This document shows, one piece after another, positions 1 to 64,000 of a stretch of 64,000 nt of DNA. A program made the translations under genes and the position numbers. Every line of letters begins with the position of its first letter. Position 1 is the first letter of the stretch. Below the pieces are notes generated by a model, which saw only the letters and a list, made by a program, of their open reading frames with translations, made no database searches and was not told the DNA's origin. Source of the stretch: Metallosphaera hakonensis JCM 8857 = DSM 7519 (GTDB lineage: Archaea > Thermoproteota > Thermoprotei_A > Sulfolobales > Sulfolobaceae); the NCBI RefSeq assembly GCF_003201675.2, contig NZ_CP029287.2, positions 1,972,001 through 2,036,000 on the forward strand, written 5' to 3'.

Positions 1-607
1 TCAGAAACACGACACCCTTCTAAAACTAGCTGAGTATTCAGGGAGGCCCACAATTAATCTACTTAGTGATCTCTCCCATCCACTACAAGCTCTAACCGAT
101 TTCATGACGGTGAAGGAGGTTTTCGGGACTCTAAACAAGCCCATCGCCTTCGTAGGTGATGGAGGTGATAACGTTCTGGTTAGTCTGATGGCCTTCGTCT
201 CTAAGTTTGGACTGGAATTGAGAGTGGCTTCGCCCAAGGAAATGAGACCTAGGCCAGACGTGTGGAAAAGGATAGAAGAAGAGGCGGAGCTCAGTGACGC
301 GGTGATAGAATTCTATGATGATCCATACGAGGCCATAAGAGGGGTGTCTGTGGTTTATACCGATGTCTGGATAAGTATGGGTCAAGAGAGCGAGGCTCAA
401 AGAAGAAGAGAGGTCCTCTCAAAGTACAGGGTTACAGAGGACTTAATGAGATATACATCAGCAGATTCAATTTTCCTCCATTGTCTTCCTGCAATTAGAG
501 GAGAGGAGGTAGAACAGAGCGTTATAGACGGAAAGAAGAGCAGAGTTTGGGATCAGGCTGAGAATAGGTTATACACTGCCATGTCAGCTTTCTCCTTGAT
601 TTATTGA
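1..607 (+). CDS. argF: Ornithine carbamoyltransferase, 3' part
   Basis: Transfers a carbamoyl group to ornithine to make citrulline in arginine synthesis. The frame is open from base 2, so the gene begins before the window; about 201 C-terminal residues are visible. The visible part opens with the family's [10 protein letters not shown] stretch, which belongs to the carbamoyl-phosphate domain, and later shows the [11 protein letters not shown] ornithine-binding motif and the usual [10 protein letters not shown] end. An internal ATG at 104 is not the true start, because homology continues upstream of it. The stop overlaps by 7 nt the 3' end of the convergent nreA-like gene. Family identity is clear; OTCase is favoured over aspartate carbamoyltransferase by the HCLP motif. 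Confidence 0.93.
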
Positions 608-1827
608 AAGAATGTGTCTATCCTTTTCTGAGATAATAAACTCCTCAAGGTTCTAACTTCGCGTAGATTTACCTTCTTTTCCCTAAGTCTGGACTGGATT
701 AAGTCTATAGCTTCCTCTAGATTTTGGGTCACTGCAATCCTATTATGGAAGGCCCTTTTCACCGTCTCCCTTATATGCCAATTCCCCAAAGGGGCGAAGT
801 AGTCCCTAGTAATCTCCCTTATTATAATTACGCCAGCAGATCTAGAGATCGAGTTCAGGTAATCCAGGACCGAAGTTCTAGCGGCCATGTATCCGCCATC
901 TAGAGTATCGTAATTACCCCAGAAGTCTTCCTTTAGGTCAGCTATTACCAACTCGTTGGCCCACAGGGCCATTTGATGCCATATTTCAACCCAGGACACC
1001 GTGTACGCAGAGGGATAAAGTATAACGTGAAAGTGATTTCCTAGGTAACCCTGATAGAACACCGTTACCTCATTTACTGACGGGTAGTTTATTATCCTCT
1101 TCCTTAGATCTTCCCCAAGGATTGAATCTACGGCAGTTATTGCCCACCTTGTTGGCACTAATTTCCTCGCCTTCCTGCTTCCCAGCAATCCTAGGGAGAG
1201 TGCATCAATTATCCTATATATCTCCTCCTTACTTCTATAAAGTTCCACAACCCCTTCAGCAGATTTAACATCGTCCTGAATTAGCTTCTCCAACGTCCTC
1301 GGCAACTTGGGATTATCTACGACCTTAATTTCCTCTGCCTTAACTGCCGGACCCCTGGGCATCACATATCCATCAAACTTCAGCTTCATTTCAAGTTTTC
1401 CAGAGAATTTACTCTCAGATTGCACTGGTCTTTCAGAAACCACAGCTAAAGATAGTTCCTTCTCATAGAGCTTCCAAACATCAGTGACCTTGATGGAGGA
1501 GAAGTTTGAAACAAGGGACGACCTGTAGTTAATAATGTCGTAAATCGATGCCTTACCCCACCAGTTTGCCGGATCCTCATAGATCCTAGCCTTATCCCCT
1601 ATTACTCCAGGCGCAACGTTAAAGCTGAGGGAAACCTTTGGATACCCCCTCTCCCCAACTACCGCGCTTGGAGGAGTGGAACCGTCGAGAACCCCCTTAT
1701 CTAGCGATATCCTGGAGGTAGTGTTTACTACAGCCCTGAATCTCTCGGTTATTGGACAAGTGTTAAGACCACAGAGGAACTTAGTTCCCTTGCACTTCAC
1801 GCATAGCTCTGCGGGTATTTTTCTCAA
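601..1827 (-). CDS. nreA: Nre-family DNA repair protein with PIP box
   Basis: The 408-residue protein begins with a four-cysteine zinc motif (C9, C12, C19, C24, the last in TCPI) typical of archaeal Nre proteins. It ends with QKRIDTFF at residues 400-407, a textbook PCNA-interacting (PIP) box. Nre proteins are linked to DNA-damage tolerance in haloarchaea; the biochemical activity is not settled, so a repair role is known only by family. The start is TTG. It is the last gene of the minus-strand thrC-lysC-asd-PHP-nreA series, and its first 47 nt overlap the PHP gene, suggesting translational coupling. Confidence 0.85.
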
Positions 1828-2443
1828 GTCCCAGCTTCCTCTCTATATACCATTCGGCAATCCTCAATTTAGCGGTTGCTGTCAGGCCTACAGGCCTAGG
1901 CGAGACACTTCCCTTCATGATGCCTTGCAGTACATCTTCCACCCTGAACTCGTCAATGTTAAGTTCATTATACGCTGATCCTAGGGCCTCCTTAACGTGA
2001 GAGTCGCTGTTGGCCAATCCTGGGAGGGAAAGACTCTTTGCAGCTTTTTCTGCCTGTTCGTTTGCTTTCCTAGGGGCCTTGGAATTAAAGATTTCGATTG
2101 CATTAAAAACATAATTAAAAACTTGTTTTCCAATTCCCTGTCTGAAAATATCAAAGGGATGAGAAGGAAAAACCACGCACGAGTTCTCCCTAGAGTAATC
2201 GAGAAGAGAGGACAAACTTTTGGGCGGTTCTGGGGCGAAATCGCAGAGGATCACCACATGGCCAAACTCCGTTGTTACTTCCTGCCCTGGAATGACCTCT
2301 CCCCTAACTTGGTCGATTCCCCTCGATGTATCGTGATCTGTGAGGGCGATAAAAATGCCTAACTTCCGTGCATAACCAACAAGAGTTCGTGGGTCGTGTT
2401 TTCCGTCACTATAGAAAGAATGAACGTGAAAGTCCACCCTCAT
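1781..2443 (-). CDS. PHP-domain metal-dependent phosphoesterase
   Basis: A stand-alone PHP-superfamily protein of 220 residues. The metal-binding motifs are all visible: HVH near residues 6-8, DHD near 36-38, a conserved Glu in the following strand, SHPFD near residue 95 and NSDSH near 150. Proteins of this size hydrolyse phosphomonoesters or phosphodiesters (histidinol-phosphatase-like, nucleotide or nucleic-acid substrates), but the substrate cannot be read from sequence. It overlaps asd by 4 nt upstream and nreA by 47 nt downstream, so it is almost certainly co-expressed with both. The link to the PIP-box repair gene makes a nucleic-acid substrate attractive, as an inference only. Confidence 0.82.
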
Positions 2444-3486
2444 ACGTAGCCCAACTCTTTCATAACCTCCAGCGTAAGTATAGTTATCCCTGCAGCGCCC
2501 CTGACAAGGTTGTCCCCTAGCACTACCATTCTTAAAGCTCCGTTCTCGTTTCTTATCCTTCCTACGCTAATGCTCATTCCACCCTCAGCTCTTACATCGA
2601 TCTCCGGTTGAGGCCTATCCTCCCCTTCCAGTACTCTTATGGGAGTTTTCGGAGCGGTTGGTAGGTTCCTCTCTTGTGGTAGGGATCTGAAGGACGAGAG
2701 TTCCTTCTTTACTTCATCCGCGTTAACCGGGGAGTCAAAGAACAGGTACATTACTCCCATGTGACCAACCTTAACTGGTACTCTGGTAGATGTTACTAAT
2801 GCCTTAAGTTCGACGTGCTTGATTGAGTCCCCCATAAGCGATCCCAACATCTTCCCTGACTCCTTTGGTATTTTCTCCTCCTCACCTTTTATAAACGGAA
2901 TAACGTTATTGGTGATAGACATAAAGGATAGACCATTGTAGCCAGCACCGCTCACTGCCTGAAGTGTAGTTAGGATCATGTTATTGATACTGTATCTAAG
3001 AAGGGGTTTAATCGGCATACTCATTATTGCCGCGGTGCAATTCGGATTCTTAACCAAGAGACCCTTCCATCCCCTCTTTTGTCTTTGAGTCTCCAATAAC
3101 CTTAGATGCTCCCAGTTCACCTCAGGATTTATGAGAGGAACCTCCGGATCCATCCTAAAGGGGCTCGCGTTAGAGATAACCGTTATTCCCTCCCTAACTA
3201 GCTTAAGCTCAATTCCCTCGGCTAACTCGTTGGGTAGCGCTGAAAGAACAACGTCAACGTCTTTATGGTCCTCAGGCTCGGTGGATACGATCTTCAAATC
3301 TTTTGCCTCATCTGGAATCTCTCCGCCCTCTACCCATTTCACAGACTCGGCATACTTTTTCCCTATCTTTCCAGGGGAAGCGCTAACCTTAGTAAGTTCT
3401 ATGAAGGGATGAGTTGACAGTAGCCTCACCATTTTCTGTCCTACCATTCCAGTTGCTCCTAAAAGGGAAACTCTCAGCTTATCCAT
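2440..3486 (-). CDS. asd: Aspartate-semialdehyde dehydrogenase
   Basis: Reduces aspartyl phosphate to aspartate semialdehyde with NADPH, the branch-point step to threonine, methionine and lysine-type products. The N-terminal Rossmann motif GATGMVGQ lies at residues 10-17 and the catalytic cysteine in NPNCTAA is about residue 150; the expected VGHMG histidine region follows. Its length of 348 residues is normal for the archaeal type. The start overlaps the lysC end by 13 nt, and the stop overlaps the PHP start by 4 nt, giving a tightly coupled operon. Confidence 0.95.
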
Positions 3487-4805
3487 TTCACAACAACCTC
3501 ATGTAAGTCCTTAGCTAAATTAAAACCTTCATCCTTCTTTACAACGAAAGTTGCGCTTACGTTTCTAAGCCCTCTAGAGATTGAGGCTACCTCGAAGGAT
3601 GATGCTTCCCTTAGAACTACCTTAAATAGGTCCTTGTTCCTTAGACCGCATCCCACCACGCTTACTGCGTTAGCGTCTTGGACGTTAACGGTCTCAACGT
3701 CCTTGAGCTCCTGTAGGCGGGAAGTCAGTTTACTAGCGTTCTTAGAGTCTACTACCAGGTGAATAGTTGTCTCGGATGCGGGTTGAGATAGAGAGACAAT
3801 ATTGACCCCGGCTTCTCTGGCCTTCTCCATGACCCTAGCTGCCGATCCTATCTTCCCAACTATGTTGGTACTCTCAACTGAGATTAACTTCAGATCGTCA
3901 AGCACAGCTATTCCCTTTAGTTTATCCGAAGAGTCACAGGTTCCTTGAACTAGAGTGTAACCCTCGTCATATAGACCTTCTATGTATACCCTCAGATCCC
4001 TATCAAACATAGGTTCAAAGGTTCTGGGGTGTAATCTCTTAGCGCCCATTTGGGCAAGTTCCATCGCTTCCTCTAAGGAGAGCCTTGAAATAGTCTTTGC
4101 TCCAGGGAATTTCCTGGGATCGGCTGTCATGATCCCAGGGACCTCGGTTATCAATCTGACTTCAGGAAACCCCAATAACTTCCCTACCAAGGTCGCAGTG
4201 TAATCGCTACCTCCTCTACCCACTGTAGTATATCTATCAGTTGGAGTTTTACCTATGAAGCCCGGGATCACCACTATCCTTGATTTTATGTCCATGAGTT
4301 TCTTGACTTCCATCATTGATAGGTCCTCCATCACGTTAGCCTCTCCAAAGGAATCGTCCGTTATCAAAACGGGTTCAGGATAGGCTTGAGCGTCCATATT
4401 CCTTGATCTCAGCATGGCTCCTAAGGTGATGCTTGCCATTCTCTCCCCAAAGGATAGGATGTAGTCCCGCACTCTCATCGAAATCTCATCCAAGACCTTA
4501 ACCGACCATGCAATTCTGAACAGCTCATCCGCTAACTTTGAGAGGGATTTAAACGCACTTTCGAACTCTGGCCCTTCAGCGACTTTCGATAGAAGCTTAA
4601 CATGTCTGTCGTACATCTCGCTAACTATTTCCACTGCCCTGTCCCTATTTTCAGTGGCTTCTATGAGGCTATTGGTGACTCCCTTGATTGCAGAGGTCAC
4701 TACCACGGTCTTCTTGGATGCAGAGTATTGAGATACTTTCTCAGCAATGAGGTCGAAATCCCTTTCATCCTTTTGGATCGACCCGCCTATCTTAACTACT
4801 AGCAT
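3474..4805 (-). CDS. lysC: Aspartate kinase
   Basis: Phosphorylates aspartate, the first committed step of the aspartate family pathway. The N-terminus has the VVKIGGS phosphate-binding motif (residues 3-9), and the kinase core contains GRGGSDYTA. The last 140 or so residues carry tandem ACT-type regulatory repeats, the usual site of feedback inhibition by threonine or lysine. It is a single-function protein of 443 residues with no fused homoserine dehydrogenase. It overlaps thrC by 14 nt upstream and asd by 13 nt downstream. Confidence 0.94.
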
Positions 4806-5976
4806 TTAGATCACCTAGAATAATATTTTCCAAATGATCAGGATTGACTACAATGCGTCTAGCTGATGACCTAATCATTGAATCGGGATCCTTCAGAGAG
4901 TGACCCGTAAGAATCATGACGACCTTGTTATCTCTATCTACCCATCCTTGCTCAATTGCCTTCTTATAGCCCGCAAAGGAAGCAACGGATGCGGGTTCTG
5001 CCCCTATTCCCTCCGTTCTAGCGAGCTCTCTTTGGGCTTCCATTATCTCAGCGTCGTTAACGTAGATTGCGGTACCTTGGGACTCCTTGATCGCCTTCAT
5101 TGCCTTCTTCCAGTTAACCGGTTTCCCTATTCGGATCGCAGTGGCTATGGTCTCCGGGTTCTCAACGAATTGAGGTGCTTCTTGGTTATTTATTATGGCT
5201 TTGGCTATAGGGGAGGCCCCCTCAGCTTGGACTCCTACCATTCTAGGTATCCGGTCAATAATTCCCAGATTCATTAGCTCGGAGAACCCCTTCCAGATGG
5301 CGTAAATATTACCGGCGTTCCCTACAGGCACAAATACGTAGTCAGGAACCCCTATCTCCTCGGTTATTTCATAGGCAATCGTTTTCTGTCCTTCAAGCCT
5401 CCATGGATTGAAAGAGTTAAGAGGATAGACTAGCCCCATTTCTTTATACAATTTTATTACTGCCTTCATGCCAATATCAAAGCTTCCCTCAACCTCTAAA
5501 ATTGTAGCACCGTAAAGTATAGACTGGGCCAGCTTGCCAATGGCGACCTTGTCTTTTGGAAGCACCAGATATATCCTAAGCCCTGCCCTAGCGGAGTATG
5601 CGGCCGCGGAGGCAGCGGTATTCCCAGTGGACGCTGCAACAACGATTTTGTATCCTTCATTAACTGCCGAACTAATAGCTACTGTCATCCCCCTGTCCTT
5701 GAAGCTTCCAGTGGGATTTGCGCCTTCGAATTTAAAGTAGACCTCTTTGCCAGTTCTGGTCCTAATCAATGGGGTACCTCCTTCATTTATGCTGATAATC
5801 TTCTTGTAATTTCCCGCTATAGCTTGAGAGTATCTCCATACTCCCCTCCCTCTCAAATTTGAGAACGAGAATGAGGAGGGAAGTTTCACGGAGATCTCCA
5901 TTATCCCTCCGCATCTAGGGCATGTAATCATTTTCTGGTCGAGCTCACTTTGGAATCCGCATTCAATGCAACGCAT
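4792..5976 (-). CDS. thrC: Threonine synthase
   Basis: PLP enzyme converting O-phosphohomoserine to threonine. An N-terminal zinc ribbon (C3, C6, C19, C22) precedes the fold-type II core; the PLP lysine is K93 in TGSFKDRGM, and a phosphate-binding glycine-rich loop (VPVGNAGN) follows. Its 394 residues match the zinc-ribbon archaeal form. It is the first gene of the thrC-lysC-asd-PHP-nreA operon on the minus strand, so pathway steps are encoded in roughly reverse order. No homoserine dehydrogenase or homoserine kinase gene is in this window. Confidence 0.94.
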
Positions 5977-6033
5977 AGAACCTTCTAGTTTGTTTCCAAC
6001 TACCTGTCACCAGCCTGCATGATCGCTGTATGT

Positions 6034-6046
6034 AAAAATTTAAACT
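6034..6046. promoter_or_regulatory. Divergent TATA region between thrC and ubiD-like gene
   Basis: The AT-rich stretch around AAATTTAAAC reads as a TATA-like box on both strands. On the plus strand it lies about 25 nt before the ATG at 6066, the spacing expected for a leaderless mRNA. On the minus strand it would give thrC a leader of roughly 35 nt. No transcript data are available, so this is positional inference. Confidence 0.45.
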
Positions 6047-6065
6047 TTATGGATGTTTGACCATA

Positions 6066-7520
6066 ATGCCTTTCAAGGATTTACGTGACTATCTCAACTA
6101 CATGAGTTCGAAGGGAAAACTAATCGAGGTAAATAAAGAAGTGGATACGAACCTCGAAATAGCCGAATTGGGAAGAATGGCTACGTACTCAAATTTACCT
6201 CCACTACTCTTTACCAACGTGAGGGGATTCCCAGGATGGAAAGTGATAACCAACGTGTATTATTCCATGGAGGGAATGAAGGAGTTGTTTGGGACAGATA
6301 AACTGGAGGGAATTGCAGAGAATTTCCTTTCTAACTTGGGAGAACTTCCTATCTCGATTCTTGATAAAATAAGATCTCTTCCTTCGCTCTTGAAGATGGG
6401 CAAATATATGCCCAAGGAGAAAAAGCCCGCCTTTAGCGAGGATAAAGACCTAAACCTACAGAGGATCCCCGCAACTAAGACGTGGCCCAAGGACGCGGGA
6501 AGATACATGACCTTCTCCATTGTGATAACGAGGGATCCTGAAAGGGAGGTCAATAACCTAAGCGTGTACAGGATTCAGATATTGAATGAACGGGAAGCCT
6601 TGATTCATTGGCAGGCCTTCAAGAGAGGGTCGCTCTCGGCTGCCAAGTATAGAGATCAGGGGATAACTAGGGTTCCTGTTGCCATTGTTAACGGCGTAGA
6701 TCCGATTATAGCTTTTACTGCAGCTTCTCCGGTCCCCCCAGGACTTGATAAGTATCTCTTTGCTGGGATACTTAGGAATGAGGGAGTTGATGTAGTACAA
6801 CTCGGAAACGGTATCCTTGTACCGGCTCACGCCGAGTCGGTATTCGAGGGTTACGTTGACTTAAGTGATCTGAGATTGGAGGGACCTTTCGGGGATCATT
6901 TGGGTTACTACACACCGCAGGACTATTATCCGGTCTTTAAGTTGGAGAAGGCCTATGTAAGGGAAAATCCAGTTTATCACGTTACCTCAGTAGGTAAACC
7001 TCCATTAGAGGACGCATGGATAGGTAAGGCTGTGGAAAGGATATTTCTTCCCTTTCTGAAAATGATTATCCCTGACCTAGTAGATATGAACCTTCCAGAA
7101 TACGGTCTTTTCACAGGAATAGGTATATTCTCTATCAAGAAAAGATATCCAGGTCAGGCAAGAAGAGCAATGATGTCAGTTTGGGGAACTGGACAGTTAA
7201 GTTTTCTGAAGACCATAATAATAGTAGACTCAGACGTAAATATTCATGATATAAACCAAGTTATCTACGCGTTAGCCAGTACCGTAGACCCGCAGAGAGA
7301 TGTAATGATAGTGACCAACGCCTTGAACGATAGCTTAGATCATACCGTCCCCAGCCCTCCTTTGGGTAGTAAAATGGGGATAGACGCTACGAGAAAATTT
7401 AAGGAAGAGCTGGGGAGAGATTGGCCTGAGGAGGTAAGAAGTGATCCCGAAACAGTAAAGCGTATATCTGAGGTCTGGAACGAAATAAAGTCTAGATGGA
7501 TAGGTCCTCCCTCAAAGTGA
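6066..7520 (+). CDS. UbiD-family prenylated-FMN decarboxylase
   Basis: Belongs to the UbiD superfamily of reversible decarboxylases that use prenylated FMN. The conserved [12 protein letters not shown] motif with the active-site Glu region is present, and the ~484-residue length fits. The start was placed at ATG 6066 rather than TTG 6057, because the protein then begins [10 protein letters not shown] like its relatives and lies at leaderless distance from a TATA box. No UbiX prenyltransferase gene is in the window. The substrate is unknown; archaeal members act in quinone precursor metabolism, aromatic acid decarboxylation or the modified mevalonate route. Confidence 0.9.
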
Positions 7521-7764
7521 AGTCACCTTTCTTGAAGATTACGCTTACTGCTATCACCTCCAGTCCTCTCGTTGGGATCTCCAACTTATTGACAGTTTTT
7601 TCAATGACATTTTCTTCAGAGATAACACGCCTTCCTCTTTCGTCAGTGGGACTTAAGGAAGTAACGCTGTATTTAACAATTACCTCCCTGATATGAAGGG
7701 GATTACCATTAACTGTTTCCAATATAACCTTTTCTCCCTCTACCCTAGCCTTAAACTCTGTCAT
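7492..7764 (-). CDS. Small conserved-looking protein of unknown function
   Basis: About 90 residues starting [10 protein letters not shown]; an in-frame start 11 codons upstream (7797) would add a hydrophobic extension that looks non-native. The composition alternates beta-strand-like Val/Ile/Thr segments with charged turns, suggesting a small all-beta domain. No family is recognised. Its 3' end overlaps the ubiD-like gene by 29 nt in convergent orientation. Reading-frame quality and gene-like spacing support it, but evidence for expression is absent. Confidence 0.55.
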
Positions 7765-7856
7765 ACTACCACTGGATACCCAATATGGTAATAACATGTA
7801 TTATGTATATCCCTTCTTAAACCCGAAATAGCATCAAGATAGATATTAGAGCTTAC

Positions 7857-8522
7857 ATGACCAGTAAAGTAGAGGAGTTCGTTAAGAACTGGAACGGAAA
7901 ACAGGAGCCTGGTATTGGGGAGAGGGTGAAGGGTGCTTTCAAACAGAAGCAACCATTAAGGTACAAGCTGGTCACTGCTAATTACAAATTGAAGACAACT
8001 ATAAACAGACTTGACGTTTACATATCAAAGATGCAAGAAAGGGACAGGATTCTATTTGAAAGAATCATTACTGCCCAAATGTCCAAGGATAATGCTAGGG
8101 CATCGATGTACGCTAACGAGATAGCAGAGATAAGGAAAATGACAAAGCAGATGATGGGAGTACAGATAGCCTTGGAGCAAGTACAGCTCAGATTGGAGAC
8201 CGTAACAGAGGTGGCGGATGTCTTCAATAGTCTAATACCAGTTATCGGTGTAGTCAGGGAGCTGAAGAATGCGATTAAGGGCGTAATGCCAGAGATCAGT
8301 ATGGAAATAGCTGACATAGAAGAGGGGTTACAGGAGGTAGTAATTGAGGCAGGAGACTTCACTGGAGCCAGTCTAGAACAAGCGCCTTCGAGTCCAGAGG
8401 CCAGGAAGATATTGCAAGAGGCAAGCATGATAGCGGAGCAGAGAATGAAGGAGAACTTCCCAGACCTACCTGCCCTTGTTAGTACTGCTCAGAAATCCGA
8501 GAATGGTAACGGAGCTAAATGA
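7857..8522 (+). CDS. cdvB2: ESCRT-III-like protein CdvB2 type
   Basis: A 221-residue ESCRT-III homologue lacking the C-terminal winged-helix domain of CdvB. After a basic N-terminus (about residues 20-45), long charged helices follow (about 50-130), including the [11 protein letters not shown] and [10 protein letters not shown] segments shared with CdvB in this window; the tail contains an acidic helix and the proline motif FPDLPAL, which could be a MIM2-type site for CdvC. ESCRT-III proteins form filaments that constrict the division neck or vesicle buds. Location directly before ppsA matches what I recall for cdvB2 in Sulfolobus solfataricus, which favours B2 over B1 or B3. Confidence 0.85.
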
Positions 8523-8631
8523 TTAATCTTTTTATATCTTTAACGTATTTACACCACTAGTTTTTTGTTAGCTTTAATATTCTAAGCAGATTTTTAAGGT
8601 TAGGTTCATAAAAGATAGTGGGGATATCTTA

Positions 8632-10968
8632 TTGGTTACTCAAATTTTGAAAGAAGAGGGTATCCTTCCGTTCTCCAGAATAAGGAAAGACATGGTGGAA
8701 CTTGCTGGAGGAAAGGGAGCTAACCTCGGGGAACTCCTTAGCCAGGGGATCCGCGTACCCCCTGGCTTTGTTATTACCTCTAAGGCTTACTCGTACTTCC
8801 TAGATTATAACGGTTTAAGGGATCAGATTGTTTCAATTCTAAATGAGGAGAGCTCCTCTGAAAGGGCCAGTGAGAGAATTAAGGCTTTGATTCTCAGTTC
8901 AAAGGTTCCTCAGGACCTAGAGGAAATGATTTACAGCTCATACGACGAGCTTGTGAGGATAGTGGGTAAGGAGGTATTGGTGGCAGTCAGATCTTCAGCG
9001 ACTGCAGAAGATATAGAGAGCGCAAGTTTTGCTGGACAACAGGACACCTACCTTAACGTAAAGAAGGCAAACCTTATTGAAATGATAAAAGCGGTTTGGG
9101 CCAGCCTTTACAACGAGAGGGCAATAGAATACAGGAAAAGCAAGGGAATAGATTCGTCTAAGGTCGAGATGGCAGTAGTGGTTCAGAAAATGGTTAACTC
9201 GAGATCAGCCGGAGTTATGTTCACTCTTAATCCCTCGAACGGAGACAGGAACTTCATTGTAATCGAGTCGTCTTGGGGACTAGGCGAGACAGTAGTCGGG
9301 GGTAAGGTTACTCCAGATGAGGTAATAATAACCAAAGCCGACCTCAAGATAGTAGATAAGAGAATCTCGAGGAAGAACATGAAGATCGTATATGACCAAG
9401 GTAAGAACGTTGAAGTAACCTTAAACGGGGATGAGTGTGAGAGACCCAGTATCTCAGATGAAGAGGCGTTGGAGCTAGCTAAACTCGCTTTGAAGATAGA
9501 GCAACACTACGGTATGCCAATGGATATAGAGTGGGCTATAGATGCCGATATGAGTTTTCCTGAAAACGTATTCATTGTTCAGGCTAGACCTGAGACCTTC
9601 TGGGCATCCAGGTCAAAGGAGAAAGTTGAGGAGAAAAAGACTCAACCTAGCGAGAGGAAAGTTTTGGTAAAGGGACTGGCAGCCAGCCCTGGAATCGCGA
9701 GTGGAAAAGCAAGAGTTTTAGTGGACGTTAGAGAGGCTAAGGAGTTCCAAAAAGGCGAAATCCTTGTGACCAAGATGACTGATCCTGACTGGGTTCCAGT
9801 AATGAAGATTGCCTCAGCCATAGTCACAGATGAAGGCGGAATTACCAGTCACGCGGCAATAGTGTCCAGGGAGTTGGGAATACCGGCCATAGTAGGTGCT
9901 AAGGACGCCACTAAGGTATTAGAGACCGGACAGGAAATAACTGTCGATGCTACCCGTGGAGTGGTTTATGAAGGGAGAATAGTAAGTGAGGAGCCGAAGC
10001 CCGAGCAGACCCAAACCGGGGTTTCAGGTCTTTCAAGGGACGTACTCCTTAGCCTTTTTCCTGTTACTGGGACCAAGATATACATGAACCTAGGTCAACC
10101 AGACGTCATAGAGAAGTATTTGGATCTTCCATTTGACGGAATTGGTTTAATGAGAATTGAGTTTATCGTAAGCGAGTGGATTAAGCATCACCCTCTTTAT
10201 TTGATAAAGATAGGAAAACCAGACGAGTTCGTAAACAAGTTGGCTGATGGTATAGCTAGAGTCGCATCGGCCATATATCCAAGGCCAGTAGTAGTCAGGT
10301 TTTCCGACTTTAAGACCAATGAGTATAGGGGGTTGATAGGTGGAGAAGAGTTTGAGCCGGAGGAAAGGAACCCTATGATAGGATGGAGGGGGGTCTCACG
10401 TTACGTTAGCCAGCAGTATGAACCGGCGTTTAGGTTGGAAGTTAGGGCAATAAAAAAGGCTAGGGAGGAAATGGGTCTAAAGAACGTTTGGGTAATGTTT
10501 CCCTTCGTGAGGACAACGTGGGAACTAAATAAGGCTATTGGAATCATGGAGGACGAAGGATTGAGGAGAACTGCAGACTTTAAAGTATGGATAATGGCAG
10601 AAGTACCTTCGGTTGTAACCATGGCGGACGAGTTCTCTAAGATGGTCGACGGATTCAGTATAGGAAGTAATGATTTAGCGCAACTAACCCTTGGCGTTGA
10701 TAGGGACTCAGAGATTCTTGGAAGAATGGGCTACTACGACGAAAGGGATCCAGCTGTTCTGAGATCAATGAAGAAATTGATCAGGGTAGCCCATAAGTAC
10801 GGGAGGACCGTGTCAATTTGTGGTCAGGCCCCGAGCGTTTATCCCGAGGTTACGGAGTTCTTGGTAAAAGAGGGGATAGATAGCGTCAGTATAAACCCGG
10901 ACACAGTGATATACACAAGAAGACTTGTGGCTAGTATAGAACAGAAGTTACTTCTTAGAAAAAGATAA
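8632..10968 (+). CDS. ppsA: Phosphoenolpyruvate synthase
   Basis: Converts pyruvate, ATP and water to PEP, AMP and phosphate for gluconeogenesis. Domain order is normal: an N-terminal ATP-grasp part beginning with GGKGANLGE, a central swivelling domain with the phospho-histidine in [12 protein letters not shown] (about H407), and a C-terminal PEP/pyruvate barrel with the catalytic cysteine in SICGQAPS (about C730). The length of 778 residues is typical. The start is TTG; the preceding 108-nt gap contains AT-rich promoter-like sequence. Confidence 0.95.
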
Positions 10969-11208
10969 ACCTTGAATACATTTTTTGCATATTCTTCTTG
11001 AACCATTGGAAACACCGACGCACCTATCGCAGACTAGACTGCCGCACAGTTCACAGTATCCTATTGAGAGGTTTTTCCCGCAGACTTCACACATGCTCAT
11101 CTCGCAAACTGCACATACTCCCTCATTGAAGTGGAAATCGCATACTGACCTTCCACAGACACTGCAGGTATGAAGGGCAAGCCTATCCTCGCAAATTTCA
11201 CATTTCAA
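10948..11208 (-). CDS. Cysteine-rich zinc-binding protein
   Basis: A short protein packed with CxxC pairs (CEIC, CSVC, CAVC, CEVC, CELC, CDRC, CKKC), resembling tandem B-box or treble-clef zinc modules. Two starts are possible: ATG 11241 (97 residues) and TTG 11208 (86 residues). I prefer the TTG, because it lies right at the ino1 stop codon and puts the first CxxC at residues 3-6. It is downstream of ino1 and overlaps the ppsA end by 21 nt. The function is unknown; such modules usually mediate protein or nucleic-acid contacts. Confidence 0.75.
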
Positions 11209-12277
11209 TGAACTTCTTAAACCAGAGATAGGCCTCTTCATCGTCTTTAGCCTGCTTTGGCGGATGTTTAAAGTAAAAGGCCGATACTTCGTTTAATGGC
11301 CCACCGATTCCTCTATCCTTAGCCAATTTCACTGCCCTTATTACGTCAACAATAACTGAGGCGCAGTTGGACTTATCATCGACTTCAAGGCTAGCCTCCA
11401 CTTTAACTGGTCTTCCAGCGAATCCAGCCCCATTAACGTAAATGTATGCAACCTTAGTGTTTCCAAGGAATGGGACGTAGTCACTGGGACCTATTCTTAT
11501 CCTACCCTGGGTTTCTATCTCTTCATCGTTATCTAAGGTGCTAGTAACAGCTTTAGTTTTGCTTATTCTCTTGGAATGTAACCTTTCCTCGGTCTTCATG
11601 TTGAGGAAATCTGTGTTTCCCCCAACGTTAAGTTGGTAAGTTTCCTTAACCTTTACCCCTCTCAGCCTGAAAAGCGATGTTATTGCCCTATGAAATATGG
11701 TAGCACCGACCTGGCCCTTAACATCGTCTCCAGCTATTGGTATGCCAAGTTCCTTGAATCTCTTCGGGAACTCTCCGGTAGGATCGCTTGCAATAAACAC
11801 GGGTATTGCATTAATGAAACCGACTCTTGCCTCCAGTGAGGCGGTAGCATAGGTCCTTGAGGCAGTTTCGCTACCTACAGGTAACATATTTATAAGAATG
11901 TCAGCCCTGCTGTTCCTCAACTCTTCAACTACCGATTCTAAGTCCCCTCCGCCAGAGGGATTGAACACGCTACTCATATGAGGTGCAACTCCATCAAGGA
12001 CAGGCCCAGGGGAAACTTTGATTCCAAGCTTATCCATATCAACTATCCTTGGAGTTATGTTAGGCTTCTCAAATATGGCATCAGCGATGTCTTTCCCTAC
12101 CTTATTTGATGAGACATCGAAGGCCGCTACGATCTGAATGTCAGTTATTTTATATCCGCCTATAATTGGTGTAATTAGTCCATCAAAGTAGTTTTCTCCC
12201 ATCCTTCTGTAATATTCTATTCCTTGAATCAGCATGGACGCGCAATTTCCAAGTCCAGCTACGGCTATCCTAATCAT
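11198..12277 (-). CDS. ino1: Myo-inositol-1-phosphate synthase
   Basis: Converts glucose-6-phosphate to inositol-1-phosphate using NAD, the head-group precursor of archaeal inositol phospholipids. It begins with the dinucleotide-binding [12 protein letters not shown] and contains the [13 protein letters not shown] and [12 protein letters not shown] motifs of this enzyme family. The length of 359 residues is that of the short archaeal/actinobacterial type. Its stop overlaps the start of the zinc-protein gene, so the two are probably cotranscribed. Confidence 0.93.
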
Positions 12278-12280
12278 TGG

Positions 12281-12289
12281 TTTTTTAGG
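12281..12289 (+). promoter_or_regulatory. TATA-like box for the 12313 sRNA / acyP transcript
   Basis: A T-rich stretch (TTTTTTAGG) lies about 25-28 nt before position 12311. It would place transcription initiation just before the C box of the sRNA candidate. This is inferred from spacing only. Confidence 0.35.
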
Positions 12290-12312
12290 TTTGATAGGCA
12301 GTTAAAAATATA

Positions 12313-12360
12313 GTGATGAAAGGGATTTAGCCGAGTAGTGAGGAAGTGGAGCGACTCTGA
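12313..12360 (+). ncRNA. C/D-box sRNA candidate
   Basis: All four boxes are present in order: C GTGATGA (12313-12319), an 11-nt guide, D' CCGA (12331-12334), a 3-nt spacer, C' GTGAGGA (12338-12344), a 12-nt guide, D CTGA (12357-12360). This is the standard archaeal size and spacing for a 2'-O-methylation guide RNA. The D guide would pair with AGTCGCTCCACT and, by the N+5 rule, direct methylation at its first G after C. The D box ends only 9 nt before acyP, so the sRNA forms or overlaps the acyP leader. The target is not identified. Confidence 0.68.
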
Positions 12361-12369
12361 GGTGATAGT

Positions 12370-12645
12370 ATGGGCTTGGTGAGGTTGTATGCGGTGATTG
12401 AAGGAGAGGTCCAGGGAGTCGGGTTCAGAAGGTATGTGCAAATAAACGCTGTGAGACTGGGCATAAAGGGGTACGCAAGAAATCTGCCCGATGGAACGGT
12501 AGAGGTGGTAGCAGAGGGTTACGAGGAAACAATTCAGAAGTTTCTTAATTACCTCTGGAAAGGTCCTCCTCTAGCATTGGTTACCAAGGTTACACATAAG
12601 ATAGAGGAGTACAAAGGGGAGTTTACGTCCTTTGATACCTATTAG
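12370..12645 (+). CDS. acyP: Acylphosphatase
   Basis: Small cytoplasmic enzyme hydrolysing acyl phosphates such as 1,3-bisphosphoglycerate or carbamoyl phosphate. The signature [10 protein letters not shown] with the phosphate-binding arginine and [13 protein letters not shown] with the catalytic asparagine are both intact. The 91-residue length is standard. The gene starts 9 nt after the D box of the C/D-box sRNA candidate, so the two may share a transcript. Confidence 0.93.
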
Positions 12646-12707
12646 TATGAGAGCTATATTTAAAAAGGACAAAATTATTTAACTAGCGTGGTGTTCTTGT
12701 TCCACCA

Positions 12708-13976
12708 ATGGTAAATAACGAAGAAATAGTACCAAGTTATTGGTATAACATAATACCAGATCTCCCTAAACCCCTTCCTCCACCTCGGGATCCACCTGAT
12801 GCCGAGTTCTCTAGGATAGACCTTCTAAGGAAGATTATGCCCAGCGAGGTACTTAGGCAGCAGTTCACCGTAGAGCGATTCGTTTCCATTCCCAAAGAGG
12901 TAAGGGAGGCATACATTAACATTGGTAGACCTACGCCCTTAATAAGGGCAAAGAAATTAGAGGAGTTCCTTAATACTCCAGCAAAGATATATTTCAAATA
13001 CGAGGGAGCTACTCCCACAGGTTCGCATAAGATAAACACCGCATTACCTCAAGCTTACTTCTCTATGAAAGAGGGAATAGATCACTTGGTTACCGAGACT
13101 GGAGCTGGGCAGTGGGGTACTTCGGTGGCATTATCAGCGAGAATGTATGGCCTAAACTCTACCATTTTCATGGTCAAGGTAAGTTACGAGCAGAAACCCC
13201 AGAGAAGAACAATAATGCAGCTTTACGGAGCGAATGTTTTTGCTAGCCCGACTCCTCACACCGAGTACGGAAAGAAAGTTCTAAACGATAACCCAAATCA
13301 TCCTGGATCGTTGGGGATAGCAATGAGTGAGGCAATAGAATACGCTCTCTCCAATGGCTACAAATACCTGGTCGGGAGTGTTCTAGACGTAGTAGTATTG
13401 CATCAGAGCGTCATAGGTTTAGAGACGATGAGGCAGTTACAGGAGATTGATGAAGAACCTGACACCCTTGTAGGATGCGTGGGTGGCGGGAGCAATTTTG
13501 GCGGATTTTCATTCCCCTTCATAGGATCAAAGAAAGGTACTAAGTATATAGCAGTGGGTTCCTATGAGGTACCCAAGTTCAGTCAGGGAGCTTATAATTA
13601 CGATTTTCCAGATAGTGCAGGCTTACTACCTTTAATTAAAATGATAACCTTAGGAAGGGATTACGTTCCACCCCCCATATACTCGGGAGGTCTAAGATAT
13701 CATGGCGCTGCACCGTCTCTTAGCATGTTGATCAAGGAGAAAATAGTGGACTGGAGGGAATATAATGAGAAGGAAATATTCGAAGCTGCACAGGTGTTCC
13801 TCCAAACTCAAGGAATAGTACCAGCTCCAGAGTCATCTCACGCAATAAGAGCTGTTATTGATGAGGCTCTAGAGGCCAAGAGGAAAAACGAGAAGAAGGT
13901 TATTGTGTTCAACTTAAGCGGACACGGACTACTTGATCTGCCTAACTATGAATCCATGATGAAGAGGATTGGTTGA
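12708..13976 (+). CDS. trpB2: Tryptophan synthase beta chain, TrpB2 type
   Basis: Joins indole (or indole from the alpha reaction) with serine. The protein has the TrpB2-type N-terminal extension beginning at SYWYNI and rich in prolines. The PLP lysine lies in GSHKINTA (about K108), and a phosphate-binding loop GCVGGGSN follows. It heads the trp operon and is the only beta subunit in it, corresponding to the in-operon TrpB2 described for Sulfolobus. TTATTTAAC lies about 30 nt upstream of the ATG as a likely TATA box. The stop overlaps trpA by 4 nt. Confidence 0.93.
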
Positions 13977-14710
13977 ACTTGAAGATGTTGGTATCCTATG
14001 CTACTCTAGGATATCCCAATAGAGAGGACTATCTAAAACTCGTAAAGGGGCTGGTGGACGCAGGATCGGACATCCTAGAGATCGGGCTTCTCCCTAAATA
14101 TGCGAAATATGATGGACCGGTAATTAGGCGAAGCTATAAGCAAGTCTCGTCTTGGCTGAAGGATTCCTGGGGTCTTCTAGAGGAAACTAGGAGAGCGGTG
14201 AACGTTCCGCTGGTTATATTAACTTATCTTGAAGACTGGGTCTCCTCATTGTCCGAGCTCTTAACTAAAATGAGGGAGACCGGCATAGACGGGGTACTCT
14301 TCCCAGACCTTTTAATTGATTTCGTTGACGAATACGAGAAATACGTTCAGGAGATTAAGGCCCATGGATTGAAAGCTGTAATCTTCACGTCCCCCTCAGT
14401 ACCCGACCCCTTAATACACAAAGTGTCCATGCTCTCAGACATGTTCCTTTATTACGGGGTTAGACCAACAACCGGCGTACCTCTACCCGTGAGTGTTGAC
14501 TCTGTGATAACTAGGGTAAGGACCCTCGTTGATAACAAACTAGTAGTTGGATTCGGGCTTTCTGATATTAATGACATGAAGAAAGCGTTGAATGCCGGAG
14601 CCGATGGGATAGCTATTGGAACAATATATATAGAAGAAATAGAGAAAAATGGGGTTGAATCTGCGATTTCCCTGGCAAGGACGTTTAGGGGGATCATAAA
14701 TGGAGCCTAA
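13973..14710 (+). CDS. trpA: Tryptophan synthase alpha chain
   Basis: Cleaves indole-3-glycerol phosphate to indole and glyceraldehyde-3-phosphate. A TIM-barrel protein of 245 residues with the catalytic Glu in DILEIGL and Asp in [11 protein letters not shown], and a phosphate-binding GFGLSD near residue 190. The start is uncertain: TTG 13973 overlaps the trpB2 stop as TTGA, while TTG 13979 and ATG 13985 are alternatives. The chain is slightly short for the family, as in other Sulfolobales. Confidence 0.92.
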
Positions 14711-15731
14711 GGAACTGCTCCGCAAGTTAACAGATGGAGTTTCATTATCTGAGGATGAGGCAAAGGAGTTAGCCGACCAGATAATGGAGGGAGCAATTCC
14801 AGAACCTTTAGTTGCCGGGATTCTAGTTGCATTGAAAATGAAGGGAGAGTCCCCAGAGGAGATAGTTGGTTTCGCGAGGTCCATGAGACAGCATGCATTA
14901 AAGATAGATCTAAGGAACTCCTTAGATACTGCAGGTACGGGTGGAGACGGGATTGGGACAATAAATGTGAGCACTGCCTCAGCCCTGGCTGTTAGCCTTC
15001 TATTTCCAGTTGCTAAGCATGGGAATAAAGCAGCTAGCAGTAGGAGTGGCAGCGCCGACTTCTTAGAGGCGTTGGGTTATAATATCCAGGTTCCTCCAGA
15101 AAGGGCCAAGGAGTTAATGTCTAGGGACAACTTTGTGTTTCTATTTGCACAACTTTACCATCCCTCAATGAAAAACGTTGCCCCCATCAGGAAAACGCTT
15201 GGGATAAGGACCGTGTTCAACTTGTTAGGCCCCCTCACTAATCCAGCTGGGTCGGAGAGACAGGTAATGGGAGTTTACTCGCTTTCGGTAATGAGGAAGA
15301 TAGCCTACGCCGCAACCGGGTTAGGATATACCAAGCTTACTATTATCCATGGGGAACCCGGCTTGGATGAGGTAAGCCCTCAAGGGAAAACCTATTTTAT
15401 GGAAGTTTCTGGGAACAAGACTGAGGAATTCGACCTAGATTTCAGGGACTTAACGGGCCAAAGCGTTCCAGTGAGTAAACTTCTAGCATCAGATCCCATG
15501 GATTCAGCCAGGAGAGTGCTCAGGGCTTCCATGGGAAAGGATAAGGAAGTGGAATACTTTCTTAGAATTAACGTTGCCGTAGCTCTTTACACGGCCGGAT
15601 TGGTTAGGGATTTCAAAGATGGGTTCGAACTTTCCGAGGAACTAGTTAAAAGGTTGCCAGAAAAAATAAATTCTATTGTTAAAAATAATGGAAACCCAGA
15701 AAAATTAAAGGGAGTAGAGGGATCTCTTTGA
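14700..15731 (+). CDS. trpD: Anthranilate phosphoribosyltransferase
   Basis: Transfers phosphoribose from PRPP to anthranilate. The PRPP and Mg-binding motif DTAGTGGDG is present, followed by the [21 protein letters not shown] stretch that lines the anthranilate tunnel. The 343-residue length is typical. It overlaps trpA by 11 nt and trpF by 4 nt, indicating translational coupling throughout the operon. Confidence 0.95.
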
Positions 15732-16309
15732 CCAAGGTAAAAATTTGTGGGATCTCTACCCTAGATGACGCCTTAGAGATATCTAAGATGGGGGTAGATA
15801 TGTTAGGCTTTTTGGTGGACCCTGTCAGTCCGAGATATGTAAAGCCTGAGTTCATTAATATGGTTAAGAGTAACGTACCCTCAACGCTGGTTTCAGTAAA
15901 CGTTGTTCGTCCAATAGAGGAGATGTTGACGATTAACTCGGACCTGATTCAGGTTCACAGGGTTTTAAAAGACGATGAACTCGAAAGAATAAGATCCTCC
16001 TCAAACAGGTTCATCCTTTACGTCCCTTCCTCAGAGAGTTACTTGAGTTACTTAAGGAAAGTTCTAGACGTGACCCACATGGTTCTTTTAGATCTAGAAA
16101 AGAAGAGCGATAGGGTTAACTTTCAATTTCTAGCTAAAGTTCTGAAGGACTATCCTGGACTAGGTGTTGGAGGGGGAATAACCCCAGAGAACGTGGGTCA
16201 ATTCCTGGAGCTAGATCCTGGATGGCTAGACGTTTCCCGGGGGGTCGAAGATTTTCCTGGTAAGAAAAACCTGTACAAGGTAAGGAAGCTCCTGGAGGCG
16301 ATAAGATGA
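15728..16309 (+). CDS. trpF: Phosphoribosylanthranilate isomerase
   Basis: Catalyses the Amadori rearrangement of phosphoribosylanthranilate. It starts TKVKICGIS, which holds the catalytic cysteine of the family, and ends with a [11 protein letters not shown] phosphate-binding motif and a DVSRGVE strand. A TTG start overlaps the trpD stop (TTGA). The size of 193 residues is slightly small but complete. Confidence 0.93.
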
Positions 16310-17571
16310 GAACATATCCCATAACAGCTTTCGCTCAGCCATACGAGGTATTTCAATGCATAGAAAGAGATCAGAAAGTGGCGGCATTAATGGAAAGTGT
16401 TGAAGGGACTCAGAATACTGCCAGATATAGTGTTATTGCCTGGGGAGTGAAAAGAGAAGTTCACGTTAATAGGGGAGAGGATTTAGAGGAGATGCTCACT
16501 CAAGCGTTAAGAGGGGTGGAGGAGGGAGAGCTAAGGTTCACTGGAGGTCTTCTTGGATACATCTCCTATGATGCTGTAAGAAGATGGGAGACATTGAAAG
16601 ACATAAAACCTACGATAGAGGATTGGCCAGACGCGGAGTTTTTCCTGCCTGAAAACGTCCTGGTTTACGACCATACTCTGGGCAAGGTATTTGTGGAAGG
16701 CGATATTCCAATAGTTGCCGGATGTTCAGACCAAGATAACTTCAAGGTTTCATTCTACGACGAATCCATGAACAAGCCAGAGTACGAATCAGCAGTTAAT
16801 TCCATCCTTGAATACATAAGGTCAGGTTACGCGTTCCAAGTGGTACTTTCAAGGTTCTACAGGTACTCAGCTCAAGGAGACCCAATGAAGTTATACAGGG
16901 CTTTAAGGAAGGTCAATCCGTCCCCTTACATGTTTTACATCAAGTTTAATGAGAGGAAGTTAATAGGATCGAGCCCAGAGCTACTCTTCTCAGTGCAAAA
17001 GGGTATAGCCGAGACCTATCCCATTGCCGGTACTAGACCGAGGGGTAAAACCAGTGAAGAGGACTTTGAGCTTGAGCAGGAGCTCCTCTCTTCTGAAAAG
17101 GAAATGGCAGAGCATCTGATGTTAGTTGACCTTGCCAGAAACGATGTTGGAAAAGTATGCGTGCCTGGTACTGTGAAGGTTCCAGAGTTCGCCTACGTGG
17201 AGAAATACAGTCACGTTCAACATATTGTGAGTAGGGTCATTGGGACCCTTAGAAAGGACGCTACATCGATTGACGTCCTTAAGTCCATGTTCCCAGCAGG
17301 AACAGTTAGCGGTGCCCCTAAGCCCATGGCAATGAACATAATCGAAACTCTGGAACCGTACAAGAGAGGTCCCTACGCTGGAGCAGTAGGTTTCATATCC
17401 AGGAGTTCGGCCGAGTTTGCCATAACTATAAGGACCGCCTTCATGAATAAGGAATTGCTCCGCATACAAGCTGGGGCAGGTATAGTTTACGACTCAAATC
17501 CAGGACAGGAATATTACGAGACTGAACATAAAATGAAGGCATTGAAAGTTGCTCTAGGGGTGAACGAGTAG
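16306..17571 (+). CDS. trpE: Anthranilate synthase component I
   Basis: Makes anthranilate from chorismate using ammonia delivered by TrpG. It has the chorismate-binding core with GSSPELL, the PIAGTRPRG motif, [12 protein letters not shown] and the C-terminal GAVGFIS and [11 protein letters not shown] stretches. The N-terminal region contains the short LMESVEG element used for tryptophan feedback binding in this family. The ATG overlaps the trpF stop as ATGA, and the stop overlaps the trpG GTG. Confidence 0.95.
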
Positions 17572-18149
17572 TGGATATCACGTTAATTATAGACAATTAT
17601 GATAGTTTCGTCTATAATATAGCCCAAAATATTGGCGAACTGGGAACCTATCCCATTGTGGTAAGAAACGACGAGATATCTGTAAGAGGGGTAGAAAGGA
17701 TTAGGCCAGATAGAATTATCATATCCCCGGGTCCCGGTTCACCCGAGAAAATCGAGGACGTGGGGATAGTTCCTGAGGTCATAAGATCTCTCGGTAAGAG
17801 AATCCCAATACTAGGTATATGTCTGGGCCATCAGGCCATAGGTTATGTGTTTGGCTCAAAAATAAGGAGAGCTAAGGTAATATATCACGGAAAACTCAGC
17901 TTGATTAAGGCTGGAGACAGCCCCATTTACGCCGGTCTTCCATCAGAGTTCAAGGCGACGAGATATCATAGTCTAGTCGTGGATAACGTAGGTTCTCCCC
18001 TGGTTGTGGACTCAGTCTCAAAGGAGGATGGAGAAGTGATGGGACTCCATCATCAGGAGTATAGGATCTTTGGTGTTCAGTTTCACCCAGAAAGCGTGGG
18101 CACAGCAAACGGACAAAAAATATTTTACAACTTCCTCAATAGAATCTGA
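17571..18149 (+). CDS. trpG: Anthranilate synthase component II (glutamine amidotransferase)
   Basis: Class I glutamine amidotransferase feeding ammonia to TrpE. The oxyanion strand ISPGPGSPE, the nucleophile elbow [12 protein letters not shown] with its cysteine, and the FHPES His-Glu pair are all visible. GTG at 17571 shares its first base with the trpE stop codon. The 192-residue length is standard. Confidence 0.95.
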
Positions 18150-18151
18150 TA

Positions 18152-18904
18152 ATGCCGAGATATCTAGAAGGATGGATCAAGCAGGTTGTCGAAAATGCGC
18201 TAAGGAGGGCATACGTGTCAAGGAGCAGAGAGAAACCAGTACTGCAGGTCGTTCCTAGAATTATGGAACTCAAGAAGAAGGGTTTTAATCCTGTTATCGC
18301 TGAGTATAAGAGGAGATCTCCATCAGGGTTCAATGAGGAAAGAGACCACATAACTTACGCTAAGCAAATGGAACTTGGGAGCGCCGTTGCCATAAGCGTT
18401 ATAACCGAGGACACGGTCTTCAACGGGTCCTACAAATACCTTGAAGACATATCCAGGGCTGTGAGAGTTCCCGTACTCATGAAGGACTTCGTAGTTACCG
18501 AGAATCAAGTGGACGCTGCCTACGATTTAGGTGCCGACTTCGTTCTCCTGATTGTAAGGATTCTGACCGAGAGGGAGTTATCTGGTCTTATTGACTACAT
18601 TAGATCGTTTGGAATGGAGGCCCTGGTTGAAGTTCATGATAGGGAGGACCTAGATATTGCACTGAGAGCTGGGGCTACCCTAGTTGGGGTTAACTCGAGG
18701 GACCTCTTCTCCCTAAAGGTCGAGAAGGAATCGGCTACCAAGCTTCTGGAGGAAATCCCAGCCGGTAGAGTTAAGGTGGCAGAAAGCGGTATAGAGAGCA
18801 TCGAGGAAATCAAACTTCTCAAAGAGAGAGGAGCAGACGCCTTTCTTATTGGGTCGGCTCTCATGAGGAACCCAGATAAGATTAAAGAGTTCGTGGAGGG
18901 GTAG
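18152..18904 (+). CDS. trpC: Indole-3-glycerol phosphate synthase
   Basis: Closes the indole ring from carboxyphenylamino-deoxyribulose phosphate. A TIM barrel with [11 protein letters not shown] (catalytic Lys near the first strand), VLMKDFVV (second catalytic Lys), GVNSRDL and VAESGIES motifs. The length of 250 residues matches the well-studied Sulfolobus enzyme. It begins 2 nt after trpG and closes the biosynthetic part of the operon. Confidence 0.95.
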
Positions 18905-18917
18905 TAAAAGGGGTAAA

Positions 18918-20108
18918 ATGGAAAATTACGCGAGTTCTCTTTCAAGATTAACTGGAGAATCAACTCTCCTCTATCAGGAGATAGCAAGAAATGTTGAAAG
19001 GACTAAGGGGATAAAGACCATAAATTTTGGCATAGGCCAGCCAGACCTGCCCACTCCCCAGAGGATTAAGGAAGAAGCGAAATCCGCCCTAGATAAGGGA
19101 TTCACGGCTTACACTCCAGCATTGGGTATAGATGAGCTGAGATCTAAGATAGCCGAATTTCTAACCCAAAAATATGGGGACAGAATTAGCAAGGAAGAAG
19201 TCGCGGTAACTCCTGGGGCTAAGACGGCCCTCTTCCTGGCCTTTCTAATGTACGTGAATCCAGGGGACGAAGTGATACTGTTTGATCCATCTTTTTACTC
19301 CTACGCTGAGGTTATTAATCTCCTGGGAGGAAAACCTGTTTATGTCCCAGTTAACTTCGATCAGAACAAGGGATTCTATGTTGATTCTAACGAATTGCTC
19401 TCTAAGATTTCCCAGCGGACGAAGATGATAGTTTACAATAACCCGCATAACCCAACTGGAATGAACTTTGACTCGAGATTGGGAAAAGAGATAGCTGAAA
19501 TAGCGAGAGATAGGCGACTAATTCTTCTCGCTGACGAGATATATGATTACTTCGTATACGACGGTGAATTCAGGAGTGTTCTTCAGGAACCTTGGAGAGA
19601 CAACGTGATCTACATAAACGGGTTCAGCAAAACCTTCAGCATGACTGGATGGAGGTTGGGGTATATAGTAGCAAGGAAGGAGGTCATAAATAAGGTAGGA
19701 ATTCTTGCGTCCAACATATATACCTGTCCCACAAGCTTTGCTCAACGGGGAGCCTTGGCCTCCTTTGACACCTTCGACGAAGTTAAAAAGATGATAGATC
19801 TTTTCAAGAGAAGAAGAGACGCAATGTACTCTGAGCTTATAAAAATTAAGGGAATAAGGGCTTATAAGTCGTCCGGTGCCTTCTATATGTTTCCCGATTT
19901 CAGTGAAGTTCTGAAAACCGCAGGTCTTGACTCTAAGGGGTTGGCAGTTAAACTAATAGAGGATGCGGGAGTGGTTACGATACCTGGAGAGGTCTTTCCT
20001 GAGAAAATGGGAAGGAATTTCCTAAGACTAAGCTTCGCTTTGGATGAGGAGAAAATTAAAGAGGGTATATCTAGGATGAAAACGGTACTGGAGAAACTCG
20101 CAGGTTGA
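18918..20108 (+). CDS. Class I aminotransferase
   Basis: Fold-type I PLP aminotransferase of 396 residues. Conserved elements are [18 protein letters not shown], the PLP lysine in [15 protein letters not shown], and the substrate carboxylate arginine in FLRLSFA. The closest family is the aspartate/aromatic aminotransferase group. It follows trpC by 13 nt, so an aromatic amino acid role is plausible, but donor and acceptor cannot be set from sequence. Its stop codon lies inside the C box of the sRNA candidate at 20105-20154. Confidence 0.9.
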
Positions 20109-20154
20109 TGAAAAAGTTACAAGGTGATCGATGATCAAAACTCCCATGGTCTGA
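20105..20154 (+). ncRNA. C/D-box sRNA candidate
   Basis: Located exactly in the gap between the convergent aminotransferase and valS genes. Boxes read C TTGATGA (20105-20111; one deviation from RTGATGA), a 12-nt guide, a degenerate D' GTGA (20124-20127), a 3-nt spacer, C' ATGATCA (20131-20137), a 13-nt guide, D CTGA (20151-20154). Total length and box spacing fit archaeal C/D guides. The C box overlaps the aminotransferase stop. It is weaker than the other two candidates because C and D' each deviate. Confidence 0.45.
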
Positions 20155-20156
20155 AC

Positions 20157-22583
20157 TCATACGGGAGTTATCTCTGCGTTGATCTGTTCAGACTCGCCGT
20201 AGGTTATGTCGGTTATCTTTAACATTTTCTTTAGATCGTCCTCTACTAGTTTTATATCATCGAGGAACTGTTTAGGTCCTTCAATTTTAACCTTAATTTG
20301 TGAGTTCATGGATAACCTCATCTTAACCTTGTTAGTTCTAACTAGAGAGTTGAACTTCTTTACTGATTCCCCTAACCTCACCGCTTTTTCGTCTGAAACC
20401 AAGTCCTCGACAGAGGGCAAGGTCTCCATCAAAATGGTGGGCCTGTCTCCAAAGATCAGGGAATATATCTCTTCGGTTATATGAGGGGCTATGGGGTGGA
20501 TAAGAACAATTAAATCCTTGATAATCCTATTCAACGTATATATTGCCGATTCATCTTCCGAGAACAGCCTATGTTTTATAAGTTCCAGATACTCGTCTGC
20601 TATCGTCTCCCAGAAATAGTTGTATAACATCGAGAGAACCACGAAGAAGTCCTGATTCTCGTATGCCTGAATGGTCTTCTCTACAAACTCCTTATGTTTA
20701 GCGAGTATCCATTGATCCAGTAAATGGAAGTATTTGGGTTTCTCTACTTTTCTTCCATGAATGAAGGGATAGGCTAATCTGCTCGCATTCCATAGTTTCT
20801 GTAAGAGTAATTTCTTACCCTTTACTGTGTCCCATTTGAAGGGAAAGTCATCGCCTAAGGACGCGTCTAGAAGAGTCATCCTGATCGCATCAGCTCCAAA
20901 CTCGTCTATCCTGTCCATGGGTGAAACGTTGTTTCCCTTGCTCTTACTCATTCTTGTTCCATCTGGTCCTAGAACCTGTCCGTGAACTATCACCTTCTTG
21001 AAGGGAATGTTACCAGTTAGCATTAGGGTTCTGAAGAAAGTGTAAAATAGCCACGTCCTAATTATGTCAGTACCTTGAAGCCTTACATCAGCGGGGAAAA
21101 CTCTGGCGAACCTGGACTTATTGTCATAGAATCCAGACAGATAGAGTACAGTAACGCTAGAGTCTACCCAGACATCGGCCACGTGGGTTAACGGTCTCAA
21201 GGGTAATCCACACTGTGGACATTTTCCTACAGGTGGATCAGCCTTGGTCGGATCGATAGGCAAGGAAGAGATGTCAGCTGGGATCAAATGTAAGTTATCG
21301 CAGTACCAGAAGGGTAACGGGGTTCCGTATAACCTCTGCCTGCTGATGTTCCAATCCCACTCTATGTTATTTATCCATTCCTCTAATTTTCCAGCCATTC
21401 TCTGGGGCTTAAAGTTCATTTTCTTGTATTCCTCAAGCAAACTCCCCTTATGTTGTACGATATCAATGTATACCTGCTCCTTAACTAGGAATTCTATAGG
21501 TGAGAGACAATCACTCCTCTCGGTATGGGAGAGGACGTTATGTTTAATTTTCTCGATCTTCCTGAGATATCCCTTTTCCTTCAATAGCTCAACTATCTTA
21601 CTCTTAGCCTGGTCCACCTTCATACCATCAAGAAATCCCGTACCTCTTATTCTCCCTCTTTCATCAACAAGTTCTGTGACCGGAAGACTATACTTTAACT
21701 GCCATCTTATATCCTGGGGATCTCCATACGTGCTTATCATAACGGCTCCGGTCCCGAAGTCCTTTTCAACATCAGGATCCGCAATTATCTCAATTTCTTT
21801 ATTGAAAAGTGGGAGTATGGCCTTTTTGCCCACTAAATTTTTGTAGCGTTCGTCTTGCGGGTTTACAGCCACTGCTTGAGTTGCTCCAAGAAGCTCAGGA
21901 CGCGTGGTCGCAATAACTATCTCACCGCCATCCTTTAGAGGGAAGCCTATGTAGGCTAGGATGCCATCCTTTTCTAGATATCCGACTTCGCTTTGTGCCA
22001 CAGCGGTCTCGCACCTGGGACACCAGTATACGGGACCTTGTCTCATTCTTATCATTCCCTTACTATGCATATCGATTAGGCTTCTTTGGATCACTTTCCT
22101 ATAATCGGGCTGATAGGTCCTGTATTCGAATTGCTCCCAATTGGGTCTGTATCCTAGTCTGATCATTGCAGACTTCATTTTGCCTATCATGTCCTCAGTC
22201 CATTCAACACATTTCTTAAGAAATAGCTCCCTATTCTCCTTAGGTATTCCAAGTTTGTACTGGACTTTGAGTTCTGTTGGCAGACCTTGAGTATCCCATC
22301 CTTGGGGAAAGATAAGATTGTGGCCCTGAAGTTTCTTGAACCTAGCCATAGCGTCGGCAATGGTCACCCAATAGGCGTGCCCCATATGTAGCTCTCCGCT
22401 TGTAAAGGGTGGAGGAGTATCTATAAAGAACACGGGCTTGGTCGAGTCTTCGTCAAATCTGAATACCTTTTCCCAAAGTTCCTGGCTTAGCCAACGCTGT
22501 TGCCATTTGGGCTCAATTTCCTTGGGGTTATAATGTTTGGGCCACTCTTCCATCTTCCTTATAATTTCTTCTTGGGACAACAA
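20157..22583 (-). CDS. valS: Valyl-tRNA synthetase
   Basis: Charges tRNA-Val. A class I synthetase of 808 residues with the HIGH-type motif HMGHAYW, an editing (CP1) domain containing a GTGAVMIST-like segment, two zinc-type cysteine clusters (CPRC region and CPQCGLP), and the KMSKS-type motif RMSKSKGN. The N-terminal [13 protein letters not shown] segment is typical of valyl enzymes. The start could be the TTG at 22583 or the ATG 10 codons in. It is convergent with the aminotransferase. Confidence 0.94.
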
Positions 22584-22666
22584 TAACAGATCACCGTTAG
22601 CTATTAAGAACAGTTAAAAAACGTGCTGACAAAGAATCTTTTATACTTTTCGACAATGTATAGACA

Positions 22667-23644
22667 ATGTTGAAGATCGCGATACAGGGAGGGGGAGTAG
22701 GAGGAGCTCTTCTGGGATCACTCCTTCATAGCGTTGGTCATGAGGTGACGATTTTCGATATAAAGGACAAGTACTTTAAGCCCTGCGGCGATATAGTACC
22801 CAACGTTTATAGGCCACCCTATTCCTGGGAGGTCGAATACGAGATCAAGGATTTCGCCTTTTACCTAGATGGGGAGAGGGTTTATGACGTGAGCTACAGG
22901 AGTCCCAAATGGCTCACCATAAATAAGAGCGAGTGGATAAATTCCATGAGATCTAGGGTTAGGCAAGTGATAGGCAACCATAAACCCGATACCAGGGATT
23001 TCGATTATGTTCTCGATTCTAGGGGACCCTATCCTATGGATAGGGAAGTTGTTTACACAACTAGAGTTATTATGAAAACGGAGGAATTCAGCCCAGAGGC
23101 TATCTTGGAGTTCAATACCAAGCTCACTGGTTTCTATTGGATTTTCCCTGCAGGACAGGGACTGCTTAATGTGGGGGCGGGATTTCTAGAAGAAAAGAAT
23201 TCTAAGAAGTTACTTCTTGAATATATTAAAGAAAAATTTAGGAAATATGAAATCCTAGATACTAGAGGGGCACCAATCTCTATCGGGAAGGTTAGAAGAA
23301 AGGAGGGAAGAATAGGGGAAGCGAGAGGTTTGGTTTTCCCGCTTAGCGGAGAGGGAATAAGGCCTTCTGCAATTTCAGCCGAGATAGCCTTCAATGCCAT
23401 AAATAAGGGAAAACCCTTAGAGCAAGAGTTGAGGAAAGGGCTAGATAGAATAGAATCTAGGGTAGCGATCCAATCATTACTTCTTAACTGGTACAGAAGG
23501 TCGAACATCTCAATGAGGAAAACTATGTTGAGGCACTTCCTAAGGAGCGAAATCTTAATAGACGCCTTCCTAGAGGACAAACTGGATCTTCAAGGAATTA
23601 AGGAATCTGTGGAGTTGATAAATAGTGGTGGAATTAATACTTGA
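22667..23644 (+). CDS. FAD-dependent oxidoreductase, geranylgeranyl-reductase-like
   Basis: A flavoprotein of 325 residues whose N-terminus [13 protein letters not shown] is the dinucleotide-binding turn. A CGDIVPN segment near residue 40 and [12 protein letters not shown] near residue 235 match the geranylgeranyl reductase/digeranylgeranylglycerophospholipid reductase superfamily. It is shorter than canonical lipid reductases (usually near 400 residues), so it may act on another isoprenoid or unrelated substrate. It overlaps the next small basic gene by 20 nt. Confidence 0.8.
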
Positions 23645-24002
23645 ACAATCCAAGAGCAAAACAGGTAAACATGCCATAAGATCGTTGTTGTTTAAGTGGG
23701 ACAACGAGATAAAACAGCTAAATCCTAAGGGATCTAAGGTCTTACCTATTTATAGGGAAGGGGAAGCCTCAGCGGTGAACCTGAGAGAGAAGGGGATATT
23801 CGTTTACGCTAGATTTGTGAGAAACCTGAAGGGAAAAGTTAGAGGGAGAGTGATGGTTATTAAGGACGGCGTTGTGTCCCTTGAGATGAACTACAGGAAG
23901 CTCAAACTCAAGAGAATATCAGGCGATCCAGCACTTTATTCCTACGTTAAGGCAGTAATGGATTACCTGAAGATACCCGTAAAAAGAACTAACTTGAAGT
24001 GA
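23625..24002 (+). CDS. Small basic protein of unknown function
   Basis: 125 residues with a GTG start (23625 or 23628), overlapping the flavoprotein gene by 20 nt. It is rich in Lys/Arg (e.g. [15 protein letters not shown] and [10 protein letters not shown]), suggesting binding to nucleic acid or another polyanion. No family is recognised. Tight packing with its neighbours argues that it is a real gene in the flavoprotein operon. Confidence 0.65.
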
Positions 24003-24003
24003 G

Positions 24004-24324
24004 GTGGTAAGCCTGTTTGAGGTCGTAGTTGGAGTTCAGACGGATCCTCAAAGGATAAGGGACATATTTAAGGATATGGCCACTGTTCTAGAGGAGATAT
24101 GTATTCCGACAAGGATAGGTGCCTCTTTCCTCTGTTCTCCCTCCCCCTCATCCCTGGTGACAGTTTATTTGTCTGAACATGAGAGGAGGCCTCTCTATCT
24201 AGCATTTAAGATAAGTTCATCGGATTCAAGGGATATAGTTGCCTTTTCAGAAAAAATCAACGAAAGACTAAAAAATTATGGCGTACATCCAACCCTTCTC
24301 AATAGCGAGTCCACCGACATGTAG
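24004..24324 (+). CDS. Small protein of unknown function
   Basis: 106 residues with a GTG start 1 nt after the preceding stop, so probably the third gene of the flavoprotein operon. Predicted pattern is mixed alpha/beta with a central LVTVYLSE strand. No family is recognised. Its last 49 nt are antisense to the opposing gene at 24276-24572. Confidence 0.6.
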   Translation: MVSLFEVVVGVQTDPQRIRDIFKDMATVLEEICIPTRIGASFLCSPSPSSLVTVYLSEHERRPLYLAFKISSSDSRDIVAFSEKINERLKNYGVHPTLLNSESTDM

Positions 24325-24572
24325 ATTTCCTCGGGTGACGGTATTCCAGAGTCAAGCTCAACCACCGCATTACATATGAAAGCCTTACCGTTTACCGGGC
24401 AAAGTATAATCCTCTTTATTGTGCCATGTTCAGTCTTAAGCTCGACGTTGAGGTATTCTAGATCAATTGCATCTCTATTACAGGGAACGGATAAGTCAAG
24501 AAAAACCAGCTTCTTCCCCTGCGCATCAATAAATGAGATCTTATGATGACGCACGTAAAAACTCCTGATCAT
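24276..24572 (-). CDS. Small protein of unknown function
   Basis: 98 residues with a beta-rich pattern in the first two thirds and an acidic C-terminal helix containing SPEEIYMSVDSLLRR. The ATG overlaps the stop of the upstream zinc-ribbon gene as ATGA, strong support for a translationally coupled pair. The 3' end runs 49 nt into the opposing gene at 24004-24324. No family is recognised. Confidence 0.6.
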   Translation of the reverse strand: MIRSFYVRHHKISFIDAQGKKLVFLDLSVPCNRDAIDLEYLNVELKTEHGTIKRIILCPVNGKAFICNAVVELDSGIPSPEEIYMSVDSLLRRVGCTP

Positions 24573-24787
24573 ACTGCAGGTACCAATTCAGTATTGCAAT
24601 ATGGACATTTACCCTTTAGTCCTCTTTTATCGGCCTCACAGAAGAACGCTCTGTATTTCTTTTCGCATTTTGGACACTTGAAGACCACATCTATTCCTAG
24701 TTTCAATGTTCTATTGCAAATGGAGCAGGATACTTCAAACCAGCCAAGGTGGCCGTAAGCATTAGTTCCCTTTAACCTCAAACTCAT
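24569..24787 (-). CDS. Zinc-ribbon protein
   Basis: 72 residues with cysteine pairs CSIC (about residues 21-24), CPKC (about 38-41) and CPYC near the C-terminus, plus a lone cysteine in FFCEADKRG. This suggests one or two zinc ribbons. An AATTATAAC box on the minus strand lies about 35 nt before the ATG. It is coupled by an ATGA overlap with the unknown gene downstream. Its role is unknown; such small ribbons often bind RNA, DNA or translation factors. Confidence 0.68.
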   Translation of the reverse strand: MSLRLKGTNAYGHLGWFEVSCSICNRTLKLGIDVVFKCPKCEKKYRAFFCEADKRGLKGKCPYCNTELVPAV

Positions 24788-25068
24788 TTTTATCTTGGAA
24801 GTATGAAAGAGGGGCTTGTTATAATTTTTTCTGTTGAAGTATGAAGGGGTTACGTGATAAGTGCCTCCATGAAGGCATCAGAGATGACCTCTAAAAACAT
24901 GGATCTAAAGTAATTTGTAGTTTTACTCAATTTTTTGAATCAAAAACATCGTATAGTTAACTAATAGCGATTTTGACTCCATTTAGTATCACTAAAAATC
25001 GTGGTCTTACCAACTAATTTCACGGGAAGCTTAATTATGCATTTTCCCATTAATTATTTTGATCCGGT

Positions 25069-25596
25069 TTGGACGCTACTGTCATTTACTATGAACCAGT
25101 GGATGTTCCAGTGTTTCAGGACGTAAATCTTCTAGGAGTCAAATATGAGAGGGAGGAGAAGATCTCATTGAACTCGACTGATGAGGCCGAAGGGATCCGT
25201 ATTCCTGGAAAAGTAGTTCTAATTAGAACTAAGGGAACTACCGTGTTAAACATAGGTGTATCAGTTGCTTATCCATTTCACGAGATATTGAATGTAAAAA
25301 GGGTTGGGATCCCGAAAGAGTTTGTCAAAGAGGGCGTAAAAGTGGAATTTAAGGACATCCTAGATCCTTATGGATTTGTGGGTCTAAATGTGCATTTCTC
25401 CCCATCTCTACCCTTCGTGATTGTTGAGACTGACAGGGGTAGCGAAATAGTTTCCATATCATCCATCCAAGACATTAAGCCCGAAACTCCAAAAGAGCCT
25501 AAAACTTCAGAGAAGAAAAAGAGGAAGCGTGTTAAGAGGAGTCGTAAGAGACGCAAGGTTAAGAGCAAGGGTTCTAGAAAGAGCCGAGGAGTTTAA
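25069..25596 (+). CDS. Unknown protein with highly basic tail
   Basis: 175 residues from a TTG start. The first 145 residues look like a beta-rich globular domain (repeated short Val/Ile strands); the last 30 are almost all Lys, Arg and Ser, a typical nucleic-acid-binding tail. The tail-coding end overlaps the start of ogg2 by 68 nt in another frame. No family is recognised. Operonic linkage to a DNA glycosylase and the tail suggest a DNA- or RNA-associated role, as inference. Confidence 0.68.
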   Translation: MDATVIYYEPVDVPVFQDVNLLGVKYEREEKISLNSTDEAEGIRIPGKVVLIRTKGTTVLNIGVSVAYPFHEILNVKRVGIPKEFVKEGVKVEFKDILDPYGFVGLNVHFSPSLPFVIVETDRGSEIVSISSIQDIKPETPKEPKTSEKKKRKRVKRSRKRRKVKSKGSRKSRGV

Positions 25597-26137
25597 ACTA
25601 AACAATAGGGCCAGTGAAAATGTATGGTATAGGGAACTGGTTCTATGCATTCTAACTGCTAACTCCAGTTTCCTTGGAGCATTTACAGCACTTCAAGCTT
25701 TGGGAGATCTTATTTTCAATGGAACTGAGGCTGAGATATCCAGGGTTTTGAGGCTGAGCGGTTATAGATTCCCTAATCTCAAGGCAAAGTACATAGTCAT
25801 GAGTAGGGCATATTACGGAAGGCTAAAGGAGGTTGTGGGAAGAGTTGCTGATAGAGACCAAGCAGAGGCAAGGGACATTCTCCTTGACATACAAGGCCTT
25901 GGGATGAAGGAGGCTAGTCACTTTCTTAGAAATGTAGGTTACCTTGATGTGGCAATCATAGACCGACACATAATTAGGTTCTTCTCCGAATACATGATTG
26001 AACAGAGGATTTCCTCAAGGCATCGCTACCTAGAACTAGAGTCTATTCTAAGGAGCATTGCAGAGGCCTTGGGGATAAGGGTGGGTATATTGGACTTGTA
26101 CATCTGGTACCTCAAGACAGGGAAAGTAGCGAAGTAG
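25529..26137 (+). CDS. ogg: 8-oxoguanine DNA glycosylase/lyase, Ogg2 type
   Basis: Removes 8-oxoguanine and nicks the abasic site by beta-elimination. The 202-residue protein has the helix-hairpin-helix motif IQGLGMKEASHFLRN with the catalytic lysine, and the catalytic aspartate in AIIDRHI. The N-terminus MLRG..RARVLERAEEF matches Ogg2 proteins and supports the GTG start at 25529, although this overlaps the preceding gene by 68 nt. Other HhH glycosylases lack this exact pairing of motifs. Confidence 0.92.
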   Translation: MLRGVVRDARLRARVLERAEEFKLNNRASENVWYRELVLCILTANSSFLGAFTALQALGDLIFNGTEAEISRVLRLSGYRFPNLKAKYIVMSRAYYGRLKEVVGRVADRDQAEARDILLDIQGLGMKEASHFLRNVGYLDVAIIDRHIIRFFSEYMIEQRISSRHRYLELESILRSIAEALGIRVGILDLYIWYLKTGKVAK

Positions 26138-26340
26138 CCTATTCAAACAAGAATAGAAAAAGTATATTAACTAGTGAATATCGATTAAAGTGACTAAACA
26201 TGAAAGCGGATGTAACTGAAGCACGCGAGATCTCTAATTTTAATCTAGTTTATATTTCTATCATTAGCTCTTTCTTCATGTCCTCATCTATTTCATCATC
26301 GCTTTCATCTTGTTAATAGTTTCTCCATAAGGTGATCTAG

Positions 26341-27312
26341 ATGGCAGTGGACGTTATGACTGATTCTCTATCTAAAGAAAAATTAACCATACTGATAACT
26401 GATCCGGTAGACGAATACATGGTAAGGACTCTCAAGTCTAAGGGTCTCAATATAGATTATCAGCCAGACATAGTAAGGGAGGAATTATTGAAGGTAGTTG
26501 AGAATTACGATGTCCTGGTAGTTAGAAGTAGAACCAAGGTTGATAAGGAGATCATTGAGAGGGGTAAAAGGCTAAAGGTAATAGCTAGGGCCGGAATAGG
26601 AGTCGATAACATAGATACCGATGAGGCTGAGAGAAGAAAGATAAGGGTGGTTTATGCCCCTGGAGCATCTACAGATTCCGCGGCCGAGTTAACTGTAGGT
26701 CTAATGTTAGCTGGAGCTAGGAATATGTTCACTTCTATGACCTTGGCTAAGTCTGGCATATACAAGAAGACTGAAGGTGTAGAGCTAAGTGGTAAGACGA
26801 TCGGAATAATTGGATTCGGGAGAATAGGGTATAAGGTAGGTTTAATTGCTAAGGCCATGGGAATGAATGTAATAGCCTATGATGTAGTTGACGTGACCAA
26901 GAGGGCCGTAGAAATAGGCGCTAGGCCTGTAAGCTTAGATGAGTTGGTTACTCAATCTGACGTGATTAGCATCCATGTTACCGTCGGAAAAGACGCTAAG
27001 CCCATATTGACTTCCAGGGAATTCGAAATGATGAAAAGGGGAGTGATAATAGTTAACACCAGTAGGGCGGTTGCAGTAGACGGAAAGGCGCTCCTTCGTT
27101 TCATAAAGGAAGGTAAGGTGCTATCATATGCCACTGACGTCTTTTGGCACGAACCTCCAAAGGAGGAATGGGAGGTTGAGTTACTGAAACACGAGAGAGT
27201 CACGGTAACAACTCACATCGGTGCTCAAACCAAGGAGGCTCAATACAGAGTGGCAGTAATGACCACTGAGAACCTTCTAAAGACTCTCCAAGAGATTGGT
27301 GTTAAGGTTTGA
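26341..27312 (+). CDS. serA: D-3-phosphoglycerate dehydrogenase family
   Basis: NAD-dependent 2-hydroxyacid dehydrogenase of 323 residues, lacking the C-terminal ACT domain. The [11 protein letters not shown] segment, the Rossmann GFGRIG motif and the C-terminal TTHIGAQT catalytic histidine are present. Linkage (overlap by one base) to a class V aminotransferase supports a serine-pathway role, oxidising 3-phosphoglycerate, but glyoxylate or hydroxypyruvate reduction is a possible alternative. The 203-nt gap upstream holds no convincing gene. Confidence 0.88.
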
Positions 27313-28430
27313 TGCTAATTCCTGGGCCAGTTAACGTTCCGAAGAGCGTTGCCCTAAATTCAACGATTGTGGTAAATCATAGGTCAGAGAAGTTCAGGAA
27401 CGTGGTGGCAGAGCTAGAGAGGTTAATGAAGTTAGCATTCTCCTCCTCTAGGGTAGCTTTACTCACCGGTTCTGGAACGTTAGCTGTAGAATCCATGGTA
27501 TTCTCTTTGCTTAAGAAAGACGAGAAGGTTGTTGTACTAACCTACGGAGAGTTCAGTGAAAGATTATTGGATTCGGTGGTAAAGAGGGGGACTTCTCCCA
27601 GGGTATATAAGAAGCCCTTTGGGGATATATTCTCGCCAGAGGAAGTCAAGTCTATTCTTGACGAGAACAAAGACGCTACTTCAATAGCATTTGTTCACAA
27701 TGAGACCAGTACAGGAGTAGCATTTAGAGATCTCAGAAAGATTGTGGAGATTGCAAAGGGAAGGGGGCTCAAGGTATTAGTTGACTCAGTATCAGGATTC
27801 GGGGCCTATGAGGCTAAGGTAAACGAGTGGGGAATTGATGCTATGGCCACAGGTAGTCAGAAGGCACTCGCCTCAGTTCCAGGAATGGGGCTTGTGGGTT
27901 TATCAGAGGAAGGAGTCACAAATCTCCAAGACGACGCCCCCAATTACCTTAACCTGAAGCTTCATCTGAAATTTCAGGATAAGAGAGAGACTCCATTTAC
28001 TCCTGCTGTTGGTGTGTTCTTTGCAACCCTCAGAGCAGCAGAGTTACTTCATCAGGAAGGGGTTGAGAGGAGATGGAGGAGGCACGAGGCGTGCGCAAGC
28101 TACGTAAGGAAGATCGCAGAGAGATCTGGATTTTCCCTCCTAGGAAACGAAAGTAACTTCTCCAACACAGTTGTAGCTGGTTTCCCGCCTATTTCTCCCA
28201 AGTCCATGATCGGAGAGCTCATGAAGAGAGGAATCGAAATTTCGGGTGGTATGGGAGAGCTCAGAGAAAAGGTTGTTAGAATAGGTGTCCTTGGAATGGT
28301 GGATGATAGGGCTGTTTCTAGATTAAGATATGCCTTATCCGATATTTTGAAAGTTGATCTAAGCATTGAACCTCCGGCCGAATGTAAGCTTCCTGAGTCT
28401 ATAGCCCAAGAAGTGGATTGGGATAACTAA
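27312..28430 (+). CDS. Class V aminotransferase (serine/alanine-glyoxylate type)
   Basis: PLP aminotransferase beginning with LIPGPVNVP, the standard opening of the serine-pyruvate/alanine-glyoxylate group; the PLP lysine is in [11 protein letters not shown]. The ATG at 27312 overlaps the serA stop (TGATG), which I prefer to the TTG three bases earlier. With serA it may supply serine by transamination of hydroxypyruvate or phosphohydroxypyruvate; which of these cannot be read from sequence. Confidence 0.88.
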
Positions 28431-28463
28431 TTTTTTATTTTCATTGAGGGGTTGAAATAGATT

Positions 28464-28766
28464 ATGAGTGAAGAACGTCCATCATCATCGGGGGTAAACC
28501 CTCTAACTGGGACATTCGTAGAAAGTTGGAGAGGAAGACTCACGTCATACGAAAGAGCGAGGATTATAAGTGCCAGGGCATTGCAGTTGGCTATGGGTGC
28601 AGCTCCCCTAATTGATATATCGTCGGCTGGGCTTGAAGGGGCTAGTTCCCTGAGGATTGCTGAGGAAGAATTTAACAATAACCTACTTCCCATCAGCATA
28701 AGGAGAAGATTCCCCAACGGAAAGGTAGAACTTGTCTCGATCATGTCCCTGAATAAGAAGGATTAG
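28464..28766 (+). CDS. rpo6: RNA polymerase subunit Rpo6 (RpoK)
   Basis: Archaeal homologue of eukaryotic RPB6/bacterial omega. The conserved core is complete: LTSYERARIISARALQL, the IAEEEF motif, LPISIRRRFPNG and KVELVS. A disordered Ser/Pro-rich N-terminus of about 25 residues precedes it. It helps clamp and assemble the polymerase. It begins 33 nt after the aminotransferase stop and could be cotranscribed with serA. Confidence 0.95.
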   Translation: MSEERPSSSGVNPLTGTFVESWRGRLTSYERARIISARALQLAMGAAPLIDISSAGLEGASSLRIAEEEFNNNLLPISIRRRFPNGKVELVSIMSLNKKD

Positions 28767-29130
28767 GGACCCGTTTCTAGTTGTGGAATAACGGAATCCT
28801 AGTTTTCAATGCCAATCTTGCTCAACCGATCTTAACTGGGTTCAATTAGTCTTAGTATCGGAGAAGTTGAACTCATGGCGTCTAACTTGCTTAGATTAAA
28901 CAAATGCAACGAGGAGATAATCTAGAGGTAGTGTTACAAACGCGTGTTTTTGTAGATATTACTTCATCCACTTTTACAAACAAGCTGATCTAAATCTTTG
29001 GTATTAATGGATTAACCGACCGCTCATATTCGACAAAAATTAATCCATGCCGTGAATCTAGTAATCAGAAAACCCCTAGATGATGTGAGTCATGCCGAAT
29101 GAGTGGTGAAGACAAACCTGGGGTATCTGA
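28767..29130. other. Gene-free gap between rpo6 and cdvC
   Basis: The 364-nt gap separates two convergent genes. No open frame, tRNA or terminator hairpin stands out. A poor C/D-box-like arrangement near 29080-29130 (ATGATGT ... CTGA) abuts the cdvC stop but has wrong guide lengths. Confidence 0.5.
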
Positions 29131-30240
29131 TCAAAGCGCCTTGAATTTATCATGCCAGGCCGAGTAAGCCTTCAGCATGTCTTGATTAACGCTTGGTTTC
29201 CTCATCTTAAGCACTTCCTTGAAATCACTCATGGATATTGCTCTTGGTTCCTGCAAGTTCTTCTCAAACATTTCCTTGACTACTCTCATGTGTGCCGATT
29301 GTACTATGTCCCTGATGTCGCTAGCGGTGTAACCGTCAGTGAGATCCGCTAGCTCCTCCAAGTTAATACTCTGATCCAATTTAACCTTAGAGGAATAGTG
29401 CTTCAATAACTCGAGTCTGTGTGGCCTATCAGGAAGAGTTATGTATATCCTTTTCTGGAATCTTCTTAGGAAGGGCTCATCTAATCTCCAAGGTTTATTG
29501 GTAGCACCAATCACGTAAACTTTAGAGATCTCATTTTTATCTGCTAAGCCATCCATCTCCTTTAGGAATTGATTCCTTACCCTGGCCTCTCCTCCAACCT
29601 CCGAGGTATATGAGGCCAGTAAAGCGTCAAGCTCATCTATGAAGATGATGGCAGGCTTATTCTCCTTCTTAGAGACCTCTCGGGCAGTTTTGAATATTCT
29701 GGCAACGTTCTTCTCAGCTTCACCAAGCCACTTAGACATTATGGACGCTGCGTCCACATGAATAAACTCTGAATCGAGCTCATTTGCCACTGCTGCGGCT
29801 ATCATTGTCTTTCCACATCCAGGAGGACCGTACAAGAGTATTCCCCTAGGCCAACCCAAGGGAAATAGGTCGGGCCTCTTACTTGGATATACTACTGCCT
29901 CCTTAAGTGCCTCCTTTACGTCTTCCAGGCCAACTATCTCATTGAGACTCACCTTGGGTTTCTCCTTCATGACAATCTCCTCGTCCACTTTTTCTGATTC
30001 CTCTCCTCCCTCAGGGACCATCTGGCTTAATGTCTCAATTCTCCTTTTGTATTCACTGATCATCTGCTCGTACGCGTTTCTAGCCACCATGTCTGGATAA
30101 AGGGTAACTATTTGTGAAAGTACCTCTATTGCCTTCTTGTAATTATTGATGGCGTCCTCTCTTCTACCTTCCTTATCTGCTCTGACTGCAGCTATGGCGT
30201 ACTTCCTTGCCATCTCCTCTAGCATTACCTGCGCACTCAT
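29131..30240 (-). CDS. cdvC: CdvC, Vps4-like AAA ATPase
   Basis: ATPase that remodels ESCRT-III filaments in cell division. An N-terminal three-helix MIT domain (about residues 1-75) is followed by a Glu/Lys linker and one AAA module with Walker A GPPGCGKT, Walker [11 protein letters not shown] and the arginine-finger helix [10 protein letters not shown] prefer ATG 30240 to the TTG at 30249, because the protein then starts [15 protein letters not shown] as in other Sulfolobales. It follows cdvB closely and shares its transcript. Confidence 0.95.
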
Positions 30241-30245
30241 CTGTA

Positions 30246-31040
30246 TCAACCCTCTATCATGACCAGTCCTTTCCTAGCCATGCTTCTTAAGAGGTCGAAC
30301 ACTTCGTTCTTATCCACGCCATAGGTAGTGGATATTAGATCTACGTCGACTATCCCTCCATTGATTTTTATGTGATTTAAGAGCTCCTCTTCAGTCATCT
30401 TCCTCTTCACAACCTTGATCTCTGACGGTGGATGTGGAAGACCAACGTCGGAGGGCGGATGGGGCAGATCCAATTTGGGCATTTTCTCGCTAATTTTACT
30501 TTCGGCGGTTTTTCTCGCCTCTTCTAGGATTCTCCTTGCCTCCTCGTCCACTGTAGGAATGATGGTTCTATCGGTTATCGTAGTTCCTGTTTCAACTGTT
30601 ATACTATTCACATTACTAATTACGGAGTCCAAAGATATGGCTACCTCTGGGGCAACACCGCGTATTTGTTCTTTGAGGTTTTCCAAAGTTCTGCTCACTG
30701 GAACCAAGACCAAAGATATTCCCTGTAGATCATGGATGGTTTCTAGTTTCAGTCTCACTTTCTCAATGGCCAATCTTGCAGTGTAAACTATCTTCATTAT
30801 TTTCCTGATGTCCGATATCTCTTGAGCGTATATGGTGGCCCTCGCTGATTCTCCATTGGCTTGAGATCTTACCACCCTATCGAAAAGGTCCTTATCCCTT
30901 TCCTCTAGTTTCCTCATGGCCTCATCCAGCCTGTCCTGCTGATCCTTCAACTTTATGGAAATTTCAGTTATTTTTGCAGATAAAGATTCCCTATCCTCTC
31001 TCTTCTTAGGACTAAAATTGAAAAGTGAGCTTAACTTCAT
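30246..31040 (-). CDS. cdvB: CdvB, ESCRT-III-like division protein
   Basis: 264 residues: helical ESCRT-III core (about 20-180), a proline-rich linker (191-208), and a C-terminal winged-helix domain (about 215-264) that binds CdvA. The linker carries two near-identical copies of LPHPPS(D/E)(V/I) at 192-199 and 201-208, resembling the MIM2 site recognised by the CdvC MIT domain. Tandem duplication of this motif is unusual. The gene starts 18 nt after cdvA and runs into cdvC. Confidence 0.95.
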
Positions 31041-31058
31041 CCTAAAGAAATAGGTTCA

Positions 31059-31778
31059 TCACTGTGTGCTTAAGACTTTTACAGGTATTGGTGTTGGTAA
31101 TTCCGCCCTTGACAAATCAGGCTTGGCCGATGCCTCGGAACCGTTGGTTAGAGACCCTGCGCCTTTTAAGTCTAACCCACTATCTCTATCGCTCAAATCC
31201 AGTTTCTCCATGGTCTTCCTAATATCGTCCTTCTCAGTTATGTAGCTCTCCTTAGCCTGTCTCAAGATCTCTATTGATCCCTTGTAGGCGCTCTCGGTCA
31301 ACTCAGCTGCTATGTAGCTCATCTTAACTGCAATCATAGCCCTATCTATATGTGTAATTTGATCCTCGACCTCATTTAATCTTGTCTTCAGTTTGCTTTT
31401 AATTTTAGCATAGTCTTCCCTTATTTTTACCATTTCAGAATCAAGTTTTCTTTTCATATCATCGTAGGAAGACTTTGGAATTTCTTGTTTAGCATATAAC
31501 TCTTCCAACGCCCTTTGTCTTTTTCTTATTTTCTCCATTTGTATTATGGATTTTGTTGAATCAGCTTTCCAATCTGGCAAGATGACTAGTAGATCATTAA
31601 TGAGGGATAGCCTTGAGGGTTCCAGAGTTGCGAATGAGTTGCCATATGCAACCTCAACACCAGTTACAGTTCCATCAACTTCCGTATACACGTGAACCAG
31701 GAATCCCACTTCTCTACCATACACGTCCTTTACTTTCTGACCTATGAATTTCATCAAGTTTTCATACGATATGGCCAA
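31059..31778 (-). CDS. cdvA: CdvA, membrane-recruiting division protein
   Basis: Crenarchaeal protein that binds membrane and DNA and recruits CdvB. An N-terminal PRC-barrel-like domain with [15 protein letters not shown] and [10 protein letters not shown] is followed by a long coiled coil (about residues 85-190), and the C-terminal [10 protein letters not shown] is the expected CdvB-winged-helix-binding strand. Two TTG starts are possible (31793, 31778). I choose 31778, because GAGGAG lies 7 nt upstream as a ribosome-binding site, whereas 31793 would overlap it. The result is 239 residues. Confidence 0.94.
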
Positions 31779-31816
31779 GGTAATACTCCTCAAAAATACT
31801 AGTTGTCTCTTAATTC

Positions 31817-31824
31817 ATTTAAAA
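31817..31824 (-). promoter_or_regulatory. cdvA TATA box
   Basis: TTTTAAAT on the minus strand lies about 40 nt before the chosen cdvA start. It would yield a short leader of about 15 nt that includes the GAGGAG ribosome-binding site. The sRNA candidate lies directly upstream of it. Confidence 0.5.
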
Positions 31825-31859
31825 GGCTTAGTGCCCCTTAGAACAAAGATTTAGGATCC

Positions 31860-31907
31860 TCAGTATAGGTTTTTCTTCATCTGATACGCGCTTTTAACCT
31901 TCATCAC
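31860..31907 (-). ncRNA. C/D-box sRNA candidate upstream of cdvA
   Basis: On the minus strand the boxes are C GTGATGA (31901-31907, perfect), about 17 nt containing the first guide and a degenerate D' box, C' CAGATGA (31877-31883), a 13-nt guide, and a perfect D CTGA (31860-31863). A TATA box on the same strand (31931-31940) is 25-28 nt upstream of the C box, so the RNA has its own promoter. The D guide would pair with TATAGGTTTTTCT and by N+5 methylate the first G. D' is the weak element. Confidence 0.6.
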
Positions 31908-31930
31908 TGGTAGACCAAATCTTGGGTAAC

Positions 31931-31940
31931 GCTTTAAATA
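31931..31940. promoter_or_regulatory. Bidirectional TATA box
   Basis: CTTTAAATAA is TATA-like on both strands. Minus strand: initiation about 25 nt away lands at the 5' end of the sRNA candidate. Plus strand: it lies 30 nt before the ATG (31970) of a small membrane-protein gene. One box may therefore serve two transcripts. Confidence 0.5.
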
Positions 31941-31969
31941 AGATTTCTTGTCCAATGTATTCATTAGTT

Positions 31970-32218
31970 ATGACGTTACAGACACTTGTAAATGTTACAA
32001 ACCAGCTATTCCATCCAATACACTTCAACACAGAGCCGTTTTCACTGGCCCTAGTCGCAGTAGGGCTAGTTATCCTGTTCCTAGTCGCAGTAGGGGGAAT
32101 TGCTTACGGTCTGTTCAAGGCAGTAAAGTCAGTCCCGAATCTAACTACTAAACAATTCATACTGTTTCTACTCCTAATAGCAGTAGCCTTAGTAGTAATA
32201 GGAGTGTTACTACCATAA
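31970..32218 (+). CDS. Small two-helix membrane protein next to cdvA
   Basis: About 82 residues from ATG 31970 (ATG 31955 is an alternative; a start at 31922 would precede the TATA box). An N-terminal polar segment of about 28 residues is followed by two strongly hydrophobic helices, the first with [16 protein letters not shown] and the second with [16 protein letters not shown], joined by a short basic loop. The gene is divergent from cdvA and its stop overlaps the enolase 3' end by 9 nt. No family is recognised; its position invites a test for a division role. Confidence 0.68.
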
Positions 32219-33466
32219 GAGCTTTCTACCTTGATATTCCAAACCATGATCATTTTCTATTTCAAGTAATCTGTTATATTTTGATGTCCTCTCTCCCCTA
32301 GACGGGGCACCTGTCTTTATGAAGTCGCTGTTAAGGGCAACTGAGAGATCTGCTATGAAGTAATCTTCCGTTTCACCACTCCTATGACTGACCACTGTTT
32401 TAATGGAGTTCTCCTTAGCCATATCGAAGAATTGGATAGTCTCAGTTAGTGTTCCAATCTGATTTGCCTTAACAATGACGCCCTTGGTAGATTTGGTCTC
32501 CATTCCCTTCTTCAAGTACTTCACGTTTGTGGTGTATAGATCGTCTCCTGTCACTATCACCTTTCCTAGTCTTCCTTGAAGCTCCGAGAATCTCTTGAAA
32601 TCGTCTTCCTCAAATGGATCCTCAAGATAAAGCAAAGGATAACGGTTTGCAATGTCCAAGTAGAAGTCAATCATCTGATCGGGTGTCTTGGTCCCATTGT
32701 CGATTTCATATACTCCTTTTTCATGATTGTAAAAGTCAGAGGCCGCTGCATCCATTCCCATGTATACTCTATCCTCCATCCCTTCGTTTCTTATTGCGGT
32801 ATAAACTAAATTTAATGCGTCTTCAGTAACGCTCAATGGTGGAGAGATTCCACCTTCGTCTCCTAACGCGGTGTAAACTTTGCCATATCTTTCAGCGACC
32901 AAACCCTTCAAGCTCTTGTATATTCTGACCGAAGCCATCAATGCTTCCTTAAAGCTATCGAACTTCACTGGGATTATCATGAACTCCTGGATCTTGAGCA
33001 TGTTGCCCGCGTGAACGCCGCCGTTGAGAATATTAAGAAGTGGAACGGGCAATGCATGTCTACGGGCACCACCAATATACATGAAAGGCTCCATACTCAG
33101 GGACATAGCCGCGGCCTTGGCTACAGCTATCGATGTAGCTATGATCGCGTTTGCCCCCAATCTTGACTTGTTCTCTGTCCCATCAAGCTCAATCATTAGC
33201 TCATCAATTTTAGTCTGTTCTCTTACATCCAGCCCGGATAGAGCGGGCGATATATAGTAGTTTACCGAGTCTACAGCCTCTTTCACCGATCCATCACGGT
33301 CTCTTAATTCAACGGCCTCCCTTGTTCCCTTAGACGCACCAGAAGGCGCGTCACCTGTGGCTCTAATTCCTGATTCAAGAGTTATCCTAGTTCTTACGGT
33401 TGGATTTCCCCTGGAGTCTATGATTTCATAACCATGAACCCTTGCTATTGAAAAACCGTTCATCAT
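32210..33466 (-). CDS. eno: Enolase
   Basis: Interconverts 2-phosphoglycerate and PEP. Typical landmarks are [11 protein letters not shown] near the N-terminus, GASKGTREA, the metal ligand regions [10 protein letters not shown] and [10 protein letters not shown], the catalytic lysine region [11 protein letters not shown] and SHRSGETED. The 418-residue length is normal. A CCTATATTAG box about 26 nt upstream suggests a leaderless start at one of two adjacent ATGs. Confidence 0.96.
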
Positions 33467-33502
33467 TTTAATTCATCCCTATTTCATCTAATATAGGCTA
33501 AA

Positions 33503-33808
33503 ATGTTAGTGGTGCCCATGGCTCTTTTCCTGTTCTACGGGATCTTCTCACCTATCTATTATTATCTTCTCAAGGATAAGATGAGCAATCAACTTGCGTT
33601 CGTTGTCACTTGGGTTACAGCCCCCTTTCTCGCCTCATACCCATATTTAATCTCTAATCTATCTATTTTACTTCCAATTATTATTATAAATATCATAGGT
33701 TACCTACTTATTATAAGAAAGGAATACAAATATATTCATAATGGTCTGCTTTTCCTTACCGCCTTTGTTATAACGATACTATTTTTTAAACTGTTACCTT
33801 ACATATAA
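33503..33808 (+). CDS. Small multi-pass membrane protein
   Basis: 101 residues, very hydrophobic, with about three to four membrane helices separated by short basic loops (LKDKM, RKEYKY). It is divergent from eno and 6 nt before the zinc-ribbon gene, so it is probably cotranscribed with the zinc ribbon and the signal peptidase. It is more AT-rich than its neighbours, as is usual for membrane proteins. No family is recognised. Confidence 0.6.
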   Translation: MLVVPMALFLFYGIFSPIYYYLLKDKMSNQLAFVVTWVTAPFLASYPYLISNLSILLPIIIINIIGYLLIIRKEYKYIHNGLLFLTAFVITILFFKLLPYI

Positions 33809-33814
33809 CCCCGT

Positions 33815-34138
33815 ATGCCTAAGAAGAAGCAGAGTGAACCGGACGTTTGTCCCAATTGCGGGACCAAGGTGGATAAGCCCATAAAGACATGGAACTTGGT
33901 ATCTCCGTTGCCTGACGCATATGGAAGGATAACCATTACGGTCATGGGGTCTTACGAATGTCCCCATTGCGGACATAGGTGGAGAGCGGTAGTATCGAAA
34001 ATTAGAGCTGGCGGGAGCGCAGTTGAAGTCGAGGGTAAGAAAGGAGTTAAGAAGTTCGGTGAGGAGAAGAAAGATCAAAAGAACGAGGAAGGCGAAATAA
34101 TAGAGCTTGACTTAGGCGACCTCGATGAAGAAGAGTGA
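33815..34138 (+). CDS. Zinc-ribbon protein with acidic tail
   Basis: 107 residues: a basic start (MPKKKQ), a zinc ribbon formed by CPNCG (about residues 12-16) and CPHCG (about 49-53) with a beta hairpin between, a charged linker, and a strongly acidic tail ending DLGDLDEEE. This layout recalls small nucleic-acid or transcription-associated archaeal proteins, but no specific family is recognised. The end overlaps the signal-peptidase start by 14 nt. Confidence 0.72.
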   Translation: MPKKKQSEPDVCPNCGTKVDKPIKTWNLVSPLPDAYGRITITVMGSYECPHCGHRWRAVVSKIRAGGSAVEVEGKKGVKKFGEEKKDQKNEEGEIIELDLGDLDEEE

Positions 34139-34547
34139 CATAGCAATCATTATTCTCATCGCGCTCATTTACTTAGTCTTCTACTCCAATGTCGTGACCT
34201 CTGCCAGCGTTGAGGGAGTTTCCATGTACCCTATTTTCCAGAACGGTGCATTGACGTTCTATCAATCACCAGTAGACATACAGTTTCATTCAATTATTAT
34301 CTACAAATCCCCGCAACTTCACACTTACGTAATTCATAGGGTGATTAGGCTAGACGGAGGCTATTATGTAACTCAAGGAGTTGATAGAATATCTAATCCC
34401 CAGCCCGATAATCAAATAGGTCTAGAACCTGCCCCTGGGGTTCCCTCAAATTACGTTATAGGTAAAGTTGTAGAAATAGACGGATACGTAATATCTATAC
34501 CATACCTGGGTTACCTTTCGATACTAATCTCCTCTCTGGCTAGATAG
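34125..34547 (+). CDS. Signal peptidase I, Sec11/archaeal type
   Basis: Membrane-anchored peptidase removing Sec signal peptides. A single N-terminal transmembrane helix (about residues 5-25) precedes the catalytic serine in VEGVSMYPI; the general-base position is His in YVIHRVI rather than Lys, as in the ER/archaeal type, and TQGVDRISNPQPDNQ is the conserved box D/E region. At 140 residues it is compact but complete. Its last 24 nt overlap the convergent gcvPB gene. Confidence 0.87.
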   Translation: MKKSDIAIIILIALIYLVFYSNVVTSASVEGVSMYPIFQNGALTFYQSPVDIQFHSIIIYKSPQLHTYVIHRVIRLDGGYYVTQGVDRISNPQPDNQIGLEPAPGVPSNYVIGKVVEIDGYVISIPYLGYLSILISSLAR

Positions 34548-36017
34548 CCTAGTTTTAAGAACCCTATAGGTCGGTGTTAGCGTGCTAGGATGGTTTGCCT
34601 TGACCTGGTCCAGTCTGCCTACTGAAGTGTTGTGAGGGGCAGAGGTTATTGAGGCGGGATTAGAGTAAGCTTTCTCCAGGATGTCCTTAATTGCTTCTGC
34701 GAATTGATCTAAGGTCTCTACAGTCTCGGTTTCGGTGGGTTCTATCATTAACGCTTCCTCAACGTTAGGTGGAAAGTATATCGTTGGTGCGTAGAATCCC
34801 CTATCCAGTAAGCTCTTAGCAATGTCAAAGGCCGTAACTCCAGTCTCATCCGCGAGCCTTTTCGCGCTGAACACAACCTCGTGTTTCCTGAACCTGTGAG
34901 GAGCCATGAGCTCAAGTCCATTAACATTTCTGAGTTTGGCAATCAAGTAGTTTGTAGCTATCGTGCTCATCTTTCCTATCATGGATATCCCCTCTTCACC
35001 CAAACCCAAAATATACACGTAGGATCTCATGAGGTTCCCGAAGTTCCCGTGAAATACTGAGATTTTCCCAATTGTGCGGTCAGGCTTTGACTGGACGTAG
35101 TTGTTCTCATCCCTCTCGATAACGGGAAATGGTAGATAACTGGTCATTTTACCCTTGGCGCAGATGGCTCCGGCTCCAGGTCCTCCTCCACCATGCGGGA
35201 CACCAAATGTCTTATGAAGGTTCAGATGAACGATATCAAATCCCATGTCCCCTGGTCTTGCAACGCCTAATATCCCATTGAGGTTGGCTCCATCGTAATA
35301 GAGAACCCCGTCCACGGAATGGATTAGATCCGCAATCTCTTTAATGTTCTCTTCAAAGAGTCCAAGAGTGTTTGGGTTAGTCAACATGAACCCTGCTACA
35401 TTCTCTGATACTGTCTCCCTAAGGACTTTCATATCTACTAGACCTTCCGTGTTGGATTTGATGTAAATCACGTTGAAACCAGCCATCGCGGCGCTAGCTG
35501 GGTTAGTACCGTGAGCTGAGTCGGCCACCAGCATATCCCCCCTTTCCCTATCTAGGTCTGTGTGGTACTTCTTCATCATTAAGACTCCAGCCAGTTCTCC
35601 TGCAGACCCAGCAGGGACTTGAAGGCTACATTGATCCATTCCGGTGGCTTCAGCAAGCCATCGTTGCATCTCATACATGACTTCAAGGTTTCCCTGTACT
35701 GTTTCCTGGTCTTGAAGAGGATGTATCGACTCAGCTATACCCGATTCCTCCTCTATCTTGGGGTTGTACTTCATGGTGCAGGATCCCAGTGGCATCATTC
35801 CCGTGTCAACACCGAAGCTCATTTGGGACAGCCTTATGAAGTGCCTCACCACTTCTAGCTCAGTTACCTCCGGTAACTCTGGATCCTTCGTTCTCCTTAT
35901 GCTATCGGGTAGTTTTATCTCCACATCTAAGTCTTCCTTAGGTATTAGGTAGCCTTGTCTTCCCTTCCCCCTAAACTCAGTGATCAGGGGTTCGTCCCAA
36001 TATGCCTGTCTCCACAT
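34524..36017 (-). CDS. gcvPB: Glycine dehydrogenase (decarboxylating) subunit 2
   Basis: PLP-bearing half of the split P-protein of the glycine cleavage system. It contains the PLP lysine in LHKTFGVPHGGGGPG and the GSCTMKYNP motif. The length of 497 residues is the usual size for the split archaeal subunit. It starts right after gcvPA stops (no gap) and is cotranscribed with it. Confidence 0.95.
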   Translation of the reverse strand: MWRQAYWDEPLITEFRGKGRQGYLIPKEDLDVEIKLPDSIRRTKDPELPEVTELEVVRHFIRLSQMSFGVDTGMMPLGSCTMKYNPKIEEESGIAESIHPLQDQETVQGNLEVMYEMQRWLAEATGMDQCSLQVPAGSAGELAGVLMMKKYHTDLDRERGDMLVADSAHGTNPASAAMAGFNVIYIKSNTEGLVDMKVLRETVSENVAGFMLTNPNTLGLFEENIKEIADLIHSVDGVLYYDGANLNGILGVARPGDMGFDIVHLNLHKTFGVPHGGGGPGAGAICAKGKMTSYLPFPVIERDENNYVQSKPDRTIGKISVFHGNFGNLMRSYVYILGLGEEGISMIGKMSTIATNYLIAKLRNVNGLELMAPHRFRKHEVVFSAKRLADETGVTAFDIAKSLLDRGFYAPTIYFPPNVEEALMIEPTETETVETLDQFAEAIKDILEKAYSNPASITSAPHNTSVGRLDQVKANHPSTLTPTYRVLKTRLSSQRGD

Positions 36018-37361
36018 TTAGGATACCTCCTTTGCAGTTTGGACCAGGGTCTCTATGGCCTCCTTTGAGTGAACCTCAGTTACACAAATTAAAGCCTCTC
36101 TCTCATTCAGCCTAAAGCCGCCATGGATTCCTCGAGCAAGAAGCCCCCTGTATATTTCGGAGTAGTCTGTTCTAAACACAAAAGTAAACTCCTCAAAGAA
36201 GTCGGACTCCCACTTCCTTTTCCCGATCTCCTCGTCCTCTAGTCTCTTCAAGGCGTAGTGGGATCTCCTGTATATCTCGCTGGCTAATTCCCTAATTCCG
36301 TGCTTCCCAAGCAGGGAAAGGTAGACTGCGTTGGCTAAAGCTACCAGTGCCTCGTTTGTGGTTATGTTGGAAGTAGCCTTTTCCCTTCTAGCGAATTGCT
36401 CCCTTGTCTGAAGGATCAACGTGAACCCCCTCTTTCCGTTTTGGTCCTGAGTCATCCCAACTATTCTTCCGGGCATCTGCCTGACCAATTTCATATCCAT
36501 TCGAGTAGCCAGTACCCCATTATAAGGACCCCCGAAGTTCAGCGGAATACCCAATTCCTGGCCATCTCCAACTGCGATATCAAATCCTAGCTCCCCAGGT
36601 GGCTTGATTAGGCCCAGGGAGATAGGACTTACTCCTATGATACTGATTATCCCGTTCTTCCTAGCCCAATCCGCAACGTATTCCACTTCAGTTTCCAGAA
36701 CACCGTAAAAATTCGGTTCCTGAACGTAAATTGAAGATATCTGATCTGGACTAACCTTGGAGAGGAAGTTTAGGTCAAGCGTTCCATCATTTCCAATTGG
36801 AACTTTCACTATCTCCATCTCTCTCCCTGAGATCCAGGTACGTAGAACCTGCTCATGGAGAGGATTTATGGATTCTGGAATTAGTACTTTCTTTCTCCCA
36901 TTTATTCTGTAACCCATCAGTACGGCCTCTGCTAGACTGCCTCCCCAATCATAGTGAGATGAGTTAACAACGTCCATCTCCAGGAGCTCTGCCATAAGGC
37001 TCTGATATTCAAATAGGGCTTGCAGCAGTCCCTGATTTACCTCAGGTTGATAGGGAGTATAGGCTGTGTAAAATTCTGACCTGGAGAGAATGAACTTGAT
37101 TACTGAAGGAACAGAATGTGGATATGCCCCGGCTCCTAGGAACGGAGGATATTTTAGCTTGAGGTTCTTTTCCGCGATCTGTCCTAGTCTATACCTTATC
37201 TCATGCTCCGACAAGGGCCTATCATATCCCACCCTCAATTTTCTCTTGAGTATGACATCTTCAGGTATGTCTTGGAAAAGGTCCTCTATTTTCTTGACTC
37301 CTATTTCCTCTAACATGCGGTTAACATGGGATAGGTTTGGAAGCCAAGGATGGTTGTCCAT
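36018..37361 (-). CDS. gcvPA: Glycine dehydrogenase (decarboxylating) subunit 1
   Basis: Second half of the split P-protein; it shares the fold but lacks the PLP lysine. Landmarks are FLGAGAYPHSVPS, TAYTPYQPEVNQG and GRIVGMTQDQNGKRGF. 447 residues. It is divergent from gcvT across a 44-nt gap, so the P-protein and T/H-protein genes may share regulation. Confidence 0.95.
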   Translation of the reverse strand: MDNHPWLPNLSHVNRMLEEIGVKKIEDLFQDIPEDVILKRKLRVGYDRPLSEHEIRYRLGQIAEKNLKLKYPPFLGAGAYPHSVPSVIKFILSRSEFYTAYTPYQPEVNQGLLQALFEYQSLMAELLEMDVVNSSHYDWGGSLAEAVLMGYRINGRKKVLIPESINPLHEQVLRTWISGREMEIVKVPIGNDGTLDLNFLSKVSPDQISSIYVQEPNFYGVLETEVEYVADWARKNGIISIIGVSPISLGLIKPPGELGFDIAVGDGQELGIPLNFGGPYNGVLATRMDMKLVRQMPGRIVGMTQDQNGKRGFTLILQTREQFARREKATSNITTNEALVALANAVYLSLLGKHGIRELASEIYRRSHYALKRLEDEEIGKRKWESDFFEEFTFVFRTDYSEIYRGLLARGIHGGFRLNEREALICVTEVHSKEAIETLVQTAKEVS

Positions 37362-37405
37362 TTAAACTCCATCAGCAAATATCAAACAATAGAAGGCGGT
37401 TATGA

Positions 37406-38449
37406 ATGTTTTGGACGCCATTAATTAACTTCGAGGAAAAGTTAGGAGCGAATATAGGTGAGTTTGCCGGTTGGAAGATGCCCATGACCTACTCCTCTTA
37501 CCAAGAGGAGCACATGGCTGTGAGGACCAAGTCAGCGTTCTTCGACCTCTCCCATATGGGTAGGCTCAGGGTGAAAGGGAAATTACAGGAGATCGAGAAC
37601 CTAATTGCAAAGAAACTTTCCGATGCCCCAGCGGGTACCATGATAGGTCCCACTGCATTTCTCAATGATAAGGCAGGATTTATCGATGATGTTATGACCT
37701 ATAAGGTATCGGACTCTGAGTTCCTCATTGTGACCAATGCCATAAACCGGGAGAAAGTTACAGCCTGGATAAGAAGGAACTCTTCCCTGGAGGTTGAGGA
37801 CCTCACCTTCGATCTGGTGTTGGTTGCCGTTCAAGGGAGGGGGATATGGGATGTAGTTGAGAGGATAGACTTAGCCCCACTGCAGTTTAGACTGAATACA
37901 AAGTTTGAGGGTCAAGACGTGTTCCTGGTAAGCAGGTCTGGATGGACAGGGGAGGACGGATTGGAGTTTTGGTCTAAACCCGAAAATGCTCAGGTTATCC
38001 TCGAGAGGCTATTGACCAGGGGAATGAAGGGGGCAGGTCTAGTGGCCAGGGATAGTCTCAGGCTAGAGATGGGTTTCGTCCTATATGGCGAGGATATAGG
38101 AGAAGACGTGAACCCTGTTGAGGCCAGATATTGGGTGTACTCTTTAGATAAGGACTTCATAGGAAAAGAGGCGCTACTTGACACCTTAAAAAGAGGTGTA
38201 GATAAACTGAGAATAGGCTTTAAGCTTCCCAAAAACCAAAGAGTGATACCAAGGAACTCAAGCAAGATAAAGATCGCGGGAGTTGAGATAGGGCAAGTGA
38301 CAAGTTCTACCTACTCCCCCTTTCTCTCTAGGGTAATAGGTATGGGATACTTAAGCTCCAGGCACTTCTTTATGGGTGGTACGGCGGAAATTGAGGTCAG
38401 GGGGAAAGATTATAGCGTTAAATTATCGGATTTCCCATTACTGAAGTGA
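37406..38449 (+). CDS. gcvT: Glycine cleavage T-protein (aminomethyltransferase)
   Basis: Releases ammonia from the aminomethyl-lipoyl H-protein and passes the C1 unit to the folate-like pterin. Motifs include [11 protein letters not shown], the substrate-binding [13 protein letters not shown] and [18 protein letters not shown]. The ATG at 37406 gives the normal 347 residues. Divergent from gcvPA; gcvH follows after 10 nt. Confidence 0.95.
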
Positions 38450-38459
38450 GGCGCTTAAC

Positions 38460-38867
38460 TTGAGCGAAACCAAGGTAGGAAAATATCTAGTAAGGATGGA
38501 TCTACTTTACACTGAAAGCGATGAGTGGGTTAAACTGGAGGGAGATATTGCTACAGTTGGGATAACGGATTACGCTCAGAAGAAGTTAAGGGATATTGTG
38601 GGGGTGGATCTTCCAAGGAAGGGTCAGAAGGTGATCCTTGGGGAAGTAGTGGCAGTCGTGGAGTCAGTAAAAGCTGCTGCCGATATTTACTCTCCGGTGT
38701 CTGGGGAGATAATTGATGTAAACGAGGAACTAGTTACTGCTCCAGAGACAATTAATAAAGATCCATATGGCTCTGGCTGGCTATTTAAGATAAAGGCTAA
38801 TAGTCCAGAGGAGACCAAAAAACTTCTTTCACCAGAATCGTATATAGAGAAGATTAAGGGTGATTAA
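38460..38867 (+). CDS. gcvH: Glycine cleavage H-protein
   Basis: Lipoyl carrier of the glycine cleavage system. The lipoylation lysine is in [13 protein letters not shown], and the [13 protein letters not shown] and GITDYAQ segments are typical. A TTG start is used. A PAC2-family gene follows 2 nt after the stop. Confidence 0.95.
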
Positions 38868-38869
38868 AT

Positions 38870-39622
38870 ATGGAGAATGAATTTGAGATAGAGGAGAGTT
38901 ACGTTCCAGATCTCAGGAAGCCATCTTACTTGATAGTCGGGATACCCGATGCGGGGCTAGTTGGAGAGATAGCCACAGAGTACCTGATAACCAAGGGACT
39001 TGTGCAGGAATATGGTCAGATTTTCTCTAGAAAATATCTCCCACCCATACTTCACGTTGATGGCGGAGTAGCCAAGTCCCCATTAAGGCTTTACTACGGA
39101 AAAGACATAAACCTCATTGTACTTCACTCTTGGACAGCCATGCCAGTGAATTCGGCCTATCCACTTGCACAGTTCATTGCCGACTACGCCATAAGGTACG
39201 GAATTAGTTCGGTAATTTCCATAACGGGCCTTCCAATACCCAATAGGCTTGATATAGAGAAACCAACCGCTTATTGGATTGCTAACTCCAAGGATTTAGC
39301 GTCCAATCTCAACGGACTTGATAACGCCCAGAGATTCGATCAAGGTTACATCTCAGGTCCGTACGCTCCAATCCTTTACGAGACGTCAAAGAAAAGCATC
39401 AACAACTTCGCCATAGTAGTCGAATCTTTCCTAGATATCCCAGACCCAGAGGCTTCTGCGGTGGCCTTGGAGATCGTGGGAAAGTTCCTAGGTTTCACCA
39501 TAGACACCAGCGCGTTACTCCAAGAGGCCGAAGAGATCAGATCGAGGATAAAAGGTCTAATGGAGCAGACAAAAAGGGAGCTTCCAACATATTCTTCTGG
39601 GAAACCGATGACTTATGCGTGA
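38870..39622 (+). CDS. PAC2-family protein (proteasome assembly chaperone-like)
   Basis: 250 residues with the PAC2 hallmarks YLIVGIPDAGLVGEIA and a central SWTAMPVNSAYPLA region. Archaeal PAC2 proteins are thought to help proteasome or other complex assembly, but direct function is mostly unproven. The C-terminal 40 residues are helical. It is packed between gcvH (2-nt gap) and the Hsp20-like gene (overlap GTGA), so it is in the glycine-cleavage transcript. Confidence 0.82.
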   Translation: MENEFEIEESYVPDLRKPSYLIVGIPDAGLVGEIATEYLITKGLVQEYGQIFSRKYLPPILHVDGGVAKSPLRLYYGKDINLIVLHSWTAMPVNSAYPLAQFIADYAIRYGISSVISITGLPIPNRLDIEKPTAYWIANSKDLASNLNGLDNAQRFDQGYISGPYAPILYETSKKSINNFAIVVESFLDIPDPEASAVALEIVGKFLGFTIDTSALLQEAEEIRSRIKGLMEQTKRELPTYSSGKPMTYA

Positions 39623-39999
39623 AAAACATGCCAGCGTATAAGGATCTTTATGACATGGTTAGGAGGACAATAGAAGCTGAAATGAAAGAAATGGAAGAAA
39701 TGGTGGAGAGGCTATCCAATGAGGTCAAGGAGGCAATAGAGAGGGAGAGTTGTCTCACTCCACTTTATACCGAGCTAAAGACGGAAAGGGAAGCTATCTA
39801 CATAATAGACGTTCCCTACCTTAAGGCAGAAACTATATATGTTAGGGTAGATCAGCAGAATCTTCAGCTTTCCTGCAACGACTCTCGTGGTTTTAAGTAT
39901 AAGCTCAGTTTAAGGATTCCCAAGGAGTTCGAGGGATCTGAAGTTAATCTGACCAGAAACAGGGGCAGAATTGTGCTTAGGTTAACTAAGAAATCATGA
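39619..39999 (+). CDS. Hsp20/alpha-crystallin-like protein
   Basis: 126 residues with an N-terminal coiled-coil helix (about residues 10-42) and an alpha-crystallin-like beta sandwich: the YIIDVPYLKAETIYVRVDQQ strand pair and LSLRIPKEF follow Hsp20 order. The usual C-terminal IxI motif is not evident, so it may be a divergent CS/Hsp20 domain used as a partner of the PAC2 protein. The GTG overlaps the PAC2 stop; ATG 39628 is an alternative start. Confidence 0.68.
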   Translation: MKNMPAYKDLYDMVRRTIEAEMKEMEEMVERLSNEVKEAIERESCLTPLYTELKTEREAIYIIDVPYLKAETIYVRVDQQNLQLSCNDSRGFKYKLSLRIPKEFEGSEVNLTRNRGRIVLRLTKKS

Positions 40000-40189
40000 C
40001 TATGTGGACGGAAATTGAGGGAGAAACGACTAATACCTGGTTCATCTAATTACTAGTGTCGGGATGCATCTAGAGAGAACTTCATCCTGGGTCTACAACT
40101 CGATCCAAATCGACCTTCTCGGTCTCCTCACATGATTGCCTCGTAACAGCCCAATTCAAACCTAATCTTAGTACAAAACTCATAATCTC

Positions 40190-40206
40190 GTCTAAATCAT
40201 TTAGAC
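40190..40206. repeat. Perfect 17-bp palindrome
   Basis: GTCTAAAT, one base, then ATTTAGAC: 8-bp arms with a 1-nt centre. This is the size of a dimeric regulator operator. It is more than 600 nt upstream of the nearest plus-strand gene and 190 nt after the Hsp20-like gene, so its target is unclear. Confidence 0.5.
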
Positions 40207-40711
40207 AATTATCTCCATACCCAGTATAACGAGATGAGCGTTATCTGCTCAATGGGTTCCATATGTTCAGTCGTATCCAAATGTGCGTCCAGGATGTTAG
40301 GAAATAGGGTGGCATGCCCTCTCCAAGTCCGACAATGCCTTGAGGATAATTGCGGTCGTATCGCAATCGCTCTTAGTTGGTAGACCTGTACCTGATCTCT
40401 AACGGTAAAGATTCAACTCATCATAGGATCAGTTTTGACCCTTTGCCTTCCAGATACTAGATGTAAAAATTCGAATACATGAGAGAAGCGATCAGTCATT
40501 TATAATGCCAGTGTAGCTAGCAGGTTTCGTTAGACCTTAAGGATCAGTTTGTCGATAGTAGAGCAGGGAAGTCCAAGAGATAAAGCGCAAATAGATTCTA
40601 TGAGCTCAAAGGAATCAAAAACCTTGCGTATTTAAGTCTCCCTTACGCTTTTCGCATTAATTACCAATTTAGATCACTCCCATTTTTATCTTTTAACAGA
40701 AAGTATAAAAA

Positions 40712-40795
40712 ATGGAGAAGGATAGGATAGATAATAAAAAGCAACTTATAAAAGTCTTAGAAAGACGTTGCAACATGTTTATAAACGGCGTTTAA
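40712..40795 (+). CDS. Possible 27-residue leaderless peptide
   Basis: The ATG lies about 26 nt after a TTTTTATC box, the spacing of a leaderless gene, and opens a 27-codon frame (MEKDRIDNKK...) ending just before the PhoU-like gene. It could be a leader peptide or chance. Support is positional only. Confidence 0.2.
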   Translation: MEKDRIDNKKQLIKVLERRCNMFINGV

Positions 40796-40817
40796 GATAA
40801 CATACTAAGGGATAGCT

Positions 40818-41798
40818 TTGGAAGAGCTTAACAACGCCAAGGACATTGAAACTAGGAAGGTTCAAAAGTTAGGTTCCTCGTCCTTGTTCATTACACTTCC
40901 CAAGAAATGGATTAACAAGTGGAACGTCAAACCTGGAGACAAAATCTTAATCGAGGTATCCAGTGACGGTTCATTGAAACTGATCGCCGAGAAGGTTAAG
41001 ATGGAGAATACCCACAGGACTATTAAGATAGATGTAGATTCCCTAAAACAACCCCTTCCTAGTATAGTTCCATGTCTCTACTCTCTTGGTTACGATGAGA
41101 TAATTCTAGAATCCAGAAAAGCAATTCAGTCCAAGGACGTGGAGGACCTGGTTCAGGTTACAAAACAAATGGTTGGAATAGAAGTGACTGAGGTATCTGA
41201 AACACGGATTAAGGTGGAGTGCCTCCTGGATACCGAGAAGGTGGGGATAGAGTCTCTCCTGAGAAGGATGTTGAACACAGTGGCAAAGAGAATAGATGAC
41301 ACCATTGCCCTACTCTCTGGGGAGAACCTCAAGGAGAATTCGGTTAATCATGAAGATCTGAGGAGGCTTTACTATATGCTCATGAGAAGGATAATGGGAA
41401 GTAAGTATGAGACCACCAAGAACATGACCAAGAACTCTCTAATAGTGATAAATACTACTACTCTTCTAAACGTTGGTAGCGTTACTGAGAAGCTAATTGA
41501 AACCGTTAAATCATCTAAACTTGATGAAAGGGAGTCTAAGGTTATCGTAGAGACGTTAAGAAAAGTCAACGATTTGCTCGATGAAGTGGTTATGACAGTT
41601 CTCTTCCCTAGTACTAAGAGGGTTCTAAATGGCTTGAACCTGGTTAAGGAATCTAGGGCCATCCTCTCTCAACTCGACAATTCCACAGTCGTGGATTACG
41701 CTAAGCAAATAGTAGGTCTTCTTGAGACAGCCCTAGAGAACTCTTCCTGTACCCTGTTCCTGGAGGATATGCCTTGGATCGAAAGAAACTTAATTTAA
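40818..41798 (+). CDS. PhoU-like regulator with AbrB/SpoVT N-terminus
   Basis: 326 residues. An N-terminal swapped-hairpin AbrB/SpoVT DNA-binding domain (about residues 10-60, with LGSSSLFITLPKKW and NVKPGDKILIEV) is fused to two PhoU-type helical repeats. This architecture is common in archaea and usually annotated as a phosphate uptake regulator. A TTG start is used. It lies 28 nt before sufC, so here it may regulate or be coexpressed with Fe-S assembly genes rather than phosphate transport genes, none of which are near. Confidence 0.85.
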   Translation: MEELNNAKDIETRKVQKLGSSSLFITLPKKWINKWNVKPGDKILIEVSSDGSLKLIAEKVKMENTHRTIKIDVDSLKQPLPSIVPCLYSLGYDEIILESRKAIQSKDVEDLVQVTKQMVGIEVTEVSETRIKVECLLDTEKVGIESLLRRMLNTVAKRIDDTIALLSGENLKENSVNHEDLRRLYYMLMRRIMGSKYETTKNMTKNSLIVINTTTLLNVGSVTEKLIETVKSSKLDERESKVIVETLRKVNDLLDEVVMTVLFPSTKRVLNGLNLVKESRAILSQLDNSTVVDYAKQIVGLLETALENSSCTLFLEDMPWIERNLI

Positions 41799-41826
41799 TA
41801 TGCAATATAGTTGAGGTGAAGTAACC

Positions 41827-42573
41827 ATGTCAACACTTAAGATTGAAGACCTTCACGTAGAGGTTGAGGGGAAAGAGGTTCTCAAGGGAGTCACCTTTGA
41901 GGTAAAGAGCGGAGAGATCCATGCCCTCATGGGGCCAAACGGGAGTGGTAAGACTACACTTTCCTTGGCTTTAATGGGTCATCCTAAGTATAAAATAACT
42001 AAGGGATCTATAATCTTGGATGGAGAGGACATAACAAATCTAGAGACAGACGAAAAGGTCAAGAGAGGTCTCTTCCTAGCGTTTCAGAACCCGATTGAAA
42101 TAGGGGGTGTTAAACTTTCAACTCTCCTTGTGGCAGAGTACAACAGACTCTCAGGCTCCAATAAGACCGTTGCAGAGATAATTGGCAACGTTCGCGAGAC
42201 AGCAAAACAGGTGGGTCTCAGCGATACCCTCCTGAACAGAGGAGTATTTGAAGGGTTCAGCGGCGGAGAGAAAAAGAGAACAGAAATCCTTCAGATGTTG
42301 CTCATGAAGCCCAAATTCGCTATACTTGATGAGCCTGACTCTGGAGTTGATGTAGATGGATTAAGAATAATATCTGAGGGAATAAAGAAACTAAGGGCAG
42401 AGAACAATACTGGATATGTGATCATTACTCATTACAGGAGGATTCTCGATTACGTTAATGCAGACAAGGTTCATGTCCTGTATAGGGGTATCATTATCGC
42501 TAGCGGTGGAATGGAACTAGCGAAACTCATAGACGAAAAGGGTTACGAGGGAGTCATTAAGTCAAGAAACTGA
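41827..42573 (+). CDS. sufC: SufC, Fe-S assembly ATPase
   Basis: ABC-type ATPase that powers the SufBCD scaffold. Walker A GPNGSGKTT, signature FSGGEKKRTE, and Walker B FAILDEPDSGVD are intact, with no membrane partner domain. 248 residues, standard. It follows the AbrB-PhoU gene by 28 nt with a GAGGTGA ribosome-binding site. Confidence 0.96.
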   Translation: MSTLKIEDLHVEVEGKEVLKGVTFEVKSGEIHALMGPNGSGKTTLSLALMGHPKYKITKGSIILDGEDITNLETDEKVKRGLFLAFQNPIEIGGVKLSTLLVAEYNRLSGSNKTVAEIIGNVRETAKQVGLSDTLLNRGVFEGFSGGEKKRTEILQMLLMKPKFAILDEPDSGVDVDGLRIISEGIKKLRAENNTGYVIITHYRRILDYVNADKVHVLYRGIIIASGGMELAKLIDEKGYEGVIKSRN

Positions 42574-42629
42574 TTTTATATATTTAATTTTCATTTAGCT
42601 TAATTTAGTTGTGACGATATAATAGAAAG

Positions 42630-42637
42630 GTTTATAG
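42630..42637 (+). promoter_or_regulatory. sufB TATA box
   Basis: GGTTTATA about 25 nt before the sufB ATG (42660) implies a separate leaderless sufBD transcript in addition to any readthrough from sufC. Inferred from spacing. Confidence 0.5.
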
Positions 42638-42659
42638 CTCATCTTTAACACAGTTAAAG

Positions 42660-44111
42660 ATGGTAAGAAAGATGACAGAAGAGAAACTATCGCTAGACAT
42701 GAACGAGATTCTAAACGCTTCGATTGAGGCGAAGTATGAGAAATTGAATCAGAGTGAGTTTCACAGAAGGATTGTTGAGTCAGGGCTCACAAGGAGCACC
42801 ATTGAGGAGATCTCTAAAATTAAGAAAGAGCCAGAGTGGATGCTGAGGCTTAGGTTAAAGTCCCTAGAGCTCTTTGAGAAGATCCCAACTCCCAACTGGT
42901 TACCGGACGTTTTAGGCTCCTTAAATGTGTCCAGCCTTGAACTTTACGTTAAGCCTGATGTGGATCAAACGGACAATTGGGATCAAATCCCCAAGGAGAT
43001 AAGGGAGTACTATGACGTGTTGGGTATACCAGAGTCAGAGAAGAAGTACTTAGGTGGGCTAGTTGCAGTGTTTGAGTCCGAGCCAATATACTCCAACGTA
43101 AAGGAGGAGTTAACAAAGAAGGGAGTCCTCATGATGCCACCAGAGGAGGCAGTCAAGAAATATCCAGACTTCATGAAGGACTACTTCATGAAGATATTCC
43201 CAGCTTCGGATCACAAGTTCGCTGCACTTCATGGGGCTCTTTGGAGCGGAGGAGTCTTTGTATACGTTCCCAAGGGAGTGAAGATAACAACTCCAGTCGA
43301 GGGATTCTTCATCATTGGAAAGGAAATGGAGGGACAGTTCGAACATACCCTGATAGTAGCTGATGAAGGGTCTTATCTTCATTTCATTGAGGGGTGTAGT
43401 GCACCTCAACTGAGGAAATTCTCCTTCCATGACGGAATGGTTGAGCTTTACGCTAAGAGAAACGCTAAGATTAAGTTCACAACTATTCAGAACTGGAGCA
43501 AGAACGTGATTAACTTCAATAATAAGAGAGCTTGGGCAGACGAGAGCGCCAATATAGAGTGGGTTGAGGGTTCTCTTGGATCAAAGTATAGTTTCGTCTA
43601 TCCTACCACGATTCTCAGGGGACAGAACGCTAGCTCCACGAGCCTGGTAGTCACCCTAGCTTCAGGCGAGGGTGAGTGGAAGGACAGCGGATCCAAGATG
43701 ATCCATGCAGCTCCGAACACCAAGAGCAAGATAGTCAACAAGAACATAGGTTTCGGCGGAGGCGTAAACATCTACCGTGGTTTAATCAAGGTTAACAAAG
43801 GTGCTACTGGCTCAAAGGCGTTCGTGAAGTGTGACTCCCTAATGTTGGATGAAAAGACTAAGGCATATACCTTCCCCCATAACCAAGTCCTTGAGGATGA
43901 CGCAGACGTGGCACATGAGGCACACACGTTCAGAATGAGCGAGGATCAACTGTTCTATCTAATGAACAGGGGCATAGGGGAGAAGGAGGCAACCTCAATG
44001 CTAGTCCTAGGCTTCATTGACGAGATTATGAAAGAACTTCCCTTCGAGTATGCTACGATGCTGAACAAGGTTATTAAGCTAGAGCTTGATAAGCTGGGAG
44101 CAGTGGCATGA
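42660..44111 (+). CDS. sufB: SufB, Fe-S cluster scaffold
   Basis: Beta-helical scaffold on which Fe-S clusters are assembled. The core motifs VPKGVKITTPVEGFF, EGCSAP (with the cluster-associated Cys), and the C-terminal DADVAHEAHTFRMSEDQLFYLMNRG are present. 483 residues. It sits between sufC and sufD; its stop is followed immediately by the sufD ATG. Confidence 0.95.
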   Translation: MVRKMTEEKLSLDMNEILNASIEAKYEKLNQSEFHRRIVESGLTRSTIEEISKIKKEPEWMLRLRLKSLELFEKIPTPNWLPDVLGSLNVSSLELYVKPDVDQTDNWDQIPKEIREYYDVLGIPESEKKYLGGLVAVFESEPIYSNVKEELTKKGVLMMPPEEAVKKYPDFMKDYFMKIFPASDHKFAALHGALWSGGVFVYVPKGVKITTPVEGFFIIGKEMEGQFEHTLIVADEGSYLHFIEGCSAPQLRKFSFHDGMVELYAKRNAKIKFTTIQNWSKNVINFNNKRAWADESANIEWVEGSLGSKYSFVYPTTILRGQNASSTSLVVTLASGEGEWKDSGSKMIHAAPNTKSKIVNKNIGFGGGVNIYRGLIKVNKGATGSKAFVKCDSLMLDEKTKAYTFPHNQVLEDDADVAHEAHTFRMSEDQLFYLMNRGIGEKEATSMLVLGFIDEIMKELPFEYATMLNKVIKLELDKLGAVA

Positions 44112-45242
44112 ATGCCGGTAGTTGATCAAGAAAGTTTTCTTAAGTATATTTCTAAGTTGGGTTGGAGGTCTGAAAGAGAGGAGCTCTTTCAGAAGTACTT
44201 AGCCCAGCCATATCAGGTCATAAGCGATTCTCCCACGATAAAGCATTACACCGAGTGGTCTGTTTTTGAGTCCCTTAACCTGAAAATGGAGGGAGAACCA
44301 TCTCAGGTTAGCTTACCATTAGAGGGGTATACAAACTTTGTACTAAGCAATAACGTGCCTCTTAATTTCAATCCCCATGACTCAGTATCTTGCGGTCTGG
44401 TGAAGCCTGAGGATCATAAGCTGGTCTCCCTTACTCTCTCAGCATCAAGAAAAATCGTGATAGATAAGGGTGGTAAATACCTAGTTTTCAACTACTGTCG
44501 AAGTCTCTTCTGCCCAGTGTCAGTAGAAGTCAAGGTGCCAGAGGGTGATAATGCAGACGTGATATATTACTCCGACTCGTTGGAGGGAGGGATGCCTTCA
44601 TCGGTGATATCCCTTGAAGTACCAAGGGGTTCCTCTCTATCCTTCTCAATAGTTAATTCCAGCCGTGAGTCCTACGCATTTACTTACACTAAGGCTAAAG
44701 TAGAGGGTGAAATAAATTCCTCTATTTTCTCGGTGGGCCAATCGTTGGGACACACGGAGTATCATGTCAACCTAGAGGAGGAGGCCGTGGCTAACTTCAA
44801 TGCGAAGACCTTAGGGATCAGCTCCAATAGGGTGAACGTTCTGGCCAACGTAAACCATGTGGGCAAGAAAAGCGTTAGTAATGGAATATTGAAGGCAATT
44901 GCTTCAGGAAGTTCCTATACGGTAATAAGGGGAGATGCGGTTATTGGGGAAAGCGCAATTGATTCCTCAACCACTATACTAGGAAAGGCCCTCATTATTG
45001 GGGAAGACGCCAAAGCTGTTGTAGCTCCCATGCTTGAGGTCAAGACGGGAAAGATTATTACGGCTAAGCACTCAGCTTCAGCCTCAAAGGTAAGCGAAGA
45101 TCTCATCTTCTATCTGGAGAACAGGGGTCTGGATAAGAGAACCGCTGAGGGTCTTGTAATTAGAGGCTTCCTCACAGACGATAATGACAATCAGATCATT
45201 CGAACTTTAGTAGAAGAAACCATTACTAAGATGGGCTACTAA
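44112..45242 (+). CDS. sufD: SufD, Fe-S scaffold partner
   Basis: SufB paralogue of 376 residues completing the SufBC2D complex. The beta-helix region contains KIVIDKGGKYLV and the C-terminal helical segment SEDLIFYLENRGLDKRTAEGLVIRGF matches SufB/D family ends. It starts directly after sufB. No cysteine desulfurase (SufS) or SufE is in the window. Confidence 0.93.
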   Translation: MPVVDQESFLKYISKLGWRSEREELFQKYLAQPYQVISDSPTIKHYTEWSVFESLNLKMEGEPSQVSLPLEGYTNFVLSNNVPLNFNPHDSVSCGLVKPEDHKLVSLTLSASRKIVIDKGGKYLVFNYCRSLFCPVSVEVKVPEGDNADVIYYSDSLEGGMPSSVISLEVPRGSSLSFSIVNSSRESYAFTYTKAKVEGEINSSIFSVGQSLGHTEYHVNLEEEAVANFNAKTLGISSNRVNVLANVNHVGKKSVSNGILKAIASGSSYTVIRGDAVIGESAIDSSTTILGKALIIGEDAKAVVAPMLEVKTGKIITAKHSASASKVSEDLIFYLENRGLDKRTAEGLVIRGFLTDDNDNQIIRTLVEETITKMGY

Positions 45243-45323
45243 TATTTTCGGTCCACCCTCTCTCTGTTTCCCTGGGGAAAAAGATGCTCTAATATCTTTC
45301 CTGTGCAGTGTAATACCGAGACT

Positions 45324-45461
45324 ATGAGAGTGATCACATTCAAGGCGGAAGAGGAGCTTCTCTTGAAGCTGGACCTCTACGCTGCGAACAAGAGAACTCC
45401 TAGGAGCGAGATAATAAGAGACGCATTAAGGAAATATTTAGAAGCCGCTGGCGGGATTTGA
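45324..45461 (+). CDS. Micro ribbon-helix-helix (CopG-type) DNA-binding protein
   Basis: A 45-residue protein too short for usual cut-offs. It has the exact RHH layout: strand RVITFKA (2-8), helix A EEELLLKLDLYAANK (9-23), turn R-TPRSE, helix B EIIRDALRKYLEAA (29-42). Such proteins bind DNA as dimers and act as repressors or antitoxins. The final 19 nt, including the TGA stop, overlap the 3' end of the opposite-strand tRNA-Thr gene. It lies 81 nt after sufD. Confidence 0.8.
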   Translation: MRVITFKAEEELLLKLDLYAANKRTPRSEIIRDALRKYLEAAGGI

Positions 45462-45531
45462 ACCCGCGACCGCCGGCTTACTTGGTTGTCCTTACAAGGC
45501 CGGCGCTCTGGCCAGGCTGAGCTACAGCGGC
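45443..45531 (-). tRNA. tRNA-Thr (TGT) with 14-nt intron
   Basis: A full cloverleaf can be drawn: acceptor GCCGCTG/CAGCGGC, D-stem GCTC/GAGC, anticodon stem CCGGC/GCCGG with loop CTTGTAA, T-loop TTCAAAT. The 75-nt mature tRNA is interrupted by a 14-nt intron at the canonical position after 37 (about 45478-45491). Discriminator U, as expected for archaeal Thr. CCA is not encoded. Confidence 0.95.
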
Positions 45532-45612
45532 ACGTAAATCTATTTTACTGATAACCCATTAAAATCTAACTCCAGAGATTGCCTCTCATGTGATCTAGTG
45601 GAGAATGTGAGG

Positions 45613-45700
45613 TGCCGCCGCGGGGATTTGAACCCCGGACGACCGGATGTCCCAGCATCCGTATGAGTCCGGCGCTCTGGCCAGGCTGAGCTACGGCGGC
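45613..45700 (-). tRNA. tRNA-Met (CAT, elongator) with 13-nt intron
   Basis: Acceptor GCCGCCG/CGGCGGC, anticodon stem CCGGA/TCCGG with CAT anticodon, T-loop TTCAAAT. A 13-nt intron (about 45649-45661) lies after position 37. The absence of the initiator-type GGG/CCC anticodon stem excludes initiator Met. Ile2 (modified CAT) is a less likely alternative because elongator Met is the one usually intron-bearing. Discriminator A; CCA is not encoded. Confidence 0.92.
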
Positions 45701-46081
45701 AAGTTATCATGAAATCATATAGCCTAAAAATTTTCTGTCTAGGGTTTCCAGTCCCGTCAGTCTCTCAAAGTATAAACCAGATTAACGAGTTAAACAGCCG
45801 TATCATGGAATTCCCTGTAGAATTAGTATTCCTCTCAGACAGGGTTGCGCAGAGTTATCAGTTTCGTTAATTGAATATCAGGATATCCACTCCATGTCTC
45901 TAAAATCTCTATATGCTAACCTACCGTGGAGGTTGCGTACAGGTTACCTGTAATCACTAGAGGTTCAACTAATTATTTTATAAAATATCGTTAATCTCAA
46001 GTAAAGAAGGTAACAGAAACGTCAACGTTTTCATAAATTGATACAGAGAAGCCTCAGATATGCGTCAGTTTCCTTTTAACA
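45701..46081. other. Gene-free region
   Basis: 380 nt between tRNA-Met and the YdjM-like gene 3' end. No frame or RNA motif found. A loose inverted repeat CCCTGT/ACAGGG spans about 45812-45845. Confidence 0.5.
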
Positions 46082-46948
46082 TTACATAATTATCTCCTTA
46101 AATCTCCACTTAACGTGTATTAGGGCTAAGATGAAGCCTATCCCAAAGCAGAGCAGTCCTAATTCTATCGTATCATTATCAAGTAATGAATTAGGAGAGT
46201 AAAGTTGAGCTCCTTGAAGTAGGATGAGAGCCAGTCCAATGGTCATCCCTCCCATGATGAGTCCCTTAGTCAAAGTGCCAACATAGATGAATTGAAGCTT
46301 CCTTCTCCATAATTCTCCCAGCACGTAAAAAATAATTATTCCTGTATCAATTAGCCCAAATTTAATGAAAGCCAGCTCAAGAAATTCCTCCCACCATCCC
46401 AACAGATTATTAATGTTGTAGAGTTGAGTGAAGATGAAGCTACCGTAAAATATTGTCCAATCGGCTAGTCTGCTATTCTTAAAGGGGCCATAGATCCTGA
46501 TCCACGGTATCTTTTTAGGTTCTCTAAGTCCAGGATCTGCAGTCCTATTAATCAGGGAAGCTGGATCTTCTAAGTACCACATGATCCCCTTGGATCTTGA
46601 GATCTTTCCATCGTAGTGGAGCTTAAAGGCGTTCACGATTCTCCCCAACGGGAAGAAGGGCTCAATTCCCCTATCGGTGGGAGACGTTAGGAGGTCAAGG
46701 GCCATATGAAGAAAAATCCCTAATCCAAGGTAGAGGTTAAAGTAAGTGATCAGGGTTGCAACGAAGATATTATGGAAGAGCGCCCTATGAAGTTGATATT
46801 TAGCGAAAACCTTTCTTCTGGTGAAGATGTATTCTCTATCTAGGTCTGGGAGAGCTGCACCTATCCCAACTAAGATTGCAACTTCAAGGTTATGAAAAGC
46901 TGCCAATCCCACAGCTAAGGCAAAGGCGATGTGTGAGTTTAGATTCAT
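46082..46948 (-). CDS. Membrane-bound metal-dependent hydrolase, YdjM/DUF457 type
   Basis: 288 residues, multi-pass membrane protein. The N-terminal half has the family pattern: H7 in the first helix, GAALPDLD near residue 34, HRALFHN near residue 54 and a following helix with FLHMALDLLTSPTDRG. These His/Asp residues are thought to bind metal. A loop of about 70 charged residues precedes three or four more helices. The exact substrate of the family is unknown. Standing alone between RNA genes, it has no informative neighbours. Confidence 0.82.
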   Translation of the reverse strand: MNLNSHIAFALAVGLAAFHNLEVAILVGIGAALPDLDREYIFTRRKVFAKYQLHRALFHNIFVATLITYFNLYLGLGIFLHMALDLLTSPTDRGIEPFFPLGRIVNAFKLHYDGKISRSKGIMWYLEDPASLINRTADPGLREPKKIPWIRIYGPFKNSRLADWTIFYGSFIFTQLYNINNLLGWWEEFLELAFIKFGLIDTGIIIFYVLGELWRRKLQFIYVGTLTKGLIMGGMTIGLALILLQGAQLYSPNSLLDNDTIELGLLCFGIGFILALIHVKWRFKEIIM

Positions 46949-47556
46949 GAATGATTGAAGTTCCTTTTCCCTTTATCTGTAATGTTCGAGTTTCTGAAAT
47001 GATTCCAAGTTGCTGCTCTTTAAGAGTCACGTAAGATCAAATTGTAACTACTAGGGGTAAGGGTTTCTTACAGCACCAGAAATCATAAGATCGAGTAATC
47101 GATTGATTTGATAATTATCAAGGCTTTTAGTTAAGGGCGTGATAATAAGGTCATGGGTAATAAGACTTTCACTAGTACTTCCGAAAAGTTTAAAACGTTC
47201 TGTAATGATCTAGAAGAACAGAAAATTTAGTAGGGGCTTGCGAGATGGAAAAGGACGTTAAGGTGAGGGAGAATGAGGCTTCCGTGTATAGATGTGTAAG
47301 AAACGTCGTTTTCAGGTAAAGTATGCAACTATAATTGATAGTCCCAAAATACTTGGGGCTAGATAAAATTGAGTGTTCATAACTTTCCGGAAATACTAAC
47401 CTTTGGTGATATAAGAATTCGTGAGGTCAAGGGCAAGTATTACGACTAGTTTAGAGAGAATGACTCCAGTGGTATGAGAAGGGATCATTACGTGGGATCT
47501 TTAGATGAGGTCGTGAAAATAGCATTGTGGGTTTTTGGGGTTAACCCCAATAAAGA
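46949..47556. other. Gene-free region with possible coding debris
   Basis: 608 nt upstream of tRNA-Gln on the plus strand. Several short, codon-like fragments separated by stops are seen, the last (about 47432-47530) reading KYYD-stop-FRENDSSGMRRDHYVGSLDEVVK, which resembles an integrase-type N-terminal segment. No intact gene. Confidence 0.4.
47535..47550. repeat. 16-bp perfect palindrome after tRNA-Gln(TTG)
   Basis: TTGGGGTTAACCCCAA begins 7 nt past the 3' end of the minus-strand tRNA. A similar GGGGTA/TACCCC repeat follows the second tRNA-Gln gene. It may act in termination or 3' processing. Confidence 0.55.
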
Positions 47557-47629
47557 TAGCCGGGCAGGGATTCGAACCCTGGTCCCAGGGGCCAAAGCCC
47601 TGGATACTTGGCCGCTATACTACCCGGCT
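47557..47629 (-). tRNA. tRNA-Gln (TTG)
   Basis: Acceptor AGCCGGG/CCCGGCT, anticodon stem CAGGG/CCCTG with loop CTTTGGC (anticodon TTG), T-loop TTCGAAT, discriminator A. 73 nt with no intron and no encoded CCA. A TTTAAATATA box lies about 20-30 nt upstream on the minus strand. Confidence 0.95.
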
Positions 47630-48014
47630 AAGACCAGAATTATACACTATATTTAAAAACCTTATCCTGAAAAATTGAGGCATAACCATTATATGCCGTT
47701 TACCAAAGACCTTGGCTTAAACCTACAATCGAGCTACACCAGATATAATTGATTAATATTCACTACCGAAATTAACTAGATAGTATTCTTAGACATTAAC
47801 GCTCTTTACGAACGTAGCTATTGCGTGGTTTATCGAGTAGAAGTGGAAGGGAAGACTCAAGAGTTGAGCCGATGCCGTCGTAGAGATTATGAAAATCTTT
47901 AGCTCTTCCATGCCTTTCCATCGGTCAAAGCGGATCGATATAGGTGTAAGAAGGTGACTCAAAGAAGATTAATGAGTTCTACATTAGCAGTGGGGGTATG
48001 GATTACCCCTACAA
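47630..48014. other. Gene-free region between the two tRNA-Gln genes
   Basis: 385 nt without a recognisable gene. It holds the tRNA-Gln(TTG) promoter at its left end and, at its right end, the inverted repeat following tRNA-Gln(CTG). Confidence 0.5.
47993..48009. repeat. Inverted repeat after tRNA-Gln(CTG)
   Basis: GGGGTA, 5 nt, TACCCC, starting 6 nt beyond the tRNA 3' end. It mirrors in position and core sequence the palindrome after tRNA-Gln(TTG). Confidence 0.55.
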
Positions 48015-48087
<73 letters not shown>

Positions 48088-48700
48088 AATTATCCTTAAT
48101 GGACTCAATGTTATAAAATTTCGCTTAACCTATACCATGTAGTCACAGAGATCGCTTGTTAAGCACGGAGTTTTTACATTTTTGGAATCCCAACTGTGCC
48201 AAAGAGATAGGTAGTGAAGGCTCTATGAGGGTTAGAAAACACAGGACCGACTTCCGAATCGGCCAATCATTAGTTTTTCTCGATCCAAGCCAAGGTCTAG
48301 GGCGGAAGGCTGAAACTATACCTCACCGAGGTGAGAAATTCTCGGCTTTTAGCACAGGGACATTTCAAATTCTAAGAAGATCTTGTCTAATAGGTCGATT
48401 ATATTTGATATTTTACGCTATTTCAATATATCATGAGGGTATCATCCAAAGTTAGCCAACTAGATATTCATGGGTGATTCAGGGGTCCTTTGCGAATTCA
48501 GTTTATTTAGAAAAATAGAATCAATTTAATTGAATGCTCCCGTAGGGACTAGGTAGGGATTCACGCTTAACGATTTCCCTTTATTTTATCTACCTCAGTC
48601 ATAATTACAATTCGCAATTGACACCTGAATCGCCCATATTCATTTGGATGTTATATCTGAAATGGTAAACGAGTTCAACAAATTTAGGATCTGAATGTGG
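48088..48700. other. Gene-free region with possible IS200/IS605-type end
   Basis: 613 nt. Between about 48228 and 48400 the plus strand encodes an open frame containing LDPSQGLGRKAET and HRGEKFSAF, which resembles C-terminal tails of TnpB-type transposases, followed by overlapping hairpins (CTCACC/GGTGAG; CCGAG/CTCGG) and CTTTT. It may be the worn right end of such an element; no intact transposase is present. Confidence 0.35.
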
Positions 48701-48774
48701 CGGGCCCGCCGGGATTCGGACCCGGGGCCTACGGGTTAAAAGCCCGCCGCTCTACCTAGCTGAGCTACGGGCCC
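48701..48774 (-). tRNA. tRNA-Lys (TTT), atypical T-loop, CCA encoded
   Basis: Acceptor GGGCCCG/CGGGCCC, D-stem GCTC/GAGC, anticodon stem GCGGG/CCCGT with loop CTTTTAA (TTT), discriminator G. The T-loop reads TCCGAAT instead of TTCGAAT, so the nearly universal U55 is C. Immediately after the discriminator the genome encodes CCA (48698-48700), unlike the four other tRNAs here. All stems pair, so it is likely functional, but the loop is odd. Confidence 0.88.
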
Positions 48775-49496
48775 ACATTGATAGATAAAAGTAACCACGA
48801 TTTAAATTTTTGGAGTAAGGTCCAGGAAGTTATCTGACCAGAAGGAGCCTAAGTCGTTATGAAAATCGAGATAGGGTTGTGTACTCCTCCATCTGATTAG
48901 AATTCCGTCACAGGTTACTTAAGGATTGTTTCCACATGATCTATGACAGAGATACCTAAGATTTGAAATAACATCTGTATTCCTAGAAGTTCCTGATCCG
49001 TTTTATCCCAAAAAGACCAAGAATCAACTGTTCAAAGGTTTCGAACATGTATCCGAATCCATACACTGCATTGATTCATCGTATTATAGCCTTGGAAAAA
49101 CATATTGCGAGGGTTTATCAATAAGTTTAGATTAGCTCTCGTCTTGTTCTTATAAATGTCATTAGAATTTTGGGTTTCTACAGATTTATGCTTTTTATTA
49201 ATATTATCTTATCTTATTTTAGATATATTTCTGCTTTCATATTTGTATGTCTTTTTCTAGAAGTAGAAGGAAAGGTCCCCCTCTGCCACGACCTATCTGC
49301 TCATTTTCCATTAGGGAAAGTTCTTTATCCCTATGATCCATGACGTGCGATCTGGAGTTCTTCATCATCCATCCCTTTCCTTAGGCTATCTTCGGTATAA
49401 TGAACCTGCTGGCCCTCTTATTCCGTGAGGCATTACCTCTAGTTACACTTATTAATCCTAAATCTCAATCACCGTTGGAGGGTACAAGAACAGGAG
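48775..49496. other. Gene-free region
   Basis: 722 nt upstream of the pyruvoyl decarboxylase. The central 150 nt are very T-rich. No frame, tRNA or complete C/D-box signature found; a lone C-box-like ATGATGA on the minus strand near 49366 has no D box in range. Confidence 0.5.
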
Positions 49497-49883
49497 ATGT
49501 CTAAACAGGTAGAGTTCCAATCCCCTGAAGATAAAATAATAGGGAAACATGTTTTCGGGAACCTATACGACATCAACCCAGAAGACTTAAATAATGAACA
49601 ACTTCTCAAGGAGCTAGTTTTAAATGCAGTTAAGATTGCAAATATGAACCTGGTCGAGGCTAAGTCCTGGAGCTTCGGAGGAAAAAAGGGCGGAGTCTCG
49701 GTCATTGCACTCATAGAGGAGAGCCATATAGCACTTCATACTTGGAATGAGTACAACTACGCCACCCTAGACGTTTACACGTGCGGAGAAGACAGCGATC
49801 CACAAGCAGCCTTCAAGTTCATTGTAGAGGCCCTTAAGCCTAGGAGATACCAAGTCTTCTTCGCAGATAGAAGCTCCAGTTAA
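49497..49883 (+). CDS. Pyruvoyl-dependent decarboxylase proenzyme (arginine or AdoMet decarboxylase)
   Basis: Belongs to the S-adenosylmethionine decarboxylase-like family, which cleaves itself before a serine to create a pyruvoyl group. The processing site is the ESHIALHTW motif (serine near residue 81), followed by [10 protein letters not shown] with the conserved Cys. 128 residues. Crenarchaea have two paralogues, true AdoMetDC and an arginine decarboxylase derived from it; the extended N-terminus with [12 protein letters not shown] favours the arginine enzyme, but this is not certain. Either way it serves polyamine synthesis. Confidence 0.85.
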
Positions 49884-49930
49884 TTCTTTTTCGACTCCCG
49901 TCTATAGGGGTATAGACAATTACCGAAAAC

Positions 49931-49940
49931 CTTTATAATA
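49931..49940 (+). promoter_or_regulatory. TATA box of the mevalonate cluster
   Basis: CTTTATAATA centred about 25 nt before the HMG-CoA synthase ATG, implying a leaderless transcript for the four-gene cluster. Confidence 0.6.
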
Positions 49941-49959
49941 ATAACAGATACACCTTCCC

Positions 49960-51006
49960 ATGCGCTCAGGGATTATTGGATGGGGATCCTACGTCCCCAA
50001 GTATAGGATTAGGGTCAGCGAGATTGCTTCGGTTTGGGGAAAAGAGGATGGAGTGGTTAAAGCATTAGGTCTCACTGAGAAGTCTGTTCCCGCAGCAGAC
50101 GAGGACTCAACCACAATGGCTATTGAGGCCTCCAAGGATGCCCTTGCTAGAGCAATGATTGATCCAAAGGAGGTTGAGATGGCCCTATTCGGCTCTGAGT
50201 CCAAGGTTTATGCCGTTAAGTCAACGTCAGCAATTCTTATTGATGCTTTGGGGCTTTCTAAGTTCTCCCTCACCGCCGACCTAGAGTTTGCCTGTCGTGC
50301 AGCTTCGGCCGGTCTCAGAATGGCGTTCTCGATGGTCGAGAGTGGGCAAGTGTCTTACTCTCTAGTTGTCGGGTCAGACACTGCCCAATCCAATCCTGGA
50401 GACGTTTTGGAGCTCAGCTCGGCCGCAGCCGCAGTAGCCTTTGTTGTTGGAAACTCGGATCAAGCTGCCGCAGTTGTTGAGGCTAGCACGTCCTACGTTA
50501 CCGATACTCCCGACTTCTGGAGGAGAGATGGTATGCCCTACCCCTTGCACGGGGAAGCGTTTACAGGCGAACCCGCTTATTTCGCCCATATCTATGAAGC
50601 TGTGACCAGACTCCTCCACGATACTGGGCTCAAAGTATCGGACTTCGATTATTTCGTGTTTCACCAACCCAACGGCAAGTTTCCTTTCCAAATTGCGAAG
50701 AAACTTGGAGTTTCCACGGAAAAGGTAAAGCAGGGGATGGTATCTACCCTGATTGGTAATCCCTACAACGCCTCTGCTCTCCTGGGATTCGCCAAGGTCT
50801 TAGATGTAGCCAAGCCCGGGGAGAGGATTCTTGTAGCCCCCTTTGGTAGCGGGGCTGGAAGCGATGCGTACAGCTTCATAGTCACGGACAAGATACTCGA
50901 AAGACAGAAGTTGGCCCACACCACAGATTACTACATTTCAAGGAAGAAAATTGTAAACTATGCGTCATATGCCAAAACCACTCATAAGTTCAAGGTCTAT
51001 GATTAG
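49960..51006 (+). CDS. Hydroxymethylglutaryl-CoA synthase
   Basis: Condenses acetoacetyl-CoA with acetyl-CoA to HMG-CoA for isoprenoid lipids. The catalytic cysteine is in LEFACRAAS, the histidine in FHQPNGKFP, and the [12 protein letters not shown]-terminal loop is typical of archaeal HMGCS. 348 residues. It is leaderless and begins the HMGCS-thiolase-DUF35-HMGR cluster, with the thiolase starting 8 nt later. Confidence 0.95.
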
Positions 51007-51014
51007 GTGAGACA

Positions 51015-52097
51015 ATGGAAGTTTTTGTGTCAGGAGCCTCCCTACTCAAGGTGGACAAGTATTATGAAAATGGCCTGTTGGACCTTGCTGTAGCTTCTGT
51101 ATCTCAGCTCGAGGCCCAACTTAGTGAACAGAAACCAGACGTGATAATATTAGCCAACGGTTACGGTGAGGTTACAGAGGAACAGACTCAACTCGCGGGA
51201 AAACTATCTAATGCCCTTGGCCTTAAGGTTCCAGCAATTAGAGTTGAGAATGCTGATGCTAGTGGAGGATCTGCAGTCTTTTCTGCCTATTCACTAGTTA
51301 AGTCTGGGATCGCTAAGTCTGCACTAGTAGTAGGGGCTGAGAAGCTTGGCGACTTCCCATCGTCCCATTTAAACGATGTTATAGCGCAGAACCTTGATGA
51401 GGAGTTCTCCTATAGGGCAGGCGTAGTTCCTCAAGCCTATGCGGCGATACAGATGAAACTTTACATGAAGAAGTACAACCTACCAAGGGAATACTTCGCT
51501 GAATGGCCATATCAAATGCATAAAAACGCGGCTGAGAACCCAAACGCCCTTCTAAAATTTCCTGTTGAGAGGGACACAATTCTGTCCTCTCAAGTTGTTT
51601 CTGATCCGCTCAGGCTTTTTGACACCTCAGCTAGAGCTGATGGAGCCTCAGCTATCCTAATTACTAACGAGGAGGTAGCTAGGAAAACCTGCGAGACTCC
51701 GGTAAAGATTGAGGGAGTTCATTTCTCCAATGCAGGGGTTAATCTGAGGGAACTTCTCTCAGTGAGGGAAGCAGTATTGCCCTGGAGGGAGTTCAGGCCT
51801 GACTTCTATGAAATTCACGACTCCTATAGCATCACCGCTGCAATGATCCTAGACGAGCTAGGACAGGAGAGAGGTAAGTCTCTTTACTCTCTTGACCAAC
51901 TTCAGGTTAATTTCTCTGGAGGACTCAAGGCAAGGGGGTATCCAGGGGGTGCAACCGGGGTGTATCAGGTAGCTGAAGGATTCCTCCAGATTACTGGGAC
52001 TTTCAAAGGTAAGAGAGTTAAGGATCCCAGAAGGGGTCTGGTGATCTCCATGGATGATCTAGGATCAACAGCGATTTCAATCGCCCTATCGAGGTGA
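51015..52097 (+). CDS. Archaeal acetyl-CoA C-acetyltransferase (thiolase)
   Basis: Thiolase-fold enzyme making acetoacetyl-CoA. It has the ENADASGGSAVFSAY region at the nucleophile position (family members vary here), the EIHDSYSITAA histidine segment, and GGLKARGYPGGATGVYQ, the CoA/His loop. 360 residues, the short archaeal type. Its position between HMGCS and DUF35 matches the known archaeal thiolase/DUF35/HMGCS channelling complex. The usual nucleophilic Cys position is not obvious and deserves alignment. Confidence 0.88.
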   Translation: MEVFVSGASLLKVDKYYENGLLDLAVASVSQLEAQLSEQKPDVIILANGYGEVTEEQTQLAGKLSNALGLKVPAIRVENADASGGSAVFSAYSLVKSGIAKSALVVGAEKLGDFPSSHLNDVIAQNLDEEFSYRAGVVPQAYAAIQMKLYMKKYNLPREYFAEWPYQMHKNAAENPNALLKFPVERDTILSSQVVSDPLRLFDTSARADGASAILITNEEVARKTCETPVKIEGVHFSNAGVNLRELLSVREAVLPWREFRPDFYEIHDSYSITAAMILDELGQERGKSLYSLDQLQVNFSGGLKARGYPGGATGVYQVAEGFLQITGTFKGKRVKDPRRGLVISMDDLGSTAISIALSR

Positions 52098-52101
52098 GTT
52101 T

Positions 52102-52509
52102 ATGAGGATTCTCCCACCCAAAATTTGGAGAAATAAAGACACGCATTACTCCCTATTAGCTTCAATTTGCCAGAGATGCGGACATATAAGCTTCCCAGCT
52201 AGGGCAGTATGCAGTAACTGTGGCTCCTTTAGGGTCAGGACAACTAAACTCTCTGGAAAGGGCGTTCTACTCTCTTACACGATTTCCCATCAAGTGAGGA
52301 CCGGACATGAGAAGAATACCCCCACCTACTACGGTCTAGTTAGATTGGACGAAGGAGTAGAAATAGTGGCTCCTCTTGTGGACATCGACGAACCGCCTAG
52401 GGAGGGGGCTAGAGTCGAGGCTACGATAAGGAGACTGAGAGTGGACTCGAGTAATGGGCTTATAGAGTACGGCACCAAGTTTAGGTTGGTAGATGATGGA
52501 CAAGATTGA
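52102..52509 (+). CDS. DUF35 zinc-ribbon OB-fold protein
   Basis: 135 residues: a [20 protein letters not shown] zinc ribbon (four Cys) followed by an OB-fold. Members scaffold the thiolase-HMGCS complex in archaea by placing the CoA pantetheine arms. It starts 4 nt after the thiolase and overlaps hmgA by 17 nt. The context makes that scaffold role very likely here. Confidence 0.9.
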
Positions 52510-53728
52510 GGAGACTGTGGATAAGATTGTAAAGGGAGAGCTTGAACTTCACAAAGTTGACGAAGTCCTTGATGCCAATGCAGCCATGGTAGCAAGGAGG
52601 TTAGCCATCGAGAGAATGATAGGGAAGACATTCCCCTCAATAGGATCAACTATAATCGACTACCTCGACGTGAAGGGGAGAAATGCCGAGAACGTGATAG
52701 GAGCAGCTCAACTTCCTCTAGGAGTTGCAGGCCCAATCTCCGTGGATGGAGATTATGCCAAGGGGTCTTTTTTCATTCCCATGGCGACTACTGAGGGAGC
52801 ACTAATTGCGAGTGTTAACCGTGGAATGAAAGTATTGAGGTTATCTGGGTCTGTCAAGACAAAGATTCTTAGAGATGGAATGACTAGGGCCCCTGTGTTC
52901 ACCTTCGATAGCGCAGTTGAAGCTTTTAAGTTCACACAATGGGTTATTTCAAACATTGATAGGGTTAGAAGGATAACTGAGGGAACTTCATCTCACGCTA
53001 AATTAAAAGGAATCGAGCCACTGCAACTGGGGAATAATGTATGGTTAAGGTTCGAATTTGAGACCGGAGATGCCATGGGAATGAACATGGTTACCGTGGC
53101 AACAGAATCTGCATGTTCTTTCCTTGAGGAGGAATTTCCAGGAGCTAGATGCGTTGCTGTAAGCGGGAACGCGTGCAGTGACAAGAAGCAATCGTTTACC
53201 AATGAACTCTTAGGAAGGGGAAAAAGCGTGATCGCGGAGGCGATAATTCCTTCCCAGATCCTGGAGAAACAGCTCAGGACCACTGCCGATAAGATTGAGG
53301 AGGTTAACCTGAGAAAGAATTGGCTTGGCGGGGCCAGGGCAGGAACCATTTTCCAGTTTAACGCCCACTTCGCTAACGTTATTGCTGCGATTTTCATTGC
53401 CACTGGACAGGATGTTGCCCAAGTGGTTGAGAGTAGTACAGGTTATACCTGGGTTGAGAACAGGAAAGGGAACCTTTATATCTCTGTGACTCTTCCCTCC
53501 CTTGAGGTAGGAACAGTGGGAGGAGGGACTAGGCTTCCTACCCAAAGGGAAGCTCTCTCCATGATGGGAGTTGATGGAGGAGGTAATCCGCCTGGCAGCA
53601 ACGCCAGAAAATTCGCCGAAATTATATCGGCTGCTGTCTTGGCAGGCGAGTTAAACCTGCTCTCAGCTCTCTCAACTAGGGAATTGGGTAAGGCTCACCT
53701 AAGACTTGGAAGGGGCATGAAGACTTAA
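52493..53728 (+). CDS. hmgA: HMG-CoA reductase
   Basis: Reduces HMG-CoA to mevalonate with NADPH (class I type). Landmarks: [25 protein letters not shown] (catalytic Glu), [19 protein letters not shown] (Lys), [11 protein letters not shown] (Asp), and [11 protein letters not shown]. Starts at ATG 52493 or 52496 within the DUF35 end. 411 residues. It completes the early mevalonate cluster. Confidence 0.96.
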
Positions 53729-53752
53729 TTTTCAGAACCAAACTATTTACCT

Positions 53753-55048
53753 ATGGATGTTCAAAAAGATTTACAAAAGATAATCGAGCTAACTAGGAGT
53801 CAGAACAAGTGGAGGAGAACTGAGACTATAAATCTCATCGCCTCCGAAAACGTAATGAGTCCCTTAGCTGAGGCTCTCTATATGAGTGATTTCATGTCTA
53901 GGTATGCTGAAGGGAAGCCATTCAAGAGGTTCTATCAGGGCACCAAGTATGTGGATGAAGTTGAAACTCTAGCCATGGACCTCATGAACCAAGTAACAGG
54001 GAGTAAACATTGTGATTTACGTCCCACTAGTGGAACACTAGCTAATGCCGCGGTATTTAGGGTTCTAGCAGAGCCGGGAGATAAGGCGCTAATTGCTCCA
54101 GTTCAGGCCGGAGCCCACGTGAGCCACACTAAGTTTGGAACCCTGGGAGCTCTAGGAATAGAGCATATTGAGATGCCTTATGACGCAGAGAATATGAATG
54201 TTGATGAAGACAAGGCCGTGAAAATGATAGAGGAAATAAAGCCTAAGTTCGTGGTTCTAGGAGGTAGTCTTTATCTCTTCCCTCATCCAACTAAGGAGTT
54301 GGCACCTCACGTCCATGCCGTGAATTCTCGGTTGGTATATGATGCAGCTCACGTTTATGGATTAATGGTTGGGAAGGTATGGAGTAATCCTCTCAACGAT
54401 GGAGCTGACTTCCTTAACGTTTCCACTCATAAGACCTTCCCTGGTCCCCAAGGCGGGGCCATATTTTCCAATGAGGAGGACGAATTCAAGAAAGTCTCTA
54501 GGACGATCTTCCCCTGGTTCGTAAGTAATCATCATCTACATAGATTGCCATCTACAGCAGTCACTGCTCTCGAGATGAAGGTCTACGGAGAAGAATATGC
54601 CAATCAGATAGTTAAGAATTCAAAGAAGTTAGCTGAAGCCCTTGCTTCCTATGGATTCAAGGTAATTGGAGAGCACTTGGGATATACTAAGAGTCATCAG
54701 GTCGCGGTAGACGTCAAGAACTTAGGTGGAGGTGGACAAGTTGCCAAAACCTTGGAGAGTGCTAACATAATTGTCAATAAGAACCTGCTTCCCCATGATC
54801 CGCCAGAGGCAGTGAATGACCCAAGCGGAATAAGGATTGGAGTCCAGGAGATGACTAGATTCGGAATGAAAGAGGGAGAAATGGAAGATATAGCAGGTCT
54901 GATGAAGGAGATCCTCATTGATAGGAAGGACATAAACGAAATGAGAAAGAAGGTGATTGAGATGAGATCGAGATATCTAGAAGTAAAGTATGCTCTCTCC
55001 TACGACCTCTCCAACTATAACTCAAAGATGATCCCCATGATATTATAA
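53753..55048 (+). CDS. glyA: Serine hydroxymethyltransferase
   Basis: Interconverts serine and glycine with transfer of C1 to a pterin carrier. The N-terminal LIASENVMS, the [10 protein letters not shown] region and the PLP lysine in [13 protein letters not shown] are clear. 431 residues. Archaeal Sulfolobales enzymes use a sulfopterin carrier, which the beta-RFAP synthase gene at 59684 helps to make. It follows hmgA by 24 nt and could be cotranscribed. Confidence 0.95.
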
Positions 55049-55075
55049 AGCAAAAATCACCTTTATCTTTGTTTT

Positions 55076-55483
55076 TCATCTAACAACTATCACGGTCACT
55101 GGGGCATTCACCACAACTGAGAGAGCATTTGAGCCTGTATTCAAATCACTGTTTGTGGTGTTTCCACGAGCGCCCATGATCACGGCATCGAAAACTCCCT
55201 CTGACAAGGCCTTAATTATCTCATTGGAGGTACTGCTGTCCTTAGGGACGTCTGATATCCTGAATTCATAATCTATTCTATCTTCAACTTTCTCCCTTAC
55301 AAGTTTCCCTATGGTCTCCTTATCACCGCATCTATCACATGCGTAGAAGACAGTTACCCTAGAACCGTATCTGAGGCTAAAATCTATGGCTAACTCTAAG
55401 GCTCTCATACTGCTCTCAGATCCGTCCACAGGTACCAGGATTCTTCTGAACCACATACTTACTGTGTAAGTTGGAGATCCCAT
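55076..55483 (-). CDS. Universal stress protein (UspA family)
   Basis: 135-residue UspA-type protein: RILVPVDGSESSMRAL at the N-terminus and the nucleotide-binding GARGNTTNSDLNTGSNALSVV end, which has the G-2X-G-9X-G(S/T) pattern in modified form. It includes a CDRCGDKE insertion with two Cys. It is the last gene of pgk-gap-usp, 3 nt after gap. Confidence 0.85.
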   Translation of the reverse strand: MGSPTYTVSMWFRRILVPVDGSESSMRALELAIDFSLRYGSRVTVFYACDRCGDKETIGKLVREKVEDRIDYEFRISDVPKDSSTSNEIIKALSEGVFDAVIMGARGNTTNSDLNTGSNALSVVVNAPVTVIVVR

Positions 55484-55486
55484 CTC

Positions 55487-56509
55487 TCACACCAAGTATC
55501 CGGTTCTAATTCCCATGGAGGTGTTGGTTATCTCCATGGACTTCCTCCCATCGCTGAATCCAGAGACTGCCCTAATAGCGTCAATGTTTTCTGGAACGAC
55601 AATGGATTCTTGATGCACAGCGTACATCAAGAACACTTCGTTCCCCTTAACTGAGATGGAGTCCTCAAATATTATCAGCTCGTATAGATCGTTCCTGTTC
55701 CTTCCCATGTCTCTAGCTACCTCTACTATTTCTGCAGTTGAGCCAACCTTTGACTTACTTGAAGCCAGCAATATCCTTGGAGTTGATTTCATTACTGAGA
55801 GCACGTCCTCTCTTGTGACCGAAGTCGAGACGGTTATGTCTAACATGTGAACATGCATCAGCGTTGTTGGAGCTATGACTGCCATAGTTACAATGTCCAA
55901 GTCTTTTAATACTGTATTAACATCCTTGGCATGATGACTTGGAATTGAGGCCGGATCTGGGATGAGTGAATTAATTGGTCCTTTCTTCACTTCCTTAGGA
56001 TCTGCAGCCCTCCTCACAATAGTCCCTCTAACCTTAGTGATTTTACTCATTTTATTCAAGGTACAGAGGGTCCTAAGCAACCCAGTAGTATTGCAAGAGA
56101 CTACCCTGACGAACTTCTTGTCAACTGCCTCATCGTAGTTGCATAGGGCAGAGAAGGACACATCGGCCACGTTAGCCTTCTCACCACCCTGAAAGAGAGC
56201 TCTTTTCCCCATGGAAGAGTAGATCTGTTTATATTGCGCTCCTACTCCGTTTGGAGTAGCGTCTACCACCACGTCAGCCTCCCTGATCATGTCCTCCAGA
56301 ACACCCTTGACCTTTATTCCGGCCTCTTCGAATTCCTTGGCCGACTCCTTAGTAACGTAAAGGCTCATTCCCATTTTCTGAGCTTGATAGGCCTCGTAGT
56401 TAGGAGATGTTTTGGATACACCTATTAAGCTCATGTCTGGCTGGGCAAGGATTGCACTGGCAACTCTCTTCCCAATGGTCCCATAACCGTTAACCGCCAC
56501 CTTAATCAT
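55487..56509 (-). CDS. gap: Glyceraldehyde-3-phosphate dehydrogenase, archaeal type II
   Basis: Phosphorylating GAPDH used mostly in gluconeogenesis in archaea. NAD(P)-binding GYGTIGKRV, catalytic cysteine in VSCNTTGL (about residue 140), VRRAADPKE and the MHVHMLD histidine region are archaeal-specific. 340 residues. The ATG overlaps the pgk stop by 4 nt. Confidence 0.95.
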
Positions 56510-57729
56510 TTCTTTATCACCTCTCTGGCCGATATATCAAGGGCCTCGAGAGCAGGTAACTTCTCTCCGGCAAGGAATAAAAGCAGTGCCCCCCCACCGG
56601 TCGAAACGTGAACCTTCGAGCTGTCAATTGGGCCAGAACCTCCCAGCAAGCTTATCATATGACCTCCACCAACGATCAAGTAACCTGGACTCTCCAATGA
56701 GTTCTTCAAGAGAGTTCTACTAGATTCTCTGAACCTCTCGTCTTCTATTACTCCCATCGGTCCTCTCATCACAATTATTTTTGCGTCCCTTATGAAAGAC
56801 GAGTATATCCCAACAGTAGTAGAGCCTACGTCCTTGATTACTCCATCAATTTTGTTCGCAGGTTCCTCAACCACTTGTCCACTCTTTTCTACCTTGAAGT
56901 CCACAGGTATCTCCACTGGGGCTCCAGATAACAACAGTTTTCTAGCCCTAGGTACCAAGCTCAGAACTCCAACTCTTTCAAGAACCTGAAGGTTTTCCTT
57001 CCCTAAATCTAGCCCCTTCGCTACTGCAAATAGCTCGGCTATTAATCCTCCAGTGAGTATCCTATCAGCTAACCTCCTCTTCACTAGGTTCTCAATTATC
57101 CTGAGACTGTCTAGTACTTTACCACCACCCATGATAAAGACCTTGGGAGATTCCTCACCATTGAATACCTTAGCTAACGCAGATACTTCCCTCTCCATGA
57201 CCCTCCCGGCACTAGACCTAAGTACTAAGGGAAAGCCCACCAAACTAGCTTGGCTTCTGTGAGCAGTCGCGAATGCATCATTTACATAGCCTTGAAAGAG
57301 TGGTTGGAGTCTCTTTACCAAGAAGCTCTTGGAGTGCTGAAACGGAGATGCCTCGATTAATTCCTCGGATACGAACCTAACATTGTCCAGGAGGAGCACT
57401 GATCCCAATTTCATGTTCCTTATTCTTTCCCTAGCATAAGGTCCCATCACGTCACCGACAAACTCTACCTCCATATCCAAGTATTTTTGAAGAAGCTTGG
57501 AGTGTTCCTCTAGGTCAGTAAAGTCGTTGTCCCCAGGTCTTCCTTGATGAGAAACTAAAACTACTCCATTGCCTTGATTAGCCAACTCCTTAATTGTCTC
57601 CACATGGGCCCTTATCCTAGAGTCGTCGAGGAGTTTCCCAGTCTTAGCGTCAACGGGAGAGTTTATATCTATTCTGACTAACACCTTGCTGTTTGTAAAA
57701 TTAAGGTCATCCAGAGTCGGAATATTCAT
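56506..57729 (-). CDS. pgk: Phosphoglycerate kinase
   Basis: Interconverts 1,3-bisphosphoglycerate and 3-phosphoglycerate. Starts [10 protein letters not shown] then [10 protein letters not shown]; it has the [27 protein letters not shown] (substrate-binding His/Arg) and C-terminal [13 protein letters not shown] motifs. 407 residues. It leads the pgk-gap-usp operon; a TTAAAATTTTAA box about 55 nt upstream may be its promoter. Confidence 0.95.
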
Positions 57730-57788
57730 GTCATTTACTTTAATCAGAATCGATCCCCGTGAACATTTTCAACCAGGGGATTAAAATT

Positions 57789-58529
57789 TTAACACGAGGG
57801 GTAAATGGAAAGGAAGTTATCCCAAAGCAAGGGAATTAGGAACTCCCTCCTAAGATTAAGGAGAACGATCTCTATCTCAGTGACCCTGGGGTTTGGAGTC
57901 CTAGTCTTAAACCTAAAACCCAACATATCATCAAGGAAATAGGAGAAAGACTGTCTTATCCTGAACTCGTCAACCTTGATCCTCTTACAGGAGAGAGTTA
58001 TTTTAGCGATCCTAGAGTCCATAAAATCGGTTTCCACTGAGCAGGATTCATCACTTGTCACTATGGAATTGAAGAGTCCTTCAACAGAGTAGGGAATCTG
58101 CGAACTTGAGATGCCCAATGGTGGAACAAGGAGTTTGACCTCAGAGTTGAAACTGTGCATTCTCTTTGCAATAAGATTGAAGTTAAAGAAGAGGAAGATA
58201 TCATTACAAAGTCTCACCTTTACCGTTCTAACCTCGCCCAAGCTTCCGATCTCGTCAAAGGTTTTCCTGAGAGAGTAGTGAAAGCTAGCCTCCGAAATGT
58301 TCTGCGACGTTTCAACCATGCCTTTTATGGAGAAGAGGCCTGGGATTACGTTATCCTTGAGGAATTGGAGAACGTAAATCTGATTTTTTCTAGATCCAGC
58401 CTTAGAGACGGACTTCGAGATTGCGCGAACAAGAGAGGAAAGCTCCTTATTTGATGTAATTATTGCCCATTCGCCAAATCTATCTCTTTCAAACCGTCGC
58501 TTATCTCTAGGCTTAAAGAACCAGGGCAT
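57789..58529 (-). CDS. Protein of unknown function
   Basis: 246 residues, no recognised domain. Alternating basic and hydrophobic segments with a mixed alpha/beta look; the N-terminus is strongly charged (FKPRDKRRFERDRFG). Three cysteines (about residues 108, 157 and 178), and a fourth as the final residue. It precedes pgk on the same strand with a 59-nt gap but has its own promoter space. The frame is long and codon use is normal, so it is probably real. Confidence 0.6.
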   Translation of the reverse strand: MPWFFKPRDKRRFERDRFGEWAIITSNKELSSLVRAISKSVSKAGSRKNQIYVLQFLKDNVIPGLFSIKGMVETSQNISEASFHYSLRKTFDEIGSLGEVRTVKVRLCNDIFLFFNFNLIAKRMHSFNSEVKLLVPPLGISSSQIPYSVEGLFNSIVTSDESCSVETDFMDSRIAKITLSCKRIKVDEFRIRQSFSYFLDDMLGFRFKTRTPNPRVTEIEIVLLNLRREFLIPLLWDNFLSIYPSC

Positions 58530-58820
58530 TCACGGTAATATGATATTCAGAATAATAAAAACTTTAAAACGTAGTCTTTACGCTTTGATTTAGGACTCTT
58601 GCGTCGGAAGTTGATTCTGTAAATGCTTTTAGAAGATGTTATGATGGAAACGACCCTGGTGATCTCAGTCATAACGGTACTTTTGGATGAGTAAAATCTT
58701 TCAAGATAAAAATGGGAACCGATTCCATAAAGCCCTCTCATAATGTTTCAAGAGACATGAACGTCAGAATCTTCAATTTAGTCAGCCAGGTTTATTTAAG
58801 AGAGAACAATACTTGAGTAG

Positions 58821-59063
58821 ATGGTTTATAACGTCATGAGCCACTGGATTCCCATCTCAAGCGAGCTTGTTGGGAACTTTACACTTCCGAATGGAACTAC
58901 AGGATTCACAGTCTACCCTTATTCCGAGGGACTATCATTTGAAGGAATAGTGATTTATCTCGTGACGTTTTTAGTTATGCTAACTGTAGAAGTGCTGTAT
59001 AGCTTTCCCTCTATCAGGTTTAGGTTTGCAATTCGTCTACTGAAGATACTAAAGAGAATATGA
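58821..59063 (+). CDS. Small membrane protein
   Basis: 80 residues with one clear membrane helix (about residues 45-65, GIVIYLVTFLVMLTVEVLY) followed by a basic tail (RFRFAIRLLKILKRI). The N-terminal half is polar and possibly external. A GTTTATTTAAG box lies 25 nt upstream of the ATG, strong support for a leaderless gene. No family is recognised. Confidence 0.6.
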   Translation: MVYNVMSHWIPISSELVGNFTLPNGTTGFTVYPYSEGLSFEGIVIYLVTFLVMLTVEVLYSFPSIRFRFAIRLLKILKRI

Positions 59064-59683
59064 ATACCTTCTCTTACCTCATATAAGAAGAGATACCTAT
59101 CCATAACCTCTTTGTACGCTTCTTTCTTGATATGTTTTGATTGTAATTGTTTGAACTCAACTGGGTTAGTTGGGATTAAGGTCCGAACTCCTTACCTATT
59201 TAGTATCATGAAATCTACTGTAATTTTAAGCTACTTAGGATCTTATATTCATGAACCTGATCGCAAAGATAAATCAGACGGTAGGAATTCATCATGACAA
59301 CTTTCTATGACTCAGCTTCTGAGCCCTTATTTATTCAGTTTTTCCCAGCCGAGGGGCGTTATTCTCCTAAGTTGATAGCCTAGGTATGGCCTTGAATCAT
59401 TCTTAACATAGATACTGTGTTGCAGTATTTGGTTATTGGGATTCTACATTCATTGAAGTGATTTCGTGAAACTAGGTCTAGTTGATTTTAGTTAGCCTTG
59501 AGGATAGTTCCCCGAACATTCATCTAGACTTCGATCAAGACATGTTATGCAACGAGTGGAGGTCTCAGAATAGGCATGTAAAGCACGGCTTTTTCCTGGT
59601 CAAGATATACGGTCGAATCCAGTATCTCTCAAAGTGAATTAGGTTAGGTTTAAGATAGGTATGACGCGTCTAACATATTAGGA
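59064..59683. other. Gene-free region
   Basis: 620 nt with only short chance frames. A minus-strand C box ATGATGA followed 11 nt later by CTGA (59274-59295) lacks the other two sRNA boxes. A small hairpin CTCAG-CTT-CTGAG lies near 59312. Confidence 0.5.
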
Positions 59684-60541
59684 ATGTTAAAGATAACAGG
59701 ACTTTCAAGAATTCATATTACCCTTTTTGACCTGGAGGGAAGACATGGAAGAATAGACGGTGGCATGGGAGTTGCCCTAAAAGAGCCGAAGATTGTAGTA
59801 ACAAGTGGTAATTGTCAGAAAGTTAAACTAGGTGATTATCCGCCAGAGGGGATCTGCGTCAAGGAGAATTATGAGGAACATGTGGGTCTTGGTCATACAA
59901 CGCAGTATCTTCTCGCTATTGCTAAACTAGTCTCAGAATCGAATTTCGAGAAAAGGAGCGCATTGGAACTTGCAAGAGTTGTAAAAAGAGGAGGAACTTC
60001 AGGTGTAGGTGTCCATCTCTTTGAACAGGGTGGATTTGTAGTTGATGGGGGACATTCCATTAAAGTAAAGAGCCTCCCTTTACCCTCGGATTACTCCACG
60101 GCTCCGCCTCCTCCTCTAATCCTAAGGGGTAATTTCCCTTGGTATATCTATCTAAATATACCCAGTGGTAAGAGGATATTTGGCCAATCGGAACTTGAAG
60201 CCTTCAAGAATGAGGTATCTGGACTAGACGAATTAGCCCGAGTGGTTCTAATGGAGTTCATACCTTCAGTTATAGAAAAGGATCTCTCGGGAGCTTTAGA
60301 TGGACTCTGGAAAATACAGGGGCTAGGCTTTAAGAAGATTGAAGTTCAACTCCAGTCTAATCTTGTTAAAGAGACGATGATGAGCTTATATAAAACAGGT
60401 TTCCCTTCAGGCCTATCGTCTTTTGGTCCGACAATATTCACTTTTGTATCATCAAGAAGAGAAGGAGAAGAATTGGTATCTAGATTTGGTGGATGGGTAA
60501 GCGAACCAAATAATCGAGGTGCACAAGTTGAATGGAATTAA
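59684..60541 (+). CDS. Beta-ribofuranosylaminobenzene 5'-phosphate synthase
   Basis: GHMP-kinase-fold enzyme joining p-hydroxybenzoate/p-aminobenzoate and PRPP in methanopterin-type cofactor synthesis. RIHITLFDLEG and RIDGGMGVAL open the protein, and GGTSGVGVHLFEQGGFVVDGGH is the family signature. 285 residues. In Sulfolobales the product would be a sulfopterin-type C1 carrier, linking this gene to glyA and the gcv genes in the window. It overlaps the methyltransferase gene by 23 nt. Confidence 0.88.
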   Translation: MLKITGLSRIHITLFDLEGRHGRIDGGMGVALKEPKIVVTSGNCQKVKLGDYPPEGICVKENYEEHVGLGHTTQYLLAIAKLVSESNFEKRSALELARVVKRGGTSGVGVHLFEQGGFVVDGGHSIKVKSLPLPSDYSTAPPPPLILRGNFPWYIYLNIPSGKRIFGQSELEAFKNEVSGLDELARVVLMEFIPSVIEKDLSGALDGLWKIQGLGFKKIEVQLQSNLVKETMMSLYKTGFPSGLSSFGPTIFTFVSSRREGEELVSRFGGWVSEPNNRGAQVEWN

Positions 60542-61565
60542 GTTGGAATATGACGATTTCACTATGGATCAGTTAAGACAAATTTATGGTTCTTCGCTAA
60601 ACGAATTCCTAGAATCGCTTAGCGAACCTAATCCTAGGCTTTATTTAAGGCTCAACACTCTTAGATTGAAGAATCCTGATCCGGAGCTTGACCTGAAAAG
60701 AGATGAAGACTTCGAAGAGGCTTACTATGTCGAGGTAAGAGGTCCAAGGAAACTGGAAGTTTTCGATACGGTGGTGGTGGTTGACAAGAAGACTGCTGAG
60801 AGCGTAATGCTCGGGTCTAATGCCTATGGGCCCGGTATAAAGAAAATAGAGGGTAGGGGTACGATAGTATCTGTTTTCTCGGAAACAGGTCATCATGTAG
60901 CTAACGGAATTTTAAGAAGGAACGAAATGATGGTGGAGGTTACAGAGTCTCTTTATACATCACTTAAGGTCTCTGAACTCGAGCTTGTAAAGAAAGGCTT
61001 GGCTATATCTCAAGGAAAAGCTTCTATGTATGTGGCTAAGTTACTTGATCCGAGACCTAACGAGAAAATCGTGGATATGAACGCCTTCCCAGGAGGCAAG
61101 CTAACTCATATCTATCAATTGGAACCTAGAGTTAGGCTGATAGGGTTCGATCATACGCGGAGAAAAATTGAGAAACTTAGAGCCATACTGGATCGCCTAG
61201 GTATACAGATTCCAGTTCTCATCGCCGACTCTAGATATCTTTACGAGGATTTGGGGCTTAGGGACATTGATAAGGTTATAATAGATCCGCCGTGTTCAGC
61301 CATTGGTGTCAGACCCAAGCTTTACGATAAGAAGAATAAGGAGGATCTATTAAACTTTTCATCCTACCAAAAACAATTTCTTAACTCCGCGTACAGGATC
61401 TTAAGACGAGGAGGATCCGTTATTTATTCCACTTGCACAACTACTCACATCGAGAATGAGAGCGTAGTGGACGATCCTAGATTCGAGCTAGAGTTTACAG
61501 TTAGATTTCATCCCAATGTTCACAAGATCACCGGTTTCTTTATAGCGAAGCTCACAAAAAGGTGA
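60519..61565 (+). CDS. PUA-domain RNA m5C methyltransferase (NSUN6-like)
   Basis: 348 residues: an N-terminal helical part, a PUA domain (about residues 65-140, with GSNAYGPGIKKIEGRGTIV), and a SAM-dependent Rossmann domain with both cysteines of the RsmB/NOP/NSUN mechanism in DPPCSAIG and YSTCTTT. Archaeal homologues methylate C72 or other positions of tRNA. GTG 60519 overlaps the RFAP synthase end; TTG 60528 is an alternative start. Confidence 0.88.
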   Translation: MHKLNGIKLEYDDFTMDQLRQIYGSSLNEFLESLSEPNPRLYLRLNTLRLKNPDPELDLKRDEDFEEAYYVEVRGPRKLEVFDTVVVVDKKTAESVMLGSNAYGPGIKKIEGRGTIVSVFSETGHHVANGILRRNEMMVEVTESLYTSLKVSELELVKKGLAISQGKASMYVAKLLDPRPNEKIVDMNAFPGGKLTHIYQLEPRVRLIGFDHTRRKIEKLRAILDRLGIQIPVLIADSRYLYEDLGLRDIDKVIIDPPCSAIGVRPKLYDKKNKEDLLNFSSYQKQFLNSAYRILRRGGSVIYSTCTTTHIENESVVDDPRFELEFTVRFHPNVHKITGFFIAKLTKR

Positions 61566-62098
61566 ACATGCCCGTTGAAGAACTCTTTGGTAAGAAGCCT
61601 AAGGTATCCCCCGAAGCGTATTTGCATCCGACTTCCTATGTGATTGGAGAAGTCGAAATCGGTAAACTATCTAGTGTATGGCATTACGCTGTAATAAGGG
61701 GAGACAATGACAGCGTCTCCATTGGGGAAAAAACCAATATCCAAGAGAACTGTTCTCTTCATACAGATAAGGGATACAAAATTAGTATAGGTGATTCGGT
61801 TAGTATAGGACATAATGCGGTAGTACACGGGGCCGTTATTGGGAATAACGTCATCATTGGAATGGGAGCAATAATATTGAACGGTGCTAGAATAGGGGAT
61901 AACGTCATTGTAGGTGCTGGAGCTGTGGTAACCGAGGGAAGGGAAATACCATCAAACAGTCTGGCTCTGGGAGTTCCGGCCAAGGTAGTTAGGAAATTAT
62001 CGGAGGATGAGATAAGAATGATAGAATTAAATGCCATGGAATATGTGGAGGAAATATTAGCGATTCGCAGGGAGATGAGAGGTAAGGACAATATGTAG
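61562..62098 (+). CDS. Gamma-type carbonic anhydrase / hexapeptide-repeat protein
   Basis: 178 residues forming a left-handed beta-helix of hexapeptide repeats (IGDSVSIGHNAVVHGAVIGNNV...) with zinc-ligand histidines in SLHTDKG and GHNAVVHG. It matches gamma-CA (CamH-like) proteins, which lack the proton-shuttle loop of Cam. Activity could be carbonic anhydrase or a related role. The GTG overlaps the methyltransferase stop (GTGA), so the three genes form an operon. Confidence 0.88.
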   Translation: MNMPVEELFGKKPKVSPEAYLHPTSYVIGEVEIGKLSSVWHYAVIRGDNDSVSIGEKTNIQENCSLHTDKGYKISIGDSVSIGHNAVVHGAVIGNNVIIGMGAIILNGARIGDNVIVGAGAVVTEGREIPSNSLALGVPAKVVRKLSEDEIRMIELNAMEYVEEILAIRREMRGKDNM

Positions 62099-62470
62099 CT
62101 ACTTTTTTATCTACTCTAATTATGTTTATTCCTATAAATAATAATTGTTAAATCAATATTACAATCTTCAATTTACTTTTTATATTGCTTAACTAAAGAA
62201 ATTATTTAATGAAAAGGTCATATGTGATAACTAAGTGGGGCGATTGTATCAATTGCTAATTGTAATTCTGGCTAAGAGAGATCAAATAAAGGAGATTATT
62301 AAGCACGAATCTTTACCTAGACCCTAAGAGTGATCAATTAAACTTGTTCTATTTTTATAAATAGATTGAATTCGCCATGAGTCCCTGAATCGACCCACTA
62401 AGTGTTAGTCATGGCTCCTCCTCCGGTGGCAGAAAATTGACGTTACTGCGACGCTCCAGGTTGTTAGAGG
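62099..62470. other. Gene-free region beside xerA
   Basis: 372 AT-rich nt. It contains an 18-bp inverted repeat TCTATTT-TTAT-AAATAGA (62348-62365). No gene found. Any recombination site for XerA (dif) cannot be recognised with confidence. Confidence 0.5.
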
Positions 62471-63346
62471 CTAGGCATGTGGAGCCTCTTTCTCAGCCTC
62501 AAAGGCCTTCCTATAGGCGTCCGCCAGATCATCTGTTATAAGATGAGTATATATTTGAGTAGTCTTTATGTCCTTATGTCCCATTAACCTTTGTACAGCA
62601 GGGAGCGGAACTCCTTTCCTTATTGCGTTAGTTGCAAATGTATGTCTTAGTATATGAGGTCTCAGCCAGGGAATACCTATTTTGTTCCCCAATCTCTTCA
62701 CGAGCTTATATAATGCTTGATAAGATATATCAAAGAGCTTCGATTCGTAATCCCTTTTATATTTTTTTAAGTATTGCTTAAGGAGGTTTGCAGACCTCGA
62801 GGTAAAGAAGACTATCCTCTCCTCACCGTTCTTTGTCTCCTTGACTATGATAGTCATCTTCTCTAGATTCACATCGCTAACTCTTATGGAAAGCAGCTCA
62901 GAAGAACGTAAGCCTGTATCTACCAAAAGTGAGATCAATGCCTTATCCCTTAGTTTTCTACATTTCGAGAGAAGCAGTGTTACGTCCTCTTCTCTTAGTG
63001 CCCTTCTTTCTGGACCTCTGGCCCTTGGTATTGGGGGTTTTACATTTACACCTAACCATTTAAGGAATCTCCTAACTGCAATCACATAGCTCCTTATCGT
63101 GGAGGTCCTACTCCTACGATCAAATGACTTAGATCTTCCCTGCCTAGAATAAAGAGAATTTATCCAATTAATGAGATCTTGCGTTGTAGACTTCCTCGGA
63201 TCCTTACCAATAAACCTCAGGAAGTCCTGAATTGCAGAGGAGTAGAGCTTTATTGTTCCTGAACCAGCACCTGAAAACCTAAGCGAGTCAACGAAGTATT
63301 GGAAGGGATCCGCATCAATAGGTGGATCTCCAAGCTGAAGCCTCAT
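62471..63346 (-). CDS. xerA: XerA tyrosine recombinase
   Basis: Archaeal Xer recombinase resolving chromosome dimers at dif. N-terminal SAM-like core-binding domain (about residues 10-95) and catalytic domain with all residues: Arg in DTGLRSSEL, Lys in ETKNGEER, HxxR in RPHILRHTFATN, His in LMGHKDI and nucleophile Tyr in TQIYTHL. I prefer ATG 63346 (291 residues) to 63391, which adds a non-conserved extension. Confidence 0.93.
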   Translation of the reverse strand: MRLQLGDPPIDADPFQYFVDSLRFSGAGSGTIKLYSSAIQDFLRFIGKDPRKSTTQDLINWINSLYSRQGRSKSFDRRSRTSTIRSYVIAVRRFLKWLGVNVKPPIPRARGPERRALREEDVTLLLSKCRKLRDKALISLLVDTGLRSSELLSIRVSDVNLEKMTIIVKETKNGEERIVFFTSRSANLLKQYLKKYKRDYESKLFDISYQALYKLVKRLGNKIGIPWLRPHILRHTFATNAIRKGVPLPAVQRLMGHKDIKTTQIYTHLITDDLADAYRKAFEAEKEAPHA

Positions 63347-63440
63347 ACTAAAATCTTTCGACGAGAATACAATAAAAGTTCGCAAGCCCAAAAAGATCTA
63401 GGGATATCCAACATCATCAGACCATTTACGAGTTCTTGGA

Positions 63441-64000
63441 TCACGATTTATACGCATTCAAATTAAGCGTAAGTGTTGCACCGTTGGAGAGTGATAGCGT
63501 TGCAGAGTAATCTTGACCATAATTGAGGGATGGAATCGCAAGATGACCTCCAAGTACTACGAAGGAATATGTGACGCCAAAATAGAATACGTAATGATGA
63601 ACCCCTGGATATACTGGGACTAACTCCTGTTGAGCAGAATCGTAAAAGGTTGGCGACCACGATCCGATATAATATTGATTGCCTGTAAATCCATTGAACT
63701 CAACAGGTCCACCCATATAAACAACCTGAGGGTATGTTGAGTCCAGCGTAACATTAACTTGGTAAAAGTATAGATCCCCTGCTGTATAATAACAACTGAT
63801 TCCAGTATTGATCAAGGTTATGCCACCAGCACCGATTTGAGTTATGTTGCCCTTAGGAATTTCAATAGGTGTTGAGTTTAAAACTTTCAAGCTCGCTAAG
63901 AGCACGTTTGGTGTCCCCGTCACTTGATAGGAGCTAGGATTGGGTCCACGATTCGTATAAGGACAGAAATACTCAGTGGCGTCAGTCCCTGCCGGGAGGT
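63441..64000 (-). CDS. Partial exported-type protein of unknown function
   Basis: The frame remains open to the right edge of the window, so the N-terminus is missing; about 186 C-terminal residues are visible, and an internal GTG at 63923 need not be the start. The composition is rich in Tyr, Thr, Ser, Gly, Asn and Val with many short beta strands and several NxT/NxS sites, which resembles surface or secreted Sulfolobales proteins. No family is recognised and no signal peptide is visible in the window. Confidence 0.6.
   Translation of the reverse strand, partial: LPAGTDATEYFCPYTNRGPNPSSYQVTGTPNVLLASLKVLNSTPIEIPKGNITQIGAGGITLINTGISCYYTAGDLYFYQVNVTLDSTYPQVVYMGGPVEFNGFTGNQYYIGSWSPTFYDSAQQELVPVYPGVHHYVFYFGVTYSFVVLGGHLAIPSLNYGQDYSATLSLSNGATLTLNLNAYKS

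Follow-up and report, generated by a model that had tools for sequence, protein, structure and literature searches.

The locus described here lies between two divergent genes of Metallosphaera hakonensis, ino1 (myo-inositol-1-phosphate synthase) and acyP (acylphosphatase), in the 64 kb stretch of DNA that was analysed as a whole and is called the window. The features are listed in Table 1. The region between the two genes contains a complete C/D-box sRNA, which is already catalogued as sR2. Its boxes occur in the order C, D', C' and D, and both guides fall within the 9-13 nt of the C/D guide architecture. In a regular-expression scan of both strands of the window, positions 12313-12360 were the sole match to the full architecture. 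The Rfam model sR2 (RF01139, C/D box) aligns to positions 12309-12362 with 55.2 bits (E 2.9e-9), which exceeds the gathering score of 42, and the window copy matches the whole 57-position model above this curated cut-off.

Table 1. Positions of the genes, sRNA elements and probable promoter motifs in the window
Feature	Position	Strand	Basis
ino1, myo-inositol-1-phosphate synthase, 359 aa, divergent neighbour	11198..12277	-	ORF; Pfam PF01658, E 7.1e-33
TTTTTA, TATA-like, at -31 from the C box; probable promoter of sR2(-acyP)	12282..12287	+	YTTWWA spacing
AT-rich block, TATTTTTAA on the minus strand, probable ino1 promoter	12302..12311	-	A+T content, spacing
C/D-box sRNA sR2, C box to D box	12313..12360	+	Rfam RF01139 match and conservation
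C box GTGATGA	12313..12319	+	Sequence; 98% mean pairwise identity, 30 genomes
D' guide AAGGGATTTAG, 11 nt	12320..12330	+	46% mean pairwise identity (alignment); differs between genera
D' box CCGA	12331..12334	+	Sequence; GA invariant in alignment
C' box GTGAGGA	12338..12344	+	Sequence; TGA invariant in alignment
D guide AGTGGAGCGACT, 12 nt	12345..12356	+	Core 12346-12355 invariant in 30/30
D box CTGA	12357..12360	+	Invariant in 30/30
acyP Shine-Dalgarno sequence TGAGGTGAT, three bases shared with the D box	12358..12366	+	Complement of 16S 3' end
acyP, acylphosphatase, 91 aa	12370..12645	+	ORF; Pfam PF00708, E 1.1e-26

A chance resemblance of the intergenic region to a C/D sRNA is hardly credible. 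The shortness of the single box motifs is all that was found to speak for it, and against it stand the sole full match in the window, the Rfam match and the conservation of the element in 31 genomes. A chance origin of the pattern was rejected because 300 first-order Markov simulations of the window gave 0 matches to the full architecture. A preliminary description of this DNA had placed the four boxes here, with guides of 11 and 12 nt and the acyP start nine nucleotides past the D box. The boxes and guides were found exactly there, and the gap is likewise correct, with the acyP ATG at position 12370. The same description had proposed a C/D methylation guide, and this is supported by the Rfam match, the conserved boxes and the target of the D guide.

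Conservation and promoters of the locus

The Rfam covariance model identified sR2 in 30 of 31 Sulfolobaceae genomes, representing all 11 of 11 genera. The pattern GTGGAGCGACNCTGA, which combines the guide and the D box, occurs in exactly one copy per genome in 31/31 Sulfolobaceae, including the genome missed by the model. Other copies from the family also score above the Rfam cut-off (for example 59.6 bits for locus L002 and 54.6 bits for L008), while those at L027, L028 and L031 fall below it although they have the same guide and the same neighbouring genes. The RF01139 consensus has two D-guide bases that are missing from the Sulfolobaceae members aligned here. The order ino1 (divergent), sR2, acyP was observed in all 31 genomes; these genomes share ancestry, and 31/31 does not represent 31 independent events.

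An ungapped comparison of 30 genomes gave 98-100% identity for C box, D guide and D box plus the following GG, and 80% for the C' box. Low identity was found just upstream of the sRNA (32%), in the spacer before acyP (37%) and in the first acyP codons (32%). The preliminary description had named conservation of the boxes with drifting flanks as support for its reading, and such a contrast is present (98-100% for boxes C and D and the D guide, versus 32-46% for the flanks, the D' guide and the first acyP codons). The loss of boxes beside persisting neighbours, which it had regarded as a refutation, was not seen in any of the 31 Sulfolobaceae genomes; the boxes and both flanking genes are retained in every one.

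Upstream of the C box, a YTTWWA motif starting at positions -36 to -27, usually at -31, is present in 28 of 30 genomes, compared with 11% of shuffled upstream sequences. This spacing supports the presence of a promoter belonging to sR2 itself, at the -31 TATA-like motif. For the TATA-like box that had been mentioned earlier without coordinates, the motif at a suitable distance is TTTTTA at 12282-12287. The AT-rich block at 12302-12311 was also considered as the sRNA's own TATA box and was rejected on spacing, as it lies too near the C box. Positions -11 to -5 from the C box are 93-100% A+T over the 30 genomes. The block fits an ino1 promoter because its distance from the ino1 start, about 30 nt, is the one expected for a leaderless ino1 mRNA; no more than 15 of 30 genomes, however, have the motif about 30 nt upstream of ino1. 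Should both assignments be right, the two promoters would interlock over some 30 bp.

In the window, the divergent promoters at 12278-12312 are apparently interlocked and may compete: the TATA-like motif of sR2 adjoins the ino1 start codon, and the ino1 motif adjoins the C box of sR2. At the other end of ino1, its 3' end is overlapped by a cysteine-rich ORF of 97 aa with repeated CxxC (10948-11241, minus strand), for which no match was found in Pfam.

Predicted target of the D guide

The core of the D guide, GTGGAGCGAC, is invariant in 30/30 Sulfolobaceae. It can form 10 contiguous Watson-Crick pairs with the sequence 5'-GTCGCTCCAC-3' in helix 44 of 16S rRNA. Through alignment to the E. coli 16S rRNA, this target was assigned to positions 1405-1414, so that the N+5 nucleotide corresponds to E. 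coli position 1408 and faces position 12352 of the window. The fifth guide nucleotide before the D box is Watson-Crick paired, with a G at the equivalent of 1408 in the relative used. The target was read in this relative, a contig of Candidatus Aramenus (Sulfolobaceae; L085), because the 3' half of the M. hakonensis 16S gene is masked (2,500 bases of the rRNA operon are given as N). The archaeal helix-44 sequence ACACACCGCCCGTCGCTCCACC was checked against the genome collection and has exact matches in 70 stretches, nearly all archaeal by title.

Based on this complementarity, which is directly legible in the sequence, the D guide probably directs 2'-O-methylation of helix 44 at E. coli 1408, in the decoding site. 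Of the two guides put forward in the preliminary description, the D guide thus has a target in 16S helix 44, while the D' guide is unconserved and without an established target.

In the portion of Dennis et al. 2015 (PMC4644070) drawn on here, methylation at E. coli A1408 was independently predicted for S. acidocaldarius and N. equitans, which places the helix-44 prediction at the same site and, with S. acidocaldarius, in the same archaeal family. That portion of the text names no sRNA, and the link between A1408 and sR2 is drawn here from the guide sequence. No mention of 2'-O-methylation at 1408 was found in the searched main text of a paper on the S. solfataricus ribosome.

It is very unlikely that the D guide instead targets a hairpin in 23S rRNA (G000:C1:1907135-1907144, GTCGCTCCAT), where M. 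hakonensis has in its own 23S a 10-bp match including one G-U pair. Among the searched genomes the exact 20 bases of this hairpin occur only in M. hakonensis, with one mismatch in one congener, whereas the D guide is invariant across the family and beyond; the 16S match, moreover, is perfect and its target widespread. The 23S match was rejected and taken as chance, the hairpin being missing from nearly all relatives. A tRNA target was also rejected: GTCGCTCCAC has two further copies in the genome, and no tRNA was detected in the stretches around them.

Overlap of the D box with the acyP Shine-Dalgarno sequence

In the window, the D box CTGA continues directly into GGTGAT, so that k-turn-forming boxes overlap or flank the ribosome-binding site of acyP. 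Starting within the D box, TGAGGTGAT is a nine-base perfect complement of the 16S 3' end ATCACCTCA; in the relative L085 the 16S gene ends in GGATCACCTCA. Because CTGA followed by GG gives TGAGGTGAT, the D box is, by its sequence, part of the acyP Shine-Dalgarno sequence. The GG directly 3' of the D box is present in 31/31 Sulfolobaceae and in 5 of 34 loci elsewhere (Fisher p 2e-13, related genomes not being independent), and GGTG follows the D box in 26 of the 30 fully read Sulfolobaceae copies. The acyP start lies 9-12 nt past the D box in nearly all members of the family. An alternative role of the GG in a terminal stem, paired with the other side of the k-turn, was rejected, since 26/30 Sulfolobaceae copies form at most one such pair.

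One genome (G020, locus L028:1501-1580) has ACG at the acyP start position instead of ATG, GTG or TTG. It also has an in-frame GTG within the Shine-Dalgarno sequence, and its acyP start is either non-standard or shifted.

In S. solfataricus, 73% of mRNAs are leaderless, a value cited in the part of PMC11698992 used here. As most mRNAs there are leaderless, a strong Shine-Dalgarno sequence at the first protein gene of a transcription unit fits acyP as the second member of an sR2-acyP transcript. No description of sR2 upstream of acyP was found in the literature search, which covered open-licence papers; the family-wide fusion of D box and Shine-Dalgarno sequence, likewise without a description in those papers, appears to be new. 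The presence of the sRNA is ordinary, as the family is known. Interest is added by the gene order and the fusion in 31 genomes, together with a guide that is predicted to act at the decoding site.

What can be read from the genomes themselves is the sRNA and how it is conserved, the pairing potential with its target, the fixed gene order and the overlap of Shine-Dalgarno sequence and D box. The explanation that we consider best (probability about 0.7) is that the 1408 guide sR2 is also the acyP leader, and that a single transcript ends up either in a guide RNP or as acyP mRNA. We infer that sR2 and acyP are co-transcribed, that 1408 is methylated and that each transcript is used in only one of the two ways. 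Transcription of the sRNA would be driven by a TATA-like box of its own and would read on into acyP, making sR2 the acyP 5' leader. The D guide would bring fibrillarin to the helix-44 nucleotide for 2'-O-methylation, and acyP would be translated from the Shine-Dalgarno sequence that begins with the three final bases of the D box. Each RNA molecule would be either packed with L7Ae, Nop5 and fibrillarin and trimmed to the guide, or used as acyP mRNA; packing would mask, and trimming would remove, the Shine-Dalgarno sequence on that molecule.

This arrangement has a precedent in S. acidocaldarius, where L7Ae autoregulates by binding a k-turn in the leader of its own mRNA, masking of the adjacent Shine-Dalgarno sequence has been proposed, and mutations of the l7ae leader k-turn raise reporter activity 1.6-fold (PMC5539422). 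The likeness lies in a C/D-like k-turn directly beside a downstream Shine-Dalgarno sequence. Unlike the l7ae element, sR2 is a complete guide RNA whose rRNA target is conserved, it lies in front of acyP, and repression by it is a prediction. A second likeness concerns 5'-overlapping or adjacent C/D genes (Tripp 2017, as cited in the part of PMC7994747 used here), in which an sRNA lies at the start of a protein gene and one transcript can hold both; 5'-overlapping genes were reported to lower expression of a downstream reporter. Unlike those genes, sR2 overlaps the Shine-Dalgarno sequence rather than the coding sequence, and this overlap is kept throughout the family. By analogy, acyP would be expected to be silenced on any molecule on which sR2 is packed. 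As the D box forms part of the Shine-Dalgarno sequence, making the sRNA should work against acyP translation instead of going along with it, which is the opposite of the earlier proposal that release of the sRNA is tied to acyP expression.

Two other readings of the leader were weighed. One of them, to which we give somewhat less than an even chance, has the same anatomy as our best explanation and departs from it only in the final step: sR2 would be a plain guide using the same promoter as acyP, the overlap would reflect a thrifty, compact leader with no regulatory effect, and guide-length and full-length transcripts would both be in excess. All of the sequence evidence is equally compatible with it. 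Archaeal C/D genes near or over gene starts are known, and most need no special maturation signals (PMC7994747); moreover, the Shine-Dalgarno consensus naturally contains TGA and is therefore easily accommodated at a D box. A purely economical overlap is harder to reconcile with the placement of the RNP footprint on the ribosome-binding site, with the L7Ae/Shine-Dalgarno precedent in S. acidocaldarius and with an arrangement unbroken in 31/31 genomes. The other reading, which we regard as improbable, assumes separate transcripts: sR2 would start from the -31 TATA box and end after the D box, and the acyP mRNA would be driven by the AT-rich block, starting about 26 nt downstream of the block, within the sRNA. 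The acyP leader would then lack the C box and would be unable to form a guide RNP. The block, nearly pure A+T at positions -11 to -5 in all genomes, could act on the plus strand too, but its distance of about 30 nt from the ino1 start on the minus strand explains its conservation without a second plus-strand promoter.

The either/or use of one transcript can be extended to a broader and more doubtful proposal, which we put forward only tentatively: sR2 and acyP would be mutually exclusive products of one RNA throughout the Sulfolobaceae, with acyP translation falling when guide-RNP proteins are plentiful and rising when they are scarce. If this mutual exclusion is true, acylphosphatase output would be linked to the ribosome-modification machinery. 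Were the fusion to work as a switch, Sulfolobales would have, after l7ae, a second and naturally conserved example of translational control by k-turn proteins.

Loci with the same guide in other families

The same guide followed by CTGA was also identified in three other families (f3, f5 and f9), in different settings. These loci were not seen ahead of acyP and mostly lack the GG; the distribution of the guide is wider than its link with acyP. In f9, the bases after the D box are mostly C(A/G)CC, and a terminal stem of 5-8 bp with a candidate C box was found in 7 of 13 loci. In f3 (L041-L053), a simple pattern placed the 1408 guide in the D' slot, followed by a second guide, in 10/14 loci.

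Several additional observations concern these families. In f5 (L055-L058 and L060), the guide RNA is usually followed by a pyruvate-kinase-like gene, judged by its MGPST start, and these loci represent another candidate guide RNA leading a metabolic gene. In f3, a C' box comes after the 1408 guide and then a second guide that differs from it (GCGACTATCCT or a similar sequence), and one guide appears able to occupy either slot of a C/D RNA. Several f3 loci lie directly after a tRNA gene. The window itself contains five tRNA genes at 45443-48774 (minus strand), and in two of these, 45443-45531 and 45613-45700, the region of the anticodon loop is longer by about 15 bases, which are probably introns.
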